Shown here piece after piece: positions 1 through 64,000 of a stretch of 64,000 nucleotides of DNA (positions within the stretch are counted from its first letter, which is position 1; every line of letters starts with the position of its first letter). Location of the stretch: the NCBI GenBank assembly GCA_030065915.1, contig JASJCQ010000004.1, positions 248,001-312,000 of the forward strand, in the 5' to 3' direction. The DNA is from Woeseiaceae bacterium. Lineage in GTDB: Bacteria > Pseudomonadota > Gammaproteobacteria > Steroidobacterales > Woeseiaceae. A model generated the notes under the pieces. The model searched no databases and had not been told where the DNA came from. It was given only the letters and a program-made list of their open reading frames with translations. A program made the position numbers and the translations under genes.

Positions 1-1
1 G

Positions 2-640
2 TTCCCGGACTACCTTGCCGACCTGGATCAGCTGGTCGCCGCACTGGGTATCACCGAGCCGGTCAAGCTGATCGGTCACAGCATGGGCGCCAACGTCGCT
101 GGCCTTTACGCGGGCGCCGTGCCTGCGCGCGTCTCGCATTTCATCAATGTCGAAGGTTTCGGACTACCGGAGACGAACCCGGCTGATTCGCCCGCCCGCT
201 ATCGCGACTGGCTGCAACAGTCGCGCGAGACGCCGGCGTTTCGGCCGTACCCGGACTTCGGCGCGCTCGCGCGACACCTTAAGGGCCGGAGCCCGCTGAT
301 GACCGACGAGCGGGCTGAATTCGTGGCTCGACTGTGGGCCAGGGCAACAGGCGACGGCATCGAGCTACGGATGGACCCGAATCACAAGCTGCCGAATCCC
401 ATCCTGTACCGGCGAGCCGAGGCAGAGGCGTGCTGGCGGGCGGTCGAGGCTCGCGTGTTGCTGGTCATCGGCAACAAGAGTCGCTTCGCGAGACGCCTGA
501 AAGCGGACGAGGAATCGGGCGGCGGACAGCGGTTTTTCCCCGATGCCGAGACGTTGGTCGTCGATGGGGCTGGCCACATGATCCACTTCGAGGCCCCGGA
601 GACGTTGGCTTCGGCCATCGACCGATTCATGCGCTTGTAA
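2..640 (+). CDS. Alpha/beta hydrolase, 3' part (cut by window edge)
   Basis: The reading frame is open from base 2, so the track start at 83 is an internal Met and the gene begins outside the window. The visible part contains the nucleophile elbow GHSMG (GxSxG serine hydrolase motif) about 25 residues in, and the C-terminal catalytic His context GAGHMIHFEAP, both hallmarks of the alpha/beta-hydrolase fold. About 212 residues are visible, which fits loss of roughly the first third of a 280-300 aa enzyme carrying the oxyanion loop. Substrate cannot be told from the sequence; esterase, haloalkane-dehalogenase-like or C-C hydrolase activity are all possible. The gene ends 48 bp before the helicase start, and the helicase has its own SOS-type promoter, so the two are probably regulated separately. 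Confidence 0.9.
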   Translation, partial: FPDYLADLDQLVAALGITEPVKLIGHSMGANVAGLYAGAVPARVSHFINVEGFGLPETNPADSPARYRDWLQQSRETPAFRPYPDFGALARHLKGRSPLMTDERAEFVARLWARATGDGIELRMDPNHKLPNPILYRRAEAEACWRAVEARVLLVIGNKSRFARRLKADEESGGGQRFFPDAETLVVDGAGHMIHFEAPETLASAIDRFMRL

Positions 641-650
641 ATTTATCCAG

Positions 651-670
651 TACTGTATACAAATACAGTT
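651..670 (+). promoter_or_regulatory. LexA (SOS) box overlapping the helicase promoter
   Basis: The 16-mer CTGTATACAAATACAG (653-668) matches the gammaproteobacterial LexA consensus CTG-N10-CAG with an AT-rich core, and the flanking TA/TT also fit. It lies 18 bp upstream of the helicase GTG. A possible -10 (TATACA, 656-661) sits inside it with TTGTAA (635-640) 15 bp upstream, so LexA binding would block polymerase. The position suggests direct SOS control of the downstream helicase. Confidence 0.85.
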
Positions 671-687
671 TTTACGCGAGGACCGTC

Positions 688-2736
688 GTGAGCGTCGCGG
701 AGTCGTATCTGGATAAACTGAACGAGGCGCAGCGCAGGGCCGCCGTGTTCGGCGCCGAGTCGCGCGACCCGCTGCTCGTGATTGCCGGGGCCGGGACCGG
801 CAAGACGATGACACTCGCGCACCGCGTCGCCTACCTGATCGACAAGGGTGCGGACCCGGAGCGTATCCTGCTGCTGACCTTCACGCGGCGCGCCGCCGAG
901 GAGATGACGCGCCGCGTCGAAGCCATCGTTCGAGAGTCCAGGCCGGGACAGCGCTGCGAACTTCCCTGGGCCGGCACGTTTCACTCCGTCGCTAACCGGC
1001 TGCTGCGACGGTTTGCGCCCAATCTCGGTCTGGATCCCGGCTTTTCGGTCCTGGACCAGGGCGACGCCGCGGACCTGATGGATGTCGTTCGCCACGAGCT
1101 GGCGTTGTCTTCGACGAGTCGACGATTTCCCGGCAAGGCCGCGTGCCTCGCGATGTATTCGCGCTGCATGAATACGATTCAACCGCTGGAAGTCGTCATT
1201 CGCGACAGCTTCCCCTGGTGCGTCGACTGGCCGCAGGAACTCGCGACGCTGTTTCGTGCCTATGTCGAGCGGAAGCAGACCAGCCAGTCGCTGGACTACG
1301 ATGACTTGCTGACTTACTGGAGCCACCTCGTGGCGGATGCCGGTTTCGCCACCGAGATCGGAGACTGGTTCGATTTCATTCTCGTCGACGAGTACCAGGA
1401 TACGAACGTCGTACAGGCAAACATCATTCGCGCGATGAAGCCCGGTGGCCTGGGCGTCACGGTGGTCGGTGACGATGCCCAGTCCATCTACTCTTTCCGC
1501 GCTGCGACGGTCGACAACATCCTCGAGTTTCCGGACCTGTGTTCGCCACGCGCCGAGGTCGTCACCCTCGAGCAGAACTACCGTTCCAGCCAGCCGATTT
1601 TAGACAGCGCCAACCTGCTGATCGCCGACAGCGAAAGACAGTTCGGCAAAAGGTTGTTCTCGAACAAGCCCGGCAGCGCCCGGCCGAGGTACGTCACCGT
1701 CGAGGACGCCGATGCCGAGGCGGACTGCGTCGTCGACGGCGTTCTCAAGAATCGTGAAGCCGGCCTGTTGCTGATGGACCAGGCTGTCCTGTTTCGAAAC
1801 TCTCATCACAGCGATCGTCTCGAGGTGGAGTTGGTCAGGCGCAACATCCCGTACGTCAAGTATGGCGGGCTGAAATTCCTGGAAGCGGCTCATGTGAAGG
1901 ATGTGATTTCGATCCTCAAGTGGGCGGACAATCCAAAGAACGAGGTCGCAGCCTTTCGCGTGCTGAAACTGCTGCAGGGCATGGGGCCGCGCTACGCAGC
2001 TCGCTGCTATGCGCATCTTCAGTCGGAAAGTTTCGACATGACGGCCCTGCGGGCATTCACGCCGCCGCCGGCCTGTCGCGACGAGTGGCTGCCGTTTTGT
2101 TCGCTGATGGAGCAACTGGCAGACAGCAAGCCGGAAGTTGCCTGGCAGTCCCAGTTCGCGCCGTTATCGACCTGGTACCGGCCGCAGCTCGAGCGCTTGT
2201 ACGAGTCGGCCGAGACGAGGCTGGCGGATGTGGAACAACTCGAACAGATATCGGCGCGTTACGCGACGCGAGAACGGTTCCTGACGGAGCTGACGCTTGA
2301 CCCGCCGTCGTCGTCCGGCGACCAGTCCGGTGCGCCAATGATCGATGAGGACTACCTGATCCTCTCGACAGTGCATTCGGCCAAGGGCCAGGAATGGGAG
2401 GCAGTCTTCGTATTGAACGTGACGGACGGCAACTTCCCGTCCGAGTTCGCAACCGGTGACCCGGCGGCCATCGACGAGGAACGACGGTTGCTCTACGTGG
2501 CGATGACGCGGGCAAAACAGTCGCTGTCTTTGTTATCGCCACTGAAATTCTTTGTCACGCAGCAGCACCGTCACGGCGATCGCCACGTGTACGGCGCTCG
2601 CAGCCGGTTTATGACCGATCGACTGATATCGAGCTTCGATGAGTGTTACTTCGGCGATTCGGAACGGCCTCGATCGCTCAAGCCGAGGACGGATCGGAAG
2701 ATCGACGTACAGGGCGCACTCAAACAGATGTGGTGA
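688..2736 (+). CDS. UvrD/Rep-family superfamily 1A DNA helicase, SOS-regulated
   Basis: ATP-dependent 3'-5' DNA helicase of the UvrD/Rep/PcrA group, expected to act in repair or replication-fork maintenance. I start it at GTG 688 (682 aa) because the upstream part of the 800-aa track ORF overlaps the hydrolase and has no helicase similarity, while the family N-terminus (LNEAQRRAA, Q-motif) begins right after this GTG. Motifs in order: Walker A GAGTGKT near residue 32, motif Ia TFTRRAAEEM, Walker B DEYQDTN near 235, motif III GDDAQSIYSFR near 262, motif IV QNYRSS near 296, motif V VHSAKGQEWE near 563, motif VI LLYVAMTRAK near 605. It is shorter than UvrD or Rep (about 670-720 aa) and lacks a long C-terminal tail. 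The LexA box just upstream implies DNA-damage induction, as for E. coli uvrD. I leave the symbol blank because paralogues exist. Confidence 0.93.
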   Translation: MSVAESYLDKLNEAQRRAAVFGAESRDPLLVIAGAGTGKTMTLAHRVAYLIDKGADPERILLLTFTRRAAEEMTRRVEAIVRESRPGQRCELPWAGTFHSVANRLLRRFAPNLGLDPGFSVLDQGDAADLMDVVRHELALSSTSRRFPGKAACLAMYSRCMNTIQPLEVVIRDSFPWCVDWPQELATLFRAYVERKQTSQSLDYDDLLTYWSHLVADAGFATEIGDWFDFILVDEYQDTNVVQANIIRAMKPGGLGVTVVGDDAQSIYSFRAATVDNILEFPDLCSPRAEVVTLEQNYRSSQPILDSANLLIADSERQFGKRLFSNKPGSARPRYVTVEDADAEADCVVDGVLKNREAGLLLMDQAVLFRNSHHSDRLEVELVRRNIPYVKYGGLKFLEAAHVKDVISILKWADNPKNEVAAFRVLKLLQGMGPRYAARCYAHLQSESFDMTALRAFTPPPACRDEWLPFCSLMEQLADSKPEVAWQSQFAPLSTWYRPQLERLYESAETRLADVEQLEQISARYATRERFLTELTLDPPSSSGDQSGAPMIDEDYLILSTVHSAKGQEWEAVFVLNVTDGNFPSEFATGDPAAIDEERRLLYVAMTRAKQSLSLLSPLKFFVTQQHRHGDRHVYGARSRFMTDRLISSFDECYFGDSERPRSLKPRTDRKIDVQGALKQMW

Positions 2737-2744
2737 ATAAAAAA

Positions 2745-2766
2745 GGGCGGTGGAAGCCCACCGCCC
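2745..2766 (-). terminator. Perfect 9-bp hairpin with A-tract, possible minus-strand terminator
   Basis: GGGCGGTGG-AAGC-CCACCGCCC forms a perfect 9-bp GC-rich stem with a 4-nt loop, 8 bp after the helicase stop. The A-run (AATAAAAAA) lies on the 5' side, so a U-tract would follow it only on the minus strand; on the plus strand no T-run follows. It may end helicase mRNA by structure alone or stop antisense transcripts; no minus-strand gene obviously uses it. Confidence 0.5.
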
Positions 2767-2955
2767 AATCCACGAAACAAACAGCATAAGGGAAGTTCAG
2801 TTTGTTACGTCAACGCGCTTCGAGTACCGGTTTCCGCGCGCGTCTCTCCTTTCGCTTTGAAAGATCACGGCTTTTTCGGTAATCGTTGACTATTTGATGC
2901 GTGAGCGGGCAGATTGGTTGCAATCAAAAAGGAATAAGTTCTTAAGCGTTCAAGC

Positions 2956-2975
2956 ATGACCGGTCGTCCGGTCAT
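2956..2975. promoter_or_regulatory. Perfect 20-bp operator-like palindrome before the aldolase gene
   Basis: ATGACCGG-TCGT-CCGGTCAT is a perfect inverted repeat with 8-bp arms and a 4-bp spacer, ending 15 bp before the ATG at 2991 and just upstream of the ribosome-binding site GGGAG. The size and symmetry resemble TetR-family operators. No regulator gene is adjacent, so the binding protein is unknown. It could alternatively form an mRNA hairpin near the ribosome site. Confidence 0.5.
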
Positions 2976-2990
2976 AGCGGGAGATTCAAA

Positions 2991-3728
2991 ATGACTACGA
3001 GTGATGAAGAGCGCCAACTGCGAGTCGATCTCGCGGCATGTTATCGCCTGATTGCGATGTTTGGATGGGATGACCTCGTCTTTACGCATGTCTCTGCGCG
3101 CATTCCGGGTAGCGACGAGCACTTCCTGATCAATGCCTACGGCATGATGTTCGAAGAGATTACTGCGAGCAGCCTGATTCGAGTCGATGCCGAGGGCAAC
3201 AAGGTGTCCGAGTCCGACTTTCCGGTCAACCCGGCCGGATTTGTCATTCACAGCGCCGTCCACGCGGCCCGCCCCGATGTCGCCTGCGTGCTGCACACGC
3301 ACACGAAGGCGGGCGTCGCCGTCTCGGCGCAGAAAGACGGCTTATTGCCGTTGTCGCAGACCTCGCTGTTTCCCTACGCGTCGCTCGGTTACCACGATTA
3401 CGAGGGCGTAGCGCTCAACGACGATGAGAAACCGCGCCTCGTCGCCGACCTCGGGTCGAAGACCTGTCTTATCTTGAGGAATCACGGTTTGCTCACGGTC
3501 GGACCGACGATCGCCGACGCGTTCCTGATGATGTACGTGCTGGAGACTGCCTGCCAGATTCAGCTGATGGCGCAGTCCACGGGCAACGAACTGGTGCAGG
3601 TACCGTCGCCTATCGTCGCCGGTATACAGGCACAGGCCGAAGAGGTGACCAAGGGTCTCGGCGGACAGCTCGTCTGGCCGGGGCTGCTCAGGAAACTGGA
3701 CCGGCGAGATCCTTCTTACCGCGATTGA
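2991..3728 (+). CDS. Class II aldolase/adducin family protein
   Basis: A 245-aa cytoplasmic protein of the class II aldolase/adducin fold (L-fuculose-1-phosphate aldolase, L-ribulose-5-phosphate 4-epimerase relatives). The Zn-binding His pair is in VLHTHTK and the third His in ILRNHGLL, as expected for the family. The N-terminal region (LAACYRLIAMFGWDDLVFTHVSARI) is the typical start of the adducin-like group. The ATG is supported by GGGAG seven bases upstream. The substrate is unknown; similar stand-alone members in proteobacteria are usually left as class II aldolase/adducin family. The gene is monocistronic, with an operator-like palindrome upstream and ilvA convergent 18 bp downstream. 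Confidence 0.9.
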   Translation: MTTSDEERQLRVDLAACYRLIAMFGWDDLVFTHVSARIPGSDEHFLINAYGMMFEEITASSLIRVDAEGNKVSESDFPVNPAGFVIHSAVHAARPDVACVLHTHTKAGVAVSAQKDGLLPLSQTSLFPYASLGYHDYEGVALNDDEKPRLVADLGSKTCLILRNHGLLTVGPTIADAFLMMYVLETACQIQLMAQSTGNELVQVPSPIVAGIQAQAEEVTKGLGGQLVWPGLLRKLDRRDPSYRD

Positions 3729-3746
3729 ACGCTATCTCAATGGGCA

Positions 3747-5264
3747 CTATCTCAGGAAGATCGCGTAGGCCGGATTCTCGGTTTCTTCCCAATGGGGATA
3801 GCCCAGTCGCTCAAGGTGGGCTTCGAGCTCGTCCATGTCGTCTTCGGGCACGTCGATGCCAGCGAGTACGCGCCCGTAGTCGGAACCGTGATTGCGGTAG
3901 TGGAACAGGGTGATGTTCCAATCTGAGCCAACGGCTGCGAGGAAATCCAGCAGTGCCCCCGGCCGCTCCGGAAACTCGAAACGATAGAGCCGCTCGTTCT
4001 CGACGTCGGCCTGTCGCCCGCCAACCATGTGCCGCACGTGCAACTTGGCCAGCTCGTTGTCGCTCATGTCTTTCGCCCGGTAGCCGGCGTCGGCGAGCTG
4101 CTTGAGAATATCGCGGCGTTCGCTGACGCCTTGCCTCAGCTCGACGCCGGCGAAAATGTGCGCCTGGGCGGAATCGCCGTACCGGTAATTGAATTCAGTG
4201 ATGCTTCGCTTGCCCAGTGACTCACAGAACTTCTTGAAGCTGCCCGGTTCCTCGGGAATCTCCACGGCGATCAGCATCTCCTTTTCTTCGCCGACCGCGG
4301 CGCGCTCGACAATGTGCCTCAAGCGATCGAAATTGACGTTTGCTCCGCAGCTGATCGTGACGAATTGCCTGCCCTTGATGCCGTTCTCCGCAACGTACTT
4401 CTTCAGGCCCGCGACCGCGAGTCCGCCTGCCGGCTCGACGATCGAACGGGTGTCCTCGAAGATATCCTGGATACCCGCGCATATCTGGTCCGTATCGACC
4501 GTCAGGAACTCATCGACATAGGCTTGGCACAGTCGGAATGTCTCGTCACCGACTCTCTTGACGGCCACGCCGTCGGCGAAGATGCCTACGTGCGATAGCG
4601 TGACCGGAGCGCCCGCCGCGATCGACTCACGCATCGCCGCGGAGTCTTCCGGTTCGACGCCAATGATCCTGATACCCGGCTCGACCGATTTGATGTAGGC
4701 TGCGATGCCGGCTATCAATCCGCCGCCCCCGATCGGGACGAAGATGGCATCGACGGGTCCGTCCAGCTGCTTCAGTATCTCGGCGCCGATCGTGCCTTGC
4801 CCGGCGATGACGAAGGGATCATCGAAGGGGTGTATGAAGGTATATCTTTCCGACGCTTCCAGCGCTCGCGCATACTGTTGTGCCTCGTCGTAATTGTCGC
4901 CGTGCAAGACGACCACTCCCCCCAGTGCCCTGACCGCTTCCACCTTGATGCTGGGTGTCGTTACCGGCATCACGATGACCGCTCTCACACCACGCTCCCG
5001 CGCCGCCAACGCGACGCCCTGGGCGTGATTGCCCGCCGAACTACAGATCACGCCCTTCCCGAGTTCGTCCTCTTTTAGGGACGCGATCTTGTTGTAGGCG
5101 CCGCGCAGCTTGAACGAGAAAACGCTCTGCAAATCTTCGCGCTTCATCAGCACCCGGTTGTCCAGGCGAGCGGACAGCCGCTCGGCCGTTTCAAGCGGCG
5201 TTTCGATAGCGACGTCATAGACGCGAGCGTCTTCCGTCAGCGTTTTGTAGTCGGCATGCTGCAT
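3747..5264 (-). CDS. ilvA: Threonine ammonia-lyase, biosynthetic
   Basis: PLP-dependent threonine deaminase converting L-threonine to 2-oxobutanoate, the first committed step of isoleucine synthesis. I choose the ATG at 5264 (505 aa) because it places the conserved segment VYDVAIETPL where other IlvA proteins have it; ATG 5312 or 5315 would add 16-17 residues with no clear ribosome site. PLP-lysine lies in SFKLRGAYNK (about K52), the phosphate-binding loop is GGGGLIAG, and SSAGNHAQG contacts the substrate. The C-terminal third carries two ACT-like regulatory domains (EIPEEPGSFKKF and EFPERPGALLDF), the usual site of isoleucine feedback inhibition. No other ilv gene is in the window. A second, ACT-less family member lies at 32547-33533. 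Confidence 0.95.
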   Translation of the reverse strand: MQHADYKTLTEDARVYDVAIETPLETAERLSARLDNRVLMKREDLQSVFSFKLRGAYNKIASLKEDELGKGVICSSAGNHAQGVALAARERGVRAVIVMPVTTPSIKVEAVRALGGVVVLHGDNYDEAQQYARALEASERYTFIHPFDDPFVIAGQGTIGAEILKQLDGPVDAIFVPIGGGGLIAGIAAYIKSVEPGIRIIGVEPEDSAAMRESIAAGAPVTLSHVGIFADGVAVKRVGDETFRLCQAYVDEFLTVDTDQICAGIQDIFEDTRSIVEPAGGLAVAGLKKYVAENGIKGRQFVTISCGANVNFDRLRHIVERAAVGEEKEMLIAVEIPEEPGSFKKFCESLGKRSITEFNYRYGDSAQAHIFAGVELRQGVSERRDILKQLADAGYRAKDMSDNELAKLHVRHMVGGRQADVENERLYRFEFPERPGALLDFLAAVGSDWNITLFHYRNHGSDYGRVLAGIDVPEDDMDELEAHLERLGYPHWEETENPAYAIFLR

Positions 5265-5418
5265 CCTGATCGCGGTTATCGCACAGCGGTCGGTTGCTCG
5301 CAAAAGTTTCATCATGAACAAGACGGGCTGCCGTCGCCCACCAGTCCCGAATCTGATTGCAGAACCGGGAGCCAGTGGTACAGTGGACGGGGGGATCAGG
5401 CACTGGTTGAGGCCAGCC

Positions 5419-6759
5419 GTGAGCAAGCTACTGATAAAGAACGCCCGACTAATCAACGAGGGCGAGATTCGTGACGGCGACCTGCTGGTCAACGGGGAGC
5501 GCATCGAGAAAATCGCGGCGGAGATCCCTGCTGACGATTCGATGCAGGTCATCGACGCCGGGGGCAAATACCTGATGCCCGGGATGATCGACGACCAGGT
5601 TCACTTCCGCGAGCCGGGCCTGACGAACAAGGGCGATCTCGCGACAGAATCGGCGGCCGCGGCGGCCGGTGGTATCACCAGTTTCTTTGACATGCCCAAC
5701 GTCAACCCGCAGACAACGACTCGAGAGGCGCTGGCTGCCAAGCACGAGCTGGCCAAGGGTCGCTGCACGTCGAACTACGGTTTCTATTTCGGTGCGACGA
5801 ACCGAAATATCGAAGAGGTCAAAGCGCTCAAGGTCAACGACGGCTGCGGCATCAAGATCTTCATGGGCGCATCGACCGGGGACATGCTGGTCGACAACGA
5901 GGAGACGCTCGACGCCGTGTTCAAACACGCGCCGATCATCGCCGTGACCCACTGCGAGCACACGCCGACGATTCGTGACAACGAGGCATTAGCCAAGATG
6001 CAGTTCGGCGACAACGTGCCGATGTCGGAGCATCCGAAGATCCGGTCGGCCAATGCCTGCCTGCTGAGCTCGAGCAAGGCGATAGAACTGGCGCGACGGC
6101 ATGACGCGCTTCTGCAGATATTGCACCTGACGACCGCGGTGGAGATGGGCCTCTTTTCGAAGGCGCACCGCACGGAGAAGCGCATCACGGCCGAGGTCTG
6201 TGTCCATCACCTCTGGTTCGACGAGACCCACTACGATGCGCTCGGCACCAAGATCAAATGCAACCCCGCGATCAAGACCACGAAAGACAGGGATGCGCTG
6301 CGACAGGCGATCGTGGACGGACGACTGGACATCATCGCGACGGATCATGCACCGCACACGGCCGCAGAGAAAGCGCGCAGCTATTTCAAGGCGCCGGCCG
6401 GATTGCCTCTGGTACAACATGCCGTTCTTTCGCTGTTCGACCTGGCAGACCAGGGTGTGTTGACGCCGGAGCTGCTGGTCGACCGGGCCTGTCACGCGGC
6501 GGTCGACATCTTCGGCGTCGAAGAGCGCGGTTATCTGCGTGAGGGTTATTACGCCGATCTTGTCATCGTCGACCCGAACCGCCCGTACCGGGTCCAGAAG
6601 AGCAATCTGCTCGCGAAGTGTCACTGGTCACCTTTCGAGAATCACGAGTTTTCGGCGACCATCGACACCACTATCGTCAACGGCCAGATCGTCTACGCCG
6701 ACGGTGAGTTGACCGGAGCCATCCCCGGTCAGCGCCTGCAATTCTCGCGCGCACGCTAG
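5419..6759 (+). CDS. pyrC: Dihydroorotase, class I amidohydrolase type
   Basis: Likely dihydroorotase, cyclising carbamoyl-aspartate to dihydroorotate in pyrimidine synthesis. I start at GTG 5419 (446 aa), preceded by TGAGG; the track ORF start at 5314 overlaps the divergent ilvA upstream region and lacks similarity. Seen: the metal motif IDDQVHFREPG near residue 58, GITSFFDMPN, the probable carboxylated lysine in GIKIFMGAS, His ligands in THCEHT and LHLTT, and the catalytic Asp in IATDHAPHT. The usual first His of the HxH motif is Gln here (DQVHFR), a variation I also associate with Bacteroidetes-type dihydroorotases. Allantoinase or hydantoinase are alternatives, but KCNPAIKT and HAPHT favour dihydroorotase. 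It stands alone, divergent from ilvA. Confidence 0.85.
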   Translation: MSKLLIKNARLINEGEIRDGDLLVNGERIEKIAAEIPADDSMQVIDAGGKYLMPGMIDDQVHFREPGLTNKGDLATESAAAAAGGITSFFDMPNVNPQTTTREALAAKHELAKGRCTSNYGFYFGATNRNIEEVKALKVNDGCGIKIFMGASTGDMLVDNEETLDAVFKHAPIIAVTHCEHTPTIRDNEALAKMQFGDNVPMSEHPKIRSANACLLSSSKAIELARRHDALLQILHLTTAVEMGLFSKAHRTEKRITAEVCVHHLWFDETHYDALGTKIKCNPAIKTTKDRDALRQAIVDGRLDIIATDHAPHTAAEKARSYFKAPAGLPLVQHAVLSLFDLADQGVLTPELLVDRACHAAVDIFGVEERGYLREGYYADLVIVDPNRPYRVQKSNLLAKCHWSPFENHEFSATIDTTIVNGQIVYADGELTGAIPGQRLQFSRAR

Positions 6760-6769
6760 GCAGATATCC

Positions 6770-6812
6770 ACATCGCATAAGGGGTTTACTTTGAATGCGA
6801 TGTAGTTATGCT
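6770..6812 (+). promoter_or_regulatory. Candidate promoter overlapped by inverted repeat, upstream of the oxidoreductase operon
   Basis: ACATCGCAT (6770-6778) and ATGCGATGT (6795-6803) are perfect 9-bp inverted arms separated by 16 bp. A possible sigma-70 promoter, TTTACT (6785-6790) and TATGCT (6807-6812) with 16-bp spacing, is arranged so that one arm precedes the -35 and the other lies in the spacer. This is a standard repressor layout. The operon ATG is at 6878. The promoter call is weak (4 of 6 matches per box); the repeat itself is certain. Confidence 0.45.
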
Positions 6813-6877
6813 TCAGCCATTGATTGTTATCGGGATGTTTATCCGCGCCGCGGGGGTAGCTTGGGCGCGATAGATAC

Positions 6878-8683
6878 ATGAAGCCGACCGACACTTCCAA
6901 TCCAGACTACTTCCACAAAGTCGTCGACTGTCAGTGGGCCTGCCCCGCACACACCGACGTACCGCTATACATTCGTCTCATCGCGCAGGGCAAATTCGGA
7001 GAGGCATACCTCGAGAACCGCAAGTCGAATGTGTTTCCTGCCATTCTGGGCCGCGTCTGTGACCGCCCGTGCGAACCCGCCTGCCGTCGCGGTCGGGTAG
7101 AGGAAAAACCGGTCGCCATCTGTCGGCTGAAACGCGTCGCTGCTGACAACCGCGGCGACATCAGCGAACACCTGCCGAAGCCACCCGTCGCCGAGAATGG
7201 CAAGAAGATCGCGCTCATCGGTTGCGGGTGTGCGTCACTGGCCGTCGCCAACGATCTTCGACCGATGGGCTACAGCGTGACCATCTTCGAGGCGCTGCCT
7301 GCGACGGGTGGCCTGATGCGAACCAATATTCCTCGCTTCCGTTTGCCGCCGGAGGTCCTCGATGAGGAGATCCAGACCATCCTCGACACCGGGGTCGACC
7401 TGAAGCTTAACCACCCGATCGAGAGCATGAAGGCGCTGCTCGACTCGAAGGAATTCGACGCCGTGTTTGTCGGTACCGGTGCGCCGCGCGGCAAGAATCT
7501 CGAGATCCCGGGTCGTTACGACAGCGACCGAATTCATATCGGTATCGAATGGCTGGAGTCGGTCGCGTTCGAACACATCGAAACGATTGGCGAACGCGTC
7601 CTGATCATCGGCGTTGGCAATACGGCGATGGACTGCTGCCGGACCTCGCTGCGCCTGGGCGCAAAGGACGTCAAGGTCATGGCGAGGAAGCCCCGCGGCT
7701 TCTTCAAGGCGTCCGACTGGGAGCTCGAAGATGCCGAGGAAGAAAACGTCGAGATTCTCGTCAATCACTCACCCAAGTCCTTCGTTATCGAGGACGGCAA
7801 GCTGACCGGCATGACCTTCGAACTGATGGAGTACCAGGTCGATGACAACGGCAGGATAGACCGCGGAACCGTCGTCGGCGAGACCGTCATTCCCTGCGAC
7901 GACGTTATCCTGGCGATCGGCCAGGACAACGCCTTCCCGTGGATCGAGCGTGACATTGGCATCGAGTTCGACCAATGGGACTGCCCGGTCGTCGATGAGA
8001 AGACGATGATGTGCGGTCGAGACGGCGTCTTCTTCGGCGGCGACGCCGCGTTCGGGCCCAAAAACATCATCTGGGCGGTGGCACACGGCCACGAGGCGGC
8101 TATCTCCATCCACCGGTACTGCCAGGGTCTCGACATCGAGGACCGACCGCCGCGCGGCGTGACGTTGAGCAGCCAGAAGATGGGCATGCACGAGTGGAGC
8201 TACTCCAACTATTACGAGGGTGCCGAGCGGCGCATCATGCCGCACGTCGACTTGAAGGAACGATTCAAGAATCTCGATATCGAAGTCGAACTCGGCTTCA
8301 CCGCCGAACAGGTCGCCAAGGAAGTCGAGCGCTGCCTGAACTGCGACATCCAGACCGTGTTTACCGACAAGCTGTGTATCGAATGCGACGCGTGCCTCGA
8401 CGTCTGCCCGGTGGACTGCCTGACGATCACCGAGAATGGCGAGGAGGCCGACCTGCGCACCCGCCTCCGGGCGCCGGCACCGAACCACGAGCAGGCCCTG
8501 TACGTGTCCGGCGAGTTGCCGCACACGAGGCGCGTCATGGTCAAAGACGAGGACCTGTGCGTGCACTGCGGCCTGTGCGCCGAGCGTTGCCCGACGGGCG
8601 CGTGGGACATGCAGCGTTCAGCGATACGATTGCCCTATGCGTCTGATGAAAGCGAGTCGGCCGCGACCGATACCGCTGCGTGA
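6878..8683 (+). CDS. GltD-like FAD/NAD(P) oxidoreductase with ferredoxin domains, partner of 2-oxoacid oxidoreductase
   Basis: A 601-aa cytoplasmic electron-transfer flavoprotein. The N-terminus has the GltD-type cysteine cluster (CQWACPAH; CDRPCEPACRR) expected to bind [4Fe-4S]. An FAD Rossmann motif follows (LIGCGCASLAVA, about residue 113), then a second NAD(P) Rossmann motif (LIIGVGNTAMD, about 245), and GGDAAFGPKNIIWAVAHG for FAD closure. The C-terminus carries two 4Fe-4S ferredoxin motifs (CIECDACLDVCPVDC and CVHCGLCAERCP). It precedes the alpha and beta genes of a 2-oxoacid:ferredoxin oxidoreductase by only 10 bp, so I infer it passes electrons between that enzyme and NAD(P)H. The FAD glycine motif reads GCGCAS rather than GxGPAG. 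No strong ribosome site is seen before the ATG. Confidence 0.9.
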   Translation: MKPTDTSNPDYFHKVVDCQWACPAHTDVPLYIRLIAQGKFGEAYLENRKSNVFPAILGRVCDRPCEPACRRGRVEEKPVAICRLKRVAADNRGDISEHLPKPPVAENGKKIALIGCGCASLAVANDLRPMGYSVTIFEALPATGGLMRTNIPRFRLPPEVLDEEIQTILDTGVDLKLNHPIESMKALLDSKEFDAVFVGTGAPRGKNLEIPGRYDSDRIHIGIEWLESVAFEHIETIGERVLIIGVGNTAMDCCRTSLRLGAKDVKVMARKPRGFFKASDWELEDAEEENVEILVNHSPKSFVIEDGKLTGMTFELMEYQVDDNGRIDRGTVVGETVIPCDDVILAIGQDNAFPWIERDIGIEFDQWDCPVVDEKTMMCGRDGVFFGGDAAFGPKNIIWAVAHGHEAAISIHRYCQGLDIEDRPPRGVTLSSQKMGMHEWSYSNYYEGAERRIMPHVDLKERFKNLDIEVELGFTAEQVAKEVERCLNCDIQTVFTDKLCIECDACLDVCPVDCLTITENGEEADLRTRLRAPAPNHEQALYVSGELPHTRRVMVKDEDLCVHCGLCAERCPTGAWDMQRSAIRLPYASDESESAATDTAA

Positions 8684-8693
8684 CGAGGAAGCC

Positions 8694-10496
8694 GTGGCTA
8701 AAGTAAACGACGTCGTTATCAAGATCGGGACCGTTAACGGAACCGGCTCAGCCAGCGCCAACGGACTCTTGAGAAAAGCGATATTTCGCATGGGCGTCCC
8801 GGTCGTCGGCAAGAACTATTTCCCGTCCAACATCCAGGGACTGCCGACCTGGTACGAGATCCGGGTAACCGGAGACGGCTACCAGTCCCGGGCCAATCGG
8901 GTCGACATCATGGTTGCGATGAACGCGCAGACCTATGCGCGCGACATGGCGGAGGTATCGACCGACGGCATCCTGATTTACGACTCCACCTGGCCGCGCA
9001 GCAGCCTCCTGGACCGCAAGGACATCAACGTGCTCGGCGTCCCGCTGTCCCGGCTTTGCAACGAGCATTTCGACGGCGCCCGGACGCGGATCCTGATGAA
9101 GAACATCGCCTATGTCGGCGTCATCGCGGCACTGCTGGACATCGACCTCGACGTCATCAAGGGCCTGCTGGAAGAGACCTTCGCGGCCAAGCAGCACCTG
9201 ATCGGCTCCAATATGGATGCCATCAAGCTCGGCTACGACTATGCGACAGACCATTTCTCGTGCCCGCTGCCCTACAAGGTCGAGGCGATGGACGCGACGA
9301 ACAACCACATCGTCATCGACGGCAACACGGCGGCCGGACTGGGGTGTCTCTATGCCGGCGCGACAGTCGGCGCCTGGTACCCGATCACGCCGTCGACGTC
9401 GTTGATGGATGCATTTCGCACTTTCTGTCAGGAGTACCGAAAGGACCCGGAGACCGGTAAGCGAACCTACTGCATTATCCAGGCCGAGGATGAACTGGCG
9501 GCCATCGGTATGGTGCTGGGCGCGAGCTGGAACGGTGCGCGTGCATTCACGCCCACGAGCGGCCCCGGCATTTCACTGATGAGCGAATTCATCGGGTTCG
9601 CCTATTACGCCGAGATCCCCGCGGTCATTTTCAACGTGCAGCGCACTGGCCCATCGACCGGCATGCCCACCCGAACCCAGCAGTCCGACATGATGAGCTG
9701 TGCCTATGCCTCGCACGGCGATACCCGGCACGTGCTGCTGTTCCCGTCGGATCCCGGAGAGTGTTTTACGATGGCGCCAACGGCATTCGATCTCGCCGAG
9801 GGTCTGCAGACGCCGGTCATGGTGCTCTCGGACCTGGACATCGGCATGAACGACTGGATGGTGCCGGCCTTCGAGTGGGACGAGGACCGCACGTTCGACC
9901 GGGGCAAGGTCTACACGGCTGAGGACCTCGAGGAAATGGAGGCCTTTCATCGCTACCTCGACGTCGACGGTGATGGCGTCCCGTATCGAACGCTGCCAGG
10001 CCAACATCCCAAGGGTTCCTACTTCACCCGTGGCTCCGGTCACACGAAGCTCGGCGCCTACACCGAGGATGCCGACGAGTACCAGGAGGTCGTGGATCGG
10101 CTGCTGGTCAAGTGGGAGACGGCCAGGGAGAAGGTGCCCGAGCCGGAAATCGTCTACTCCAAGTTCAATACCGCCGCCATCCTGACGGTCGGCAGCGGCG
10201 ACGCCGCCTGCAAGGAGGCGATGGACCGGCTGTCCGAGCAGAACATCGGGCTCAACTACCTTCGAGTCCGGGCATTCCCCTTCAGCGACAGCGTACGGGA
10301 GTTTATCGATCAGCACGAGGTCATCTATGTCGTGGAGCAGAACCGCGATGCGCAGCTCAGATCGATGTTGATGCTCGACCTCGATGCGGACCCGAAGAAG
10401 CTGAAGCCGCTGCTGCACTACAACGGCATTCCGATCAATGCTGGCTTCGTCGTCGACGGCGTACTCGAAGAGATTGCAAAGGGCCGTGCGGCCTGA
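8694..10496 (+). CDS. 2-oxoacid:acceptor oxidoreductase, fused gamma-alpha subunit
   Basis: This subunit of a 2-oxoacid:ferredoxin oxidoreductase (CoA-dependent oxidative decarboxylation of 2-oxoacids, or the reverse) joins a gamma domain (IGTVNGTGSASANGLL, residues 1-190) to an alpha domain (GAWYPITPSTSLMDAF, TSGPGISLMSEF, RTGPSTGMPTRTQQSD). The track ORF from 8436 overlaps the previous gene by 250 bp; GTG 8694 with GAGGA four bases upstream gives 600 aa and a 10-bp gap. ATG 8637 is an alternative. Gamma-alpha fusion is typical of KorA/IorA-like enzymes from aerobes and microaerobes. The 2-oxoacid (2-oxoglutarate, pyruvate or branched chain) cannot be fixed; the fused form most often annotates as 2-oxoglutarate. 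It works with the next gene, which binds TPP. Confidence 0.9.
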   Translation: MAKVNDVVIKIGTVNGTGSASANGLLRKAIFRMGVPVVGKNYFPSNIQGLPTWYEIRVTGDGYQSRANRVDIMVAMNAQTYARDMAEVSTDGILIYDSTWPRSSLLDRKDINVLGVPLSRLCNEHFDGARTRILMKNIAYVGVIAALLDIDLDVIKGLLEETFAAKQHLIGSNMDAIKLGYDYATDHFSCPLPYKVEAMDATNNHIVIDGNTAAGLGCLYAGATVGAWYPITPSTSLMDAFRTFCQEYRKDPETGKRTYCIIQAEDELAAIGMVLGASWNGARAFTPTSGPGISLMSEFIGFAYYAEIPAVIFNVQRTGPSTGMPTRTQQSDMMSCAYASHGDTRHVLLFPSDPGECFTMAPTAFDLAEGLQTPVMVLSDLDIGMNDWMVPAFEWDEDRTFDRGKVYTAEDLEEMEAFHRYLDVDGDGVPYRTLPGQHPKGSYFTRGSGHTKLGAYTEDADEYQEVVDRLLVKWETAREKVPEPEIVYSKFNTAAILTVGSGDAACKEAMDRLSEQNIGLNYLRVRAFPFSDSVREFIDQHEVIYVVEQNRDAQLRSMLMLDLDADPKKLKPLLHYNGIPINAGFVVDGVLEEIAKGRAA

Positions 10497-10513
10497 ACGG
10501 ACGGGGGAGTCTG

Positions 10514-11569
10514 ATGAGCTACATTCCGAAGCCGAAAGTTACCCACCCTCGCGCCGCGAGGAACGCGCTTGGCCTGACATCGAGAGACTATGAAGGCGCT
10601 GTGTCTACGCTCTGCGCCGGTTGCGGCCACGATTCGGTCACGGCGGCGATCGTACAGTCCGTATTCGAGCTGGACGTGGAGCCCCACAAGCTGGCCAAGA
10701 TGAGCGGCATCGGTTGCTCGTCCAAAACGCCGGCCTATTTCGTTAGCCAGTCGCACGGCTTCAATTCGGTCCACGGGCGCATGCCGTCCGTAACGACAGG
10801 CGCTTATGCGGCCAATGCGGACCTGATGTACATCGGTGTCTCAGGGGACGGCGATTCGCTGTCGATTGGCGTCGGGCAGTTCGTCCACGCAATTCGACGC
10901 AACCTGAACATGTGCTACATCATCGAGAACAACGGGGTCTACGGCCTGACGAAGGGGCAGTTCTCAGCGTCCGCGGATATCGGCAGCAAGCCCAAGAAGG
11001 GCCTGCCGAACCAGCAGGAGCCGATCGACCCGGTCAGCACCGCAATCAGCCTGGGCGCCAGCTATGTCGCTCGAAGCTTCTCCGGCGACAAGGAACAGCT
11101 GGTCCCGTTGATCAAAGGTGCGCTGTTGCACCCGGGCTTCGCGCTCGTCGATGTCATCAGTCCCTGCGTCACATTCAACGATCACGAAGGCTCGACCAAG
11201 AGCTACGAGCACACGCGCCAGTTCTATCACCACGTAACCGACATCGACTACATTCCCCCGGCGAAGGAGATTGTCGCGGAGTATGACAAGGGCGCGGTCA
11301 TGCCCGTCGAGTTGCATGACGGTTCACGGATTCTGCTTCGAAAGGTCGATGACCGCTACGACCCGACCAGCCGCGCCGCCGCCTTCAAGTACCTGCGCGA
11401 ACACTTCAATGCGGGTGAGATCACGACCGGCCTGCTGTACTTCGACGAGCAAAGAAAAGAAATGCACGAGTTGATGGGCAACGTCGAAGTCCCGTTCGCG
11501 GAGTTGCCGCTGGACAGCCTTCGGCCACCCAGCGGCGAGCTGCAGAACATCCTCAGCAAATACCGGTAG
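10514..11569 (+). CDS. 2-oxoacid:ferredoxin oxidoreductase beta subunit (TPP-binding)
   Basis: The beta subunit carries thiamine diphosphate and an iron-sulfur cluster. The 351-aa protein starts at ATG 10514 behind GGGGGAG; the longer track ORF is a read-through of another frame. Visible are CAGCGHDS (cluster and TPP region, about residue 36), the TPP/Mg motif GDGDSLSIG followed by NNGVYGLTKGQ, and GIGCSSKTP. It lies 17 bp after the alpha gene and is the last gene of the operon. Together with the flavoprotein this gives a complete complex needing no separate ferredoxin. In aerobic gammaproteobacteria such enzymes can replace or supplement the 2-oxoglutarate dehydrogenase complex; that role here is inference. 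The gene ends four bases before an inverted-repeat element. Confidence 0.92.
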   Translation: MSYIPKPKVTHPRAARNALGLTSRDYEGAVSTLCAGCGHDSVTAAIVQSVFELDVEPHKLAKMSGIGCSSKTPAYFVSQSHGFNSVHGRMPSVTTGAYAANADLMYIGVSGDGDSLSIGVGQFVHAIRRNLNMCYIIENNGVYGLTKGQFSASADIGSKPKKGLPNQQEPIDPVSTAISLGASYVARSFSGDKEQLVPLIKGALLHPGFALVDVISPCVTFNDHEGSTKSYEHTRQFYHHVTDIDYIPPAKEIVAEYDKGAVMPVELHDGSRILLRKVDDRYDPTSRAAAFKYLREHFNAGEITTGLLYFDEQRKEMHELMGNVEVPFAELPLDSLRPPSGELQNILSKYR

Positions 11570-11572
11570 CCG

Positions 11573-11741
11573 CTAGCCCGAATTTCTCACCGATTCGTGG
11601 GTAAGATCGGTAAGCCCATTGTCTGCACAAGGGATTCTCCGATTGAGCGGAATACCAGGTTGTGTTTCCGAGTGAGGAAAAGGTCCTGTACGGACAATGG
11701 GCTAGCGAGAGCCCGCGCAATCGGTGAGATATTCGGGCTAG
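11573..11741. mobile_element. 169-bp element with 23-bp terminal inverted repeats (MITE candidate)
   Basis: The left arm (11573-11595, beginning CTAGCCCGAATTTCTCACCG) and right arm (11719-11741, ending GATATTCGGGCTAG) are 23-bp inverted repeats with one mismatch. Inside is a second dyad: AGCCCATTGTC with GACAATGGGCT. No ORF of use is present. It fills the gap between two convergent genes and supplies the stop codon of the minus-strand DUF2330 gene. The outermost CTAG on both sides could be a target duplication or part of the ends. It may be a miniature inverted-repeat transposable element or a large bidirectional terminator; the long near-perfect ends favour the former. Confidence 0.6.
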
Positions 11742-13066
11742 TTCCAGATCGTCTTCCACCACGGCTCGTCGACCTGCTGCGGCAGCCCCGGGATCTGTGC
11801 GCGGATGTCGTTGATATCCCAGCCCGTCAGGCTCGCCAGCATCTTCGCCTCGCGTTCCTGGCGCTCGATGAGAGAAGCGCGATACTCCTCGGCCATGCCG
11901 CAGGTATCGGCACCTTCGAATGCGTGACGAACAATGTAGCGACCCTGGAAGTTCTCCCGATCGCCCGTCTCCTGCAGCATCAAATCCTCGGGGAAGTGCT
12001 CCGCGTCGTAGCGAACATGGAGCCGTGTGACAAAGACGTTCTGCGCCTGCGGTGCCATGCCTCGACGAGGAGAGTTCCCGGTCGGCTTGTCCAGCCAGAA
12101 TACACCCAGTGATCGCAGTTCATCCGCGGTCAGCGGGTCCGCCGCACAGGGGTCGCACCAGGCCATGTCCCACGCATACTCGAGGAACACGCCGCGCTCG
12201 TTCGCCAGCTCGGTCTGCTTCGCAAACATCGTGCGGTAGAAGTCGCCGAACTGTCCTTTAACATGCACCGGGAGCTCGACGTTGCTCGGCAATCGTACCG
12301 TGCGGTAGTTCGTCGTCTCAACGCGACCGGTGCGCGTCAGCGTGTAGACATACATGTCCTGCTTGCCTTTTGCGTTCAGCGTACCGAGGCGTATCGGCAG
12401 CATGAATTTCTCCGACTCGAAAGCGACCTGTAACGGACGGAGGTTGGAGAAACCGGACTTCTGCTGTTCTTCGAGGTTCACCTTGGCGACAAAGAAGCGC
12501 ATGCCCTGCTTCAGGTAGCTGCCGATCACGCGTTCGGCGCCAGCCGGGATTCGATACTGGTTCTCATTCAACCACCGGATCAGGCCATCACTCTCTTTGG
12601 CCGACAGGATCAGGATGTCGTACTCACCGACCGTGTAGCTCGCTTCCACCGTGACGCCCAGTGACTTCTGGCGCCTGACGGCGGCCTCGTCAAAGTCCAT
12701 TCGCGCACTCGGCGCTGCCATCTCGTAGACCACACGATGACAGGGGTCGGAGTCGAAGTACTCGACCAACCGGGGTGCCGTGTAGGCGTCGAGGTGGTCG
12801 ACGACTGCCTGGTTGCCGACGTTGATCTGCTCACGCTCGATGAAGGTGGGCACGGGTACGACCATGGCGAACTCGCTGACGTCGCCCTTGAAGTCATTGA
12901 CCATCGTAATGACGGTGCGTTTACCGTCCCTGACCAGCACGACCTGCGACGCTTCGTTGAATAGTTCGCTGTCCGCTTTCGCGACGTAGAAACCGCAGAA
13001 TGCCTGTGCCGTAGCGCCGACAAAGAACGTGAGCAATGTCACGGAGACTAAAACAAGGCTACGCAT
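11738..13066 (-). CDS. DUF2330 domain exported protein
   Basis: A 442-aa protein with an N-terminal signal peptide (MRSLVLVSVTLLTFFVGATAQA, cleavage near AQA-FCG) and DUF2330 hallmarks such as ELFNEASQVVLVRDGKRTVITM and FAMVVPVPTFI. No function is established for this family. The second cysteine after cleavage and the CDPC/DTCGM cysteines may form disulfides. The coding end lies inside the terminal repeat of the neighbouring palindromic element, so the last codons could have been changed by its insertion. Its start overlaps the end of the upstream RnfD-like gene by 8 bp, implying translational coupling and joint function at the membrane. Confidence 0.88.
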   Translation of the reverse strand: MRSLVLVSVTLLTFFVGATAQAFCGFYVAKADSELFNEASQVVLVRDGKRTVITMVNDFKGDVSEFAMVVPVPTFIEREQINVGNQAVVDHLDAYTAPRLVEYFDSDPCHRVVYEMAAPSARMDFDEAAVRRQKSLGVTVEASYTVGEYDILILSAKESDGLIRWLNENQYRIPAGAERVIGSYLKQGMRFFVAKVNLEEQQKSGFSNLRPLQVAFESEKFMLPIRLGTLNAKGKQDMYVYTLTRTGRVETTNYRTVRLPSNVELPVHVKGQFGDFYRTMFAKQTELANERGVFLEYAWDMAWCDPCAADPLTADELRSLGVFWLDKPTGNSPRRGMAPQAQNVFVTRLHVRYDAEHFPEDLMLQETGDRENFQGRYIVRHAFEGADTCGMAEEYRASLIERQEREAKMLASLTGWDINDIRAQIPGLPQQVDEPWWKTIWN

Positions 13067-13895
13067 TGGAGACTCCTTTCGATGTTTGAGAGATCGCCGT
13101 CGATGGCCGCCATTGGTAGTGGAGACCCTTCGACAGCAGGTCGATCAGGGGAACCAGCGGCGCGGCGAAAGCCAGCGCAATGACCGCTCCGTTGGGTATG
13201 AAGAAGACGAACTGGATGACGTAGGCGAGCGCGGCGACCAGCGCGGCATAGCACCAGCGCCCGGTCGCGGTATCCGGCGTCGTTTTCGGGTCCGAGATCA
13301 TGAAGAACGCAAACACCAGCAGCGCGCCGTTTTGCAACTGGTGTAGGGGGATGCTCATCGGATCGCCGAGCCAGACGGCACGAGCTAATAGCAGTGACGA
13401 GAACGCGACGAGAAAACCGATCGTCGTTTCGGCACGCTTCGCCCGGGTCAACACGAGGAGCCCGAGACCGATCAGCAATACGGCGGAGATCGTCGTGCTG
13501 CCCCACTGTCCGGATGAAATCCACGCGCGGTCGCTCGAGAACATCAGTGACACGATGGCGATGTTGGCCGGGTTGAACACGTGCTTGCCACGCACGCGAA
13601 TAACGAACTTGCTCGCAATCGCAATGAAACCTGCGAGCGCGGCGAGCAGGGCGACGTCAGTGCGGAACAGCAGCGTCAGCGACAGCGAGGTTATGATCGC
13701 GCTCAGCGGATCGAAGGACGATCGTGTCAGCAGCACGGTGCCGAGGTACTGGGTGGCCAGTGCAACCACGACAATCGACAGCGCATTCTCCCAGTGGATG
13801 CCGAAGCCCAGTGTCGTGGTTCCATAGACGACCAGCGTGCTCAGCACGGCGATCTGGTAGTAGCGTGGATCGATGAACGGGATTCGAGGGCTCAT
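13059..13895 (-). CDS. RnfD/NqrB-like integral membrane protein
   Basis: A 278-aa polytopic protein with about nine to ten hydrophobic segments, resembling the RnfD/NqrB family (central membrane subunit of Na+-translocating redox pumps). The segment GKHVFNPANIAI is the family landmark; in true RnfD/NqrB a Thr near a related motif carries covalent FMN, but I see no clear (S/T)GATT motif. No other rnf or nqr gene is present, so this is a stand-alone homologue. It is coupled to the DUF2330 gene by an 8-bp overlap (ATG of the latter inside this gene). Role unknown; a membrane anchor or electron-transfer partner is possible. Confidence 0.8.
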   Translation of the reverse strand: MSPRIPFIDPRYYQIAVLSTLVVYGTTTLGFGIHWENALSIVVVALATQYLGTVLLTRSSFDPLSAIITSLSLTLLFRTDVALLAALAGFIAIASKFVIRVRGKHVFNPANIAIVSLMFSSDRAWISSGQWGSTTISAVLLIGLGLLVLTRAKRAETTIGFLVAFSSLLLARAVWLGDPMSIPLHQLQNGALLVFAFFMISDPKTTPDTATGRWCYAALVAALAYVIQFVFFIPNGAVIALAFAAPLVPLIDLLSKGLHYQWRPSTAISQTSKGVSNA

Positions 13896-14092
13896 GGTCG
13901 TGCTAACGGCAGGCGGACCCGTTCGGGGTTTCGATTCGGCTAAGAGCTGCGTGTAATCCGAGTGCCACTGGCCACTGCTGGAAGCTATAAGTTATTGTTT
14001 TATATGGTTAGGGAAATAATTGCATCCAAAACGACTATTCGAGCCATCTATAGGCTGACAGTGCGGAAAACCCGCCAACAAGGAGTTTGAAG

Positions 14093-14461
14093 ATGAGTCC
14101 AGCAACACTAGATGCCCTGATCCCTATCGTCCTATTTGTGTCAATAGCGGTCGTCGTCGGCCTGTTCCTGTATTTCAAGAACAAGTCAAAGCGAGAAATG
14201 CAGAAAACCATGCGAACTGCAATCGAGAAGGGTCAGGAACTGACGCCGGAAGTGATCGAGCGTCTCGGCTCGCCGCCTGCGGCGAAGAACCGCGACCTGC
14301 GGCGAGGCATTATCAGCCTGGCCATCGGTGCCGGCTTCATCGCGCTGGGCCTGGCGATTCCCGAGGAGGAAGCCGTGCGAGTGATGCTCGGCGTCTCGTC
14401 ATTCCCGATCGCGCTCGGCCTCGGCTTCCTGTTGATGCACAAGCTGTCGCCGGCTGAATAA
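14093..14461 (+). CDS. DUF6249-like small membrane protein
   Basis: A 122-aa protein with one N-terminal transmembrane segment (LIPIVLFVSIAVVVGLFLYF), a charged linker with EKGQELTPEVIERLG, and two C-terminal hydrophobic segments, as in DUF6249 proteins. The track start (TTG 14087) overlaps the ribosome site; AGGAG at 14081-14085 places the real start at ATG 14093. It is followed 10 bp later by an ECF sigma factor and then a membrane protein, an arrangement in which DUF6249 proteins commonly occur. It may help regulate or be a target of that sigma factor; this is inference from context only. Confidence 0.8.
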   Translation: MSPATLDALIPIVLFVSIAVVVGLFLYFKNKSKREMQKTMRTAIEKGQELTPEVIERLGSPPAAKNRDLRRGIISLAIGAGFIALGLAIPEEEAVRVMLGVSSFPIALGLGFLLMHKLSPAE

Positions 14462-14471
14462 CGGCTAACAC

Positions 14472-15011
14472 GTGACCGATGACACCTTGCTCGTCGCGCG
14501 GGTCGTCGCCAGCCAGGATACCCGGGCTTATGGCGAGCTGATCCGTCGGCACCAGTCGCAGATTCGGAATTTCCTCCGGCGGCTGACTCGCGACGATGCG
14601 ATGGCGGATGACCTGTCGCAGGACACGTTCCTGCATGGCTGGAACAAGATCCACACCTACTCGGGCAAGGGGTCGTTCATCGGCTGGTTATTGAAAGTGG
14701 CGTATACGACGTTTCTGCAGAGCAAGAGAAAGACTGACCGTTACCAGGAGGTACTGGCGGAGGTCGGCGAGTCTGGCGGATCTGTCAGCTACACGACACC
14801 TTCGGACGAGGCGACCGACCTGGACAAGTTCATGGCGGTACTGAACGAACAGGAGCGTGCTGTGATGGTTCTATCCTATGCTTGCGGGCTGTCGCACCGG
14901 GAGATCAGCGAGACAACCGAGCTCCCGGCGGGCACCGTCAAGTCGATAATTTTTCGTGCAAAAGATAAGATTCGAGAACAGTTTGATATCCAACATCATC
15001 AACATGGCTGA
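14472..15011 (+). CDS. RNA polymerase ECF-type sigma factor
   Basis: A 179-aa sigma-70 family protein with region 2 (RNFLRRLTRDDAMADDLSQD TFLHGW block) and region 4 (LNEQERAVMVLSYACGLSHREI with helix-turn-helix TVKSIIFRAKDKIRE), and no regions 1 or 3. It starts with GTG 14472, ten bases after the DUF6249 gene. Its stop overlaps the start of the next membrane-protein gene by 8 bp (ATGGCTGA), the coupling seen for sigma/anti-sigma pairs. The DNA target and signal are unknown. Confidence 0.92.
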   Translation: MTDDTLLVARVVASQDTRAYGELIRRHQSQIRNFLRRLTRDDAMADDLSQDTFLHGWNKIHTYSGKGSFIGWLLKVAYTTFLQSKRKTDRYQEVLAEVGESGGSVSYTTPSDEATDLDKFMAVLNEQERAVMVLSYACGLSHREISETTELPAGTVKSIIFRAKDKIREQFDIQHHQHG

Positions 15012-15342
15012 TAAGACGACTGACAGAGAGGACCGGTTGCTTGCGTCGCTGTTCGCGGCAGAACCCGTCGAAGACGACGGATTCAGCGATCGCGTGCTTC
15101 GCAAGCTGCGCGTACGCATCTGGATCCAGCGACTGACCTTGCCGGTCGCAGCGCTGATCGGATTCGCTGTCGCGATCAATCCGCTCATGGACCTGCTCGC
15201 ATTGATGCCGTCGCTCGCGTCCCTGGTCCCGGCCCGGTTTGCGCTCGATATCGGCTCGGTGCTTCCGGCGACGCAGTCGCTGGTCATCGGCGGGCTGCTG
15301 CTGGTCGCGGGCCTCGGCGCGTTGCAACTGCTGGACGACTGA
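15004..15342 (+). CDS. Two-TM membrane protein, probable anti-sigma or sigma-associated factor
   Basis: A 112-aa protein starting at ATG 15004, which overlaps the sigma stop; the track start at 14956 is inside the sigma gene. The first 45 residues are charged and cytoplasmic-like (EDRLLASLFAAEPVEDDGFSDRVLRKLR), followed by two hydrophobic segments (LTLPVAALIGFAVAINPLMDLL and SLVIGGLLLVAGLGALQLL). No zinc-binding HxxxCxxC motif is present, so it is not a classic ZAS anti-sigma. Translational overlap with the sigma gene suggests it sequesters that factor at the membrane; no homology-based function is known to me. Confidence 0.7.
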   Translation: MADKTTDREDRLLASLFAAEPVEDDGFSDRVLRKLRVRIWIQRLTLPVAALIGFAVAINPLMDLLALMPSLASLVPARFALDIGSVLPATQSLVIGGLLLVAGLGALQLLDD

Positions 15343-15441
15343 AGCCCCAAAATCCCTGCTCGTCAGCAACCGACGTCGCGCTTTGTCGAATAATGGCACT
15401 GTGTCGTTGTTTCGGCCCCGGCGCTCGGCTACAGTGCATGC

Positions 15442-15648
15442 ATGTCACTTCGAGACCAGGTTGAACAACTGCTGCCGAACTGGGAACGCTGGTATCCCAG
15501 CCTGTTTGATGCAGCCAGCGATCTCGGCATTATCAAGGCCGAGGTCTGCGATCCTGACTCCCTGTTGCTGACCCGCCGACACGCGAAAATAAGACAGCGC
15601 GCCGAAGACGCGCACCGTGAGAAGTGGGGCGGAAAAGCACAGGACTGA
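15442..15648 (+). CDS. Small conserved-looking hypothetical protein
   Basis: A 68-aa ORF with a normal codon pattern for this genome, charged and soluble (LRDQVEQLLPNWERWYPSLF; C-terminus rich in R, H, K). It sits between the sigma-factor module and the aminotransferase gene, whose ATG comes 53 bp later with a strong separate ribosome site. No strong Shine-Dalgarno precedes its ATG. The coding claim rests on codon usage and the lack of anything better in the gap; the opposite-strand ORFs there look like shadows. Function unknown. Confidence 0.5.
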   Translation: MSLRDQVEQLLPNWERWYPSLFDAASDLGIIKAEVCDPDSLLLTRRHAKIRQRAEDAHREKWGGKAQD

Positions 15649-15700
15649 GCGCGCCGCGCCAGGCAACTCAATATCAACATCACGCCCGGGGGGAGGGTGT

Positions 15701-16975
15701 ATGAACCCAGATGTCGACGCGATTCGCGCTCGTTTTCCGTCGTTGTCCACGCAGGACAACGGCGTTTCACGAATCTATTTCGATAATCCCGCGGGCACGC
15801 AGGTCCCGGCCAGCGTCGCAAAGGCTGTCGCGGACAGCATGATCGACTCTTGTGCGAACCAGGGAGGGCCGTTCAGGACATCCCGGTTGGTCAACGAGCT
15901 GATCAAGGATGCGAGGCACGCGATGGCGGACCTGCTGAATGCGGAGTCCGTTGACGAGATCATTTTTGGCCAAAGCATGACGGCGCTGACGTTCAGCCTG
16001 TCACGATCAATCGGGCCAACGCTTGAAGCCGGTGACGAGATCGTCGTGTCGCAGATGGACCACGACGCGAACATCACGCCATGGGTCATGATGGCCCGCG
16101 ATCACGACCTCAGGATCCGCTGGTTGCCGTTTAGCACGGAGACCTATGAATTCGACCTCGCTGACCTCGATGAGTTATTGACCGATCGCACGCGCATGGT
16201 CTGCGTCGGCGGCGCGTCCAACCTGACCGGGACGCTGCACGACATCAGGACTATCTGCGCGAAGGCGCGCGACGCCGGCGCGATGAGTTTCATCGACGGG
16301 GTTCAATCGGTTCCCCATGTGCCGACGGACGTTCAGGACATCGGTTGCGACTTTCTCGCATGCTCGGCCTACAAGTTCTTCGGTCCGCACCAGGGCGTAC
16401 TCTGGGGTCGTCGAGAGGCCTTCGCCCCGCTGACGGCCTACCAGGTCCGCCCGGCGTCGCCGGTCATTCCCGGCAACTTCGAGACCGGCACGCCGAGTTT
16501 CGAACTGATGGCCGGCACCAAAGCGGCGGTCGAGTACTTCGACTGGATCGGCACGAGCATGGCGGCCGATTACCTGGATCGCTACAAGCACCTGGCGGGT
16601 CGTCGTCAGCGACTGCACGCTGCCATGGCTCTGTTGACCGACTACGAGCAGGAGCTGTCATCGCACCTGATCGCAGGGCTGCAGTCGATCCGTGGGATCA
16701 CCGTGCACGGCGTCACCGACGCCGACGCGATGCGACGGCGCGTGCCGACGGTCTCCTTCACGTCTGGGCAGAAAGACCCACAGACGATCGCCGAGGCGCT
16801 CGCCGAGGAGAATATGTTCGTCTGGCACGGGCACAACTACGCGGTCGAGGTTGTGAAGACGCTCGGCCTGGACGATAGCGGCGGCGTTGTCCGCGTTGGG
16901 CCCGTTCATTACAACACGCAGTCCGAACTGGATCGGCTGCTGGACTCACTGGAGTCCCGCGTGCTCAGAGCGTAA
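15701..16975 (+). CDS. Cysteine desulfurase-like class V aminotransferase
   Basis: A 424-aa PLP enzyme of the class V aminotransferase fold. ATG 15701 follows the strong ribosome site GGGAGG, so the track start at 15617 is too long. The PLP lysine lies in CSAYKFFGPHQGVLWG (about K224), with SQMDHDANITPW and DGVQSVPHVPTDV supplying cofactor-binding Asp and His positions. The closest described group is the cysteine-desulfurase-like family that lacks the SufS/IscS catalytic Cys loop; the C-terminal HGHNYAVEVVKTLG matches that type. The real reaction is unknown. No suf or isc gene is nearby. It is probably monocistronic or cotranscribed with the small upstream ORF. Confidence 0.88.
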   Translation: MNPDVDAIRARFPSLSTQDNGVSRIYFDNPAGTQVPASVAKAVADSMIDSCANQGGPFRTSRLVNELIKDARHAMADLLNAESVDEIIFGQSMTALTFSLSRSIGPTLEAGDEIVVSQMDHDANITPWVMMARDHDLRIRWLPFSTETYEFDLADLDELLTDRTRMVCVGGASNLTGTLHDIRTICAKARDAGAMSFIDGVQSVPHVPTDVQDIGCDFLACSAYKFFGPHQGVLWGRREAFAPLTAYQVRPASPVIPGNFETGTPSFELMAGTKAAVEYFDWIGTSMAADYLDRYKHLAGRRQRLHAAMALLTDYEQELSSHLIAGLQSIRGITVHGVTDADAMRRRVPTVSFTSGQKDPQTIAEALAEENMFVWHGHNYAVEVVKTLGLDDSGGVVRVGPVHYNTQSELDRLLDSLESRVLRA

Positions 16976-16992
16976 ATAACTGATTTTTATGC

Positions 16993-16998
16993 TATAAT
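16993..16998 (+). promoter_or_regulatory. Consensus -10 box upstream of the secreted two-domain protein
   Basis: TATAAT in the AT-rich segment ATGCTATAATTGCC lies 51 bp before the ATG at 17049. No good -35 is seen 16-18 bp upstream (the sequence there is the end of the aminotransferase gene), so the promoter may depend on the TG-like context or an activator. It separates the downstream gene from the aminotransferase. Confidence 0.55.
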
Positions 16999-17048
16999 TG
17001 CCCTATGTGGCGTTCAGTCACCTAACAAAAAAAACTAAGGGGATAACA

Positions 17049-17810
17049 ATGAAAGCATTGGGGATAGCGCTCGGCGCTTGCGTCCTGACCGTGGCGCCGG
17101 CCTGGGCCGATAATGAAGAAGAAAGCGAAGGCCGTGAGTTCGTGCCGGTAGAGACCTACACCTGTAACTACCTAGACGGCAAAGGTCCCGAAGACCTGAA
17201 CGAAGCGACGGAATACTGGAACGATTGGGCGGACAAGAACGGCCTCGACAGTTACTACGCTATTACGGTCACGCCCGTGTATCACGGCGCAGAGACCTTC
17301 GACGTCGGCTGGCTGGGTGTATGGCCGAGCGGTGCGGAGATGGGCAAGAGCGGAGACCTGTGGATGGCCAAGGGTAGCGAAGCCGCCGCCAGGTTCGCCG
17401 AGGTCGTCAAATGCGACACGCACAGCAATTTCGCGACCACGCAGATGAAGGCGCCGCCCGACACCGATCCGGATAACTTCCTGCTCGCGTTCTCGGACTG
17501 CGATGTCCGCGATGCGGCTGCCTGGGACCAGGTCATGGGCGGGCTCGAACAGTGGTCCGCCTACCAGGCCGAGAACGGCTATGAAAACGGCACCTGGATG
17601 ATGTTTGCGGCTTACGGCGGCGGCGACGAGGAATTCGACTTCAAGCTGGTCGAGACCTACGACACGATGACGGATCTCGGTGAGGCTTACGACATGTACG
17701 GCACCGGCGGTGACTGGGCCGTGCGCGGAGAGATGATGGGTGATTCGTTGTCCTGCGACGCATCCCGACTCTACATGGCGACCGTCAGGCGGCGCGCTGC
17801 AGAAGAGTAA
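17049..17810 (+). CDS. Exported protein with two internally related halves
   Basis: A 253-aa protein starting at ATG 17049 (AAGGGGAT upstream) with a clear signal peptide (MKALGIALGACVLTVAPAWA, cleavage before DNEE). The mature part is strongly acidic. The halves look homologous: EYWNDWADKNGLDSYYAITVTPVYHG...FDVGWLGVWPS aligns with EQWSAYQAENGYENGTWMMFAAYGGG...FDFKLVETYDT, each followed by a glycine/aspartate stretch and a Cys (VVKC; DSLSC). This suggests a duplicated ferredoxin-like (dimeric alpha-beta-barrel-type) unit in the periplasm. Four cysteines may pair. I do not recognise a named family. It has its own promoter and a strong shared terminator downstream. Confidence 0.85.
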   Translation: MKALGIALGACVLTVAPAWADNEEESEGREFVPVETYTCNYLDGKGPEDLNEATEYWNDWADKNGLDSYYAITVTPVYHGAETFDVGWLGVWPSGAEMGKSGDLWMAKGSEAAARFAEVVKCDTHSNFATTQMKAPPDTDPDNFLLAFSDCDVRDAAAWDQVMGGLEQWSAYQAENGYENGTWMMFAAYGGGDEEFDFKLVETYDTMTDLGEAYDMYGTGGDWAVRGEMMGDSLSCDASRLYMATVRRRAAEE

Positions 17811-17839
17811 ACCGTTCCGGCTTGGTCTCAGGCAAAAAG

Positions 17840-17864
17840 AAAGGCCGCGCACTGCGCGGCCTTT
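17840..17864. terminator. Bidirectional intrinsic terminator
   Basis: AAAGGCCGCGC-ACT-GCGCGGCCTTT is a perfect 11-bp stem with a 3-nt loop. On the minus strand it is followed by CTTTTT, a good U-tract, 26 bp after the stop of the 26-aa ORF; on the plus strand it lies 30 bp after the stop at 17810 with a short TTT. It therefore ends both convergent transcripts. Confidence 0.9.
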
Positions 17865-17889
17865 CGTGAGATTGGTACCTGAAAACCGG

Positions 17890-17970
17890 TCAAAGGACGG
17901 AGAAGAGTGACTCCATCATCCGGTCAAGACCCTGCGGTTTTTCACGTACCTCAATAATCTCACTAGACAT
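17890..17970 (-). CDS. 26-aa peptide gene with full anti-SD match
   Basis: This ORF is too short for the track. It encodes 26 residues beginning MSSEIIEVREKPQGLDR and ending MMESLFSVL. Its ATG is preceded by AAAGGAGGTGATCC, complementary to the whole 3' tail of 16S rRNA, one of the strongest possible ribosome sites, six bases from AGGAGG to ATG. A candidate promoter (TTGGTT-17-GATACT) lies upstream and a perfect intrinsic terminator 26 bp after the stop, making a complete monocistronic unit. No signal peptide; the C-terminal dozen residues could form an amphipathic helix. No run of one amino acid suggests an attenuator leader. I do not recognise the peptide. It might be a regulatory peptide, a toxin-like peptide or a modified-peptide precursor, but no modifying enzyme is near. 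Confidence 0.65.
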   Translation of the reverse strand: MSSEIIEVREKPQGLDRMMESLFSVL

Positions 17971-18003
17971 GGATCACCTCCTTTCAATAGTCAGCCCAAC
18001 GCA

Positions 18004-18032
18004 AGTATCGCTTGGAAGCTACTGAAAACCAA
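18004..18032 (-). promoter_or_regulatory. Candidate sigma-70 promoter for the 26-aa peptide gene
   Basis: Read on the minus strand: TTGGTT (18027-18032), 17-bp spacer, GATACT (18004-18009). Four of six bases fit at each box with ideal spacing. The transcript would start near 17997 and have a leader of about 27 nt before the ATG. No competing gene on this strand lies upstream. Confidence 0.45.
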
Positions 18033-18123
18033 GAAAAAATTTTCTAGCAAAAGTCTGTGTTCAACGCGGCAATTCTCGGTTATGCTTGAGCGCTGCCCCG
18101 AAAAAAGCCACCACCCAGGCGGA

Positions 18124-19488
18124 ATGAAGAACAAGGCGGGTAATGTGAGTAACGACGCTACGACTGCGCTGCCGGACGAGCCAGAGGCTCCCGCGCCGAT
18201 TCGTTCGTCCGAGCGTTTTCAATCCATGGATACGCTGCGGGGAGTCGCTGTCCTCGGCATCCTCGTCATGAACATCTACGCGTTCGCGATGCCCTTCGCG
18301 GCCTACAGCAATCCGCTAGCCATGGGTGGTACTGACCCGCTCAACATGGGCACCTGGTTCGTCACGCACATCCTGTTCGACCAGAAGTTCCTGTCGATAT
18401 TCGCGATGCTCTACGGCGCGGGTATGGTCATGATGACCGATCGAGCAGAGGCGAAGGGAGCGAAGATAACCCGCGTCTTTTATCGTCGCAGCTTCTGGTT
18501 GCTGGTTATCGGAATCCTGCACGGCTACCTGATCTGGGTAGGTGATATCCTGTTTGCCTACGCGGCGATCGGCATGCTGATGTTCCTGCTGCGAAAGCGC
18601 AGTCCGACGACGCTGATTGTCATCGGGGTGCTGATGCTGCCGATGGCGAACGTGCTGGGGGCGCTCGGCGGAGCTTATACGATAGAGCTCCGGGATCAGG
18701 CCATCGAGCTCGAAGCGCGGCAGGCGGCCGGCGATGAGCTGACCGACTCAGAGCTTGCAAAAATCAAGGAATGGAACCTGTCGGCGGCATTCATGGCGCC
18801 GGACGCCGAGGACATCCAACGCGACATCGATGCTTATCGAGGGACCTACGCCGATGCGCTCGAGTACCGAATTCCGGTCATTGCGATGCTGCAAACGCAG
18901 GGCACGTTCTTCTACCTGCTCTGGCGCGCAGGCGGCCTGATGCTGATCGGCATGGCGTTAATGAAGCTTGGCGTGCTGAAGGCGCAGCGTAGCAGCCGGT
19001 TTTACCGCAACATGATGCTGCTCGGCTATGGCATCGGTTTGCCGATCATGGCGTTCAGCGCCATCGATCTCTACAACCATGACTTCGACGGTCTGTACGC
19101 GTTCAAGACCGGCATGATATCCAACTACTGGGGCAGCATATTCGTCGCGCTGGGCCATGTTGGCCTCGTCATGAGCCTGGTTCGTGCCGGCGCACTGGTG
19201 GCGCTGCAGAAGCGCTTCGCCGCCGTGGGGCGTATGGCTTTCACCAACTACCTGATGCATTCGCTCGTAATGACCACGATCTTCTACGGCCACGGCTTCA
19301 ATCTGTACACGGAGGTTCCGCGCTTCTACCAGATGGGCTTCGTCGTCGCGTTAATCGGGCTGCAGCTGCTATACAGTCCCTGGTGGCTGCAGCGGTTTCG
19401 CTTCGGGCCGGCAGAATGGCTCTGGCGTTCCATGACTTACTGGCGGCTGCAGCCGATGCGACAGCCGGCTGGCCAGGGGGCTGGCTAG
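18124..19488 (+). CDS. DUF418 (YeiB-like) multi-span membrane protein
   Basis: A 454-aa inner-membrane protein. The N-terminal family motif is MDTLRGVAVLGILVMNIYAF, and the C-terminal DUF418 domain includes FAAVGRMAFTNYLMHSLVMTTIFY and a W-rich end. I count about ten hydrophobic segments. The start is uncertain: ATG 18082, ATG 18124 (AGGCGGA upstream) and GTG 18145 all precede the conserved region; I prefer 18124. Function is not established for DUF418 proteins, though acyltransferase-3-like topology and transport roles have been suggested. The last codons fall in a tandem GGCTGGC repeat that also creates the stop. Confidence 0.85.
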   Translation: MKNKAGNVSNDATTALPDEPEAPAPIRSSERFQSMDTLRGVAVLGILVMNIYAFAMPFAAYSNPLAMGGTDPLNMGTWFVTHILFDQKFLSIFAMLYGAGMVMMTDRAEAKGAKITRVFYRRSFWLLVIGILHGYLIWVGDILFAYAAIGMLMFLLRKRSPTTLIVIGVLMLPMANVLGALGGAYTIELRDQAIELEARQAAGDELTDSELAKIKEWNLSAAFMAPDAEDIQRDIDAYRGTYADALEYRIPVIAMLQTQGTFFYLLWRAGGLMLIGMALMKLGVLKAQRSSRFYRNMMLLGYGIGLPIMAFSAIDLYNHDFDGLYAFKTGMISNYWGSIFVALGHVGLVMSLVRAGALVALQKRFAAVGRMAFTNYLMHSLVMTTIFYGHGFNLYTEVPRFYQMGFVVALIGLQLLYSPWWLQRFRFGPAEWLWRSMTYWRLQPMRQPAGQGAG

Positions 19489-19501
19489 GGGCTGGCCAGG
19501 G
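19467..19501 (+). repeat. Three-copy 11-12 bp tandem repeat spanning the DUF418 stop codon
   Basis: GGCTGGCCAGGG, GGCTGGCTAGG and GGCTGGCCAGGG follow directly. The middle unit is one base shorter and has T for C, producing the TAG stop. Copy-number slippage here would change the reading frame and C-terminus of the membrane protein. Confidence 0.7.
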
Positions 19502-19582
19502 AGGCGCGTCGCCGGCGACTACGGGCCGGATAAGGCGGGCACGAGCCCCTCCTGCTGCGGCCTGATTCTTGGCGCCGCGGCC

Positions 19583-19610
19583 ATGACAGCAGCCTAATCC
19601 CGTGTATACT
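19583..19610 (+). promoter_or_regulatory. Candidate promoter of the TerB-like gene
   Basis: ATGACA (19583-19588), 16-bp spacer and TATACT (19605-19610) are close to the sigma-70 consensus. The leader downstream contains the inverted repeat CTTCGC-TGT-GCGAAG. The start codon is at 19673. Confidence 0.5.
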
Positions 19611-19672
19611 TTGACCCTCGCTTCGCTGTGCGAAGTGACTCGAATAACCAAAACGACAAGAGTGAGAATCTA

Positions 19673-20119
19673 ATGGCAATCGCAGATCTCAAGAATGTAC
19701 TGAGTATTTTCGGCGGCTCCGATATCGGCGAGGACAAGCAGAATGAATTGTTCAAGGAAGTGCTGCTGATGACGCTGGCGCGCGCAGCAGACGCCGACAT
19801 CAACATCCAGTCCGCTGAGGTAGAGCGAATCCAGGAGATTCTCAAGGAAAAGACCGGCGAAGAATTCAGCTCCGCCGACATTCGCGTTGCCGCACGTGAC
19901 GAACTGTACGCCGTCGCGGGTCTTAGGAAATACCTGTCAACCTGCGTGCACAAGTTGAAAGACGAGCATCGGGCAGCCGTCGTTCAGGCGCTCGCGGATG
20001 TCTTCCGCAGCGACAAGAACGTTGGCGTGCTGGAGATCGACTTCTTTAATCGCGTCGCTGAACGACTGCAGGTCACGCCGGCCCAGATTGCGGGCCTCGT
20101 CCCGGGCGACGTCGAGTAA
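19673..20119 (+). CDS. TerB-like (tellurite-resistance TerB family) protein
   Basis: A 148-aa, all-alpha, acidic cytoplasmic protein starting at ATG 19673 (the track start at 19628 lies in the leader). The segment LFKEVLLMTLARAADADINIQSAEVERIQEIL is the typical TerB fold opening with conserved acidic residues (DADINIQSAE), and the second half repeats a helical hairpin (ALADVFRSDKNVGVLEIDFFNRVAERL). TerB proteins bind metal through such Asp/Glu clusters and are linked to stress responses; a stand-alone copy does not imply tellurite resistance. Own promoter; converges with the EamA exporter gene 18 bp downstream. Confidence 0.8.
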   Translation: MAIADLKNVLSIFGGSDIGEDKQNELFKEVLLMTLARAADADINIQSAEVERIQEILKEKTGEEFSSADIRVAARDELYAVAGLRKYLSTCVHKLKDEHRAAVVQALADVFRSDKNVGVLEIDFFNRVAERLQVTPAQIAGLVPGDVE

Positions 20120-20137
20120 CATCACCCGCCCGTCGCG

Positions 20138-21091
20138 TTAACGCCTGGCTCTCAATCGCACACGACGCGACAGCGTAGCCGCTGTCGCCGTCAGCGCGCG
20201 CATGTAACGCGCCGCCATCGGACTGCCTGCCTCGCGATAGGCGACAAACAGACCCGACCCGGCAATGATCAACGCCCCGACAACGGTGGACCGGTCCGGG
20301 ACCTCACCCCAGATGAGGAATCCCGCAATCGCGCCGGCTACCAGCGCCGTGTACTCGAAAGGCGCAAGCGTGGCGGGTGAGGCTCTCCTGTAGCCGCCTA
20401 CTATACCGATCCACGCCAGCACCGAGCAGACGCCGGCAACGACAAACAACATCCAGCCGGCCATATCCGGCGCCGCCCAGCCGGAGCCCGACATCATTAC
20501 GATGGCGATAAGGATCGGGCCGGACAGCACGTAGAACGACAGTGACAGGCTTGATTCCTCGCTGGCCAGAAAGCGCGATGTGATCGCAAGGCACGCGTAG
20601 CAAAAAGCAGCGAAGAGAATCGTGATCGACGCGAAGCTCCAGGTCTCTGCGCCCGGCCTGAGCATGATCAGCACGCCGGCAAAACCGACGAACACAGCCG
20701 TCCAGCGTCGCCAGCCGACCTTGTCTTGCAGGAACAGGGCCGATAACGCCGTCATCATCAACGGTGCCGTGTAACCCAGCGTCAGCGCGTCGATCAGGGG
20801 CATCTGCGACAGGCCGTAGAAAAACCCGAACAGCGCGCCGCAGGACAGCAGGGTTCGAAGCGCGTGCCAGCCATAGTTCTTCGTGCTGAGCGTTTTCAAG
20901 CCGCCAAACTGCGTCGAGATCATCAACAACAACACGGCGCCGATCAGTGTCCTTACGAAGACGAACTGTTCCAGCGAGTAGGTCGCAAGCAGCTGCTTGG
21001 CGCACAGGTCCAGGCCCAGCCCGGCCATGACGCCGCCAAGCAGGTACAAGATCGCTTTGCTCTCCTGTGCACTGTTTGCCTCACTCACCAT
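20138..21091 (-). CDS. EamA/DMT superfamily transporter
   Basis: A 317-aa inner-membrane protein with ten predicted hydrophobic segments in two EamA repeats (first ending LQDKVGWRRWTAVFVGFAGVLIML, second with SPATLAPFEYTALVAGAIAGFLIWGEVPD). These exporters commonly move amino acids or metabolites; the substrate is unknown. The ATG at 21091 has GGGAG six bases upstream on the minus strand. The C-terminus is a short Arg-rich tail (LSRRVRLRARR). The gene is divergent from the GlyGly-CTERM protein gene. Confidence 0.9.
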   Translation of the reverse strand: MVSEANSAQESKAILYLLGGVMAGLGLDLCAKQLLATYSLEQFVFVRTLIGAVLLLMISTQFGGLKTLSTKNYGWHALRTLLSCGALFGFFYGLSQMPLIDALTLGYTAPLMMTALSALFLQDKVGWRRWTAVFVGFAGVLIMLRPGAETWSFASITILFAAFCYACLAITSRFLASEESSLSLSFYVLSGPILIAIVMMSGSGWAAPDMAGWMLFVVAGVCSVLAWIGIVGGYRRASPATLAPFEYTALVAGAIAGFLIWGEVPDRSTVVGALIIAGSGLFVAYREAGSPMAARYMRALTATAATLSRRVRLRARR

Positions 21092-21199
21092 AATCTCCCG
21101 TCTCGCTGTCGCGGATCATCGCACGCACGTATTCATTATTCAGCTTCAATTCATGCGCCCTGCGCTGTAATCGAATCGTGGAATAGCGAGGAACACGTC

Positions 21200-21994
21200 A
21201 TGAAGACTCAGTTTTTACCTGGCGCCCGCCTGTCGGCGCTCATTCTTTCCCTGACGCTGGTCACGGCGATGTGCGCACTACAGACGGCAAAAGCCGATGA
21301 CGGCGAGCGTGTCGTCGAGTCGACGCATTACACGTCGGGCGGCAGAGACGCGAGACAGGTCATCAGGACGTCGCGCGACACCTTTGCCGCGACACAGGGC
21401 GTCGACAAGTCGGTGAAACGCGATGTCGCCAAGAGCGGCCAGCAGGCCAGCCAGTCAGCCAACCAGGATTTCTGGTTCTATTCGGCGGACATCATCCTGT
21501 TTGGTGACGCCGATTTCGACGGCTTTTATTCCGGCATCGATCTGCTGTTCGACGCCGACACCATTTACGCCGAAGCCGACGTATATGCGGTTGTCTATCT
21601 CAGCTTCGAGGGCGGAGCGTGGGAGGAATACGCTGTCACGGACACGTTCACGATTTTCGGGGCATCGGATAACGACGACTATTCGGTCGTCACGGACCTG
21701 GTATCCGGCTACCCGACCGGCAGCTACGATGTCCTGATCGAACTCTTCGATGCGTTCAATGACGATTTCCTGGCCTTCATCGGCCCCGATGACACGTCGG
21801 AACTGAGCTTCCTGCCGCTCGAGGACATCGGTCGCGATACGCCTCCGGAAACGACCGTCGTCATCAACAACGAAGGCGGTGGCGGTTCGGCCGGACTCTT
21901 GAGCCTGTTCGGACTCTGCCTGCTCGTCCTCCTGTCTCGTCGGCTCAGGCCGACGAGCTCGAGGCGAGTGGCCGTTTCTGCGCCGCGCGCTTGA
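21200..21994 (+). CDS. GlyGly-CTERM secreted protein, choice-of-anchor H-like
   Basis: A 264-aa protein starting at ATG 21200 behind GCGAGGA; the long track start is inside the EamA gene. It has a signal peptide (ending near AKA-DDGE), a mature Asp-rich domain (FYSADIILFGDADFDGFYSG, a likely calcium-binding segment) and a C-terminal sorting tail: a GGGGSAG motif, a hydrophobic stretch and RRLRP. This tripartite tail is the GlyGly-CTERM signal, cleaved by rhombosortase and linked to type II secretion in gammaproteobacteria. It resembles choice-of-anchor H family proteins. The last 50 bp overlap, on the opposite strand, the 3' end of an RND pump gene. No rhombosortase gene is in the window. Confidence 0.85.
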   Translation: MKTQFLPGARLSALILSLTLVTAMCALQTAKADDGERVVESTHYTSGGRDARQVIRTSRDTFAATQGVDKSVKRDVAKSGQQASQSANQDFWFYSADIILFGDADFDGFYSGIDLLFDADTIYAEADVYAVVYLSFEGGAWEEYAVTDTFTIFGASDNDDYSVVTDLVSGYPTGSYDVLIELFDAFNDDFLAFIGPDDTSELSFLPLEDIGRDTPPETTVVINNEGGGGSAGLLSLFGLCLLVLLSRRLRPTSSRRVAVSAPRA

Positions 21995-24900
21995 CCTTAC
22001 GGCCCCAGGCGGCGAGCGAATCGAAGTAGATGTACAGCGCCGGGACAACAAGCAGCGATACGACCGTCGAGAACGCAAGGCCGCCAATGATCGCCCGGGC
22101 CATCGGGTAGTAGGGCGGTCCGCCATCGCCACCGACCTGCGTAGTGCCCATCGCCAGAGGCGTCAGGCCCACAATCGTCGTCGCGACCGTCATCAGGATT
22201 GGCCTAAGCCTGTCTCGCCCGGCCTCGATGATCGCGTCGTTCCTGTGCATTCCGCCGACCCTGAGGTTGTTTATGTGATCGACCAGAACGATACCGTTAT
22301 TCACGACGACCCCGATCAGGATCATGATGCCGATCATCGCCATGAACGAGAATGTCGTACCGGTCGCAGCGAAGAACAGGAATACGCCGAAGATCGAGAA
22401 GACGATGGACCCCAGGATGATCGAGAAGGGCAGCAACAGCGACTCGAACAGGGCTGCCATGACGAGGAATATGCAGGCGATACCCAACATCAGATTGGTC
22501 ATCATGACGGCCTGGGTCTCGTCGTTGCGCTGGAAACCGCGACCGAACTTCCAGCTGTAGCCTGGCGGCAGCTCGATCTGGTTCATCAGTTTGTCGACGT
22601 CGGGCCGGACACTGTCCATCGTCGCGTCATCCGCGAGTGTTGCGTTGATGACGACAGAGGTCTGGCGGTCCATTCGCCGAATCGTCTCCGCTGATCGGCC
22701 GAATTCGAGCCGCGCAATGCTGCCCAGCGTGATGCGTTCTCCGCTGGCCGCAAACAACGGCATGTTCGTCAGCTGATCGATGTTCTGCCGGTCGTTCTCC
22801 CGGAACGCCATGCGCACGCCGACCTCGCCGTCGTCACCGCGGAATTCACTGAGGTTTTCCCCACGCATGGCGATACTGATCATCTGCGCGATCTGCTCTC
22901 CGGTCAGGCCGACATTCGCTGCACGATCACGATCGATGACGACCCTGATCTCCCGTTCACCGGACTCGGCGTCGGTGCGTGCGTCCTTGAGGCCTTCGAA
23001 AGACTCGAGCAGCCTGACGACCTCGTCACCGATCTCATTCAGCACCGTCGTAGAGTCGCCCGAGACCTGCAGGCTGAAGCCTTCGCCACCGCCCTGCTGG
23101 TTGCGTTCGAAGCTCGGCTTGCCGATCGCGATATCAGGCAGCCCCTCTTCGATCTTATTGATGATCTCGGTCGTCGAGAGCGTGACATCGTCGTCCTTGC
23201 TCAGCAGCAGGATCGTGTGTGCGTATTCCTGGTTGTAGAAACTCAGCATCGATTCGATGTCCAGGTCTTCCTTGTTGTCGTCAAGATAGGCTTCGATGTC
23301 GTTGACTGCCTTCTCGACGGTCTCGAGAGCATGTTGTCCCTCGACCTGGTACGGCATGTACAAGCGTCTCCGCTCATCCCTTGGCCACATGTCGACCTTG
23401 ACGAGCTCAAGCACCATCGGGCTGATGCCGATGACGCAGATCATCAGGATTCCGAGACCGCTCCAGCGCGGGTGGTTGACGACCCATCGCAGTGCCCGGG
23501 CATAACCGTCCGTCAGTTTGCCCATCCAGTTTCCTGGTTTGGCGGTCGGCGGATTCTTCAGTCGCGCTGCCAGCATCGGTACGAGCGTCTGGGCGATCGC
23601 CAGCGATGCGATGAGTGCCACGATGATGGTCACCGCCACGTGTGTCAGGAATACCATCATCTCGGATTTCACTCCGACGATGATCGGTGCGAAGACGATG
23701 ATCGTCGTCGCGGTTCCTGCCACGACGGCAAGGCCAACCTCATTGACACCGGCGAGTGTCGCCTTCTCCGGATCGTCCGGATGCTTTTCCCGGTAGCGGA
23801 AGATGCTTTCCGAGACGACGACGGCATTGTCGACGAGCATGCCGACGGCGAGCATGATGCCCATCATCGACAGGATGTTCAGCGACAGTCCGGCGAAATA
23901 CAGCGCGCCCAGTGTAATCAGAAGGGAAAAAGGCACCGCGGCGATAACGATCAGCGTCGTCGACAGCTGGCGCAGGAACAGGTAGAGCACGATGATCGCG
24001 AGTAGTCCGCCGAGCAACCCCGCATTGAACAGGTCCGACAGCGATTCCTTCACGTTGTCGCCCTGGTTATCGACTGGCAGGAAGTTAATGCCACGCATCT
24101 GTGGCAGCTGCTGTATCTCTTCAAGCTCCTCGATGACGGCATCGGTGACGGCGACGAGATTGGCGCCGGTATTCTTGGTCACTGCTACCGTCACGGAGTC
24201 CTCGCCGTCCAGGCGGCGCCCGTAGTCCCGTTCCGGAGCGATCAGTTCAATTTCCGAGACGTCGCCGAGGCGCAGACCCTGGCGATTGATCACCAGCGAA
24301 CGAATCTCTTCGATCGACTGGAACTCGCCCGTCGGGCGGACACTGAACGTCTCGTTGGACGCCGTCAGCTTGCCGGCGCTGACTGAGAAGTTGCTTCGTG
24401 TGAGAAGCTCCCTCAGCGCCAGCAGGTCCACGTCGTAGGCTGCGAGGCGATCCGCCTTCAACAGTATGCGCACCTCTCGCTCGTCCACGCCCCACAGATC
24501 GACTTTCGAGACGCCGTCGATTCGCTCGAGGCGCCGCTTGACGAACTTGTCGAGGAGTTCATAGCTGTCGGCGAGGTCCCGCTCGGCGGAGAGAATGACC
24601 TCGATGACCGGCTGGTCGCCGATCGAACCGGTGTAGACGAACACGCGGCGCACATCCTCAGGCAGCAGGTGACGGATACTGTCGACCTTGGCCCGGGCCT
24701 CGATGCCCTTGGCTCCCATGCTCTGGTCCCAGCTGAACTCGAGGACGATCTGGGAGCGGTTTTCACTGGAGTAGGAGCGCATGCGCTCAACGCCTGACAG
24801 CGTCGCGAGCGCCTCCTCAATGGGCCGCGTGATCGTCCGCTCCACCTCCTCAGGCGTCGAACCCTCGTACGGTACCTCTACATAAATCCCGGGCCACTCG

Positions 24901-25019
24901 ATGTCCGGGAACATCTCGAGCGGCAACAATCTCGACGCCAGGAGCCCGATGAGCGACAGGGCGACAAATACGACGACGGTCGTTACCGGGCGCTTTAGCG
25001 CGATTTCTGTGTGCTTCAT
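21945..25019 (-). CDS. RND efflux permease (second pump subunit)
   Basis: A 1024-aa inner-membrane pump of the AcrB-type (HAE) RND family with twelve TM segments and two large periplasmic loops. ATG 25019 is chosen: it gives the usual start MKHTEIALKRPVTT and lies 4 bp after the upstream RND stop; the track start adds 11 Arg-rich residues. The proton-relay Asp is present in TM4 (AVGMLVDNAVVVSESIF); TM10 has GVVVNNGIVLVDHINN. It differs clearly from its neighbour, so the pair may form a hetero-oligomer like MdtBC. Last gene of a four-gene adaptor-adaptor-pump-pump operon; its 3' end overlaps the convergent GlyGly-CTERM gene by 50 bp. Confidence 0.95.
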   Translation of the reverse strand: MKHTEIALKRPVTTVVVFVALSLIGLLASRLLPLEMFPDIEWPGIYVEVPYEGSTPEEVERTITRPIEEALATLSGVERMRSYSSENRSQIVLEFSWDQSMGAKGIEARAKVDSIRHLLPEDVRRVFVYTGSIGDQPVIEVILSAERDLADSYELLDKFVKRRLERIDGVSKVDLWGVDEREVRILLKADRLAAYDVDLLALRELLTRSNFSVSAGKLTASNETFSVRPTGEFQSIEEIRSLVINRQGLRLGDVSEIELIAPERDYGRRLDGEDSVTVAVTKNTGANLVAVTDAVIEELEEIQQLPQMRGINFLPVDNQGDNVKESLSDLFNAGLLGGLLAIIVLYLFLRQLSTTLIVIAAVPFSLLITLGALYFAGLSLNILSMMGIMLAVGMLVDNAVVVSESIFRYREKHPDDPEKATLAGVNEVGLAVVAGTATTIIVFAPIIVGVKSEMMVFLTHVAVTIIVALIASLAIAQTLVPMLAARLKNPPTAKPGNWMGKLTDGYARALRWVVNHPRWSGLGILMICVIGISPMVLELVKVDMWPRDERRRLYMPYQVEGQHALETVEKAVNDIEAYLDDNKEDLDIESMLSFYNQEYAHTILLLSKDDDVTLSTTEIINKIEEGLPDIAIGKPSFERNQQGGGEGFSLQVSGDSTTVLNEIGDEVVRLLESFEGLKDARTDAESGEREIRVVIDRDRAANVGLTGEQIAQMISIAMRGENLSEFRGDDGEVGVRMAFRENDRQNIDQLTNMPLFAASGERITLGSIARLEFGRSAETIRRMDRQTSVVINATLADDATMDSVRPDVDKLMNQIELPPGYSWKFGRGFQRNDETQAVMMTNLMLGIACIFLVMAALFESLLLPFSIILGSIVFSIFGVFLFFAATGTTFSFMAMIGIMILIGVVVNNGIVLVDHINNLRVGGMHRNDAIIEAGRDRLRPILMTVATTIVGLTPLAMGTTQVGGDGGPPYYPMARAIIGGLAFSTVVSLLVVPALYIYFDSLAAWGRKVKRAAQKRPLASSSSA

Positions 25020-25023
25020 GTGA

Positions 25024-28000
25024 CTACCCCTGCGCCGGCGCCGTGACGCCAACCGGCCAGCGTTTTCTGTCCATCAGTGAGTACACGACGGGGATGACGA
25101 TCAGCGTCAGCAGCGTAGAGACGGTGAGGCCGCCGATGACCGTGATCGCCATCGGTGCGCGTATCTCGGAGCCTTCGCCGAAGCCGAGCGCCATCGGCAG
25201 AAGGCCGAGTGCGGTCGTCAGCGACGTCATGAGGATTGGCCGGAGCCGAGCCCGACCCGCTTCGAGGATCGCATCGGTCTTGTCTTTGCCCTGCGCTCTA
25301 AGCTGGTTGATCAGGTCGACAAGGACGATCGCGTTATTCACGACGATTCCGGCGAGCATGATCACGCCAATCAGCGCAACGATATTGATCGTTGTACCGG
25401 TGATGAACAGCGCGACGACGGCCCCCACCAGCGCCAGCGGTATCGTGAAAAGGATAACGAAGGGGTGTATCAGCGACTCGAACTGCGACGCCATGACCAG
25501 GTAGACGAGGAACACGGCCAGCGCCAGTGCAAACTGCAGTGACTGGAAGGAGGCCTGCATTTCCTCGCTCTGCCCCGACACGACGGCGGCGACGTCGTTC
25601 GGCATGGGTATCTGGTTGAGGATCTGGCGCGCCTCATCGGCCGCGGCCCCGAGGTCGCCGTAGGATACGTTCGCCGAGATGACCGCAACGCGTTCCTGTG
25701 CGATTCGTCGGATTTCCGCGGGGCCCATGGCTACGCGGACGTCCGCTATGGCGTCCAGCGTGATCGGGCGGTCCGAGCTGGGGTTGACAATCAGTGATCG
25801 GACTTCTTCGATACTCGACTGCCGGGAGTCGATACTCCGGACGAGTACGTCGATCTTCTTGTCACGCCACGTATATCGGGTCGCCAGTTCGCCGCGGACG
25901 TTCGCAACGACGCGGTCTGCGATGTCGCGTACGGACAGGCCCAGTTTGGCGGCGCGCTCCTGGTCGAACTCGATCTGAATCTCGGGGTTGCCGCCTTCGA
26001 CGGTCGTCTTGATGTCGGCGAATCGCGTCGACGCATTCATCGCGCGAACGATCTCCGAGCTGACGCGCTCGAGGTCGTCCAGGTCGTATCCGGACACTTC
26101 GACCTGCAGCGGGCTCGAGAAACTCATCAGCGACGGTCGAGAGAACTCATACTGCAAGCCCGGTACGGTCGCGAGTCGTTCGCGAATGGTATTCATCGCC
26201 CGCGTCTCGTCTTCCCGCGTGGCGCCCGGCGCCAGCGCAATACTCAGCGTACCCGTGTGATCGCCGGCATCCACCGGGTTGGCGTCGAGCCGGTTACCCG
26301 TACCCGTCACGGAGTAGTCGAGTGAGACCGATTCAATCTCACTCGCAGCCTGCTGGGCCGTCTGCACGGCACGATCTGTCGCGTCCAGCGGTGTGCCGGG
26401 CGACAGCCTGAGTTCAACGTTGAATTCGCCCTGGGACAGCTGCGGTATCAGTTCTGTACCCAGCCGAGGCACCAGTGCCATGGTGCCCGCGAATATCAAA
26501 GCTGCGAGTCCCACGACCGCACCGCGATGCTCGAGCGCCCAGCGCAACATCGGCGCATAGATCGCCGCCGCAGCGGCATTGAATTTCTGGAACAGCCACG
26601 TCGGTGGGGTCAGTATCAGCCGGAGCACGATTCCGACGGCGCGGAACAGGAACATAACAATACGTACGGTCCAGACGACGATGAAGTTGAACAACCAGCT
26701 GATGAAACCGAGGATTCGCTTGACGATTCGGCCAAACCTGCTCTTCGGCGCCCATTCCGGCGAGCTCGTTTCCGGATCGTTGCTGTAACGGCCAGCGGTG
26801 CCAGTCGACGCGAGCATCGGTATCAGTGTCAGGGCGACGACGAGCGAGAACAGCAGCGCGAACGTCACGGTCAGCGCCTGGTCCTTGAACAACTGGCCGG
26901 CCACGCCCGGCACGAAGACCATCGGGAAGAAGACGGCCACGGTCGTCAGCGTCGCTGCTACAACTGCGCTCGCCACCTCGCTGGTGCCGTTCTGTGCTGC
27001 TTTGAGTATGGATTCGCCCTGTTCTCGTTTTCTGACGATGTTTTCGAGCACGACGATCGAATTGTCGACGAGCATACCGACGGCCAGCGCGATGCCGCCC
27101 AGGGACATGATGTTTAGTGACACCCCATTCATATACATGAGCAGGAATGTGCCGATAACCGACACCGGGATTGCGATTCCGATGATCGTCGTCGCACGCG
27201 CGTCGCGAAGGAACCCGAACAGGACGACGATGGCGATGATGCCGCCGAGAATCGCCGCGTTCTTCACGTTGGCTACCGCCGACGAAATGAAGCGCGACTG
27301 GTCGTAGACCTTCTCGAGTGTGATGGTCTCCGGCAACGATTGCTTGAGACTGTCGAGACGGCGTTCGATGCGGCTGGCAACCTGCACCGTGTTGGCATCA
27401 CCCTCCTTGTAAACGGCCAGCTCCACAGACTCGCGTCCATTGACTCGCGTGATTGCCTCGCGCTCCTTGTAGCCTCGAGTGACGGTCGCCACATCACGCA
27501 GGTAGACGGAGCGCCCCGCGACGTTGGCGACGATCGCATCGCGGAACTCATCGACCGTCTCGTACTCATTCAGCGTGCGAACAAGGAAGCGTTGGCTGCC
27601 TTCCTCGAGTCGTCCACCGGACAGGTTGACGTTCTCCGAGCGAATCCGGTCGGCGATGTTCTCGATGCTCAGGCCAAGCTGCGACAGCTTCTGCTGGTCG
27701 ACCTGTATCTGTACTTCATCCTCGAGGCCGCCGCTGACCTTTACAGCCGCCGTTCCTTCGATGGCTTCGATATCCGTTTTCAGGCGATCTTCGGCCAGGC
27801 GGCGCAGTGATTTCAGTTGGTTTTCACTGGCCGCGATCGACTCGTCGCCATACATCAGCCCGAGCCGCATAATGGGTTCGGAGGACGGATCGAAACGCAG
27901 CAGCAATGGTCGCGATGCCTCCAGCGGAAGAAAGAGGATATCCAGCTTTTCGCGGACATCGACGCCGGCGATGTCCATGTCGGTACCCCACAGGAACTCC

Positions 28001-28281
28001 AACGTCACATCGGACTGGCCGGATCGTGAGACTGAACGAACGAGCCGTACGTTGCGGATAACGCCGACGGCCTCTTCGATCGGTTTCGTAATCAGGTTCT
28101 CGATCTCGACGGGCGCCGCGCCGGTCAGCTCGGTTCGTATCGTCAGCGTCGGGTAGGAGATGTCCGGCAGCAGGTTCAGGCTCAGGCGCGACAGCGAGAC
28201 CAGGCCGAACAGGACGATTGCGACCATGAACATGATGATCGTAACGCGACGCTCGGTCGCGATTTCAACGAGGCGCTTCAT
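25024..28281 (-). CDS. RND efflux permease (first pump subunit)
   Basis: A 1085-aa RND pump starting MKRLVEIATERRVT, the standard first helix. TM4 contains AVGMLVDNSIVVLENI with the proton-carrying Asp, and TM10 has GIVVNNAIVLVDLINQ. Between TM6 and TM7 there is an extra hydrophobic and basic stretch of roughly 60-70 residues (around GFISWLFNFIVVWTVRIVMF) that makes it longer than AcrB (1049 aa) and may add a membrane-bound element on the cytoplasmic side. The gene overlaps the upstream adaptor by 4 bp (ATGA) and is followed by the second pump after 4 bp, so all are translated together. Substrates unknown. Confidence 0.95.
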   Translation of the reverse strand: MKRLVEIATERRVTIIMFMVAIVLFGLVSLSRLSLNLLPDISYPTLTIRTELTGAAPVEIENLITKPIEEAVGVIRNVRLVRSVSRSGQSDVTLEFLWGTDMDIAGVDVREKLDILFLPLEASRPLLLRFDPSSEPIMRLGLMYGDESIAASENQLKSLRRLAEDRLKTDIEAIEGTAAVKVSGGLEDEVQIQVDQQKLSQLGLSIENIADRIRSENVNLSGGRLEEGSQRFLVRTLNEYETVDEFRDAIVANVAGRSVYLRDVATVTRGYKEREAITRVNGRESVELAVYKEGDANTVQVASRIERRLDSLKQSLPETITLEKVYDQSRFISSAVANVKNAAILGGIIAIVVLFGFLRDARATTIIGIAIPVSVIGTFLLMYMNGVSLNIMSLGGIALAVGMLVDNSIVVLENIVRKREQGESILKAAQNGTSEVASAVVAATLTTVAVFFPMVFVPGVAGQLFKDQALTVTFALLFSLVVALTLIPMLASTGTAGRYSNDPETSSPEWAPKSRFGRIVKRILGFISWLFNFIVVWTVRIVMFLFRAVGIVLRLILTPPTWLFQKFNAAAAAIYAPMLRWALEHRGAVVGLAALIFAGTMALVPRLGTELIPQLSQGEFNVELRLSPGTPLDATDRAVQTAQQAASEIESVSLDYSVTGTGNRLDANPVDAGDHTGTLSIALAPGATREDETRAMNTIRERLATVPGLQYEFSRPSLMSFSSPLQVEVSGYDLDDLERVSSEIVRAMNASTRFADIKTTVEGGNPEIQIEFDQERAAKLGLSVRDIADRVVANVRGELATRYTWRDKKIDVLVRSIDSRQSSIEEVRSLIVNPSSDRPITLDAIADVRVAMGPAEIRRIAQERVAVISANVSYGDLGAAADEARQILNQIPMPNDVAAVVSGQSEEMQASFQSLQFALALAVFLVYLVMASQFESLIHPFVILFTIPLALVGAVVALFITGTTINIVALIGVIMLAGIVVNNAIVLVDLINQLRAQGKDKTDAILEAGRARLRPILMTSLTTALGLLPMALGFGEGSEIRAPMAITVIGGLTVSTLLTLIVIPVVYSLMDRKRWPVGVTAPAQG

Positions 28282-29441
28282 GATTCGACGTCTCCGGAGG
28301 CTTCGGCGACGGCCTCATCCACCGACTCCTCGTTGGCCTCTTCGTCGGCCTCCTCGTCCTCTTCGCCGATGACACTGACCCTGGCGCCCTCTGACAGGCC
28401 CAGTTGGCCAACGGTGACAATTCTCTCGTCCTCCGATATTCCAGAGACGATCTCGATCATGCCACGATCGCTATAACCGATCTCGACCTCCCGCTGCGAT
28501 GCGACGCCGTCTTCCACAACGTAGACGCTTGTCGTCGCATCGTCCTCGAGCAGCGCGCTGCGAGGTATGCGAAGCGTGTTCTCACGCTCGTCAACCACGA
28601 CGCCGATGCGGGCGAACATGCCGGGTTTGATGCGGCGCGTCTCGTCCGAGATTTCAATGGTCAGTTTGAACGTGCCGGTCTCCGGGTCGATAACGGGACT
28701 CATGCGCGTTACCGAGGCGAATATCGTGGTGTCACCCAATGCGTCAATCTGGATGCCGACGGGTTTGCCGGTTTCGATGCGGCGATACTCCCGCTCCGGT
28801 ACGAACAGGTATGCCACCAGCGGGTCGAGGCTGGTCACCCGGAACAACGGATCGCCGATCTCGACCGTGTTGCCCACCCGGACGAAGCGTTCCGAAACCA
28901 CACCTGCTATGGGTGCGCGTATTGACGTGTAATCGAGTTCGAGTTTCGCCAGGTTGTACGAGGCCTCGAGTGCTTCCAGCTCATATTTGAGCTTGTCGAA
29001 GTCGCCCTCGCTGATCAGTCCCTTCTCTCGAAGATTGACGTTGCGCGTAAAGTCACTCTTCAGTTTGTCGAGGCGGGCTCGGGACTCGCTGAGCTCCAGG
29101 GCCAGGCGATCGCCGTCGAGTTTTGCAAGCACCGCACCTTCGCCAACAGATTCGCCTTCCTCAGTCAGTAGTTCCCGGACCTCGCCGGCCACTTTGGCAA
29201 CGACATCCGCCTCCGCGAACGCCTCGATCGGCGCCGTTCCGCTAAACAGGTCGTAGACGTCGCCACGATCGGGCAACGCTACTTCGACAGGTATCGGGGG
29301 AGCCTCGTCTTCTTGTTCTTCTTCGTTCTCGGCGGCTGATGACTGCTCGTCGGAGTTCTGGCTCTCCGAGTCCTCGCCTGATCCACAAGCAGCCAGAAGC
29401 AGTAGCCAGGCGAAAAGCGCTAGGCCGGTCATGCGAGACAT
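28278..29441 (-). CDS. RND periplasmic adaptor lipoprotein (second adaptor)
   Basis: A 387-aa membrane-fusion protein with a lipoprotein signal (LLLLAACGS, lipid-modified Cys near residue 19) followed by a very acidic linker rich in E, D and S. The lipoyl/barrel-sandwich halves are at VVAKVAGEVRELLTEEGESVGEGAVLAKLDG and SIRAPIAGVVSERFVRVGNTVE, flanking a helical hairpin that docks the outer-membrane channel. Beta-barrel and membrane-proximal domains follow (MFARIGVVVDERENTLRIP). The C-terminus is a second long Asp/Glu tail of about 30 residues, unusual for the family. It overlaps the first pump by 4 bp. Confidence 0.93.
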   Translation of the reverse strand: MSRMTGLALFAWLLLLAACGSGEDSESQNSDEQSSAAENEEEQEDEAPPIPVEVALPDRGDVYDLFSGTAPIEAFAEADVVAKVAGEVRELLTEEGESVGEGAVLAKLDGDRLALELSESRARLDKLKSDFTRNVNLREKGLISEGDFDKLKYELEALEASYNLAKLELDYTSIRAPIAGVVSERFVRVGNTVEIGDPLFRVTSLDPLVAYLFVPEREYRRIETGKPVGIQIDALGDTTIFASVTRMSPVIDPETGTFKLTIEISDETRRIKPGMFARIGVVVDERENTLRIPRSALLEDDATTSVYVVEDGVASQREVEIGYSDRGMIEIVSGISEDERIVTVGQLGLSEGARVSVIGEEDEEADEEANEESVDEAVAEASGDVES

Positions 29442-29498
29442 GTTTTTCTCCCTTATGCCGCCGCGATCAGAAGGTCACGGCGTTGAAACATGCTGGAA

Positions 29499-30566
29499 TT
29501 ATCCAGTGAAGCGATCGGATGCCGGGGTCTGAGCCAGCACCCGGGCGCCGTCGCGAAGTGAAGAATGCCCTACAACGACGACCTGCTCATCGGCGGCCAG
29601 CCCTTCCAGGATCTCTACGTCATTCATGTACTTGATGCCGACTCTGACACTGCGTCGTTCGACTTCGTTGTTCTTGACGACAAAGACGTAGCGTTCGTCG
29701 TCTTCCTCCACGATTGCCTGCTCCGGGATCGTCAGCGCGCCATCGTGTTTCTCGTAGGCGACGGTGAACCTGCCGAACATGCCCGGCGCCAGCAGCCCGA
29801 TTGTGTTGTCGATGACGACTGTCGCGCGGAATGTGCCACTCCGCGTATCGATCGTCGGACTTATACGCCGGACGACTGAATAGAAGGGCACGTCCGGCAA
29901 GGCATCGACACTCAACATGGCCTTATCACCCATGTCGAATTTGCCAAGTTCGCCCTGCGGAATCTGCAGGTAGGCGACCAGCTCACTGGTATCGGCAATC
30001 TGGAATGCGAGCTGATTCGTCGCCAGCGTCTGCCCAGCCTTGATGTCACGTGAAGTGACGACCCCGGAGATCGGCGCACGAATGCTCGAATAGTCATAGT
30101 TCAAGGCCGCCAGTTTGTAGACGGCCTTCAGCGCTTCGACGTCGTATTTCATACCTTCGTACATCGATGCGCTGATCAGCCCACGGGCGTGCATGGCCTG
30201 GTGTCGCGCGTATTCGTCACGTGCCTGGTCGAGGTCAGCCTTGGCCGCAAGCATCTCGAGCCGCAGCCGCTCACCGTCAAGTACGGCGAGGACGTCACCG
30301 GCGGCAACAAACTGGCCTTCTTCTACGACGATGTCGACGACCTGGCCAGGGACACGTGCCAGCGCGTTCGCGACGTTGTCAGTCTCGATCGTGGCGGTCG
30401 ACTCATAGGTCGCGTAGAGATCCGTACGTTCCGGGCGAGTTACCTCCACCGGAATAGGCAGGGTCGCGTCGCTGGCCTCGGCCACGCTCGCTTCGCCCAC
30501 GCCGCAACCCGTCAGGATGCCCGGGAGCAGGAGTGCCAGTACCGCAATGCCGTGTTGTGTTTTCAT
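29499..30566 (-). CDS. RND periplasmic adaptor lipoprotein (first adaptor)
   Basis: A 355-aa adaptor starting at ATG 30566 (the track ORF runs 60 codons too far into the promoter). The lipoprotein signal is MKTQHGIAVLALLLPGILTGC. Barrel-sandwich halves are LARVPGQVVDIVVEEGQFVAAGDVLAVLDG and SIRAPISGVVTSRDIKAGQTL. It is related to but distinct from the second adaptor, lacking the acidic linkers. Two unlike adaptors in one operon recall TriAB of Pseudomonas TriABC, in which both are needed for one pump. First gene of the operon, 57 bp before the next; no outer-membrane TolC-like gene is in the window. Confidence 0.93.
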   Translation of the reverse strand: MKTQHGIAVLALLLPGILTGCGVGEASVAEASDATLPIPVEVTRPERTDLYATYESTATIETDNVANALARVPGQVVDIVVEEGQFVAAGDVLAVLDGERLRLEMLAAKADLDQARDEYARHQAMHARGLISASMYEGMKYDVEALKAVYKLAALNYDYSSIRAPISGVVTSRDIKAGQTLATNQLAFQIADTSELVAYLQIPQGELGKFDMGDKAMLSVDALPDVPFYSVVRRISPTIDTRSGTFRATVVIDNTIGLLAPGMFGRFTVAYEKHDGALTIPEQAIVEEDDERYVFVVKNNEVERRSVRVGIKYMNDVEILEGLAADEQVVVVGHSSLRDGARVLAQTPASDRFTG

Positions 30567-30602
30567 CCTCGAGATCTCTAGATGTCGGTTTAGTGTTGTA
30601 GT

Positions 30603-30630
30603 TAAGTATAACACTAGATAACTATAACGC
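30603..30630 (-). promoter_or_regulatory. RND operon promoter with tandem 12-bp repeat
   Basis: On the plus strand TAAGTATAACAC (30603-30614) and TAACTATAACGC (30619-30630) form a direct repeat with two mismatches and a 16-bp period, 37-64 bp upstream of the first adaptor ATG. On the minus strand each contains GTTATA; TTGTTG followed 18 bp later by TTATAC is a plausible promoter overlapping both copies. This may be a tandem operator for a repressor, or two alternative -10 boxes. No regulator gene adjoins. Confidence 0.45.
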
Positions 30631-30859
30631 AACAAGCTGTTCTCCAATTGCTGCTTGAGCAATAAAAACAACAGCTTAAAGGATTTTGACCTGATTTCCC
30701 CTAACGCGAACTGAACCGGTTCTAGGTTCAGACAGGTAATTCTCACATCGGTTCTGGTAAATCGGGAACAGTCCGCCTTTCACCCTTTAGATGCGTGCGG
30801 GCGGGATTTGGATGCAATACCGGAGAATTAAAGTGGAATGTGTATCGGAAGGATCCCGA

Positions 30860-32206
30860 TTATCTGAAATATTGGGACAGAAACGGGTTCAGCAGTCGAT
30901 TATCCGCGTCCAGCTTTCGCCGCATGGCGACGAAATTATTCAGCGCGTCGCCGTAAACGCGTTGCGCATAACCGGAGCGAACGGCCCGTGTCTGGTTGAA
31001 TACCGGCACTCCGCCATGGGCCTCGGCGAAATCGGCGAGGTCGATGACGAAATCCTCCCAGCCGTCCGTCCGAGTCGAACTTGTTTGCAGGGCGATCATT
31101 GCCCGTGACCTTGATGGCGACATCAGTGCGCTTGGGTCCTTCGCAACCCGAAACCCAACGGTGGGCAGGTCCGCCCGGTAGCCGGTTCTCTCGAACAGCG
31201 ACTGGCAAAACTCGATGTAGTCCTCGGCTATCTCACTCGCGCGTGATGCGGAAAATAGCCAGGTCGAGTAGTTTGCTGTGTCAGACGTGCTTCCGGTCTG
31301 GCGGTAACCGGCCGCTACCGAGTACGAGCCGGTCTCGAACAAGCGACTCTGGCTCAGATCCTTGGTGATTCCCGAAACACCATCGATCAGTCGATACCGA
31401 AGCGTCGGCATCGGTACGACTTTATTCAGCGACCGGAAGATCGTCGGCAGTACGACGGTTTCCCCCCAGTCTTTCGCTTTCCAGAACCTGTCGTGGATGC
31501 TTCTTGTCGACTCGGTCTGTCGGAGCACCTCGAGGTACGCTCGATCCCGGTGCGGCAGCACAAAGAACTTCAGGCCGATCGGCAGATCGGCGAGTGTCTC
31601 GAGTGTCCTCAGCAACTGCTCATGCGAGACCTTCTTATAGGTGCGGTCGAAGACTCTCTTGGGCCGCACCCGGAAACAGACTTCGGCGATGACGCCCAGC
31701 AGACCGTAACTTGCGCGAAACAGCGGCATGAATCGGCTGTCGTCAGCCGATATGGAAACGAGCTCACCGGAAGGGGTTACGATCTTCATACTGATGATCT
31801 GCCGCGCAAGGCTGGCGGCATCTTCGCCGACTCCGGGGCCGAAGCATGGGGCGGCAACGGCGCCTCCAACGGTGTGGCGGTACAGATCGAAGCAGCCCGG
31901 CAGCTCGAGTCCGAATTCGTCGAGTGCGTTGACGAGGTCCTGCAGTCGTACGCCGGCTTCGACGGTAACGCGCTGGTTGTCGGGGTCGATGATGAGAATG
32001 CGGTTGAGCCCGGTCGTCTCGATGACGAGCCCCCCGGAAGACGTGTTGCAGTCGGTGGACGCTGTGCAACCGCCACGGGGTCTGAGCGGGAAGGGAACGG
32101 CAACGCCGGGGTCGATACACTGTTGAAGTTCGTCGATGCTCTCCGGTCGGAGTGCCTTTGCCAACGAAACCCGGTTCGCCTGGTAACTTCTTGCCGCTGC
32201 CGTCAT
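30860..32206 (-). CDS. FAD-binding oxidoreductase, aldonolactone-oxidase-like
   Basis: A 448-aa flavoprotein of the VAO/PCMH fold. ATG 32206 is favoured by AGGAG six bases upstream; the track start adds 8 residues. The FAD-binding segment contains PLRPRGGCTASTDCNTSSGG, where the usual RG-G-S motif is followed by a Cys/Asn-rich loop, then GGAVAAPCFGPGVGED and SYGLLGVIAEVCFRV. The C-terminus (KLDADNRLLNPFLSQYF) matches the end of D-arabinono-1,4-lactone oxidase domains. The substrate is probably a sugar lactone, alditol or alcohol, but is unknown. Divergent from a threonine-dehydratase-like gene across a 340-bp gap, and not linked to the RND operon, which has its own promoter. Confidence 0.85.
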   Translation of the reverse strand: MTAAARSYQANRVSLAKALRPESIDELQQCIDPGVAVPFPLRPRGGCTASTDCNTSSGGLVIETTGLNRILIIDPDNQRVTVEAGVRLQDLVNALDEFGLELPGCFDLYRHTVGGAVAAPCFGPGVGEDAASLARQIISMKIVTPSGELVSISADDSRFMPLFRASYGLLGVIAEVCFRVRPKRVFDRTYKKVSHEQLLRTLETLADLPIGLKFFVLPHRDRAYLEVLRQTESTRSIHDRFWKAKDWGETVVLPTIFRSLNKVVPMPTLRYRLIDGVSGITKDLSQSRLFETGSYSVAAGYRQTGSTSDTANYSTWLFSASRASEIAEDYIEFCQSLFERTGYRADLPTVGFRVAKDPSALMSPSRSRAMIALQTSSTRTDGWEDFVIDLADFAEAHGGVPVFNQTRAVRSGYAQRVYGDALNNFVAMRRKLDADNRLLNPFLSQYFR

Positions 32207-32546
32207 CCCTGTCTCCTGCGCATAAATCACAACAAAGACAGGCGCCGGTAGCGCTAAGTATCGGCGGCCCCGCTATCCAGGTTGTAACTTCACCCTGGAC
32301 CGGAGGCTTTGCGACACTGCCTTACGACAGCTGTGCCTTTGTCGAACCCGGTCGATGCTGCATGCATCGGTCAAGGCTCGCAAGCCGACGAAAGCGCAGA
32401 TGACATAATCCCGGACTGTCGCTGCTAAGCGACTGATTCCAAGGGAAGTGCCGGATGCCGTGCAACGTCGCTCTGCTGAAGCAATCGCACATAATCTTGT
32501 ATCCTGCGTAAGCCGTACCGAAGCACAAGGCGGGAGAAACCAGACA
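32207..32546. other. 340-bp divergent intergenic region
   Basis: Lies between the minus-strand FAD oxidase and the plus-strand dehydratase. It contains the small hairpin GTCGCT-GCTA-AGCGAC (32418-32433) and the dyad CGATGC-TGCAT-GCATCG near 32350. AT-rich CATAATCTTGTATCC (about 32491-32505) could hold the -10 of the plus-strand gene. No convincing ORF, RNA gene or named regulatory site was seen. Confidence 0.5.
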
Positions 32547-33533
32547 GTGATCGACCAGGCAATGACTCCGGACCGGGTAGCCGCAGAATCGAGGCTTGCC
32601 CTCGACCGGATTGGATCGTTGGCGAGGCACACGCCGCTCGCTATCGCTCCCTGGCTGGCAGCGTCGCCTGGCAGCCAGGTATTCCTGAAACTGGAGAACC
32701 GGCAAACGACCGGGTCGTTCAAGCTACGAGGGGCGCTGAATCGATTGATGACGCTGACCGACGAACAGCGACGTCGCGGTTGCGTCGCCGCGTCCAGCGG
32801 AAATCACGGAGCGGCCGTCGCATGGGCGCAGAAGAACCTCGGTATCCACGGGACCATATTCGTACCCGAACACACGTCGTCGTCGAAGATCGACAAGATC
32901 AGGGAGTTCGGTGGAAAGGTACAGACCTTCGGCACGGACGGTCTCGATACCGAGCAACACGCGCGAGCCTATGCGGCCGAGCACGGGCAATTCTACGTGT
33001 CTCCCTACAACGACCCGCAGGTCGTCGCAGGGCAGGGCACGATCGGTGTTGAGCTACTCGATGACCTGCAGGACATTGACCGGGTCTTTGTCGCTGTGGG
33101 CGGCGGCGGACTGATCAGCGGAATAGCCAGCGTGTTGCGTTCGGCAAACCCGTCTGTCGAGGTTATCGGCTGTCAGCCAGCCGAGTCTGCCGTCATGGCG
33201 GCATCGGTGGATGCCGGTCGCATCGTCGAACTCGAGAGCGGGGAAACGCTGTCCGACGGGACGGCGGGTGGCATAGAAAGTGACTCGGTCACCTTTGCTC
33301 TGTGCCGGGAACTTGTCGACGAGTTCATTATCGTCGACGAGAGCGAGATCGCCGCCGCCATGCGTGACTACCGGGCAGCCGAAGGCGAGCGTGTAGAGGG
33401 TGCCGCCGGCGTTGCGATCGCTGCCGTCAAAAAGCACGCTGGCGACGTCAGCGGCAACTCGATCGTCATCATTTGCGGAGGCAACGTGTCAGATGCGACA
33501 TGGGCGAGTGTTACCTCGAGCGAGGACTCGTGA
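32547..33533 (+). CDS. Threonine/serine dehydratase-like PLP enzyme without ACT domain
   Basis: A 328-aa fold-type II PLP enzyme (threonine/serine dehydratase, serine racemase group). PLP-lysine is in TGSFKLRGALNR, the substrate loop in AASSGNHGAAVAWA, and the phosphate-binding loop in VGGGGLISGIAS. It stops after the catalytic domain, so it lacks isoleucine feedback control, as in catabolic TdcB-type enzymes. GTG 32547 is used, with GGGAG 10 bases upstream; ATG 32562 is an alternative. Compared with ilvA in this window it is clearly a paralogue, not a copy. Specific substrate (threonine, serine, 3-hydroxyaspartate) is unknown. The amidohydrolase gene starts 113 bp later. Confidence 0.88.
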   Translation: MIDQAMTPDRVAAESRLALDRIGSLARHTPLAIAPWLAASPGSQVFLKLENRQTTGSFKLRGALNRLMTLTDEQRRRGCVAASSGNHGAAVAWAQKNLGIHGTIFVPEHTSSSKIDKIREFGGKVQTFGTDGLDTEQHARAYAAEHGQFYVSPYNDPQVVAGQGTIGVELLDDLQDIDRVFVAVGGGGLISGIASVLRSANPSVEVIGCQPAESAVMAASVDAGRIVELESGETLSDGTAGGIESDSVTFALCRELVDEFIIVDESEIAAAMRDYRAAEGERVEGAAGVAIAAVKKHAGDVSGNSIVIICGGNVSDATWASVTSSEDS

Positions 33534-33646
33534 GGCGAGATAGAAGGTTCTGGTCAAGAGTCGAACGGACCCGCCGCCACGAACGCAAGGGAAAGATGGA
33601 ACTTGCCCGCGAGCAACTGTTCAAACTCCAGCTCCGGAGGTCGACA

Positions 33647-34978
33647 ATGAAGAAGTTCCTGTTGCTCGCATCGCTGGCACTGCCGGCAGCCTATGCAGAG
33701 ACAACGGTCTTCGTGAATGTCAACGTCGTGCCAATGAGTGACGAGTCAGTCGTCGCCAATCAAACCGTCATCGTCGTCGACAAGCGCATCGAGTCGATCG
33801 GGCATGTCGACGAAGTACCGGTACCCGAAGGCAGCGTATTGGTCGACGGGACTAATCGATACCTGATGCCTGGCCTCGCTGAGATGCATGCACACATACC
33901 GCCAGCGAGCGCCAATTCCCTGGAGCGAGTCCTGGCGCTGTTCGCGCTGAACGGTGTTACCACGGTTCGGGGCATGCTTGGGCACCCCAGTCATATCGAG
34001 CTTACGAAGGCCATCGAGTCCGGCGAGGTTTTTGGTCCGCAGTTATACACCTCCGGACCGTCACTGAACGGAAACTCCGTATCGGGGGCGGCCGATGCGC
34101 GGCAGCAAGTCAGGGATCAAAAGGCCGGCGGCTATGGCTTTCTGAAGCTGCATCCGGGCCTGAGCCTCGCAGAATTCGATGCGATTGCCGAGACCGCCAG
34201 GCAGGTCGGCATCCCGTTTGCGGGACACGTCTCGGTTGCCGTCGGGGTCCGGCATGCGCTGGCATCAGGGATGGCGAGCATCGAACATCTTGACGGCTAT
34301 TTCGTCGCCTCGCTGAGTGAAGGGGCCGAACAGTCAGGCGGATACGGCGGGTTTTTCGATGTACTGCTCGCCGCCTACGTGGACCCGGACAAGATCGCCG
34401 CGCTGGCCGCGGAGACGGCCAGCACAGACACATGGAATGCACCGACCCAGGTCTTGTTCGAGAACGTCGTCTCCGCGGAGTCGGCCGAAGACCTCGGCGG
34501 TCGGCCAGAGATGCGCTACATGCCGATGTTCGTTGTCAACGGCTGGATCAGCAGCAAGCGTCAGTTCCACGCGGACGATTACGATCCGGACGTCGCAGCG
34601 CGTTCTATCGAACTGCGCAGGCGACTCATCAAAGCGCTGCATGATAACGGCGCGAAGTTGCTGCTGGCTTCTGACGCGCCACAGATATTCAACGTGCCGG
34701 GTTTTTCGATTCACAGGGAGCTCCAGAGTCTCGTCGATGCCGGACTCACGCCATTCGAAGCGCTGCAGACCGGCACGACGAACGCCGCGCTCTTCCTCGA
34801 TGGGAACTTCGGGCGTGTGGAGCCCGGCTACCGCGCCGACCTGGTGTTGCTCGACGATAATCCGCTGGAAGACATCGCCAACACGCGACGGGTGCACGGA
34901 ATCGTCCTGAACGGGACATGGGTTTCTTCGCCGGAGCGGGAGCAGCGTCTCGAATCCTTCCGCCGCTCGGACCAATAG
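33647..34978 (+). CDS. Exported amidohydrolase family protein
   Basis: A 443-aa metal-dependent hydrolase with a signal peptide (MKKFLLLASLALPAAYA-ETT). ATG 33647 has an ideal GGAGG site, so the longer track ORF is rejected. Metal-site residues: MHAHIP (HxH), a lysine in FLKLHPG, His in FAGHVSV and IEHLDG, and the Asp in LLASDAPQ. The N- and C-terminal beta sandwich (VLVDGTNRYLMPGLAEMHAH, ADLVLLDDNPLEDI) is typical of imidazolonepropionase-like exported amidohydrolases, often peptidases or cyclic-amide hydrolases. The substrate is unknown. It is followed 57 bp later by a repeat protein gene and may share its transcript. Confidence 0.9.
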   Translation: MKKFLLLASLALPAAYAETTVFVNVNVVPMSDESVVANQTVIVVDKRIESIGHVDEVPVPEGSVLVDGTNRYLMPGLAEMHAHIPPASANSLERVLALFALNGVTTVRGMLGHPSHIELTKAIESGEVFGPQLYTSGPSLNGNSVSGAADARQQVRDQKAGGYGFLKLHPGLSLAEFDAIAETARQVGIPFAGHVSVAVGVRHALASGMASIEHLDGYFVASLSEGAEQSGGYGGFFDVLLAAYVDPDKIAALAAETASTDTWNAPTQVLFENVVSAESAEDLGGRPEMRYMPMFVVNGWISSKRQFHADDYDPDVAARSIELRRRLIKALHDNGAKLLLASDAPQIFNVPGFSIHRELQSLVDAGLTPFEALQTGTTNAALFLDGNFGRVEPGYRADLVLLDDNPLEDIANTRRVHGIVLNGTWVSSPEREQRLESFRRSDQ

Positions 34979-35035
34979 GCACCGACACGATGCACAGACT
35001 AGAGACTTGAGTAACAGAAGGTACAGGTGAGCGAG

Positions 35036-35758
35036 ATGAGGATTCTGATTGTTTCCATCGTATTGGCAAGCGCGGCCGTCTGGGCCAGCGATCGTGACGA
35101 TGACTATTCGGAGGACCGGGTGCTGGCCGTCGACAGCGACGGCGTCGAGCTGCTCGACATCGACGCAGGTGCAGGCAGCCTGAAGATCGTCGGCACCGAG
35201 AGCCCCGACGACGGCATCGTCGTCCTCGCCGTTGTCCGCGTGGATACCGACGACGAGGATAAAGCCAGGGACTTCATCAGGAAGCGACTCGAGCTGACGC
35301 TTGATCGCGACGGTGACAAGGCCAGGCTCGTCAGCAGGTTCAATACGGGACTTCGCATGTGGAGTCCGAACGGACGCATCGACCTGGAAGTGAAGCTGCC
35401 AAAAGGCACAGCGATCAACATCGACGACGGATCCGGCAGTCTCGTCGTAGACGGCGTCGCCGGCGATCTCAGGATTGATGACGGCTCCGGTTCGCTAAGA
35501 CTCGGCAACGTCGGAAACGTCGAGATCGACGATGGCTCCGGTGGCATCGAGGTGTCGAACGTGACGGGCGACGTTCTGATCGACGACGGCTCCGGTGGCA
35601 TGACGGTCAAGTCGGTCGCCGGCAACATCACGATCAGTGACGGGTCCGGTGGCATTACCGTTGACGACGTGCGGGGGGACCTGACCATCGAAGAGGAGGG
35701 CAGCGGTTCGGTTCACATCTCGAACGTGGATGGCGTGGTCACCAGGAACGATGAGTGA
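35036..35758 (+). CDS. Exported DGSGG-repeat protein (DUF4097-like beta-solenoid)
   Basis: A 240-aa protein with signal peptide (MRILIVSIVLASAAVWA). ATG 35036 with AGGTGAG upstream is preferred to GTG 35027. After an N-terminal domain of about 110 residues it has five to six tandem units of 17-19 residues, each starting (I)DDGSGS/G and ending V-x-GD, e.g. IDDGSGGIEVSNVTGDV. Such regularly spaced turns fit a right-handed beta-solenoid as in DUF4097 putative adhesins; the Asp-Gly turns may bind calcium. The repeats are also similar at DNA level, so copy number may vary. Likely periplasmic or surface. Downstream are TPR and TonB-domain genes. Confidence 0.85.
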   Translation: MRILIVSIVLASAAVWASDRDDDYSEDRVLAVDSDGVELLDIDAGAGSLKIVGTESPDDGIVVLAVVRVDTDDEDKARDFIRKRLELTLDRDGDKARLVSRFNTGLRMWSPNGRIDLEVKLPKGTAINIDDGSGSLVVDGVAGDLRIDDGSGSLRLGNVGNVEIDDGSGGIEVSNVTGDVLIDDGSGGMTVKSVAGNITISDGSGGITVDDVRGDLTIEEEGSGSVHISNVDGVVTRNDE

Positions 35759-35802
35759 CCGCGTTGGCCGCCGACTGTCTCCCGGGCTACACTGAGAGTG
35801 TC

Positions 35803-36315
35803 ATGAGAAAGCTAGCGGTCCATCTTGTCCTGGCGTTCGTCATCCTGGCGTCGACACCTGTTGGAGCCGACGACGAATCCTCGCGAGTCGTCATCGGACC
35901 GTCGAATCCCAACCTGTTCGATGGGGCAGCGGCACTGATCGCCGGCGACCCGGAGACCGGCGTGCGGCTGACTCACCTCGGCTTGAGCATGGCGACCAAT
36001 CGCAGGGAGAGACTGGTGGGTTTATCCAACCTGTGTGCCGGCTACCTGTTGCTGGAGCAGTTGGACGTCGCACTGGATTTCTGCAACCAGGCGCTCGAGA
36101 TCAATGATCGTCACTGGCGGAGTTACAGTAATCGCGCGTTGATTTATCTGAAACTCAAGCGCTACGAAGAAGCCGAGCAGGACCTGGAGCGAGGCCTGAC
36201 GATTGCGCCGGATTCGGCGAAACTGAAGACGGTCAGGGCGCAGTTGCTGGATGAGATCGATCCGGTGTCGCCGCGCATCACGATCGATGAGCGGCGCGGC
36301 GAGCCCGATCAATGA
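35803..36315 (+). CDS. Exported tetratricopeptide-repeat protein
   Basis: A 170-aa protein beginning at ATG 35803 (signal peptide MRKLAVHLVLAFVILASTPVGA); the track start is 16 codons too early. It has about three TPR units: LSNLCAGYLLLEQLDVALDFCNQALEIN, HWRSYSNRALIYLKLKRYEEAEQDLERGLTI and a partial one before them. Two cysteines in the first unit may form a disulfide in the periplasm. Its stop overlaps the next gene start (ATGA), which encodes a TonB C-terminal domain, so both are translated together. TPR proteins mediate protein contacts; the partner is unknown. Confidence 0.85.
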   Translation: MRKLAVHLVLAFVILASTPVGADDESSRVVIGPSNPNLFDGAAALIAGDPETGVRLTHLGLSMATNRRERLVGLSNLCAGYLLLEQLDVALDFCNQALEINDRHWRSYSNRALIYLKLKRYEEAEQDLERGLTIAPDSAKLKTVRAQLLDEIDPVSPRITIDERRGEPDQ

Positions 36316-36689
36316 ACCTGCGCTGGACGTTGCCGCTCGTTGTCAGCGTATTCGGCCTTCCCGCATTGACCATGGCGCAGTCCGTGGACGAGCCCGTCGT
36401 CAGCGAGATCGAACGAGTACCATTGCACACCGTTGTGCCTGAGTACCCGAAGGAAGCGCGCCGCGACCGAATCGAAGGTGAGGTCGAGGTCTGTTTCAAC
36501 GTTGATCGCAAGGGTCGGCCATCGCGAATAGGGGTTCGACGGAGCACGCATCGCGTATTCGAAAAGGCCGCCATCAGAGCCGTTCGGGCATCGAGATACA
36601 TCCCGCTCAAGCGTTCAGAGCCGGTACCTTCGATAAAGACCTGTCGAACGTTCAGTTTCTCCCTGGAAAAGGGAGCGCCCAACGGCTAG
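36312..36689 (+). CDS. Periplasmic TonB C-terminal-domain protein
   Basis: A 125-aa protein with a cleavable-type signal (ends ALTMAQ) followed directly by a TonB C-terminal domain (PEYPKEARRDRIEGEVEVCFNVDRKGRPSRIGV; KAAIRAVRASRYIP). It lacks the proline-rich periplasm-spanning linker of energy-transducing TonB and has no ExbBD partners here, so it is likely a soluble or anchored protein-interaction domain rather than a TonB motor. Two cysteines (EVCFN and IKTCRTF) probably pair, as in related domains. It is coupled to the TPR gene by a 4-bp overlap and converges with folD. Confidence 0.85.
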   Translation: MNLRWTLPLVVSVFGLPALTMAQSVDEPVVSEIERVPLHTVVPEYPKEARRDRIEGEVEVCFNVDRKGRPSRIGVRRSTHRVFEKAAIRAVRASRYIPLKRSEPVPSIKTCRTFSFSLEKGAPNG

Positions 36690-36698
36690 ATCACTGAG

Positions 36699-37589
36699 CT
36701 AGTCCGCAAGTCCGGCCCGAGCCGATCGAAGCGTGTTGTGCATCAGCATGATAATCGTCATCGGACCGACACCACCCGGGACCGGTGTAATTGCCAGCGC
36801 TTTCTCGCTGGCCTCAGCGTAGTTGACGTCTCCGACCAGCACCGACTTCTCTTCGCCGTCTACGACCCGCTCGACGCGATTGATGCCGACGTCGATAACG
36901 ACCGCACCGGGCTTGATCCAGTCGCCACCCACCATCTCCGGCCGGCCCACAGCCGCGACCACGATGTCAGCTTCACGCACCACCGCCGCGAGGTTCTTTG
37001 TCCGACTGTGCGTCACGGTAACCGTCGCATTGGCGGCGAGTAGCAGCGCCGCCATCGGCTTACCGACAATATTGGAGCGACCGATGATGACCGCCGACAA
37101 GCCGGAAAGGTCGTCGCCCAGCTCACGTCTGATCATCAGCATGCAGCCGGCGGGGGTACACGGAATGAACGCGTCGTCCGTATCGCCGGTGCTGAGTTTG
37201 CCCACGTTGACGTAGTGGAAACCGTCCACGTCCTTGCTTGGATCGATCGACTGAGTGATCGTTTTTTCGTCAAGATGCGAGGGCAGCGGCAGCTGAACGA
37301 GGATGCCGTGAATGTCCTCGTTGCTATTCAACTCATCGATTAGAGCCAGCAGGGAATCCTGGTCCACGTCGGCGGGTAGCGAGTGCTGGACCGAGTTAAA
37401 CCCACAGCTCTCGGCGCGGCGTTTCTTGTTTCGGACATACACCTGGCTCGCCGGATCTTCGCCAACGATGACAACCGCGAGGCCGGGTTTGATGCCGTGC
37501 TGTTCGAGTAGCTCGCGGGTCTCAGACGCAATGGTCTCTGACATTTCGGCTGCAAGGGCTTTGCCATCGATTCGTTTGGCGTCAGGCAT
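36699..37589 (-). CDS. folD: Methylenetetrahydrofolate dehydrogenase/cyclohydrolase
   Basis: Bifunctional cytoplasmic enzyme interconverting 5,10-methylene-, 5,10-methenyl- and 10-formyl-tetrahydrofolate with NADP. The 296-aa length is normal when started at ATG 37589; the track ORF is 122 codons too long. Conserved blocks: the YVRNKKR catalytic lysine motif, [41 protein letters not shown] (Rossmann), and the C-terminal signature [15 protein letters not shown]. Monocistronic; converges with the TonB-domain gene and is divergent from tpm with an 85-bp gap. Confidence 0.97.
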
Positions 37590-37674
37590 TGGAAAGTCTC
37601 GGCGTTGGAAGGCTCGGAATGGTACCGTTCGGGTCGACCAGCGTAAACAGGATGACCGCGCCGCAGGCAGCACA

Positions 37675-38286
37675 ATGCATGATGAATGGTTGAATCGATG
37701 GCAGGAAGGCCGGATCGGATGGCACGAGGCGGCGGGCAACCGCGCGCTCAAAACGCACTGGACCGCGACCGGCCGCAATGTACTCGTCCCGCTGTGCGGC
37801 AAGTCGCCGGATCTGATGTGGTTGTGCCAGCAGGGCAACACCGTGACCGGCGTGGAATTGTCCTCGATTGCCGCGACCGAGTTCTTCGCGGAACACGGAC
37901 TCGAGCATCGTGAGAAAGACGGGGTCTTCGAGGCGCTCGACAAACCGCTGCGCATCGTCGTCGGTGACTACTTTGGGTTTAGCGAGACGGGCTTTAATGC
38001 CCTCTACGACCGGGCAGCGTTGGTAGCGTTGCCGGGCTCAGTCCGGCCGGCGTACGCGGCCCATACGCAGAAGCTGGTCGATGACGGCGCCTTTCATTTG
38101 CTGGTAACGCTCGAATACGACCAGTCGCGCGCGGCTGGCCCGCCATACTCGGTAGGCGGCGACGAGCTCGCAGCCTACTGGCCCGAACTTCGTCGCATCG
38201 AGTCGAGGAGCGATATCGAAAACAGCCCACCCAAATTCCGTTCTCTGGATGCGCTGGACGAAGTCGTGTGGCTGGGCGGTTCCTGA
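37675..38286 (+). CDS. tpm: Thiopurine S-methyltransferase family protein
   Basis: A 203-aa SAM-dependent methyltransferase that in gammaproteobacteria methylates thiopurines and selenium or tellurium oxyanions. The start is ATG 37675; the larger track ORF overlaps folD. Family signs: [14 protein letters not shown] at the N-terminus, [29 protein letters not shown] for the SAM site, [24 protein letters not shown], and the [10 protein letters not shown] loop. A complete protein of usual length (about 215 aa). It ends 6 bp from the convergent DUF4404 gene. Confidence 0.93.
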
Positions 38287-38292
38287 TACCGG

Positions 38293-38535
38293 TCAGATAC
38301 CCATCTTGCCGAGAGAATCGATGATCACGCGGGCGATGCGCTCGGCAACCGGATGGTTCGCCGCAAACCGGGTCTCGAGTTCCTTGGCCCTCTCCAGCGT
38401 CGAGACGTGATTGCCCTTGTCCAGATCGCTGTTGATCTCCTTCAAGAGCTGTCTGACCGCAGGGTCCAGTTCGCCCGCAGCCTGGAGTTCCTGACGCAAT
38501 TCCGCCAGTAGTTCCCGTGTCTTCTCGTCACTCAT
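38293..38535 (-). CDS. DUF4404 family small protein
   Basis: An 80-aa, helical, charged protein (ELRQELQAAGELDPAVRQLLKEINSDL, then ERAKELETRFAANHPVAERIARVIID) matching DUF4404. No function is assigned to the family. A good ribosome site (AGGAAAGGA) precedes the ATG at 38535. It is convergent with tpm and divergent from the acyltransferase gene. Sequence suggests a coiled-coil pair rather than an enzyme. Confidence 0.85.
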   Translation of the reverse strand: MSDEKTRELLAELRQELQAAGELDPAVRQLLKEINSDLDKGNHVSTLERAKELETRFAANHPVAERIARVIIDSLGKMGI

Positions 38536-38676
38536 CTGCGTGTCCTTTCCTCTGTCCGGCCTTACGGTTCCCGTAATCCCACGCTAACGTAACGCCGCCA
38601 AGCGGGCAAGCCGTTTGCCCTCTCCCAGCCGAAGGTTCAGACTACGCAGCCTGTTGCACGTTGTTGAGCCCACCTG

Positions 38677-39597
38677 TTGCGAAATATCCGCGGAATCATT
38701 GTCTTTACCGCCTTTACGGTGAACACGCTGATCTGGTTCACGCCATTGTTCTTACTGGCGATCGTCAAGCTGATCATTCCGATTTCGGCGGTGCGCCGAC
38801 CATTGACTTCCGTCTTGATGTCGATCGGCGAAAACTGGATATCAGTCAACGCCATGATTTTGTCGCCGGTAGGCAGCGGTGGGTGGAACACGAGCTTGAG
38901 CGAGCGTATCAGGGATGATGGGTGGTACCTCGTCATGTCGAATCACCAGACCTGGGTCGATATTGTCGTGCTGCAGACGGCCTTCAATCGGCGTATCCCC
39001 TTCCTGAAGTTCTTCATCAAGCAACAGCTGATCTGGTTTCCGCTCCTGGGAATCGCCTGGTGGGCACTGGACATGCCGTTTATGAAGCGGTACTCGCCGT
39101 CCTATCTTGCAAAACACCCCGAGAAGAAGGGCCGGGATCTCGAGGCAACACGAAAGGCCTGCGAAAAGTTCAAGGACAAGCCGACGTCGGTGATCAATTT
39201 CGTCGAAGGAACCCGGTTTACCGCGGAGAAGCGCGACAAGCGGCGCTCACCCTACCGGAACCTGCTGATGCCGCGCGCCGGCGGCATCGCCGTTGCCCTG
39301 GATTCTATGGGACACATGTTCGACGCAGTCCTCGATGTCACCATTTACTATCCCGACGGCCCCCGGTCCTTCTGGGAGATGTGCTGCGGCGATTTCATAC
39401 GAGCGGACATACATGTCGAGGAGCGTTCCATCGATGACAGCCTGCTCGATGGTGACTACACGAATGACCGGCATTTCCGGAAACAGGTTCACGCGTGGCT
39501 TGCCGATATCTGGGCTGACAAGGATGCAAGGCTCGATCAACTCGCGGGGTCACTTCAGGTGAACGGGCATTCGCCAAGCGATACCCCCGTATCGTAG
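38677..39597 (+). CDS. YihG-like inner-membrane acyltransferase
   Basis: A 306-aa PlsC-fold acyltransferase closely resembling E. coli YihG along its length. The N-terminal hydrophobic segment (FTVNTLIWFTPLFLLAIVKLIIP) anchors it. The acceptor motif is NHQTWVD (NHx4D) and the second conserved motif VEGTRF; the family block FIKQQLIWFPLLGIAWWALDMPFMKRYSP is present. TTG 38677 is used because an in-frame TGA lies only three codons upstream and no ATG fits. YihG affects acyl composition of phospholipids in E. coli; that activity here is by homology. Followed after 31 bp by a small hypothetical gene. Confidence 0.9.
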   Translation: MRNIRGIIVFTAFTVNTLIWFTPLFLLAIVKLIIPISAVRRPLTSVLMSIGENWISVNAMILSPVGSGGWNTSLSERIRDDGWYLVMSNHQTWVDIVVLQTAFNRRIPFLKFFIKQQLIWFPLLGIAWWALDMPFMKRYSPSYLAKHPEKKGRDLEATRKACEKFKDKPTSVINFVEGTRFTAEKRDKRRSPYRNLLMPRAGGIAVALDSMGHMFDAVLDVTIYYPDGPRSFWEMCCGDFIRADIHVEERSIDDSLLDGDYTNDRHFRKQVHAWLADIWADKDARLDQLAGSLQVNGHSPSDTPVS

Positions 39598-39628
39598 ACT
39601 GTCAATCGTAATTTTTTCGAGGATCGCC

Positions 39629-40000
39629 ATGTCGACAGACCACCACTACGACACCGTCGCCTTCGACGTCCGAGACAACACGACGATGTTGTTTTTCGCC
39701 AAGACCGCGGAACCTGGTGATATCAACGACTATCTTTTACTGATGCGTACGATCGGCGACGATTTCGATGAGACGCTCACCATCGAGATCAACGAGGAGC
39801 AGGTCAGTGGCCCTGAGCTGATTGAGGATGCTCAGCTGATCGGCAACACGCTGAAGCTGACGCTGGATGATTCAGTCTCAGACTGGAAGGGCGCCCGGGA
39901 ACTGGTGTTGACCTTCGAGGAAACCGCCGAGAATTTCGCAAGCATCGAGGCCGGCGCTTTCCGTGTCCTGGGTGATTCCCTGTCCGGAGGCCATGCCTGA
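39629..40000 (+). CDS. Conserved-looking hypothetical acidic protein
   Basis: A 123-aa soluble, acidic protein (pattern of short beta strands: TLTIEINEEQVSGPELIEDAQLIGNTLKLTL) with no recognised motif, signal or membrane segment. Its stop overlaps the start of the next gene by 8 bp (ATGCCTGA), which shows translational coupling and supports both starts. It probably forms an operon with the acyltransferase and the GIY-YIG gene. I do not recognise a family. Confidence 0.8.
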   Translation: MSTDHHYDTVAFDVRDNTTMLFFAKTAEPGDINDYLLLMRTIGDDFDETLTIEINEEQVSGPELIEDAQLIGNTLKLTLDDSVSDWKGARELVLTFEETAENFASIEAGAFRVLGDSLSGGHA

Positions 40001-40292
40001 CGGCTCGCAAGTGCCCGGTTGTTACAGCCTCTATATCCTGAGCTGTGCCGACGGAAGTCTGTACACCGGTATCGCGCTCGACGTCAGTCAGCGGCTAAGG
40101 CAGCATGAAGAAGGCCGTAATGGCGCGAAGTACCTGCGCGGTCGACAGCCCTTCAAACTTGTCTTCGAAGAGGTCATCGGTGATCGCTCCGAGGCGAGCA
40201 GGGCGGAGTACAGGCTCAAGCGCCTCAGCCGCGCCGACAAGCTTTCCCTGATCGCAGGCTCAGTGAGCCTCTCCGAACTGGCCGTGACCTGA
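39993..40292 (+). CDS. GIY-YIG domain protein (YhbQ-like)
   Basis: A 99-aa single-domain GIY-YIG protein starting at ATG 39993 (GGAGG upstream), not at the track start. The motif reads YSLYILSCADGSLYTGIALDVSQRL (Y-L/Y-T-G form), with the conserved Arg region GAKYLRGRQPFKLVFEE and the Glu in SRAEYRLKRLSR. Small proteins of this type are structure-selective DNA nucleases or remain uncharacterised. It overlaps the upstream gene by 8 bp and converges with the MBL-fold gene. Confidence 0.92.
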   Translation: MPDGSQVPGCYSLYILSCADGSLYTGIALDVSQRLRQHEEGRNGAKYLRGRQPFKLVFEEVIGDRSEASRAEYRLKRLSRADKLSLIAGSVSLSELAVT

Positions 40293-40305
40293 GAGGGTTG
40301 GCAAC

Positions 40306-41343
40306 TCAGGCTTCCGGCGCCTCCCGCTCATACAGCACGAAGGTCTCGCCAAATCCCGGCAGGTAGAGGCTGACGTCATTGTCCCAATATGACTGAAACT
40401 GCTTGAGCCAGCCTACCGTCTTTCCGAAGTCGTCAACGAAGCGCGGGAATAGCCGGACCTCGCCGAACGGCTGAGTGTAGTCGTCGAAGTGCATCGGAAT
40501 GACGGTGTGCGCGCCGGTCGATGTCACCATATTCAGCCAGTAGGCTTCGGCGTACTGCCGGCCAAGGCCTTCGAGCATCCCGGTGCCCATCATGACGACG
40601 TCAGCATCGACGTCGGCGAGTGCCCCATCCGTAAAACCTGCGCTGGTCTGTACCAGCGTTGTACCCTGTGGGTGCACGATGACGATCGTAAAGTTCTTGC
40701 CGACGCGCCAGGCACTGGCAGGAGCCGGGCCGATGATCGGAGACTCGATACTGCCATCGAAAGGCACGGAGCCGCGCCAGCCGAACGGAATGTGCGGCGT
40801 TTCAATCAGAGTCACTGAAAACTGGCCGAACTCGCGGGTCGCGGTGTCTGTAACGATAGAGATCTGATCCTCGGGCACTCCGGCACCGCGTGCGAGCTCG
40901 GCAGCGGACGGCGAGCCGAAAATGACGGCGCCTGTACGGGCCGCGATTGCGGCGGTATCCAAAGCGTGATCGAAATGCGTGTGCGATGGCACGATCGCCG
41001 CGACCCGATCCATGCGAAACCGGTTGATCGCCCGATTGACGTCGGCTGCACTGCTCTCGATCGGCCGACTCAGCAGCAGGTCCGCAAGTGTCGGTCGACT
41101 CATGAATCCGTCAATCAGTATCTGGGTGTCACCATCGTCGAACAACAAGGTCGTCACACCGAGCCATGTCACGGTTACGCTGTCCGGTGCGCGATCCCTG
41201 GTCGGCCAGCCTGGCAGCGGCACATTCTCGACGTCGTCCCGCTGTTGCCATGCCCAAGCCAGGAAGCCCGCGACAAGCAACAAGACGAATGACCCTATGA
41301 GCGCAGCGCGCTTCGCCAGCATCTTTAGCCGGTCAATCGTCAT
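40306..41343 (-). CDS. Membrane-anchored MBL-fold metallohydrolase
   Basis: A 345-aa protein with an N-terminal anchor or uncleaved signal (LIGSFVLLLVAGFLAWAW) and a metallo-beta-lactamase fold. The metal motif is SHTHFDHALD, with further ligands in ETPHIPFGW and IPMHFDDY. The group resembles UlaG/RomA-like hydrolases; substrate unknown. Its start lies 8 bp downstream of the DUF819 gene end, suggesting co-translation. The His motif is complete, so it is expected to be active, in the periplasm if the anchor is oriented N-in. Confidence 0.88.
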   Translation of the reverse strand: MTIDRLKMLAKRAALIGSFVLLLVAGFLAWAWQQRDDVENVPLPGWPTRDRAPDSVTVTWLGVTTLLFDDGDTQILIDGFMSRPTLADLLLSRPIESSAADVNRAINRFRMDRVAAIVPSHTHFDHALDTAAIAARTGAVIFGSPSAAELARGAGVPEDQISIVTDTATREFGQFSVTLIETPHIPFGWRGSVPFDGSIESPIIGPAPASAWRVGKNFTIVIVHPQGTTLVQTSAGFTDGALADVDADVVMMGTGMLEGLGRQYAEAYWLNMVTSTGAHTVIPMHFDDYTQPFGEVRLFPRFVDDFGKTVGWLKQFQSYWDNDVSLYLPGFGETFVLYEREAPEA

Positions 41344-41351
41344 GGTTTCGA

Positions 41352-42587
41352 CTACTGCCCTGCCGCGATGCGAGCGAGATGGGCGGCCAGTGGCGCGAGG
41401 TAATTGCCGAGGGCGTACCCGAGCAGCGCCATCAGTATCGAGACGGGCACGAGGCTGGGACGATGGTGGGCGGCGACAATCGGTGCCGATGCTGCCGCGC
41501 CGATATTTGCCGCCGAGGCGATAGCGACGCTGTGCACGTCGACCCGGAACAGCCAGGCGCCGGCGAGACAGAAGGCCCCGTGAATCGCGATCCAGATGAA
41601 TGCGCCCAGGACAAAAGCCGGGGCCTCCGCCAGTCCCGAAATGGAGGCACGTGCGCCCATGGCGGCGACGAACAGGTACACCAGCGCCGTGCCGATGGCT
41701 GTCGTGTTGGGAAGCTTCGAGATTGGCGTTGTCGACAATATGAGTGCGATCGTCGTTACGACCAGCACCCGGACCGTAGACTCCGAGAAGACGGGCTTAA
41801 GGAACTCAACATTATTCGCGATGCCTGATGTGATCGCCGGGGCGATCGTTTGTGCGAGCCACGTCACGCCGAAGACGATGGCGGCGATGAACAGATAGTC
41901 GCGCATCTCCGGCGCTTTGTCCGCTTCGACATGCATCTGCGCGGCGGAGTCCATCATGCTCAGGCGCTCCGGGTGCACCCGCGCCCATCGATTGAACTGG
42001 TCGGCGAAATTGCGGGACATCAGCAGTATCGGCAACCAGACGACATAGATGACATTGTCGGCGATGACGGCAAGCCCGATTTGCTCTTCGGACGTACCGA
42101 GCATCTGGCTGGTCGCGAGCAGGTTGGAAGTGCCTCCGATCCAGCTGCCGGCCAGTGCACCGTAGCCTTTCCACGCATCGTCAGACAACCATTGGTGCAC
42201 GATCAGGTAAGAAACGACGGCGCCGACGACGACACCGGCTGTACCCATCAGCATAACGAGTACGCCACGCCCCATGACGCGGACGACGGCGGGAATGTTG
42301 ACCTTGATCAACATCAGGACAATGAAAGCCGGCAGGGCGTACTGGCTGAGACCCGAGTAGACGACGGATGAGTTCGGGATCATGACGCGGGACTCGCCGC
42401 CCCAGCCGAATTGCAGGTTGCCAAGGATGACCGGTGTCGCGTAGATGAACAGCAACGGCGGCAGGTAATGAAATAGCCTGGCGTTGGTCTGTTTTTCCAG
42501 CCAGAAGAAGAAGCCCGCGATAAAGGCCAGCATAGAGAAGACGCCCAGCGGGCTCTGGATGACTACGCTCGGATCTACGGACGTCAT
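41352..42587 (-). CDS. DUF819 (YjcL-like) membrane protein
   Basis: A 411-aa polytopic inner-membrane protein with about 12 hydrophobic segments, matching DUF819: GSWIGGTSNLLATSQMLGTSEEQIGLAVIADNVIYVVWLPILL in the middle and a related Gly-rich repeat near the C-terminus (ASAANIGAAASAPIVAAHH). The repeated halves recall sodium- or amino-acid-coupled transporters, but function is unproven. Lies in a minus-strand run with NERD and MBL-fold genes (58 bp and 8 bp gaps). Confidence 0.88.
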   Translation of the reverse strand: MTSVDPSVVIQSPLGVFSMLAFIAGFFFWLEKQTNARLFHYLPPLLFIYATPVILGNLQFGWGGESRVMIPNSSVVYSGLSQYALPAFIVLMLIKVNIPAVVRVMGRGVLVMLMGTAGVVVGAVVSYLIVHQWLSDDAWKGYGALAGSWIGGTSNLLATSQMLGTSEEQIGLAVIADNVIYVVWLPILLMSRNFADQFNRWARVHPERLSMMDSAAQMHVEADKAPEMRDYLFIAAIVFGVTWLAQTIAPAITSGIANNVEFLKPVFSESTVRVLVVTTIALILSTTPISKLPNTTAIGTALVYLFVAAMGARASISGLAEAPAFVLGAFIWIAIHGAFCLAGAWLFRVDVHSVAIASAANIGAAASAPIVAAHHRPSLVPVSILMALLGYALGNYLAPLAAHLARIAAGQ

Positions 42588-42645
42588 TGGCGAGGCTTTG
42601 CTATCAGCATCCCGGCCGAGTATAGATCATCGACGACCCGGGCCT

Positions 42646-43347
42646 CTAACAGAAACCGATCTGCGCCTGGTAGTCCTTGCGGGTGTCTTCGTCGGTTATC
42701 GCAACCTCGCCGAGTCTCCGCCACGCGCCGTTGACGTCGTCGATGGCATCAGACTCTCGTACGTACTTGTCGATCCATGCCGAGAGGTCTCCCAGCCGTA
42801 TGACGTTCGACATCGTTTCGGAGACTATCTGCGCGGGCCCGGTAAACACGACGAGGTTTACCACCGGCACCGATGGGAGTGCCGATGACAGCCCACGGCG
42901 ACGTCCTTCGTTCTGTATCAGCGGGTTCAAAAACCTGCGCCGTCGACCACCGCTGACGTGAAACCATTGCGCGTCGTCAGCCGAGCCGAACACTTTCCCG
43001 TGCTGATGCGCCGCCCGGATGCAGACCAGGCCGGCCGGTGTCAGCAGCGCATGGTCTATTTTCGACAGTCCGCCGTAGGCGCCGGGTACGATGAAGTCAC
43101 TCATCAGGTACTCGCTGCTCCCGAGCAGCGTCTTACGCAAGCGATACTCGCCGACGATGTCCGCCAAGGCGTTCAGAAGACGGAACGCTGCCCGGCGGAA
43201 CAGCAGGGTCAGAATCAGAGCGACCGCGACCGCGAACAGCGCCCCGGCAAGCCCAATGCCGTCCGCCCCGTTCATGCCCTGCGCGACCATGGCAGGTGTC
43301 ATGACCAGCGGGAGGGCTGTGAGCAGGGTTGCGATCGCACGATACAT
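42646..43347 (-). CDS. NERD-like membrane protein with degenerate catalytic site
   Basis: A 233-aa protein with two N-terminal hydrophobic segments followed by a NERD (nuclease-related) domain: SKIDHALLTPAGLVCIRAAHQHGKV and the later NPLIQNEGRRRGL. In active NERD proteins the strand after the ID-H motif carries E-x-K (IEVKN); here the same place reads CIRAAHQ, so the endonuclease-like site appears lost. Membrane attachment and loss of the catalytic pair suggest a binding or scaffold role. It is in line with the ABC ATPase upstream (76-bp gap) and DUF819 downstream. Confidence 0.75.
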   Translation of the reverse strand: MYRAIATLLTALPLVMTPAMVAQGMNGADGIGLAGALFAVAVALILTLLFRRAAFRLLNALADIVGEYRLRKTLLGSSEYLMSDFIVPGAYGGLSKIDHALLTPAGLVCIRAAHQHGKVFGSADDAQWFHVSGGRRRRFLNPLIQNEGRRRGLSSALPSVPVVNLVVFTGPAQIVSETMSNVIRLGDLSAWIDKYVRESDAIDDVNGAWRRLGEVAITDEDTRKDYQAQIGFC

Positions 43348-43423
43348 ACCCTGAGCATAGGCTCGTCAGTTCCCTGTAATCAGGATGCAGATCACGTTTT
43401 AAGACATTGATAAATAGGGTCTT

Positions 43424-44212
43424 CTAGCCTGGGTAGGCGAGATAATGGCCGTCGATTTCGGCCACTGTGATGGGTGTCTCATAAACCTCCGACAGCAAAG
43501 TGCCGGTCAGCACCTCTTTCTTGCTGCCATCGGCCGCGATTTCGCCGTCCTTGAGAACGACGACACGGTCGATCTCGGGCGGCACCTCGTTCAGGTGATG
43601 CGTCACGAGGATGACATTGCAGTCCTGTAATCGCCTGATTCGACTCAGAAAATCGAAGCTCGCGGCGAAATCCAGGCCGGATGTCGGTTCATCGAGTATC
43701 AGGGTCTTCGGTCGATGCACCAGCGCCCTCGCTAGCAGGCAGCGGCGCTGCTGGCCCGTCGACATCTTCTTAAGCGGCGTTTCGTGGTGGTCGTGCATAT
43801 CGAGGTCGTCCAGAACCTCGGCGGCCCGAGACCGCTGATCATCGTCGACTCTGGAAGCGACCGTCCCGTGCACGCCAATGCTCGAGTGAAAGCCCGACGT
43901 CACCACGTCTATCGCTCTCGTCCCCGGCGGATAGCGCTGTTGCAGGTCGTGCGACAGGATGCCGATGTGCTTTCTCAAGTCCCAGACGTTCCAGTCCGAT
44001 CTGCCCAGGATTCTGACGTACGAGTCCGGCTCAACGACGGGATAGATCTCACGGTTGATGGTCTTTAGCAGCGTCGTCTTGCCGGAACCGTTCGGGCCGA
44101 GGATGGCTATGCGTTCGCCTTGCCGGATCGTCAGATCCAGTCCGCAAAACACGCGCGTTGAGCCACGCCAAAGCGTCGCGTTGCGAATTTCGATGAGCGG
44201 TACGTCTTGCAT
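43424..44212 (-). CDS. Stand-alone ABC transporter ATPase
   Basis: A 262-aa ABC ATPase with Walker A GPNGSGKTTLL (about residue 39), Q-loop region GILSHDLQQRYPP, signature MSTGQQRRC (LSGGQ variant with Thr for Gly), Walker B LILDEPTSGLD and switch His VTHHLNE. All catalytic parts are present. No permease or binding protein gene is adjacent, so it may serve a distant permease or a non-transport role; single-domain relatives such as YlmA/ModF-like proteins are similar in layout. First gene of the minus-strand run reaching to the MBL-fold gene. Confidence 0.9.
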   Translation of the reverse strand: MQDVPLIEIRNATLWRGSTRVFCGLDLTIRQGERIAILGPNGSGKTTLLKTINREIYPVVEPDSYVRILGRSDWNVWDLRKHIGILSHDLQQRYPPGTRAIDVVTSGFHSSIGVHGTVASRVDDDQRSRAAEVLDDLDMHDHHETPLKKMSTGQQRRCLLARALVHRPKTLILDEPTSGLDFAASFDFLSRIRRLQDCNVILVTHHLNEVPPEIDRVVVLKDGEIAADGSKKEVLTGTLLSEVYETPITVAEIDGHYLAYPG

Positions 44213-44373
44213 CGGCTGCCCAGGGCTTCAGATCATGGTCGTGCGCTGCGAAGCTTGGTCGGCGGGCACGACCGCCGACAGGCAGTCTAGCCGAGAGCGC
44301 GAACCGGCGCGATGCGTGGCATCGCTGTGCCGATATGCCATGATGCGATGCGTAGTCGCCTCGGGAATACATC

Positions 44374-44523
44374 GTGCCTTCCGGTTTGCTGCCTGTACTG
44401 ATACTGATCGCGGTGATCGTCATCTACGTCATCGCCAAGGTCGTGACCTATGCGCGAATCAGCGAAGAGCAGTGGAAGCAGGTCGACAAGAGCAAGTTGA
44501 GGGAATGGGAAGACGACGACTGA
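44374..44523 (+). CDS. 49-aa single-span membrane protein (missed by ORF track)
   Basis: A GTG-started ORF of 49 residues: an N-terminal transmembrane helix (LLPVLILIAVIVIYVIAKVV) and a charged cytoplasmic-type tail (ARISEEQWKQVDKSKLREWEDDD). The clear two-part design and codon use typical of this genome support coding. The ribosome site is weak (GGGAA). It lies between the divergent ABC ATPase gene and the small minus-strand ORFs. Function unknown; small single-span proteins often modulate larger membrane complexes. Confidence 0.65.
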   Translation: MPSGLLPVLILIAVIVIYVIAKVVTYARISEEQWKQVDKSKLREWEDDD

Positions 44524-44707
44524 CCCCGGCCCGGGCACCCGCACCTAAAGTCAATGTTCGCCGCCGAACCCGGCACGGCAGAAAGCGTCGTGCCGGCGAT
44601 CGTTCAGGCACGAACGAACGCAGCCCCGGTGGCACGAATTCCAATTCGTAGCTCCGAAACTGCGACTGATCCCTCAAGGCAGGTGCGAAGTCCGTTGACC
44701 GGCAAAC
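44524..44707. other. Intergenic region with small dyads
   Basis: A 184-bp gap between two small genes. It has the inverted repeat CGGCACG-11 nt-CGTGCCG (44570-44595 region) and ACGAATTCCAATTCGT (44634-44649). The first lies about 50 bp after the 49-aa gene and might end its transcript; neither has a clear T-tract. No larger feature seen. Confidence 0.4.
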
Positions 44708-44887
44708 CTACTTCGGATCTTTCGCGTCCTTGCCCGACTCGTCGCCGTCGACCGTAAACTTGTCGGGCAGACCGTCTCCTGCTCGCCTCAATTGCAGCAG
44801 CCTGCGATTGGGGTTTGTTCGCTGCCGGTCAGCCAACTTGTTGGCATGATCGATCGTACAGATTTTGCCACCGTGTTTTTTCGCCAT
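44708..44887 (-). CDS. 59-aa basic small protein (missed by ORF track)
   Basis: An ATG-started ORF of 59 residues, basic in the middle (ANKLADRQRTNPNRRLLQLRR) and acidic at the end (DGDESGKDAKDPK). The start MAKKHGGKICTIDHA has no hydrophobic segment, so it is a soluble, possibly nucleic-acid-binding protein. GTGGAG lies immediately upstream, closer to the ATG than usual. Just one codon below the track cut-off. Separated from the upstream small gene by an intrinsic terminator, so it needs its own promoter. No family recognised. Confidence 0.55.
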   Translation of the reverse strand: MAKKHGGKICTIDHANKLADRQRTNPNRRLLQLRRAGDGLPDKFTVDGDESGKDAKDPK

Positions 44888-44938
44888 AGCTCCACTCGGG
44901 TGCCTTTCGATGGCACCTTCATGATCTAGAAGCGCAAA

Positions 44939-44955
44939 AGGCGATCAAATCGCCT
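44939..44955 (-). terminator. Intrinsic terminator after the 66-aa gene
   Basis: AGGCGAT-CAA-ATCGCCT is a 7-bp perfect stem; on the minus strand it is followed by TTTTGCGC. It lies 19 bp after the stop of the 66-aa ORF, which itself is followed by eight T residues. Confidence 0.6.
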
Positions 44956-44973
44956 CACACGGATGAAAAAAAA

Positions 44974-45174
44974 CTACTGTTCGTCGCGAGCCCTGTTAGC
45001 AACCAGCTCAACCGCTGGTCTCTCGATCGTCGCGCTGGCAGCCTGAGTATCGTTGTCGCCGTTGCCCATCATCATCGTCGCGGCAATGACACCGAGCACC
45101 GCTCCGCCGAATCCGCCAGCGGCGGCGGCAATTGCGGTTGTTGAAGGTGGAGGCGGTTCGCTTGCTTCTGGCAT
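44974..45174 (-). CDS. 66-aa small membrane protein
   Basis: An ORF of 66 residues starting at ATG 45174 (AAAAGGA nine bases upstream), preferred to the 94-aa track version. Pro-rich start (EASEPPPPSTT), a hydrophobic Ala/Gly helix with a GxxxG-like face (AIAAAAGGFGGAVLGVIAATMMMG), then an Asn/Asp/Ala-rich tail (NGDNDTQAAS). Probably a single-span protein able to self-associate. It is divergent from an ECF sigma/kinase pair and might be its target, which is speculation. Function unknown. Confidence 0.6.
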   Translation of the reverse strand: MPEASEPPPPSTTAIAAAAGGFGGAVLGVIAATMMMGNGDNDTQAASATIERPAVELVANRARDEQ

Positions 45175-45319
45175 GGTAGCAGTCCTTTTTCTGAAGACAT
45201 CAAAACACCGTGCCAGTCTAATTGCAGACAGGGTGGCCCGCCAGTCTGAGCACGTCATTGCGGTGCTTTGACCGATTTGCTATCAAGATGGCAACCCGGT
45301 TCTTGCTGACGTTCAACAA

Positions 45320-45877
45320 ATGACTTCCACTCCTTCTGTCACGACGCTGCTGCGAGCATGGTGCTCGGGTGACAAGGAAGCTTTGGACGAACTTACGCCG
45401 CTGATTTACGACGAACTGCGGCGTATCGCGAACCGTCACCTGCAATCGGAGCGCTCCGGACACACGTTGCAGGCAACTGCGTTGGTCAATGAGGCGTTCG
45501 TGCGCTTGTCCGATGCGGAGCTGGAAATCCAGGATCGCGCGCATTTTCTGTCTGTCGCAGCGCGAACAATGCGTCGCATCCTGGCTGACTACGGCCGTGC
45601 GCGGCGAAGTCAGAAGCGCGGCGGCGGCCAGTCGCCCGTTACCTTGCATGAAGAGATCGTTGCCGATGGCAGGGCGGCGGACATCGTAGATATCGATGAC
45701 GCGCTGAGCAGACTCGAACAGGTCGACGCCCGCAGATGCGATGTTCTGGTTCTGCACTATTTCGGTGGTATGACATTCGAGGAAACATCGCAGGCACTGG
45801 GTATTTCGGCGGCAACCGTCGACAGAGACCTGCGATTCGCAAAGGCATGGCTGGCCAATGAGCTCAAAGACATCTGA
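45320..45877 (+). CDS. ECF sigma factor of the kinase-linked type
   Basis: A 185-aa ECF sigma factor. Region 2 is seen in LTPLIYDELRRIANRHLQSE...LQATALVNEAFVRL with FLSVAARTMRRILADYGRARRSQKRGG, and region 4 in VLVLHYFGGMTFEETSQALGISAATVDRDLRFAKAWL. These sequences match the group frequently found beside Ser/Thr protein kinases (Sig-70_X6-like), where no anti-sigma is present and phosphorylation is thought to control activity. Its last 20 bp overlap the start of such a kinase gene, so the pair is surely one unit. Confidence 0.93.
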   Translation: MTSTPSVTTLLRAWCSGDKEALDELTPLIYDELRRIANRHLQSERSGHTLQATALVNEAFVRLSDAELEIQDRAHFLSVAARTMRRILADYGRARRSQKRGGGQSPVTLHEEIVADGRAADIVDIDDALSRLEQVDARRCDVLVLHYFGGMTFEETSQALGISAATVDRDLRFAKAWLANELKDI

Positions 45878-48551
45878 GCTGGATGCAGAGCGCTGGCGTC
45901 GGGTCGCCGACGTTTTCGCGCATGCCGTCGAGCTCGAGCCCGGGCGCCGGGAGGACTACCTGAACTCGGCCTGCGGCGACGACGCCGGGTTGCTTGAGTA
46001 CGTCCGGGACCTGCTGCGTGCGGACGCCACGGTCGAGACCGTTGTCGAACGAACGATAGTCAATACGGTACGCGATGCGTTCGTCGACGACGCCGCAAGA
46101 CCTGAGCAGATGAAAGGGCAGATGATCGGTCCTTACCGGGTCGAACGCTTGCTCGGTTCTGGCGGTATGGGAATGGTTTACCTGGCGCGGCGCGCGGACG
46201 ACCAGTTTGACCAGCAGGTCGCGATCAAGCTCGGTCGCCACCGCCTCGCAGATCCGCAGACGGAGCTTCGCCTGCGCCACGAGCGACAGTTTCTGGCCGA
46301 CCTGGACCACCCGAACATCGCTCGTCTCTTCGATGGCGGCACGACCGACGATGGTGTTCCGTACCTCGTCATGGAGTTCATCGACGGCATACGCATCGAC
46401 ACCTATTGCGACTTGCATCGCCTCAATGTGACCCAGCGCCTGCGGCTGTTCCAGACGATCTGCCGGGCTGTCCACTATGCGCACCAGAACCTGATCATTC
46501 ACCGGGACATCAAGGCAACGAACATACTCGTTGCAAACGACGGCACGCCCAAGCTGCTGGACTTCGGGATCGCCAAGTTGAGCGATGCTGAAGGGGCTGC
46601 AACGGACGGGCTGACGCGCGACGGGGCCGTCATCATGACGCCGTCAAACGGTGCTCCGGAGCAGATCAACGGCCAGAACATCACGACGGCTACCGACGTC
46701 TATGGACTCGGTCTGTTGCTGTATGACCTGTTGTCCGGCCTGCGGGCCTATGACACAGAAGGGCTTACGCCTACCCAGGCAGCACGCGTCATCGTAGAGG
46801 AAACGGCGCCTGGTCCAAGTCGCCGACTGGCGCAAAAGAAGGCAGCCGTTCACGACAGCAAGGATACTGCGTCGCTCCGCGAGCTTGAGCAAATAGCGTC
46901 CGACCGCAGTACCAGCCTGGATCGTCTCCGGCGCCAGCTTCGCGGCGATCTTGACGTTATCGTATTGAAGGCCCTGCGCAAGGAGCCGGAAAGACGTTAT
47001 CGATCTGCGAACGCGATCGCTGACGACATAGACCTGCACCTGAGGGCGATGCCGATCGTCGCGCGTACCGACTCATGGGGCTATCGCGCGGGCAAGTTCG
47101 TGCAACGACATTTCGCCGCTGTGGGAGCGTCAGTGCTGGTTGTCGCCATGCTCGCCGCGTTTACGGTCTTGCTGTCTGTGCAAAACAGGACGGTAATAAA
47201 AGAACGCGACACCGCCCGGGAGGTTATTCAGTTCCTCGAGGATATCTTCATGGCCCACGATCCGTCGCGCGCTCGTGGCGTCGAAGTGACCGCAGAAGAG
47301 ATCCTTGCTGAGGGCGCGACGCGAATTCGCAACAATCTGAGCGAACGTCCCGAGATCCAGTCTTCACTGATGGGGACGATAGGTCGCGTTTATTACAACC
47401 TGGGAGAGTACCAACCATCGGAAGATATGCTGGAGCAGGCGCTCGAGCTCCGGCTCAGAACCTACGGAGACTCGCATCCCGCCGTTGCGGCAGCGAGAAA
47501 CGACCTGGCCGAAGTCCTGATACGGCGTGCGCAGTACAGCCGCGCTACCGAGCTATTGCAGAAGTCACTGGCGGTGAATCAGCTCAGCAATGACGGAACG
47601 TCTCCGCTGGTCGCCACCAATCTCTTCAATCTTGCCAACGTTCACCTGGCGACCGGCAATCTCGACGAGGCCGAATCTGCTGTGCGATCCAGCATCGCGA
47701 TTTTCCGACAGATTCGCGACGAGTACAGCCTCGACCTCGCCGAAGCCGTAGGAGCCCTGGCACGGGTGCTGCAGGTACGGGGTGAACTCGACCAGACGGA
47801 GGTGCTGTTGCTGGAGGCGATCGACATCATCAACACGTCGCAGGGACCGGACCATCCCTACATGGCTTACTACCTGCAGAATCTCGGCGTCTTGCAGCGG
47901 TCGAAAGGGGACCTCGACGCCGCCGAACAAACCTTCCATTCGGCGATCAATGCGATCCAGCGCATACTCGGTGACAAGCACGACCTGTTAGCAGTCGCAC
48001 TGGTCGATCAGGGCAGACTGTTGCACATGAAGGGCGAATACGATGAAGCGGAGCGCATGATTCGTGAGGCGCTGGATCTCGGTATCGAGATTCACGGCAC
48101 CGCGCATCCTCGACTCGGTCTTCACAAGACGATTCTCGGCATGCTGCTTCACGACAAGTCCGAACTGGGCGACGCCGAGAAGGAACTGCGGGAGGCACTC
48201 ACGGTCTTCGATCAGGTGCTCGATGAGGATCATCAGTACATTGCGTCGGCACTCACCGAGCTCGGGGCCGTACTCAATACGTCGGGCCGCGCGGAGCAGG
48301 GTCGCGAGCTGCTCGAGAAAGCGCTGCAGATGCGACTTGACGATTACCCGCCGGGCCATGTGCTGGTAGCCGCCACTCAGGTTGAGTACGGCGACTCATT
48401 AACGCGACTCGGCCGCTTCGAAGAAGCCGAGCCTTTGCTCACAGAGGGATTCCTCGTACTGAACGAGACCGTCAGCCGGAGGTCACGGCGCGCCGCCGAA
48501 GCGCTCGAACGTTATCGAACACTGGCGGCGAATTCCGACCTGATGCGCTAG
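45858..48551 (+). CDS. Membrane Ser/Thr protein kinase with C-terminal TPR domain
   Basis: An 897-aa Hanks-type kinase. After an N-terminal helical region it has the glycine loop LLGSGGMGMVYLA (about 98-110), catalytic Lys in VAIKLG, HRDIKATNIL (about 215), DFG in LLDFGIAKL and APEQING, so it should be active. A single transmembrane helix (VGASVLVVAMLAAFTVLLSV, about 417-436) is followed by roughly ten TPR-type repeats (e.g. YQPSEDMLEQALELRLRTYGDSHP; AEQTFHSAINAIQRILGDKHD) of the kinesin-light-chain style. The TPRs lie outside the membrane and probably sense or bind a protein. Overlap with the sigma gene means the kinase and sigma act together. Confidence 0.93.
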   Translation: MSSKTSELDAERWRRVADVFAHAVELEPGRREDYLNSACGDDAGLLEYVRDLLRADATVETVVERTIVNTVRDAFVDDAARPEQMKGQMIGPYRVERLLGSGGMGMVYLARRADDQFDQQVAIKLGRHRLADPQTELRLRHERQFLADLDHPNIARLFDGGTTDDGVPYLVMEFIDGIRIDTYCDLHRLNVTQRLRLFQTICRAVHYAHQNLIIHRDIKATNILVANDGTPKLLDFGIAKLSDAEGAATDGLTRDGAVIMTPSNGAPEQINGQNITTATDVYGLGLLLYDLLSGLRAYDTEGLTPTQAARVIVEETAPGPSRRLAQKKAAVHDSKDTASLRELEQIASDRSTSLDRLRRQLRGDLDVIVLKALRKEPERRYRSANAIADDIDLHLRAMPIVARTDSWGYRAGKFVQRHFAAVGASVLVVAMLAAFTVLLSVQNRTVIKERDTAREVIQFLEDIFMAHDPSRARGVEVTAEEILAEGATRIRNNLSERPEIQSSLMGTIGRVYYNLGEYQPSEDMLEQALELRLRTYGDSHPAVAAARNDLAEVLIRRAQYSRATELLQKSLAVNQLSNDGTSPLVATNLFNLANVHLATGNLDEAESAVRSSIAIFRQIRDEYSLDLAEAVGALARVLQVRGELDQTEVLLLEAIDIINTSQGPDHPYMAYYLQNLGVLQRSKGDLDAAEQTFHSAINAIQRILGDKHDLLAVALVDQGRLLHMKGEYDEAERMIREALDLGIEIHGTAHPRLGLHKTILGMLLHDKSELGDAEKELREALTVFDQVLDEDHQYIASALTELGAVLNTSGRAEQGRELLEKALQMRLDDYPPGHVLVAATQVEYGDSLTRLGRFEEAEPLLTEGFLVLNETVSRRSRRAAEALERYRTLAANSDLMR

Positions 48552-48640
48552 GCTCGCAGGACTGTACGGTTGGTTTCCATGAGTTCGGAACTTCGCCTTC
48601 CAAGGTCTCGACCAGCAAGAGCAGAGCCTGAAGTGTTGCC

Positions 48641-49147
48641 ATGAAGTTGTTTCCGTCCGTCATTGAAGCGCCACTGCCTGAACAGGCGCTGTTAAATGAG
48701 TTCGTCGAGCGTGGCGAGTACACGGATTGTTTCGTCACGCGTGTTGACCGTGTCGCCACATTCCCGGCGTTTGTCGAGTCGTTCTATACAACTCGCTTGT
48801 TCAAGCTGGAACGGCTGATACTGAAATGGCTGATTTCCCGGCCATCCTCAGACGAAGAGGCCCGGCAACTCGCGCGGGATGAGATTCACGTATTCGCCGC
48901 GTGGCACGAACACAGTCGCAGCGACGATCAGCTCATAATGATGGATTTTCGGCAGCAGACGTGCTCCTGGTTCATGCTGGTAGGCGATGAGCGCGCCAGC
49001 CACCTGTACTTCGGTTCCGCGGTCATGCGCGATGTTGACGAGTCGTCTGGCAAAAAGATGAAGTGGACATACCGCGCCCTGTTGGGCTTTCACCGACTGT
49101 ACTCGCGAGCGTTGTTACACGCAGCGGCCCGGCAGCTCAGTCGATAA
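48641..49147 (+). CDS. Hypothetical protein, about 168 aa
   Basis: A soluble 168-aa protein with mixed alpha/beta pattern (DCFVTRVDRVATFPAFVESFYTTRLFKLERLILKWLI; SRSDDQLIMMDFRQQTCSWFMLVGD; LYFGSAVMRDV). I do not recognise a named domain, though such proteins with a central hydrophobic DFRQQT-like core occur near oxidoreductases. No signal peptide. It lies 89 bp after the kinase gene and converges with the PQQ dehydrogenase gene 26 bp downstream. Confidence 0.75.
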   Translation: MKLFPSVIEAPLPEQALLNEFVERGEYTDCFVTRVDRVATFPAFVESFYTTRLFKLERLILKWLISRPSSDEEARQLARDEIHVFAAWHEHSRSDDQLIMMDFRQQTCSWFMLVGDERASHLYFGSAVMRDVDESSGKKMKWTYRALLGFHRLYSRALLHAAARQLSR

Positions 49148-49173
49148 ATCGTGCCCGCCGGGCTCGCCTCGCG

Positions 49174-51318
<2,145 letters not shown>

Positions 51319-51354
51319 CGCCGTCTCCCCGGGTACGCGCCGTATCGATCAGCA

Positions 51355-51381
51355 GCATCGTCGACCCCCGTACGACGATGC
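51355..51381. promoter_or_regulatory. Perfect 9-bp inverted repeat upstream of the PQQ dehydrogenase
   Basis: GCATCGTCG-ACCCCCGTA-CGACGATGC: perfect 9-bp arms with a 9-nt spacer, centred about 50 bp before the dehydrogenase ATG on the minus strand. It may be an operator for an alcohol-responsive regulator or a leader hairpin. There is no T-tract, so it is not a good intrinsic terminator. Confidence 0.45.
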
Positions 51382-51522
51382 CAAGGCGCATGACGAATTC
51401 TTCGTCCGTATCCTACCAGTGAGAACTCCCGTTCGCCCGGCGTCGGCAGACCTTCGGAACGAAGGAGCTTGGCTCGAGAGGTTTCCAACGTCGCCACGCC
51501 CTGCACAGGGCGGCGGCGCTCG

Positions 51523-51768
51523 CTACGCTGCGTTTGCTTGCAGTATCGCGTACAGCTTGTCTTTCAGCGCAACGCGCCTGAATTTGAGCTCTTCGGCATG
51601 CTCGTCGGTCACATTGGTGCCATTCTCCTCGATCTCATAGATCTCCGCGTCGAGCGCCGTGTATTCATCCATCAGGGTGGCGAAGTCCTGATTGGTCTCA
51701 TGCAGCTCCTTTATCAGAGCAGCATGCTCCGGGAACTCGGTCGGCAGATCATGGCGGTCACCAAACAT
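51523..51768 (-). CDS. YdcH family protein (DUF465)
   Basis: An 81-aa small helical protein with the DUF465 pattern (FPEHAALIKELHETNQDFATLMDEYTALDAEI then EELKFRRVALKDKLYAIL). Proteins of this family are small coiled-coil hairpins of unknown function. An ideal ribosome site (AAAGGAG) precedes ATG 51768. Monocistronic, upstream of the PQQ dehydrogenase with a 204-bp gap and divergent from the EF-G-like gene. Confidence 0.9.
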   Translation of the reverse strand: MFGDRHDLPTEFPEHAALIKELHETNQDFATLMDEYTALDAEIYEIEENGTNVTDEHAEELKFRRVALKDKLYAILQANAA

Positions 51769-51978
51769 CTCGATCTCCTTTAGCGTTGTTGTGATTTCTG
51801 GCCAGGAACGACGGCGCGCTAGTTACATCCCCGCCCCGGGTGCGTCACAACCATGATAAAGCCGGCAGTCCATGGCTGCATTGCGATGACTACCTAGTTT
51901 CATCCAGTCAAGAGAGTCGTATCGTTACATATCGGTTAACAGGCTCCTCATTAATTGCCAAGAACGACGGAGGTGTTG

Positions 51979-54027
51979 ATGCCACGTTATTCCTCCACTG
52001 CGATCCGCAACATCTGCCTCGTTGGCCAGAGCGCTTGCGGCAAGACCACACTCGTCGAGGCCCTGCTCGAGGCGGGCGGTGTGATCAAGACCCCCGGCAC
52101 GATCGAGCGCGGCAACACGGTCAGCGACTTCGATCCCCTCGAGAAGCAGTACCTGCACTCGCTCTCGTCGAGCGTCGTGAGCTTCGACCACGACGATATC
52201 CACATTAACCTCATCGATACGCCAGGAATGCCGGACTTCATCGGTCAGGCCATTGCCTCGTTCCCGGCCGTCGAGACCGTCGCCGTCGTCATCAACGCCC
52301 GGGAAGGTGTCGAACTCGTCTCCCGACGCATGCTCGAGTGGGCGGCCGAGCGCAAGCTCTGCCGTATGATTATCGTCAACCAGATCGATGCCGATGACGT
52401 GCATCTGCCGGCGCTCGTTGACTCGATTCGCGAAGAGTTCGGGTCAGAGTGCCTGCCCATCAACCTGCCAGCGGACGGCGGCAGCCAGGTCGTGGATTGT
52501 TTCTATCAGCCTGACGGCGATGCCGACTTTTCATCGGTCGCAGAGGCCCACTCGACGATCATCGACCAGGTCGTCGAGGTCGACGAGGAACTGATGGAGT
52601 TGTACCTGGAGCAGGGACAGGACCTGAAGCCCGACCAGTTGCACGATCCGTTTGAACAGGCACTGCGCGAGGGTCACCTGGTACCGATCTGCTTCACATC
52701 GGCGAAGACCGGTGCGGGGGTGGATGAGTTGCTGTCGTTGTGCGAACGCCTGATGCCGAACCCGATGGAAGGCAACCCCAGGCCATTCCAGATCGGCGAG
52801 GGCGACGAGGCCACCGATTTCGCGGCGGAGCCGGACCCCGACAAGCACGTCGTCGCGCATGTCTTCAAAGTCATGGCGGATCCCTTCGTCGGCAAGCTCG
52901 GTATTTTCCGGATTCACCAGGGGACCGTGACCAAAGAAAAGCAGCTGTTCATCAACGACGGGCGCAAGCCGTTCAAGGTCTCGCACCTCTTCAAGCTGGT
53001 CGGCAAGGAGCAGGTCGAGGTCGATGCCGGTATCCCGGGCGACATTTGCGCCGTGGCCAAGGTCGACGGACTGCATTTCGATGCCGTGCTGCACGATTCG
53101 CACGAGGAGGACTACCTGCACCTCGTGCCGCTGCCGTTCCCGGTCCCGATCTTCGGGCTCGCGGTCGGCGCACGCTCCCGCGGCGATGAGCAACGCCTGT
53201 CCAGCTCGCTGGAGAGAATCGCCGATGAAGATCCGTGTCTCGTCATCGAACACGACATCCAGCAAAACGAAACCGTATTGCGTGGCATGGGTGAGCTGCA
53301 CCTGCGCATCGCGCTCGAGCAGATGAAACAACGCTTCAAGGTCGATGCGGACACGCGGCCGCCGCGCATTCCGTATCGCGAGACAATTTCGTCGAATGGT
53401 GACGGCCAGTACCGTCACAAGAAGCAGACGGGAGGCGCGGGACAGTTCGGCGAGGTCTGGCTGCGCGTCGCGCCCCGCGAGCGCGGCGCCGGCTTCAGAT
53501 TCGTCGACCAGGTCAAGGGCGGTGTCATCCCGCACCAGTTCATCCCGGCCGTTGAGAAAGGCGTCCAGCAGGCGATGGCCGAGGGTGCCGTCGCCGGCTA
53601 CCCGATGCAGGACATCGAGGTGACGGTCTATGACGGCAAGCATCACCCGGTCGACTCCAAGGAGGTCGCATTCGTCGCCGCCGGCAAGCGCGCCTTCCAG
53701 GCCGCGGTCGCGACGGCGAAACCGCTGGTTCTGGAGCCTCTCGTCAACCTCGAACTCGCCATACCGGCCGACGCAATGGGCAACGTCTGCGGCGACATCA
53801 CGTCCCGCCGCGGCCACGTCATGGGAACGCGGGCATTACCGCGTGGCGACCTGAGCATCAAGGCGCTGGCGCCACTCTCGGAAATCAGTGATTTTGCGGG
53901 CCGCTTCAAGTCGCTGACCGGCGGCCACGGCAGCTACACGGTCGTTTTCAGCCACTACGAGCGCACTCCCGATACGCTGCAGGCGGAGCTTGCCGCCGAG
54001 TGGTCGGGACACGCTGAGGAGGCCTAG
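51979..54027 (+). CDS. Elongation factor G-like GTPase (EF-G paralogue)
   Basis: A 682-aa translational GTPase with EF-G domain order. ATG 51979 follows GGAGG; the track start is 8 codons early. The G1 loop is GQSACGKTT (about 16-24) instead of AHVDAGKTT, G3 is DTPGMPDF, and G4 reads NQID rather than NKID, so nucleotide recognition may be changed. Domains II-V are seen (HVFKVMADPFVGKLGIFRIHQG, ENETVL-like QNETVLRGMGELHLRIALEQMK, RHKKQTGGAGQFGEVWLRV, VNLELAIPADAMGNVCGDITSRRGHVMG). This matches the EF-G-like family found as a second copy in many bacteria, not the essential fusA, and no ribosomal genes are adjacent. Its exact role is unknown. Confidence 0.9.
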   Translation: MPRYSSTAIRNICLVGQSACGKTTLVEALLEAGGVIKTPGTIERGNTVSDFDPLEKQYLHSLSSSVVSFDHDDIHINLIDTPGMPDFIGQAIASFPAVETVAVVINAREGVELVSRRMLEWAAERKLCRMIIVNQIDADDVHLPALVDSIREEFGSECLPINLPADGGSQVVDCFYQPDGDADFSSVAEAHSTIIDQVVEVDEELMELYLEQGQDLKPDQLHDPFEQALREGHLVPICFTSAKTGAGVDELLSLCERLMPNPMEGNPRPFQIGEGDEATDFAAEPDPDKHVVAHVFKVMADPFVGKLGIFRIHQGTVTKEKQLFINDGRKPFKVSHLFKLVGKEQVEVDAGIPGDICAVAKVDGLHFDAVLHDSHEEDYLHLVPLPFPVPIFGLAVGARSRGDEQRLSSSLERIADEDPCLVIEHDIQQNETVLRGMGELHLRIALEQMKQRFKVDADTRPPRIPYRETISSNGDGQYRHKKQTGGAGQFGEVWLRVAPRERGAGFRFVDQVKGGVIPHQFIPAVEKGVQQAMAEGAVAGYPMQDIEVTVYDGKHHPVDSKEVAFVAAGKRAFQAAVATAKPLVLEPLVNLELAIPADAMGNVCGDITSRRGHVMGTRALPRGDLSIKALAPLSEISDFAGRFKSLTGGHGSYTVVFSHYERTPDTLQAELAAEWSGHAEEA

Positions 54028-54045
54028 ACGGTCGGCGTGCCGGCA

Positions 54046-56196
<2,151 letters not shown>

Positions 56197-56306
56197 CCGG
56201 CCGATTCTAGCGTTTTCCGCGTGTGTCCGACGGTTTGATCCCGAATGTGCGAGGTATGGCCGCTCGAGCAATCGCGGTCGAAAAGCCCCACTCAACAGGC
56301 AATAAA

Positions 56307-56334
56307 GGGCCGAGCCGCTCCTGCGGCTCGGCCC
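56307..56334 (-). terminator. Intrinsic terminator of the repeat lipoprotein gene
   Basis: GGGCCGAGCCGC-TCCT-GCGGCTCGGCCC is a perfect 12-bp stem with a 4-nt loop, 16 bp after the lipoprotein stop (56351) on the minus strand, followed there by TTTATTG. It separates this gene from ygiQ downstream. Confidence 0.85.
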
Positions 56335-56350
56335 AAGGGTCAGCAAATCG

Positions 56351-58042
56351 TCAAAAGGCGCTGCTTTGAGAGGGTTCCTCCGTTGCGGCGGGACTGACCG
56401 TGAACCAGGTGCCGTAAACGCCGTTCACATCCGTGGTTGTCGCGTCGCCTGAGAAGAAGTACAGCGGATCGCCCTGGTAGGTCCACTGGCGTGAGCCGTC
56501 CTCGCGGTCAATGATTGCAAAGTCACCCTGCGGTTTGTCGCTTGCGCCGGCGTAGAGCGGCGGCCAGGTCACGGCGCACCCGCCGTTGCAGTCAGAATCG
56601 CCCGCACCGTCGCCATCGGCGTCATTGCGGTCGTTATCGAAGCGATACAGCGTGAAGCCGGTGCGGTCGCTGAGCGTTTCTGCCCGCTCACCGTTGTCGT
56701 CGACGTCATAGATCATGCCGCGCGCCTCGAAGATCGTTCCGGTCGAGTCGTCGGTGACGGCCTGCAGCGGTGCCGTGCGAGCGAGATGCCAGACGCCGCC
56801 AACTTCGTCGCCGGTGACGTCGCCCGGCGCAACGTCATTAGCGAAGAAATAGAGCGGCTCGGCTTTGAAAGCCCATTGGCGGCTCCCGTCGTCGCGGTTC
56901 ACCAGCGAGAAGTTGCCGCCTGGCGTTGCGCCTGCGTCGGCAAAAACCGGCGGCCAGGTCACGGCGCATCCGCCGTTGCAGTCTGAATCACCGGTGCCAT
57001 CGAGGCCCGAGTCGTTGGCGTCATTGTCAAACACGTACAGGCTGAAGCCAGCCAGCTCTGCACGGTCGAAGGTCTTCTCGCCGTTGGCATCTACGCCCGG
57101 GACGGATGTCGCGCCAGAGAGTATCGGGCCGAGCGACGAGTCGGATGCCTCGATCGGCGCCGGACGGGCGACGTACCAGACGTCGCCGGCGCCTTCGCCG
57201 CGTGTTTCGCCGGGCGCCTGGTCCGGTGCATAGAAGTACAGCGGCAGTCCGTTCAATGCCCACTGCCGAGTCCCGTCGTCACGATCGACGATCGTAAACG
57301 CACCACCGTCGGTTGCGGCCGCATCGGCATACAGCGGTGGCCAGACTTCGGCGCAGCCGGCGTTACAATCGGAGTCGCCGGCGCCGTCACCGTCGGTATC
57401 GTTGCGATCGTTCTCAAACGTGTACAACGTGAAACCCTCGCGATCGAGTCGCTCTGTCGCCTGCCCGCCGGTTCCGTCCGTGTTGAGGACGCTGCCGCGA
57501 CCGACAAACAGAATGCCCTTTGCCGTGTCGTCAACGGCGGCCTGTTGGTACGGGTTCGGCCGCGCGACAAACCAGGCGTCGCCGGAGCCTTCGCCGTTGA
57601 CATCCCCACTCGCGGAATCGCCCGAGAAGGTATACAGCGGCAGTCCCTTGAACGCCCACTGCAGGCTCGTACCGTCGTCACGCGTAATGATCGTGAAAAA
57701 GCCCTCTGCAACCGAGGTCTCGTCGGCCAGCAGCGGTGGCCACGTCGTTGCGCAGGCATCGTTGCAGTCGGAGTCGCCGTTACCGTCGCCGCCCGTGTCG
57801 TTACGATCGTTCTCGAACGTGTACAACGTCAGGCCGTCGCCGGCCTTGCTGAATACGTCGCCGATCGTCGTCGCGGCAGTCGTGCCCGGCGCAGCGACCT
57901 GCGGTGTGTTGGTCAGGGTCGGCTCCGGGTCTTCCGCGGGAGGGGAGTTGCCGGAGTCGTCCGAAGAGCTGGAGCAGCCCGTAAGTACCAGGCTCAAGCC
58001 GGCCGCAAGAAGCGCCAGCGGGCGCAGTGTCGAAACAGTCAT
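56351..58042 (-). CDS. Lipoprotein with four tandem Cys-pair repeats (PF03640-like)
   Basis: A 563-aa lipoprotein starting at ATG 58042 (AGAGGA upstream; lipobox LVLTGC, Cys23). The mature part is four repeats of about 125 residues, each with [18 protein letters not shown], then a [15 protein letters not shown] Cys-x3-Cys unit, a strand ending [12 protein letters not shown] and PLYFFxxD. They match the secreted repeat of unknown function (PF03640-type). Asp-rich DxDGDGxGD loops suggest calcium binding. Some repeat pairs share long nearly identical DNA, so copy number may change. Located at the outer or inner membrane facing the periplasm or outside. It shares a promoter motif with the divergent ECF sigma gene. 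Confidence 0.9.
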
Positions 58043-58113
58043 GGTCGTGTCCTCTTGGCAGTATGCGAGCAGCACTCGCTGTTGTTGATGCCTGCGTTAA
58101 TGCGCTCGAACGA

Positions 58114-58128
58114 GAAAATGGTTCAACG
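58114..58128 (-). promoter_or_regulatory. Shared ECF-type promoter motif, lipoprotein side
   Basis: On the minus strand this reads CGTTGAACCATTTTC, nearly identical (one difference) to the motif facing the sigma gene 41 bp away. TGAACC is a standard ECF -35 core. The start codon of the lipoprotein lies 72 bp downstream. No common -10 is obvious. Confidence 0.6.
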
Positions 58129-58169
58129 CGAGACGGCTGTTGTTGTTTCAGGACGTTTCCGTGCGAACC

Positions 58170-58184
58170 CGTTGAACCTTTTTC
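58170..58184 (+). promoter_or_regulatory. Shared ECF-type promoter motif, sigma side
   Basis: CGTTGAACCTTTTTC lies 46 bp before the sigma ATG. It matches the divergent copy in 14 of 15 bases. The sequence 13-20 bp downstream is CGGGTACG, a possible -10 zone. The pair suggests that the sigma factor reads both promoters. Confidence 0.6.
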
Positions 58185-58230
58185 CTGAATACGGGTACGT
58201 ACCGTGCAAGGAAGACACTGGAATGGCACG

Positions 58231-58821
58231 ATGACGGCACTGTCATTGGCAAATACGGACCACGCTTTGGGCATGACGGCCGCGACGACAGACAATGATG
58301 AGCGTTCCCTGATCGCCCGCATTGCAGATGCGCGTGACACCGCCGCGTTCGAGCGGATGTATCACGACTACCGACGTCGGTTGGGCCCGTTCGTGTATCG
58401 AATGATCCGCGACCCGGCCGCCAACGACGAGGTGTTTAACGACGTCATGCTGGCCGTCTGGCGAAATGCGGCGAGCTTCACCGGCAAGTCGAAGGTGTCG
58501 ACGTGGGTTTTTGGCATCGCATACCGGCAGTGCCTGAAGCATCTACGTGCTCGCCGGTCCACGGTGGAACTCGACGAGTCCATGCACGACGGCGTCGACG
58601 AACGTAAGACGATCGAGCGGCAGGATCTCGTATTGCGCGCCGTCGCAGGTTTGTCGCCTGAACAGCGGCTGGTTATCGAGCTGTCGTACTTCCAGGGCAA
58701 CACCTACGGTGAGATCGCCGAGATCGCCGGCTGTCCCGAAAACACCGTCAAGACGCGGGTGTTTCACGCACGCCGTCGACTGAAAGCCATCATGGTCGAG
58801 CTCGGCGAGCAGGCTCCTTAA
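58231..58821 (+). CDS. ECF sigma factor of an envelope regulon
   Basis: A 196-aa ECF sigma factor. Region 2: RRRLGPFVYRMIRDPAANDEVFNDVMLAVWRNA with FTGKSKVSTWVFGIAYRQCLKHLR. Region 4: LSPEQRLVIELSYFQGNTYGEIAEIAGCPENTVKTRVFHARRRLK. The start is uncertain between GTG 58204, ATG 58231 and ATG 58273; 58231 is used. An anti-sigma candidate follows after 14 bp and then an S8 peptidase gene, and a lipoprotein gene is divergent. The shared promoter motif on both sides of the intergenic region suggests autoregulation and control of the lipoprotein. Confidence 0.92.
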   Translation: MTALSLANTDHALGMTAATTDNDERSLIARIADARDTAAFERMYHDYRRRLGPFVYRMIRDPAANDEVFNDVMLAVWRNAASFTGKSKVSTWVFGIAYRQCLKHLRARRSTVELDESMHDGVDERKTIERQDLVLRAVAGLSPEQRLVIELSYFQGNTYGEIAEIAGCPENTVKTRVFHARRRLKAIMVELGEQAP

Positions 58822-58835
58822 GAGGAACAGTGAAG

Positions 58836-59447
58836 ATGAGCAACAACGTAAGCCAAATGCACTCACGCGAAGCTATCGATAATGAGCTGGAACTCGTCGA
58901 CTACGCGGCCGGTCGCTTGAGCGACGAACAGGCAAGAGCGTTCGAGGCGCGTTTGGCGGTTGATACCGAGTTGGCTGGCAGGCTCGAAGATGAGTACGCA
59001 TTGCGCGAGTCTCTTGAGACGCTTGAATCGACCGGTATGCCGCCAGCCAGGTCTTTCGACGCGATCGCAGGCAAGCTCAACGCGGAGCCCAGGCGCTCTT
59101 CATGGCTGCCGGCAATCGCGGCAGGTATCGTCGCCGTCATTGCGATTGCTTTCGTGATGCAGACCCCGAATGAATCGACAATCGTCCGGGATGGTTTCGA
59201 GACTTTATCGAATGACGGCGCAATGCCTGTAGACGCTGGCAGCCGTATTCGCATCGTGTTTGCTGACAACGTCGATGCGTCCTCTCGCGATGCTGCTGCC
59301 GTGGCTCTTGGGTTCGATATTGTGTCCGGTCCCGGCACGGGCGGCGCTTTCGTCGTAGAGACATCGCAACCGGTGAGTCGCGATCAGCTGCTCGAATGGC
59401 GACAGGATGAGCGCATCGAGCTCGCCGAGCCCATACGCTACGATTGA
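58836..59447 (+). CDS. Single-TM anti-sigma candidate
   Basis: A 203-aa protein starting at ATG 58836 (AGAGGA upstream). The cytoplasmic N-terminal 85 residues have the anti-sigma-like opening NELELVDYAAGRLSDEQARAFEARLAVDTELAGRLEDEYALRE, without a zinc HxxxCxxC motif. One transmembrane helix (LPAIAAGIVAVIAIAFVMQ, about 93-111) leads to a roughly 90-residue periplasmic domain (IRIVFADNVDASSRDAAAVALGFDIVSGPGTGG). Gene order (sigma, this gene, protease) is that of a sigma/anti-sigma pair. The periplasmic domain may sense the signal or be the protease target. Confidence 0.8.
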   Translation: MSNNVSQMHSREAIDNELELVDYAAGRLSDEQARAFEARLAVDTELAGRLEDEYALRESLETLESTGMPPARSFDAIAGKLNAEPRRSSWLPAIAAGIVAVIAIAFVMQTPNESTIVRDGFETLSNDGAMPVDAGSRIRIVFADNVDASSRDAAAVALGFDIVSGPGTGGAFVVETSQPVSRDQLLEWRQDERIELAEPIRYD

Positions 59448-59451
59448 GACC

Positions 59452-60696
59452 ATGATCAGCTTCCGCTCCATCGCCGCCCTGATTGTCGTCGGACTGCTCG
59501 TCGGTGTAGCTGACATGCGGGCAGTCATTGCAGACGAGGCTGACGAATCCAGGGCGGACGAGTGGATCGTTGTTATGACCGACACGCGGTCGAGCCGGCG
59601 CAAGGGTTGGTCGTCCGGCGTCGGCTACTCCGGCAGCTACAACTATGCCAATGATCCGAAGCTCAAGCGTCTTGCGACGAAACTCGCCAGTGACTATAAG
59701 CTCGAAGTCCGGAATCAATGGCCGGTACGTGCGCTTAACGTGCACTGCGTGGTCGTCAAGATCAGCGACGACGTGCAGGCTACCGTCGCGGCGCTCGAGG
59801 AAGACAAGCGCGTCGAGTGGGTCCAGCCCCTGCACGAGTTCGAAGGGCTGGCGGTTGCAACGGGTGAAGCGGCTCCCGCGGCGGAGCCTTATCGGCACCT
59901 TCAATCGTCGCTGGACATCATGAATATCACCGCGCTGGACGATGGATTAAGTGGTGCCGGCATACACATCGCTGTCGTGGACTCGGGTGTCGAGCAGGAT
60001 CACCCTGACATACAGCATGCGTTGGCCGAGCATCACGACTTCGTCGGTACCGGTAGCAGCTCGGAGCGACACGGAACCGGCATCGCCGGGGTCCTCGTCG
60101 CGCATAATCGTAACGGCGTTGGGATCAGCGGGGTCGCGCCGGGCGCGCAGCTACATGCCTATCGGGCGTGCTGGGAATCCGACGACGGTAAGACACGCTG
60201 CAACAGCCTGACACTGTCACTGGCGCTGGACCAGGTCGTAGACGCCGCACCGCATATCGTAAACCTGAGTCTGACGGGTCCGAGAGACCGCCTGTTGGAC
60301 AGGCTCGTCGACCGTATCCTCGAGAACGGCTCGATTGTCGTCGTTGCCCATGATGGAACGACACCGGCTAACAACCGGTTCCCGTCACCACGCCCGGGCA
60401 TCGTTACCGTTCGCGACGGGTCCAAGACAACCAACAATGAACGCGGCGTATTCGCGCCGGGCGACGCCGTGCTGACGGCGCAGCCCGGACACTCGTATGA
60501 CTACATGACCGGAACCTCACTGTCCGCTGCGCACGTCTCCGGCGTCGTGGCGCTGATGCTCGAAGCGAACCCCGAGGTAGACGTCGTCGAGGCATCCACG
60601 ATGCTGGCCGACAGCATTCGCTCGAACGGGGAGGGAGCCAGCATAGACGCCTGCGCAGCGGTTAGTTCCGCCACAGGCAGGGTGCGGTGTCGCTAA
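59452..60696 (+). CDS. S8 family (subtilisin-like) peptidase, atypical oxyanion site
   Basis: A 414-aa exported protease starting at ATG 59452, 4 bp after the anti-sigma stop. N-terminal signal/anchor (IAALIVVGLLVGVADM), a propeptide-like region of about 130 residues, then the catalytic triad: Asp in VVDSGVEQDHPD (about 178), His in RHGTGIAG (about 205) and Ser in GTSLSAAHVSGVVAL (about 353). The oxyanion Asn, normally in a VVAAAGNDG segment, is missing: the sequence is VVVAHDGTT. It may be slow, altered, or specialised. C-terminal Cys residues (DACAA, GRVRC) may pair with others. Converges with the porin gene, overlapping by 4 bp. Likely acts in the same regulon as the sigma factor. Confidence 0.88.
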   Translation: MISFRSIAALIVVGLLVGVADMRAVIADEADESRADEWIVVMTDTRSSRRKGWSSGVGYSGSYNYANDPKLKRLATKLASDYKLEVRNQWPVRALNVHCVVVKISDDVQATVAALEEDKRVEWVQPLHEFEGLAVATGEAAPAAEPYRHLQSSLDIMNITALDDGLSGAGIHIAVVDSGVEQDHPDIQHALAEHHDFVGTGSSSERHGTGIAGVLVAHNRNGVGISGVAPGAQLHAYRACWESDDGKTRCNSLTLSLALDQVVDAAPHIVNLSLTGPRDRLLDRLVDRILENGSIVVVAHDGTTPANNRFPSPRPGIVTVRDGSKTTNNERGVFAPGDAVLTAQPGHSYDYMTGTSLSAAHVSGVVALMLEANPEVDVVEASTMLADSIRSNGEGASIDACAAVSSATGRVRCR

Positions 60697-61364
60697 TACA
60701 CCAGGTAGCTTAGACGCAGCGCGAACGTCGTTCGGCCCGTAACGAAAATGCGCTCAGACTCTTCGTCAACGGCGCTCAGGCCCAGCGACACATCGAATCG
60801 ACCTGCGCGATAGCCGATACCCGCTTCCGCGTAGTAGATGCTCGTATCCCAGGGACCTGTCAGGTAACCGACTCCGCCCGCGAGCAACAGGTACGACGAT
60901 ACCGAAAGCTCGGGCCGCCAGTTGCCTGAAACGATGACGCTGTCGGCGTCCCGGCCGTAATAGTCAGGCGACCACGTTAGCGATGCGGACAACTCCGGGT
61001 TCAGGTGGTAGCTGCCGCGGAGCTCCGTGTAGTCCCAGTTGGAGATATCGAGGAAACGGCTTCGAGCGACGGATAGCTCGACAGCACGATCTCTGTCGAG
61101 TTCGTGAAACCAGCCGACGAAGGCATTCCAGTTCCGCGTCCTTGAAGCATCCAGCGGCGACTCGTTTGAGTAAAAGCCGCTGAGACCAGCGAACCAGCCG
61201 GCAGGTGCGTCGTAGCTTGCGCTTACGCCAAGCGCCGGGCCGCCGTCCGTCAGGCTCTGGCCTCGCTCAACAACATCGGAGAACAGGTGTACCTCAGCGG
61301 ACAGCTCAGCGGAGGCGGGTTGCCACAGCCAGGCGAACAGGAGCAGTGAGCAGCGTTTGAGCAT
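60693..61364 (-). CDS. TorF-like putative outer-membrane porin
   Basis: A 223-aa outer-membrane barrel protein with signal peptide (ends WQPASA-ELS). The early SAEVHLFSDVVERGQSLTDGGPALGVSASYDAPAGWFAGL and the alternating aromatic strands (LRGSYHLNPELSASLTWSPDYYG) match the TorF family of putative porins; the C-terminal strand ends FALRLSYLVY, a terminal aromatic as expected for Bam-inserted barrels. Its 3' end overlaps the S8 peptidase gene by 4 bp. It may be transcribed with the two upstream minus-strand genes. Confidence 0.85.
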   Translation of the reverse strand: MLKRCSLLLFAWLWQPASAELSAEVHLFSDVVERGQSLTDGGPALGVSASYDAPAGWFAGLSGFYSNESPLDASRTRNWNAFVGWFHELDRDRAVELSVARSRFLDISNWDYTELRGSYHLNPELSASLTWSPDYYGRDADSVIVSGNWRPELSVSSYLLLAGGVGYLTGPWDTSIYYAEAGIGYRAGRFDVSLGLSAVDEESERIFVTGRTTFALRLSYLVY

Positions 61365-61388
61365 GGTGTCGGCAGTATAGTACCCGTA

Positions 61389-62306
61389 CTACCTGCCGTC
61401 CCCGAAGTGATATCGGCTTGACCATGCCTCGGTCTCGCCCGGCGCGATCTTCAATCGTATGAAAGGCTCAGGGCAGGCCGCGCGCTCGACGGCCCAGAAC
61501 ACCATGCGAGTGACGGGTGCGTCGCCAATGAACTCAATCGATGCGCCGCTCGGCTCGTGTTTGATCAATGCCCGGTTGTACTCGACGCGCCCTGCGCCTT
61601 CGAATAGCGGAATCCACAGCGACCGGTCGCCCAGTGGCTCCGGAACCTCGACCGTGTTGCCGCGGAACCAGGCGAACTGATTGATGCGTATCGGGATCAT
61701 CGTCGTGAACGGGAATTCGACGCGGTAGTCCGGGCCGTAAGGCAGGTTGTCGATCAGGCTGAAGTTGTGATTGTAGTTGTTGATACTGATCTTCTTTTCG
61801 CCGGAGTTTTCCAACCTGTGAGCGATGATCAGCTCGGATTTCCCGGGCACGAGTGCGATGGTTTTTGTATAGGTGTAGCCCCATCCGCGATCGCCAGCGA
61901 GCTCCTGGGAGAATTCCACACTGTCCGGCGCGTGCCGGATGTCCCACTCTCCGGCTCGAACGATGCGATAGTCGCCTGCGAACTGGTACTCGTCGTCGTT
62001 GCCTTTCTCCAACAGGCCAACGCCGATCTTGACGAACGTCTCCCCTCGGCGGGCCTCGGCAAACCCCATTGGCTCGAACATCGCGAACTCTTCGGCCGGT
62101 CCGCTGACGCAGTCATGGCGCATTGGATCGTGAGTCACGTGCAACGGCGAGTAAAACCGATGCCTGGCCGTTTCGACGTGCTCGATCATGCCGGACCAGT
62201 CGAAGCGCGGCCCACGGTAATAGCCATGCTCGGCATCCGGCACGTAGACGGAGACGCGAAGCCTGCCGTTATCCAGTTCGAGTCGCGGGTAGTCCGTTGC
62301 CGGCAT
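61389..62306 (-). CDS. Galactose-mutarotase-like protein, unknown function
   Basis: A 305-aa soluble protein, mostly beta strands, resembling the aldose-1-epimerase/mutarotase supersandwich fold (PRLELDNGRLRVSVYVPDAEHGYYRGPRFDWSGMIEHVE at the start; KTIALVPGKSELIIAHRLENSGEKKISINNYNHNF in the centre). The paired His residues of mutarotases cannot be assigned with confidence (candidates in NYNHNF and HRLENS). No signal peptide. It is 23 bp downstream of the amidohydrolase gene and 24 bp upstream of the porin gene, probably one transcript. Function not established. Confidence 0.7.
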   Translation of the reverse strand: MPATDYPRLELDNGRLRVSVYVPDAEHGYYRGPRFDWSGMIEHVETARHRFYSPLHVTHDPMRHDCVSGPAEEFAMFEPMGFAEARRGETFVKIGVGLLEKGNDDEYQFAGDYRIVRAGEWDIRHAPDSVEFSQELAGDRGWGYTYTKTIALVPGKSELIIAHRLENSGEKKISINNYNHNFSLIDNLPYGPDYRVEFPFTTMIPIRINQFAWFRGNTVEVPEPLGDRSLWIPLFEGAGRVEYNRALIKHEPSGASIEFIGDAPVTRMVFWAVERAACPEPFIRLKIAPGETEAWSSRYHFGDGR

Positions 62307-62329
62307 TGTGGCGCGAGTGAGAAAGCCGT

Positions 62330-64000
62330 TTAGCGTTCGTAGACGATGTTGCCGTCAACGATCGTCATCAGGATCCTGCCGTTGAGTAGCCGGGCGGGGT
62401 CTTCGTCGGCTAGCACGAACGGATCGATATCCATGACCGTCAGGTCGGCCCAGCGACCCACCTCGATGATGCCAGTGTCGTCCTCGCGGAAACTCGCATA
62501 CGCCGACCAGTTCGTGTACGCACGCACCGATTCGTCGGCAGTCAGTCTCTGTTCCGCGTACCAGCCGCCCTCGGGCTCGAAGTTCTTGTCCTGTCGGGTG
62601 ATAGCCGAGTGCAGCCCGTAGAAGATGCTGTGGTCCGAGCCCGGGTTGTCCGAGTTAAACGTGATATCTGCGCCGGACTTGCGCAACGAGCGCCACGCGT
62701 AGGCGCCCAGAATCCTCCGGGGCCCCAGGCGGGCCTCGGCCCATGTCTTGTCTTCCATCGCATGAGGCGGTTCCATCGAAGCGACTATGCCCAGCTGCCC
62801 CAGGCGAGGAATATCGTCCGGGTGTATGACCTGCGCGTGCTCGATACGGTGACGATTGTTTCGGGTTACCGGGTCTTCTTTGAACACGCCTTCGAGGATA
62901 TCGAGCGCTTCGCGGTTGCCGGCGTCGCCGATGGCATGAATCGCGACCTGGAAACCAACCTTCATAGCTTCGGCATTCAGCGCCTGGTCGAAGCCGTAGT
63001 CGTCGCCGCTGACGCCGCGATGGCCGGGCATGTCGGCGTAGTCGTAGAGAAGTCGCGCGCCTCGCGAGCCCAGAGCACCGTCGTAGTAGGCCTTTACTGT
63101 ACGTGTGACCAGCATGCTGTCGTTGTCCGTGTCGGGACCTTTTTCGATCCACTTCCGAATCAGTGGCTCATCGCGGAGCGACAGCATCGCGTAAACGCGG
63201 ATCGGCAGCCGATCTTCCTTCTCGAGCTGTTCGAGGACATCCATCATGCGCGAGTCGAGGCCCGCATCGTGTACGGCGACGTAACCATCTTCCGCCATCT
63301 GTGTCAGAGCGAGCAGGACGCGGTCTATCAGCGTCTCTCTTGGAGGCGGCGGCACGATGGCGTCCAGCATCGTCGTCGCACGGTTTATGAACAGCCCGTT
63401 GGGTTCGCCGTCTTCACCGAGACGCATCTCGCCGCCGACGGGGATCTCGCTGTCCGCGGTGATGCCGCCGGCGTCGAGCGCCGCCTGGTTCGCCCAGGCC
63501 GCAAAGCCGTGCAGGCTGTCGAGAAACACCGGGTGGTTCGGGACGGCGGCGGTCAACAGCACCTTGTCCGGGTATCGATTGGCCCACGCGCCTTCGTCCC
63601 ATCCGGCGCCGATGATCCATTCACCGTCGGGGACAGACTTCGCTCGCTCTGCGACCAACGCGACCGCCTCTTCTTCCGTGTCGATGCCCGTCAGGTCGAC
63701 CGTGTCGAGCTTGGCGCCGAGATCGAATATGTGCGTGTGCGAATCGACGAGGCCCGGAATGAGTGTGGCACCCGCCAAATCGACGACGCGGGTAGTCTCG
63801 CCCGCGAGTTCCAGCGCCGCTTCATTGCTGCCGACGAACAGTATTTCGCCGCCCTTCGTCGCCACGGCCTCGGCGTCGGGTTCCCATCCCCCATCGGAGA
63901 CCGGCGCGTCGTCGGCGACTTCGCCGCCCGGCCCGGGTTCTCCCCAGTCCAGCGTGTAGACGCGTGCATTGGTCAGTACGAGGTCGGCGCTATCCGCGGC
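62330..64000 (-). CDS. YtcJ-like amidohydrolase, N-terminus beyond window
   Basis: The reading frame stays open from the track start (a GTG at 63865) to the window edge and adds family sequence (ADLVLTNARVYTLDW), so the gene is longer and truncated here. About 556 residues are visible. Metal-site motifs: DSHTHIF, a lysine in VKAYYDGALGSRGA, His in IHAIGDAGN and RIEHAQV, and Asp in NSDNPGSDHS, all typical of YtcJ-type amidohydrolases of the urease superfamily. An insertion of about 35 Gly/Pro/Asp-rich residues separates the N-terminal strand from AVATKGGEILFVG. Substrate unknown. It starts a probable three-gene unit with the mutarotase-like and porin genes. Confidence 0.9.
   Translation of the reverse strand, partial: AADSADLVLTNARVYTLDWGEPGPGGEVADDAPVSDGGWEPDAEAVATKGGEILFVGSNEAALELAGETTRVVDLAGATLIPGLVDSHTHIFDLGAKLDTVDLTGIDTEEEAVALVAERAKSVPDGEWIIGAGWDEGAWANRYPDKVLLTAAVPNHPVFLDSLHGFAAWANQAALDAGGITADSEIPVGGEMRLGEDGEPNGLFINRATTMLDAIVPPPPRETLIDRVLLALTQMAEDGYVAVHDAGLDSRMMDVLEQLEKEDRLPIRVYAMLSLRDEPLIRKWIEKGPDTDNDSMLVTRTVKAYYDGALGSRGARLLYDYADMPGHRGVSGDDYGFDQALNAEAMKVGFQVAIHAIGDAGNREALDILEGVFKEDPVTRNNRHRIEHAQVIHPDDIPRLGQLGIVASMEPPHAMEDKTWAEARLGPRRILGAYAWRSLRKSGADITFNSDNPGSDHSIFYGLHSAITRQDKNFEPEGGWYAEQRLTADESVRAYTNWSAYASFREDDTGIIEVGRWADLTVMDIDPFVLADEDPARLLNGRILMTIVDGNIVYER

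Follow-up and report, generated by a model that had tools for sequence, protein, structure and literature searches.

What is the 169-bp palindrome that fills the gap between two convergent genes of this Woeseiaceae genome, and why does one of these genes end inside it? The window, the whole stretch of 64,000 nucleotides that was analysed, corresponds to C33:248001-312000 of the host genome (G000; 3.96 Mb in 39 contigs). The initial annotation had read the palindrome as an undescribed MITE moved by an unlinked transposase. It occupies positions 11573-11741, and its 23-nt arms (11573-11595 and 11719-11741) are complementary at 22 of 23 positions, matching the single mismatch reported earlier. 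The ends read CCCGAATWTCTCACCGATT, with CTAG on the outer side, a pattern that occurs in the window at these two places only (0.08 expected). Between the arms, the internal dyad that had also been described consists of two plus-strand segments of 28 nt (11613-11640 and 11676-11703) that are 75% complementary and include the exact pair AGCCCATTGTC/GACAATGGGCT; within it lies an apical stem-loop, CGGAATACC...GTGTTTCCG (11648-11670, plus strand), which is helix 3 of the covariation analysis below. The folding energy of the 169 bp has a z of -9.7 against shuffles. As had been stated, the element has no coding capacity: it contains no meaningful reading frame, no transposase gene, and no PF13701 match. 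Its G+C content is about half. AT-richness is usual, although not obligatory, for MITEs, and is not seen here.

Upstream, an open frame on the plus strand (10112-11569) encodes a ferredoxin oxidoreductase beta subunit (PF02775/PF12367), the true start of which is probably further inside the frame; it uses its own TAG (11567-11569), three bases short of the element. On the minus strand, the gene for a DUF2330 protein of 442 amino acids (11738-13066; PF10092, E of 6e-88) takes its TAG stop from the right-hand CTAG (11738-11741), so that the element does provide this stop codon.

Of 73 congeners, 51 have the DUF2330 gene, and several of these show the locus without the element. In G087, G013, and G068 (L244, L259, and L262), the convergent DUF2330 and oxidoreductase stops overlap in one CTAG; in G086 and G009, they overlap in TTAG and CTAA, respectively, again without extra sequence. 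The host has TGGAA-CTAG-element-CTAG-CGG at the same point. The single CTAG, TTAG, or CTAA is thus the empty site that the initial annotation had suggested looking for, and CTAG is a target duplication. Other elements have non-palindromic duplications of their own: CTAA in L298, L299, and L342, and TTAG in L348. The outer CTAG reported at both ends is therefore real, but it belongs to the target duplication (left copy, 11573-11576) and not to the transposable unit, which spans 11577-11737 (161 bp, or 169 bp with the duplications) and has 19-bp ends, namely, CCCGAATTTCTCACCGATT on the left (11577-11595, plus strand) and its complementary counterpart on the right (11719-11737, minus strand). G075, the closest relative, has two CTAGs with 19 bp between them (CTAGCCCGGGTTCGACCCGGCGTCTAG), which may be what a deletion left of the element.

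The expected multiple copies were also found. We counted about 25 in the host, of which 12 to 13 are near full length (139-170 bp, 70-87% identity in a blastn-type search), while the remainder are internally deleted forms of 34-90 bp that retain the ends. The terminal repeat pattern, allowing up to three mismatches, gave 34 matches genome-wide against none for the reversed control. The family is most uniform in another congener, G021, where a separate subfamily ends in CTAGCCCGCATCCGTCACCGATT and numbers about 10 copies that are some 95% alike. Long copies occupy sites common to G000 and G075 (L004/L317 and L011/L309). At other common sites, one species has a full-length and the other a deleted allele: L002 is full length in the host and its G075 counterpart measures 58 bp, while L017 measures 78 bp in the host and its counterpart 169 bp. 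Short forms thus arise by deletion in place, and at least the insertions at these common sites are older than the split. Since no IS1380 gene was detected in the host, its copies are only 70-87% alike, and several sites are common to the sister species, the family is likely mostly fossil in the host species. G021 also has many solitary ends, in which TAGCCCGCATCCGTCACCGATT runs into host sequence (L108, L110, L111, L114, L116-L119, L121-L125, and others), often directly behind the end of a gene; they suggest remnants or one-ended events.

Which transposase would recognise such ends? The IS1380 transposase domain (PF13701) was found neither in the host nor in G021, both draft assemblies in which absence is weak evidence; the host result agrees with the unlinked transposase proposed at the outset. 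Matches came from 4 of the 73 congeners, three of them exceeding the cut-off, and from only 6 of the 14 element-carrying genomes tested. In one of the congeners, G053, a PF13701 transposase frame is preceded, at a distance of about 100 bp, by the end CTAGCCCGAAAATCTCACCGA (in a fuller read, CTAGCCCGAAAATCTCACCGATGG), and a second IS copy in that genome has the same end, which equals that of the element except at one or two positions. Using the G053 transposase protein as a query against named genomes, we found 80 loci in Gammaproteobacteria, Planctomycetota, Acidobacteriota, Nannocystis, and others. Nearly all carry yTAGCCCGSATWTCTCACC on the transposase side, and an inverted copy of this end lies 1.7-1.8 kb away in most loci where the contig allows. 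When both ends of a transposase-matched IS locus were located, the flanking 4-mers were identical in 43 of 55 cases, nearly always CTAG, TTAG, or CTAA, and 13 of these 43 pairs were non-palindromic. These flanks indicate that IS1380 makes a 4-bp YTAR duplication and has ends beginning with CCCG, in line with the outer CTAG of our element being a duplication. An unbiased blastn comparison of the element with the IS loci likewise placed the matches at the IS ends (95% over 22 nt). The full-length IS with matching ends that the MITE reading called for thus belongs to the IS1380 family, although neither the host nor G021 yielded an intact IS1380 whose ends match exactly.

Two further genomes allow the comparison within a single genome. 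In G060, the ends of IS1380 are CTAGCCCGGATTATTCACGAA and CTAGCCTGCATTATTCATGAA, the genome's own elements end in CCCGGATTATTCATGAA, and both have GCCCGGATTATTCAyGAA in common; in G533, IS and elements agree in CCCGrATrTTTCAC. In these two within-genome comparisons, to which G053 adds one between congeners, element ends resemble those of the resident IS1380. Such matching shows that the elements are compatible with an IS1380 transposase; movement in trans is predicted.

Other origins have to be weighed against this one. Some short forms are 34-bp palindromes that look like REP sequences (e.g., CTAGCCCGAGTATCTCACCGATTGCGAGGGCTAG at L025), and the host has one Y1_Tnp gene, as might be expected if a RAYT (Y1 HUH) transposase recognised the hairpin and moved the element as a REP/BIME-like palindrome. 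Yet G021 lacks any PF01797 match despite its roughly 10 near-identical full copies, the Y1 locus of the host has no such ends nearby, and both the fixed 4-bp YTAR duplication and the IS1380 ends speak against RAYT. With RAYT absent from one genome and unlinked in the other, we rejected this origin as highly improbable. A strong hairpin between convergent genes could also be a resident bidirectional terminator that never moved. A single copy, present at this locus in all relatives and differing by compensatory changes only, is the picture that the initial annotation had tied to a terminator; as a whole, it is absent, and the compensatory changes that do exist between copies and species occur beside mobility. 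The stem of an intrinsic terminator is followed by a U-run, whereas no T-run follows the right arm here, and the roughly 25 dispersed copies, the empty sites with one CTAG, and the full-length and deleted alleles at common sites all argue against a resident structure. We therefore consider a resident terminator scarcely credible, although the element could terminate transcription after insertion as a secondary role. The sole Y1_Tnp gene of the host (L147, G000:C33:81874-85212) is flanked by GGGACATTCTGCTTTTT-type repeats, which are unrelated to the element.

Hence, the 169-bp palindrome is very probably a non-coding MITE moved by an IS1380-type transposase from elsewhere, and its description as a mobile element with IS1380 ends is well supported. 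It is short and without a transposase gene, it has terminal inverted repeats like those of an autonomous element, and it occurs in dispersed copies with a target duplication and an empty site. The MITE interpretation first given to it is strengthened by the copy number, the IS with matching ends, the empty sites, and the lack of a detectable transposase in the host. In the mechanism that we propose, the IS1380 DDE transposase of another element would act in trans on both 19-bp ends and link these to a CTAG site opened by a staggered cut. In the host, the insertion would have entered the CTAG formed by the overlapping stops of the two convergent genes, and duplication of this CTAG would have allowed the DUF2330 gene to keep its stop.

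CTAG is rare in the window, with 29 sites where base composition predicts 228; of the 26 sites outside the element, 9 serve as stops for frames of 100 codons or more. In the host, 20 of 25 copies sit at such stops, a higher proportion than among these other window sites (Fisher p of 0.0017). Active targeting of stop codons was nevertheless rejected, since 23 of 42 ordinary CTAG sites in G021 are also at stops and only 15 of 53 elements in wider relatives are. The choice of CTAG together with the loss of gene-breaking insertions suffices to explain the placement. The element supplies the DUF2330 stop because it inserted at a tetranucleotide that occurs rarely here and clusters at stops, and the insertion was harmless because the duplication restores TAG; the exact placement of such elements on stop codons is thereby simply explained.

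The usual description of bacterial MITEs is of short-lived by-products of insertion sequences that stay within a species or genus. We built a covariance model from 17 copies and examined how far this family extends. Within the genus, 11 of 73 genomes had members, which were also found in at least 37 of 369 sampled genomes and at least 29 of 271 genera of the class (E down to 1e-30 outside the genus), and in at least 22 of 399 genomes of a phylum sample, 21 of these in other classes; the class and phylum counts are lower bounds, as few candidates were scored per genome. Length is nearly constant, at 167-171 bp in 52 of the 53 loci read. We then aligned 33 diverse members with MAFFT, without fitting the alignment to structure. 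Pairing was observed in 83% of cells against 68% after shuffling, and changes on both sides of a pair in 302 cells, compared with 111 +/- 9 after shuffling and at most 66 with slid partners. Double changes affect 47 of the 59 pairs. The rows of L137 and L295 are wholly or partly reversed in this alignment, and this works against the result rather than inflating it. In G021 alone, double changes already occur among copies about 95% alike, and distant members fold strongly (z of -7.8 and -14.5). The model search and the covariation together show a phylum-wide homologous family with a conserved fold. Such a distribution and structured core go beyond what the initial annotation had seen, and one length with a covarying core across classes is not expected of a plain MITE.

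Near-constant length and the same fold in many bacteria of the phylum suggest that the fold itself acts. If a strand is selected as RNA, G.U pairs should be tolerated and A.C should not. Read on the minus strand of the window, the inner helix contains 158 A.C and 42 G.T cells in 71 sequences, that is, a G.U excess on the plus strand. A weighted column sign-flip test gave a one-sided p of 0.002, and of 0.02 for 19 representatives, while the helix of the terminal repeats showed no deviation (p of 0.10 and 0.12) and a plain column sign test of G.U was not significant (13 versus 7 columns). The bias hints that the plus strand is selected as folded RNA or single-stranded DNA, although a strand-biased mutation process could also produce it. 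We tentatively propose a phylum-wide element of about 168 bp, the core of which is selected as a folded single strand (RNA or single-stranded DNA), while its ends adapt, lineage by lineage, to whichever IS1380 transposase is resident. The core, formed by the inner helix and the apical hairpin, is old and common to the phylum; the likeliest reason would be that the folded strand, as RNA of the window's plus strand, is what matters.

Alternatively, and again at somewhat less than even odds, the palindrome may be kept by DNA mechanics, through arm templating during cruciform or template-switch repair or through conversion between copies, with a fold that has no function; this explanation concerns the core only and accepts the MITE origin. 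In L004 (G000:C38:64613-64781) and L317 (G075:C19:12872-13044), the seven variable bases of both arms differ in a matched way, ACGCTCG/CGAACGT versus GCCACCT/AGGTGGT. Flanks and a mutated duplication identify the two as one old insertion, so the arms changed later, which suggests a concerted change in place. In L014 and L295, moreover, the central part runs in the opposite direction to the outer part, as might result from internal inversion of the palindrome. Arm copying should, in contrast, erase the pyrimidine-pyrimidine mismatches at columns 44/130, which are kept in 29 of 31 sequences, as well as the asymmetric unpaired motifs CTCGCTTG and GCGCGATCAT, which are conserved, and the G.U bias of the inner helix is strand specific.

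Among known systems, IS1380 insertion sequences are like the element in terminal sequence and YTAR duplication, but they measure 1.7-1.8 kb and encode a transposase. The core has no counterpart in their loci, where blastn gave no convincing match to the element's interior and the covariance model did not find the core. RUP of Streptococcus pneumoniae, a MITE attributed to IS630-Spn1 (PMC2229807), is also short and non-coding, with terminal repeats equal to those of an IS and insertion at the IS target; it differs in being pneumococcal and in its TA target, whereas our element has IS1380 ends, YTAR duplications, a phylum-wide range, and a covarying core. YPAL/RU-2 of Yersinia is a palindrome of about 168 bp (PMC2229807) and, compared by description rather than sequence, is nearly identical in length, intergenic, and associated with empty sites; unlike our element, it has internal inverted repeats and duplications that vary from 3 to 26 bp. 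Correia/NEMIS and the Coxiella QMITEs are folded bacterial MITEs that may be transcribed (PMC2229807, PMC5896051), and three Coxiella small RNAs come from QMITEs (PMC5896051), but these are reported in single genera and have other ends. REP/BIME sequences are repeated extragenic palindromes too, with a different class of transposase (RAYT) and no fixed target duplication of this kind. Rfam gave no match above the gathering score, blastn and exact-pattern searches of plasmid, phage, and viral-contig carriers gave none, literature searches by sequence words and by IS1380 plus MITE returned nothing relevant, and IS1380 goes unmentioned in a 2024 review of MITEs; within the reach of Rfam and searchable papers, the element is still undescribed. 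It is a MITE that is new in its breadth, fixed length, and covarying core, and the covariance model lets annotators mark an element absent from Rfam. A single core spanning many genera and several classes, flanked by ends like different IS1380 variants, offers a testable case of a non-autonomous element outliving its partners, and the same breadth together with covariation offers one for selection on the fold. If our tentative proposal is true, a structured nucleic acid would persist on its own, carried along by a single transposase family.

Elsewhere in the window, the minus strand carries a c-di-GMP-I-GGC riboswitch aptamer at 32259-32346, with 59.5 bits against an Rfam gathering score of 59.
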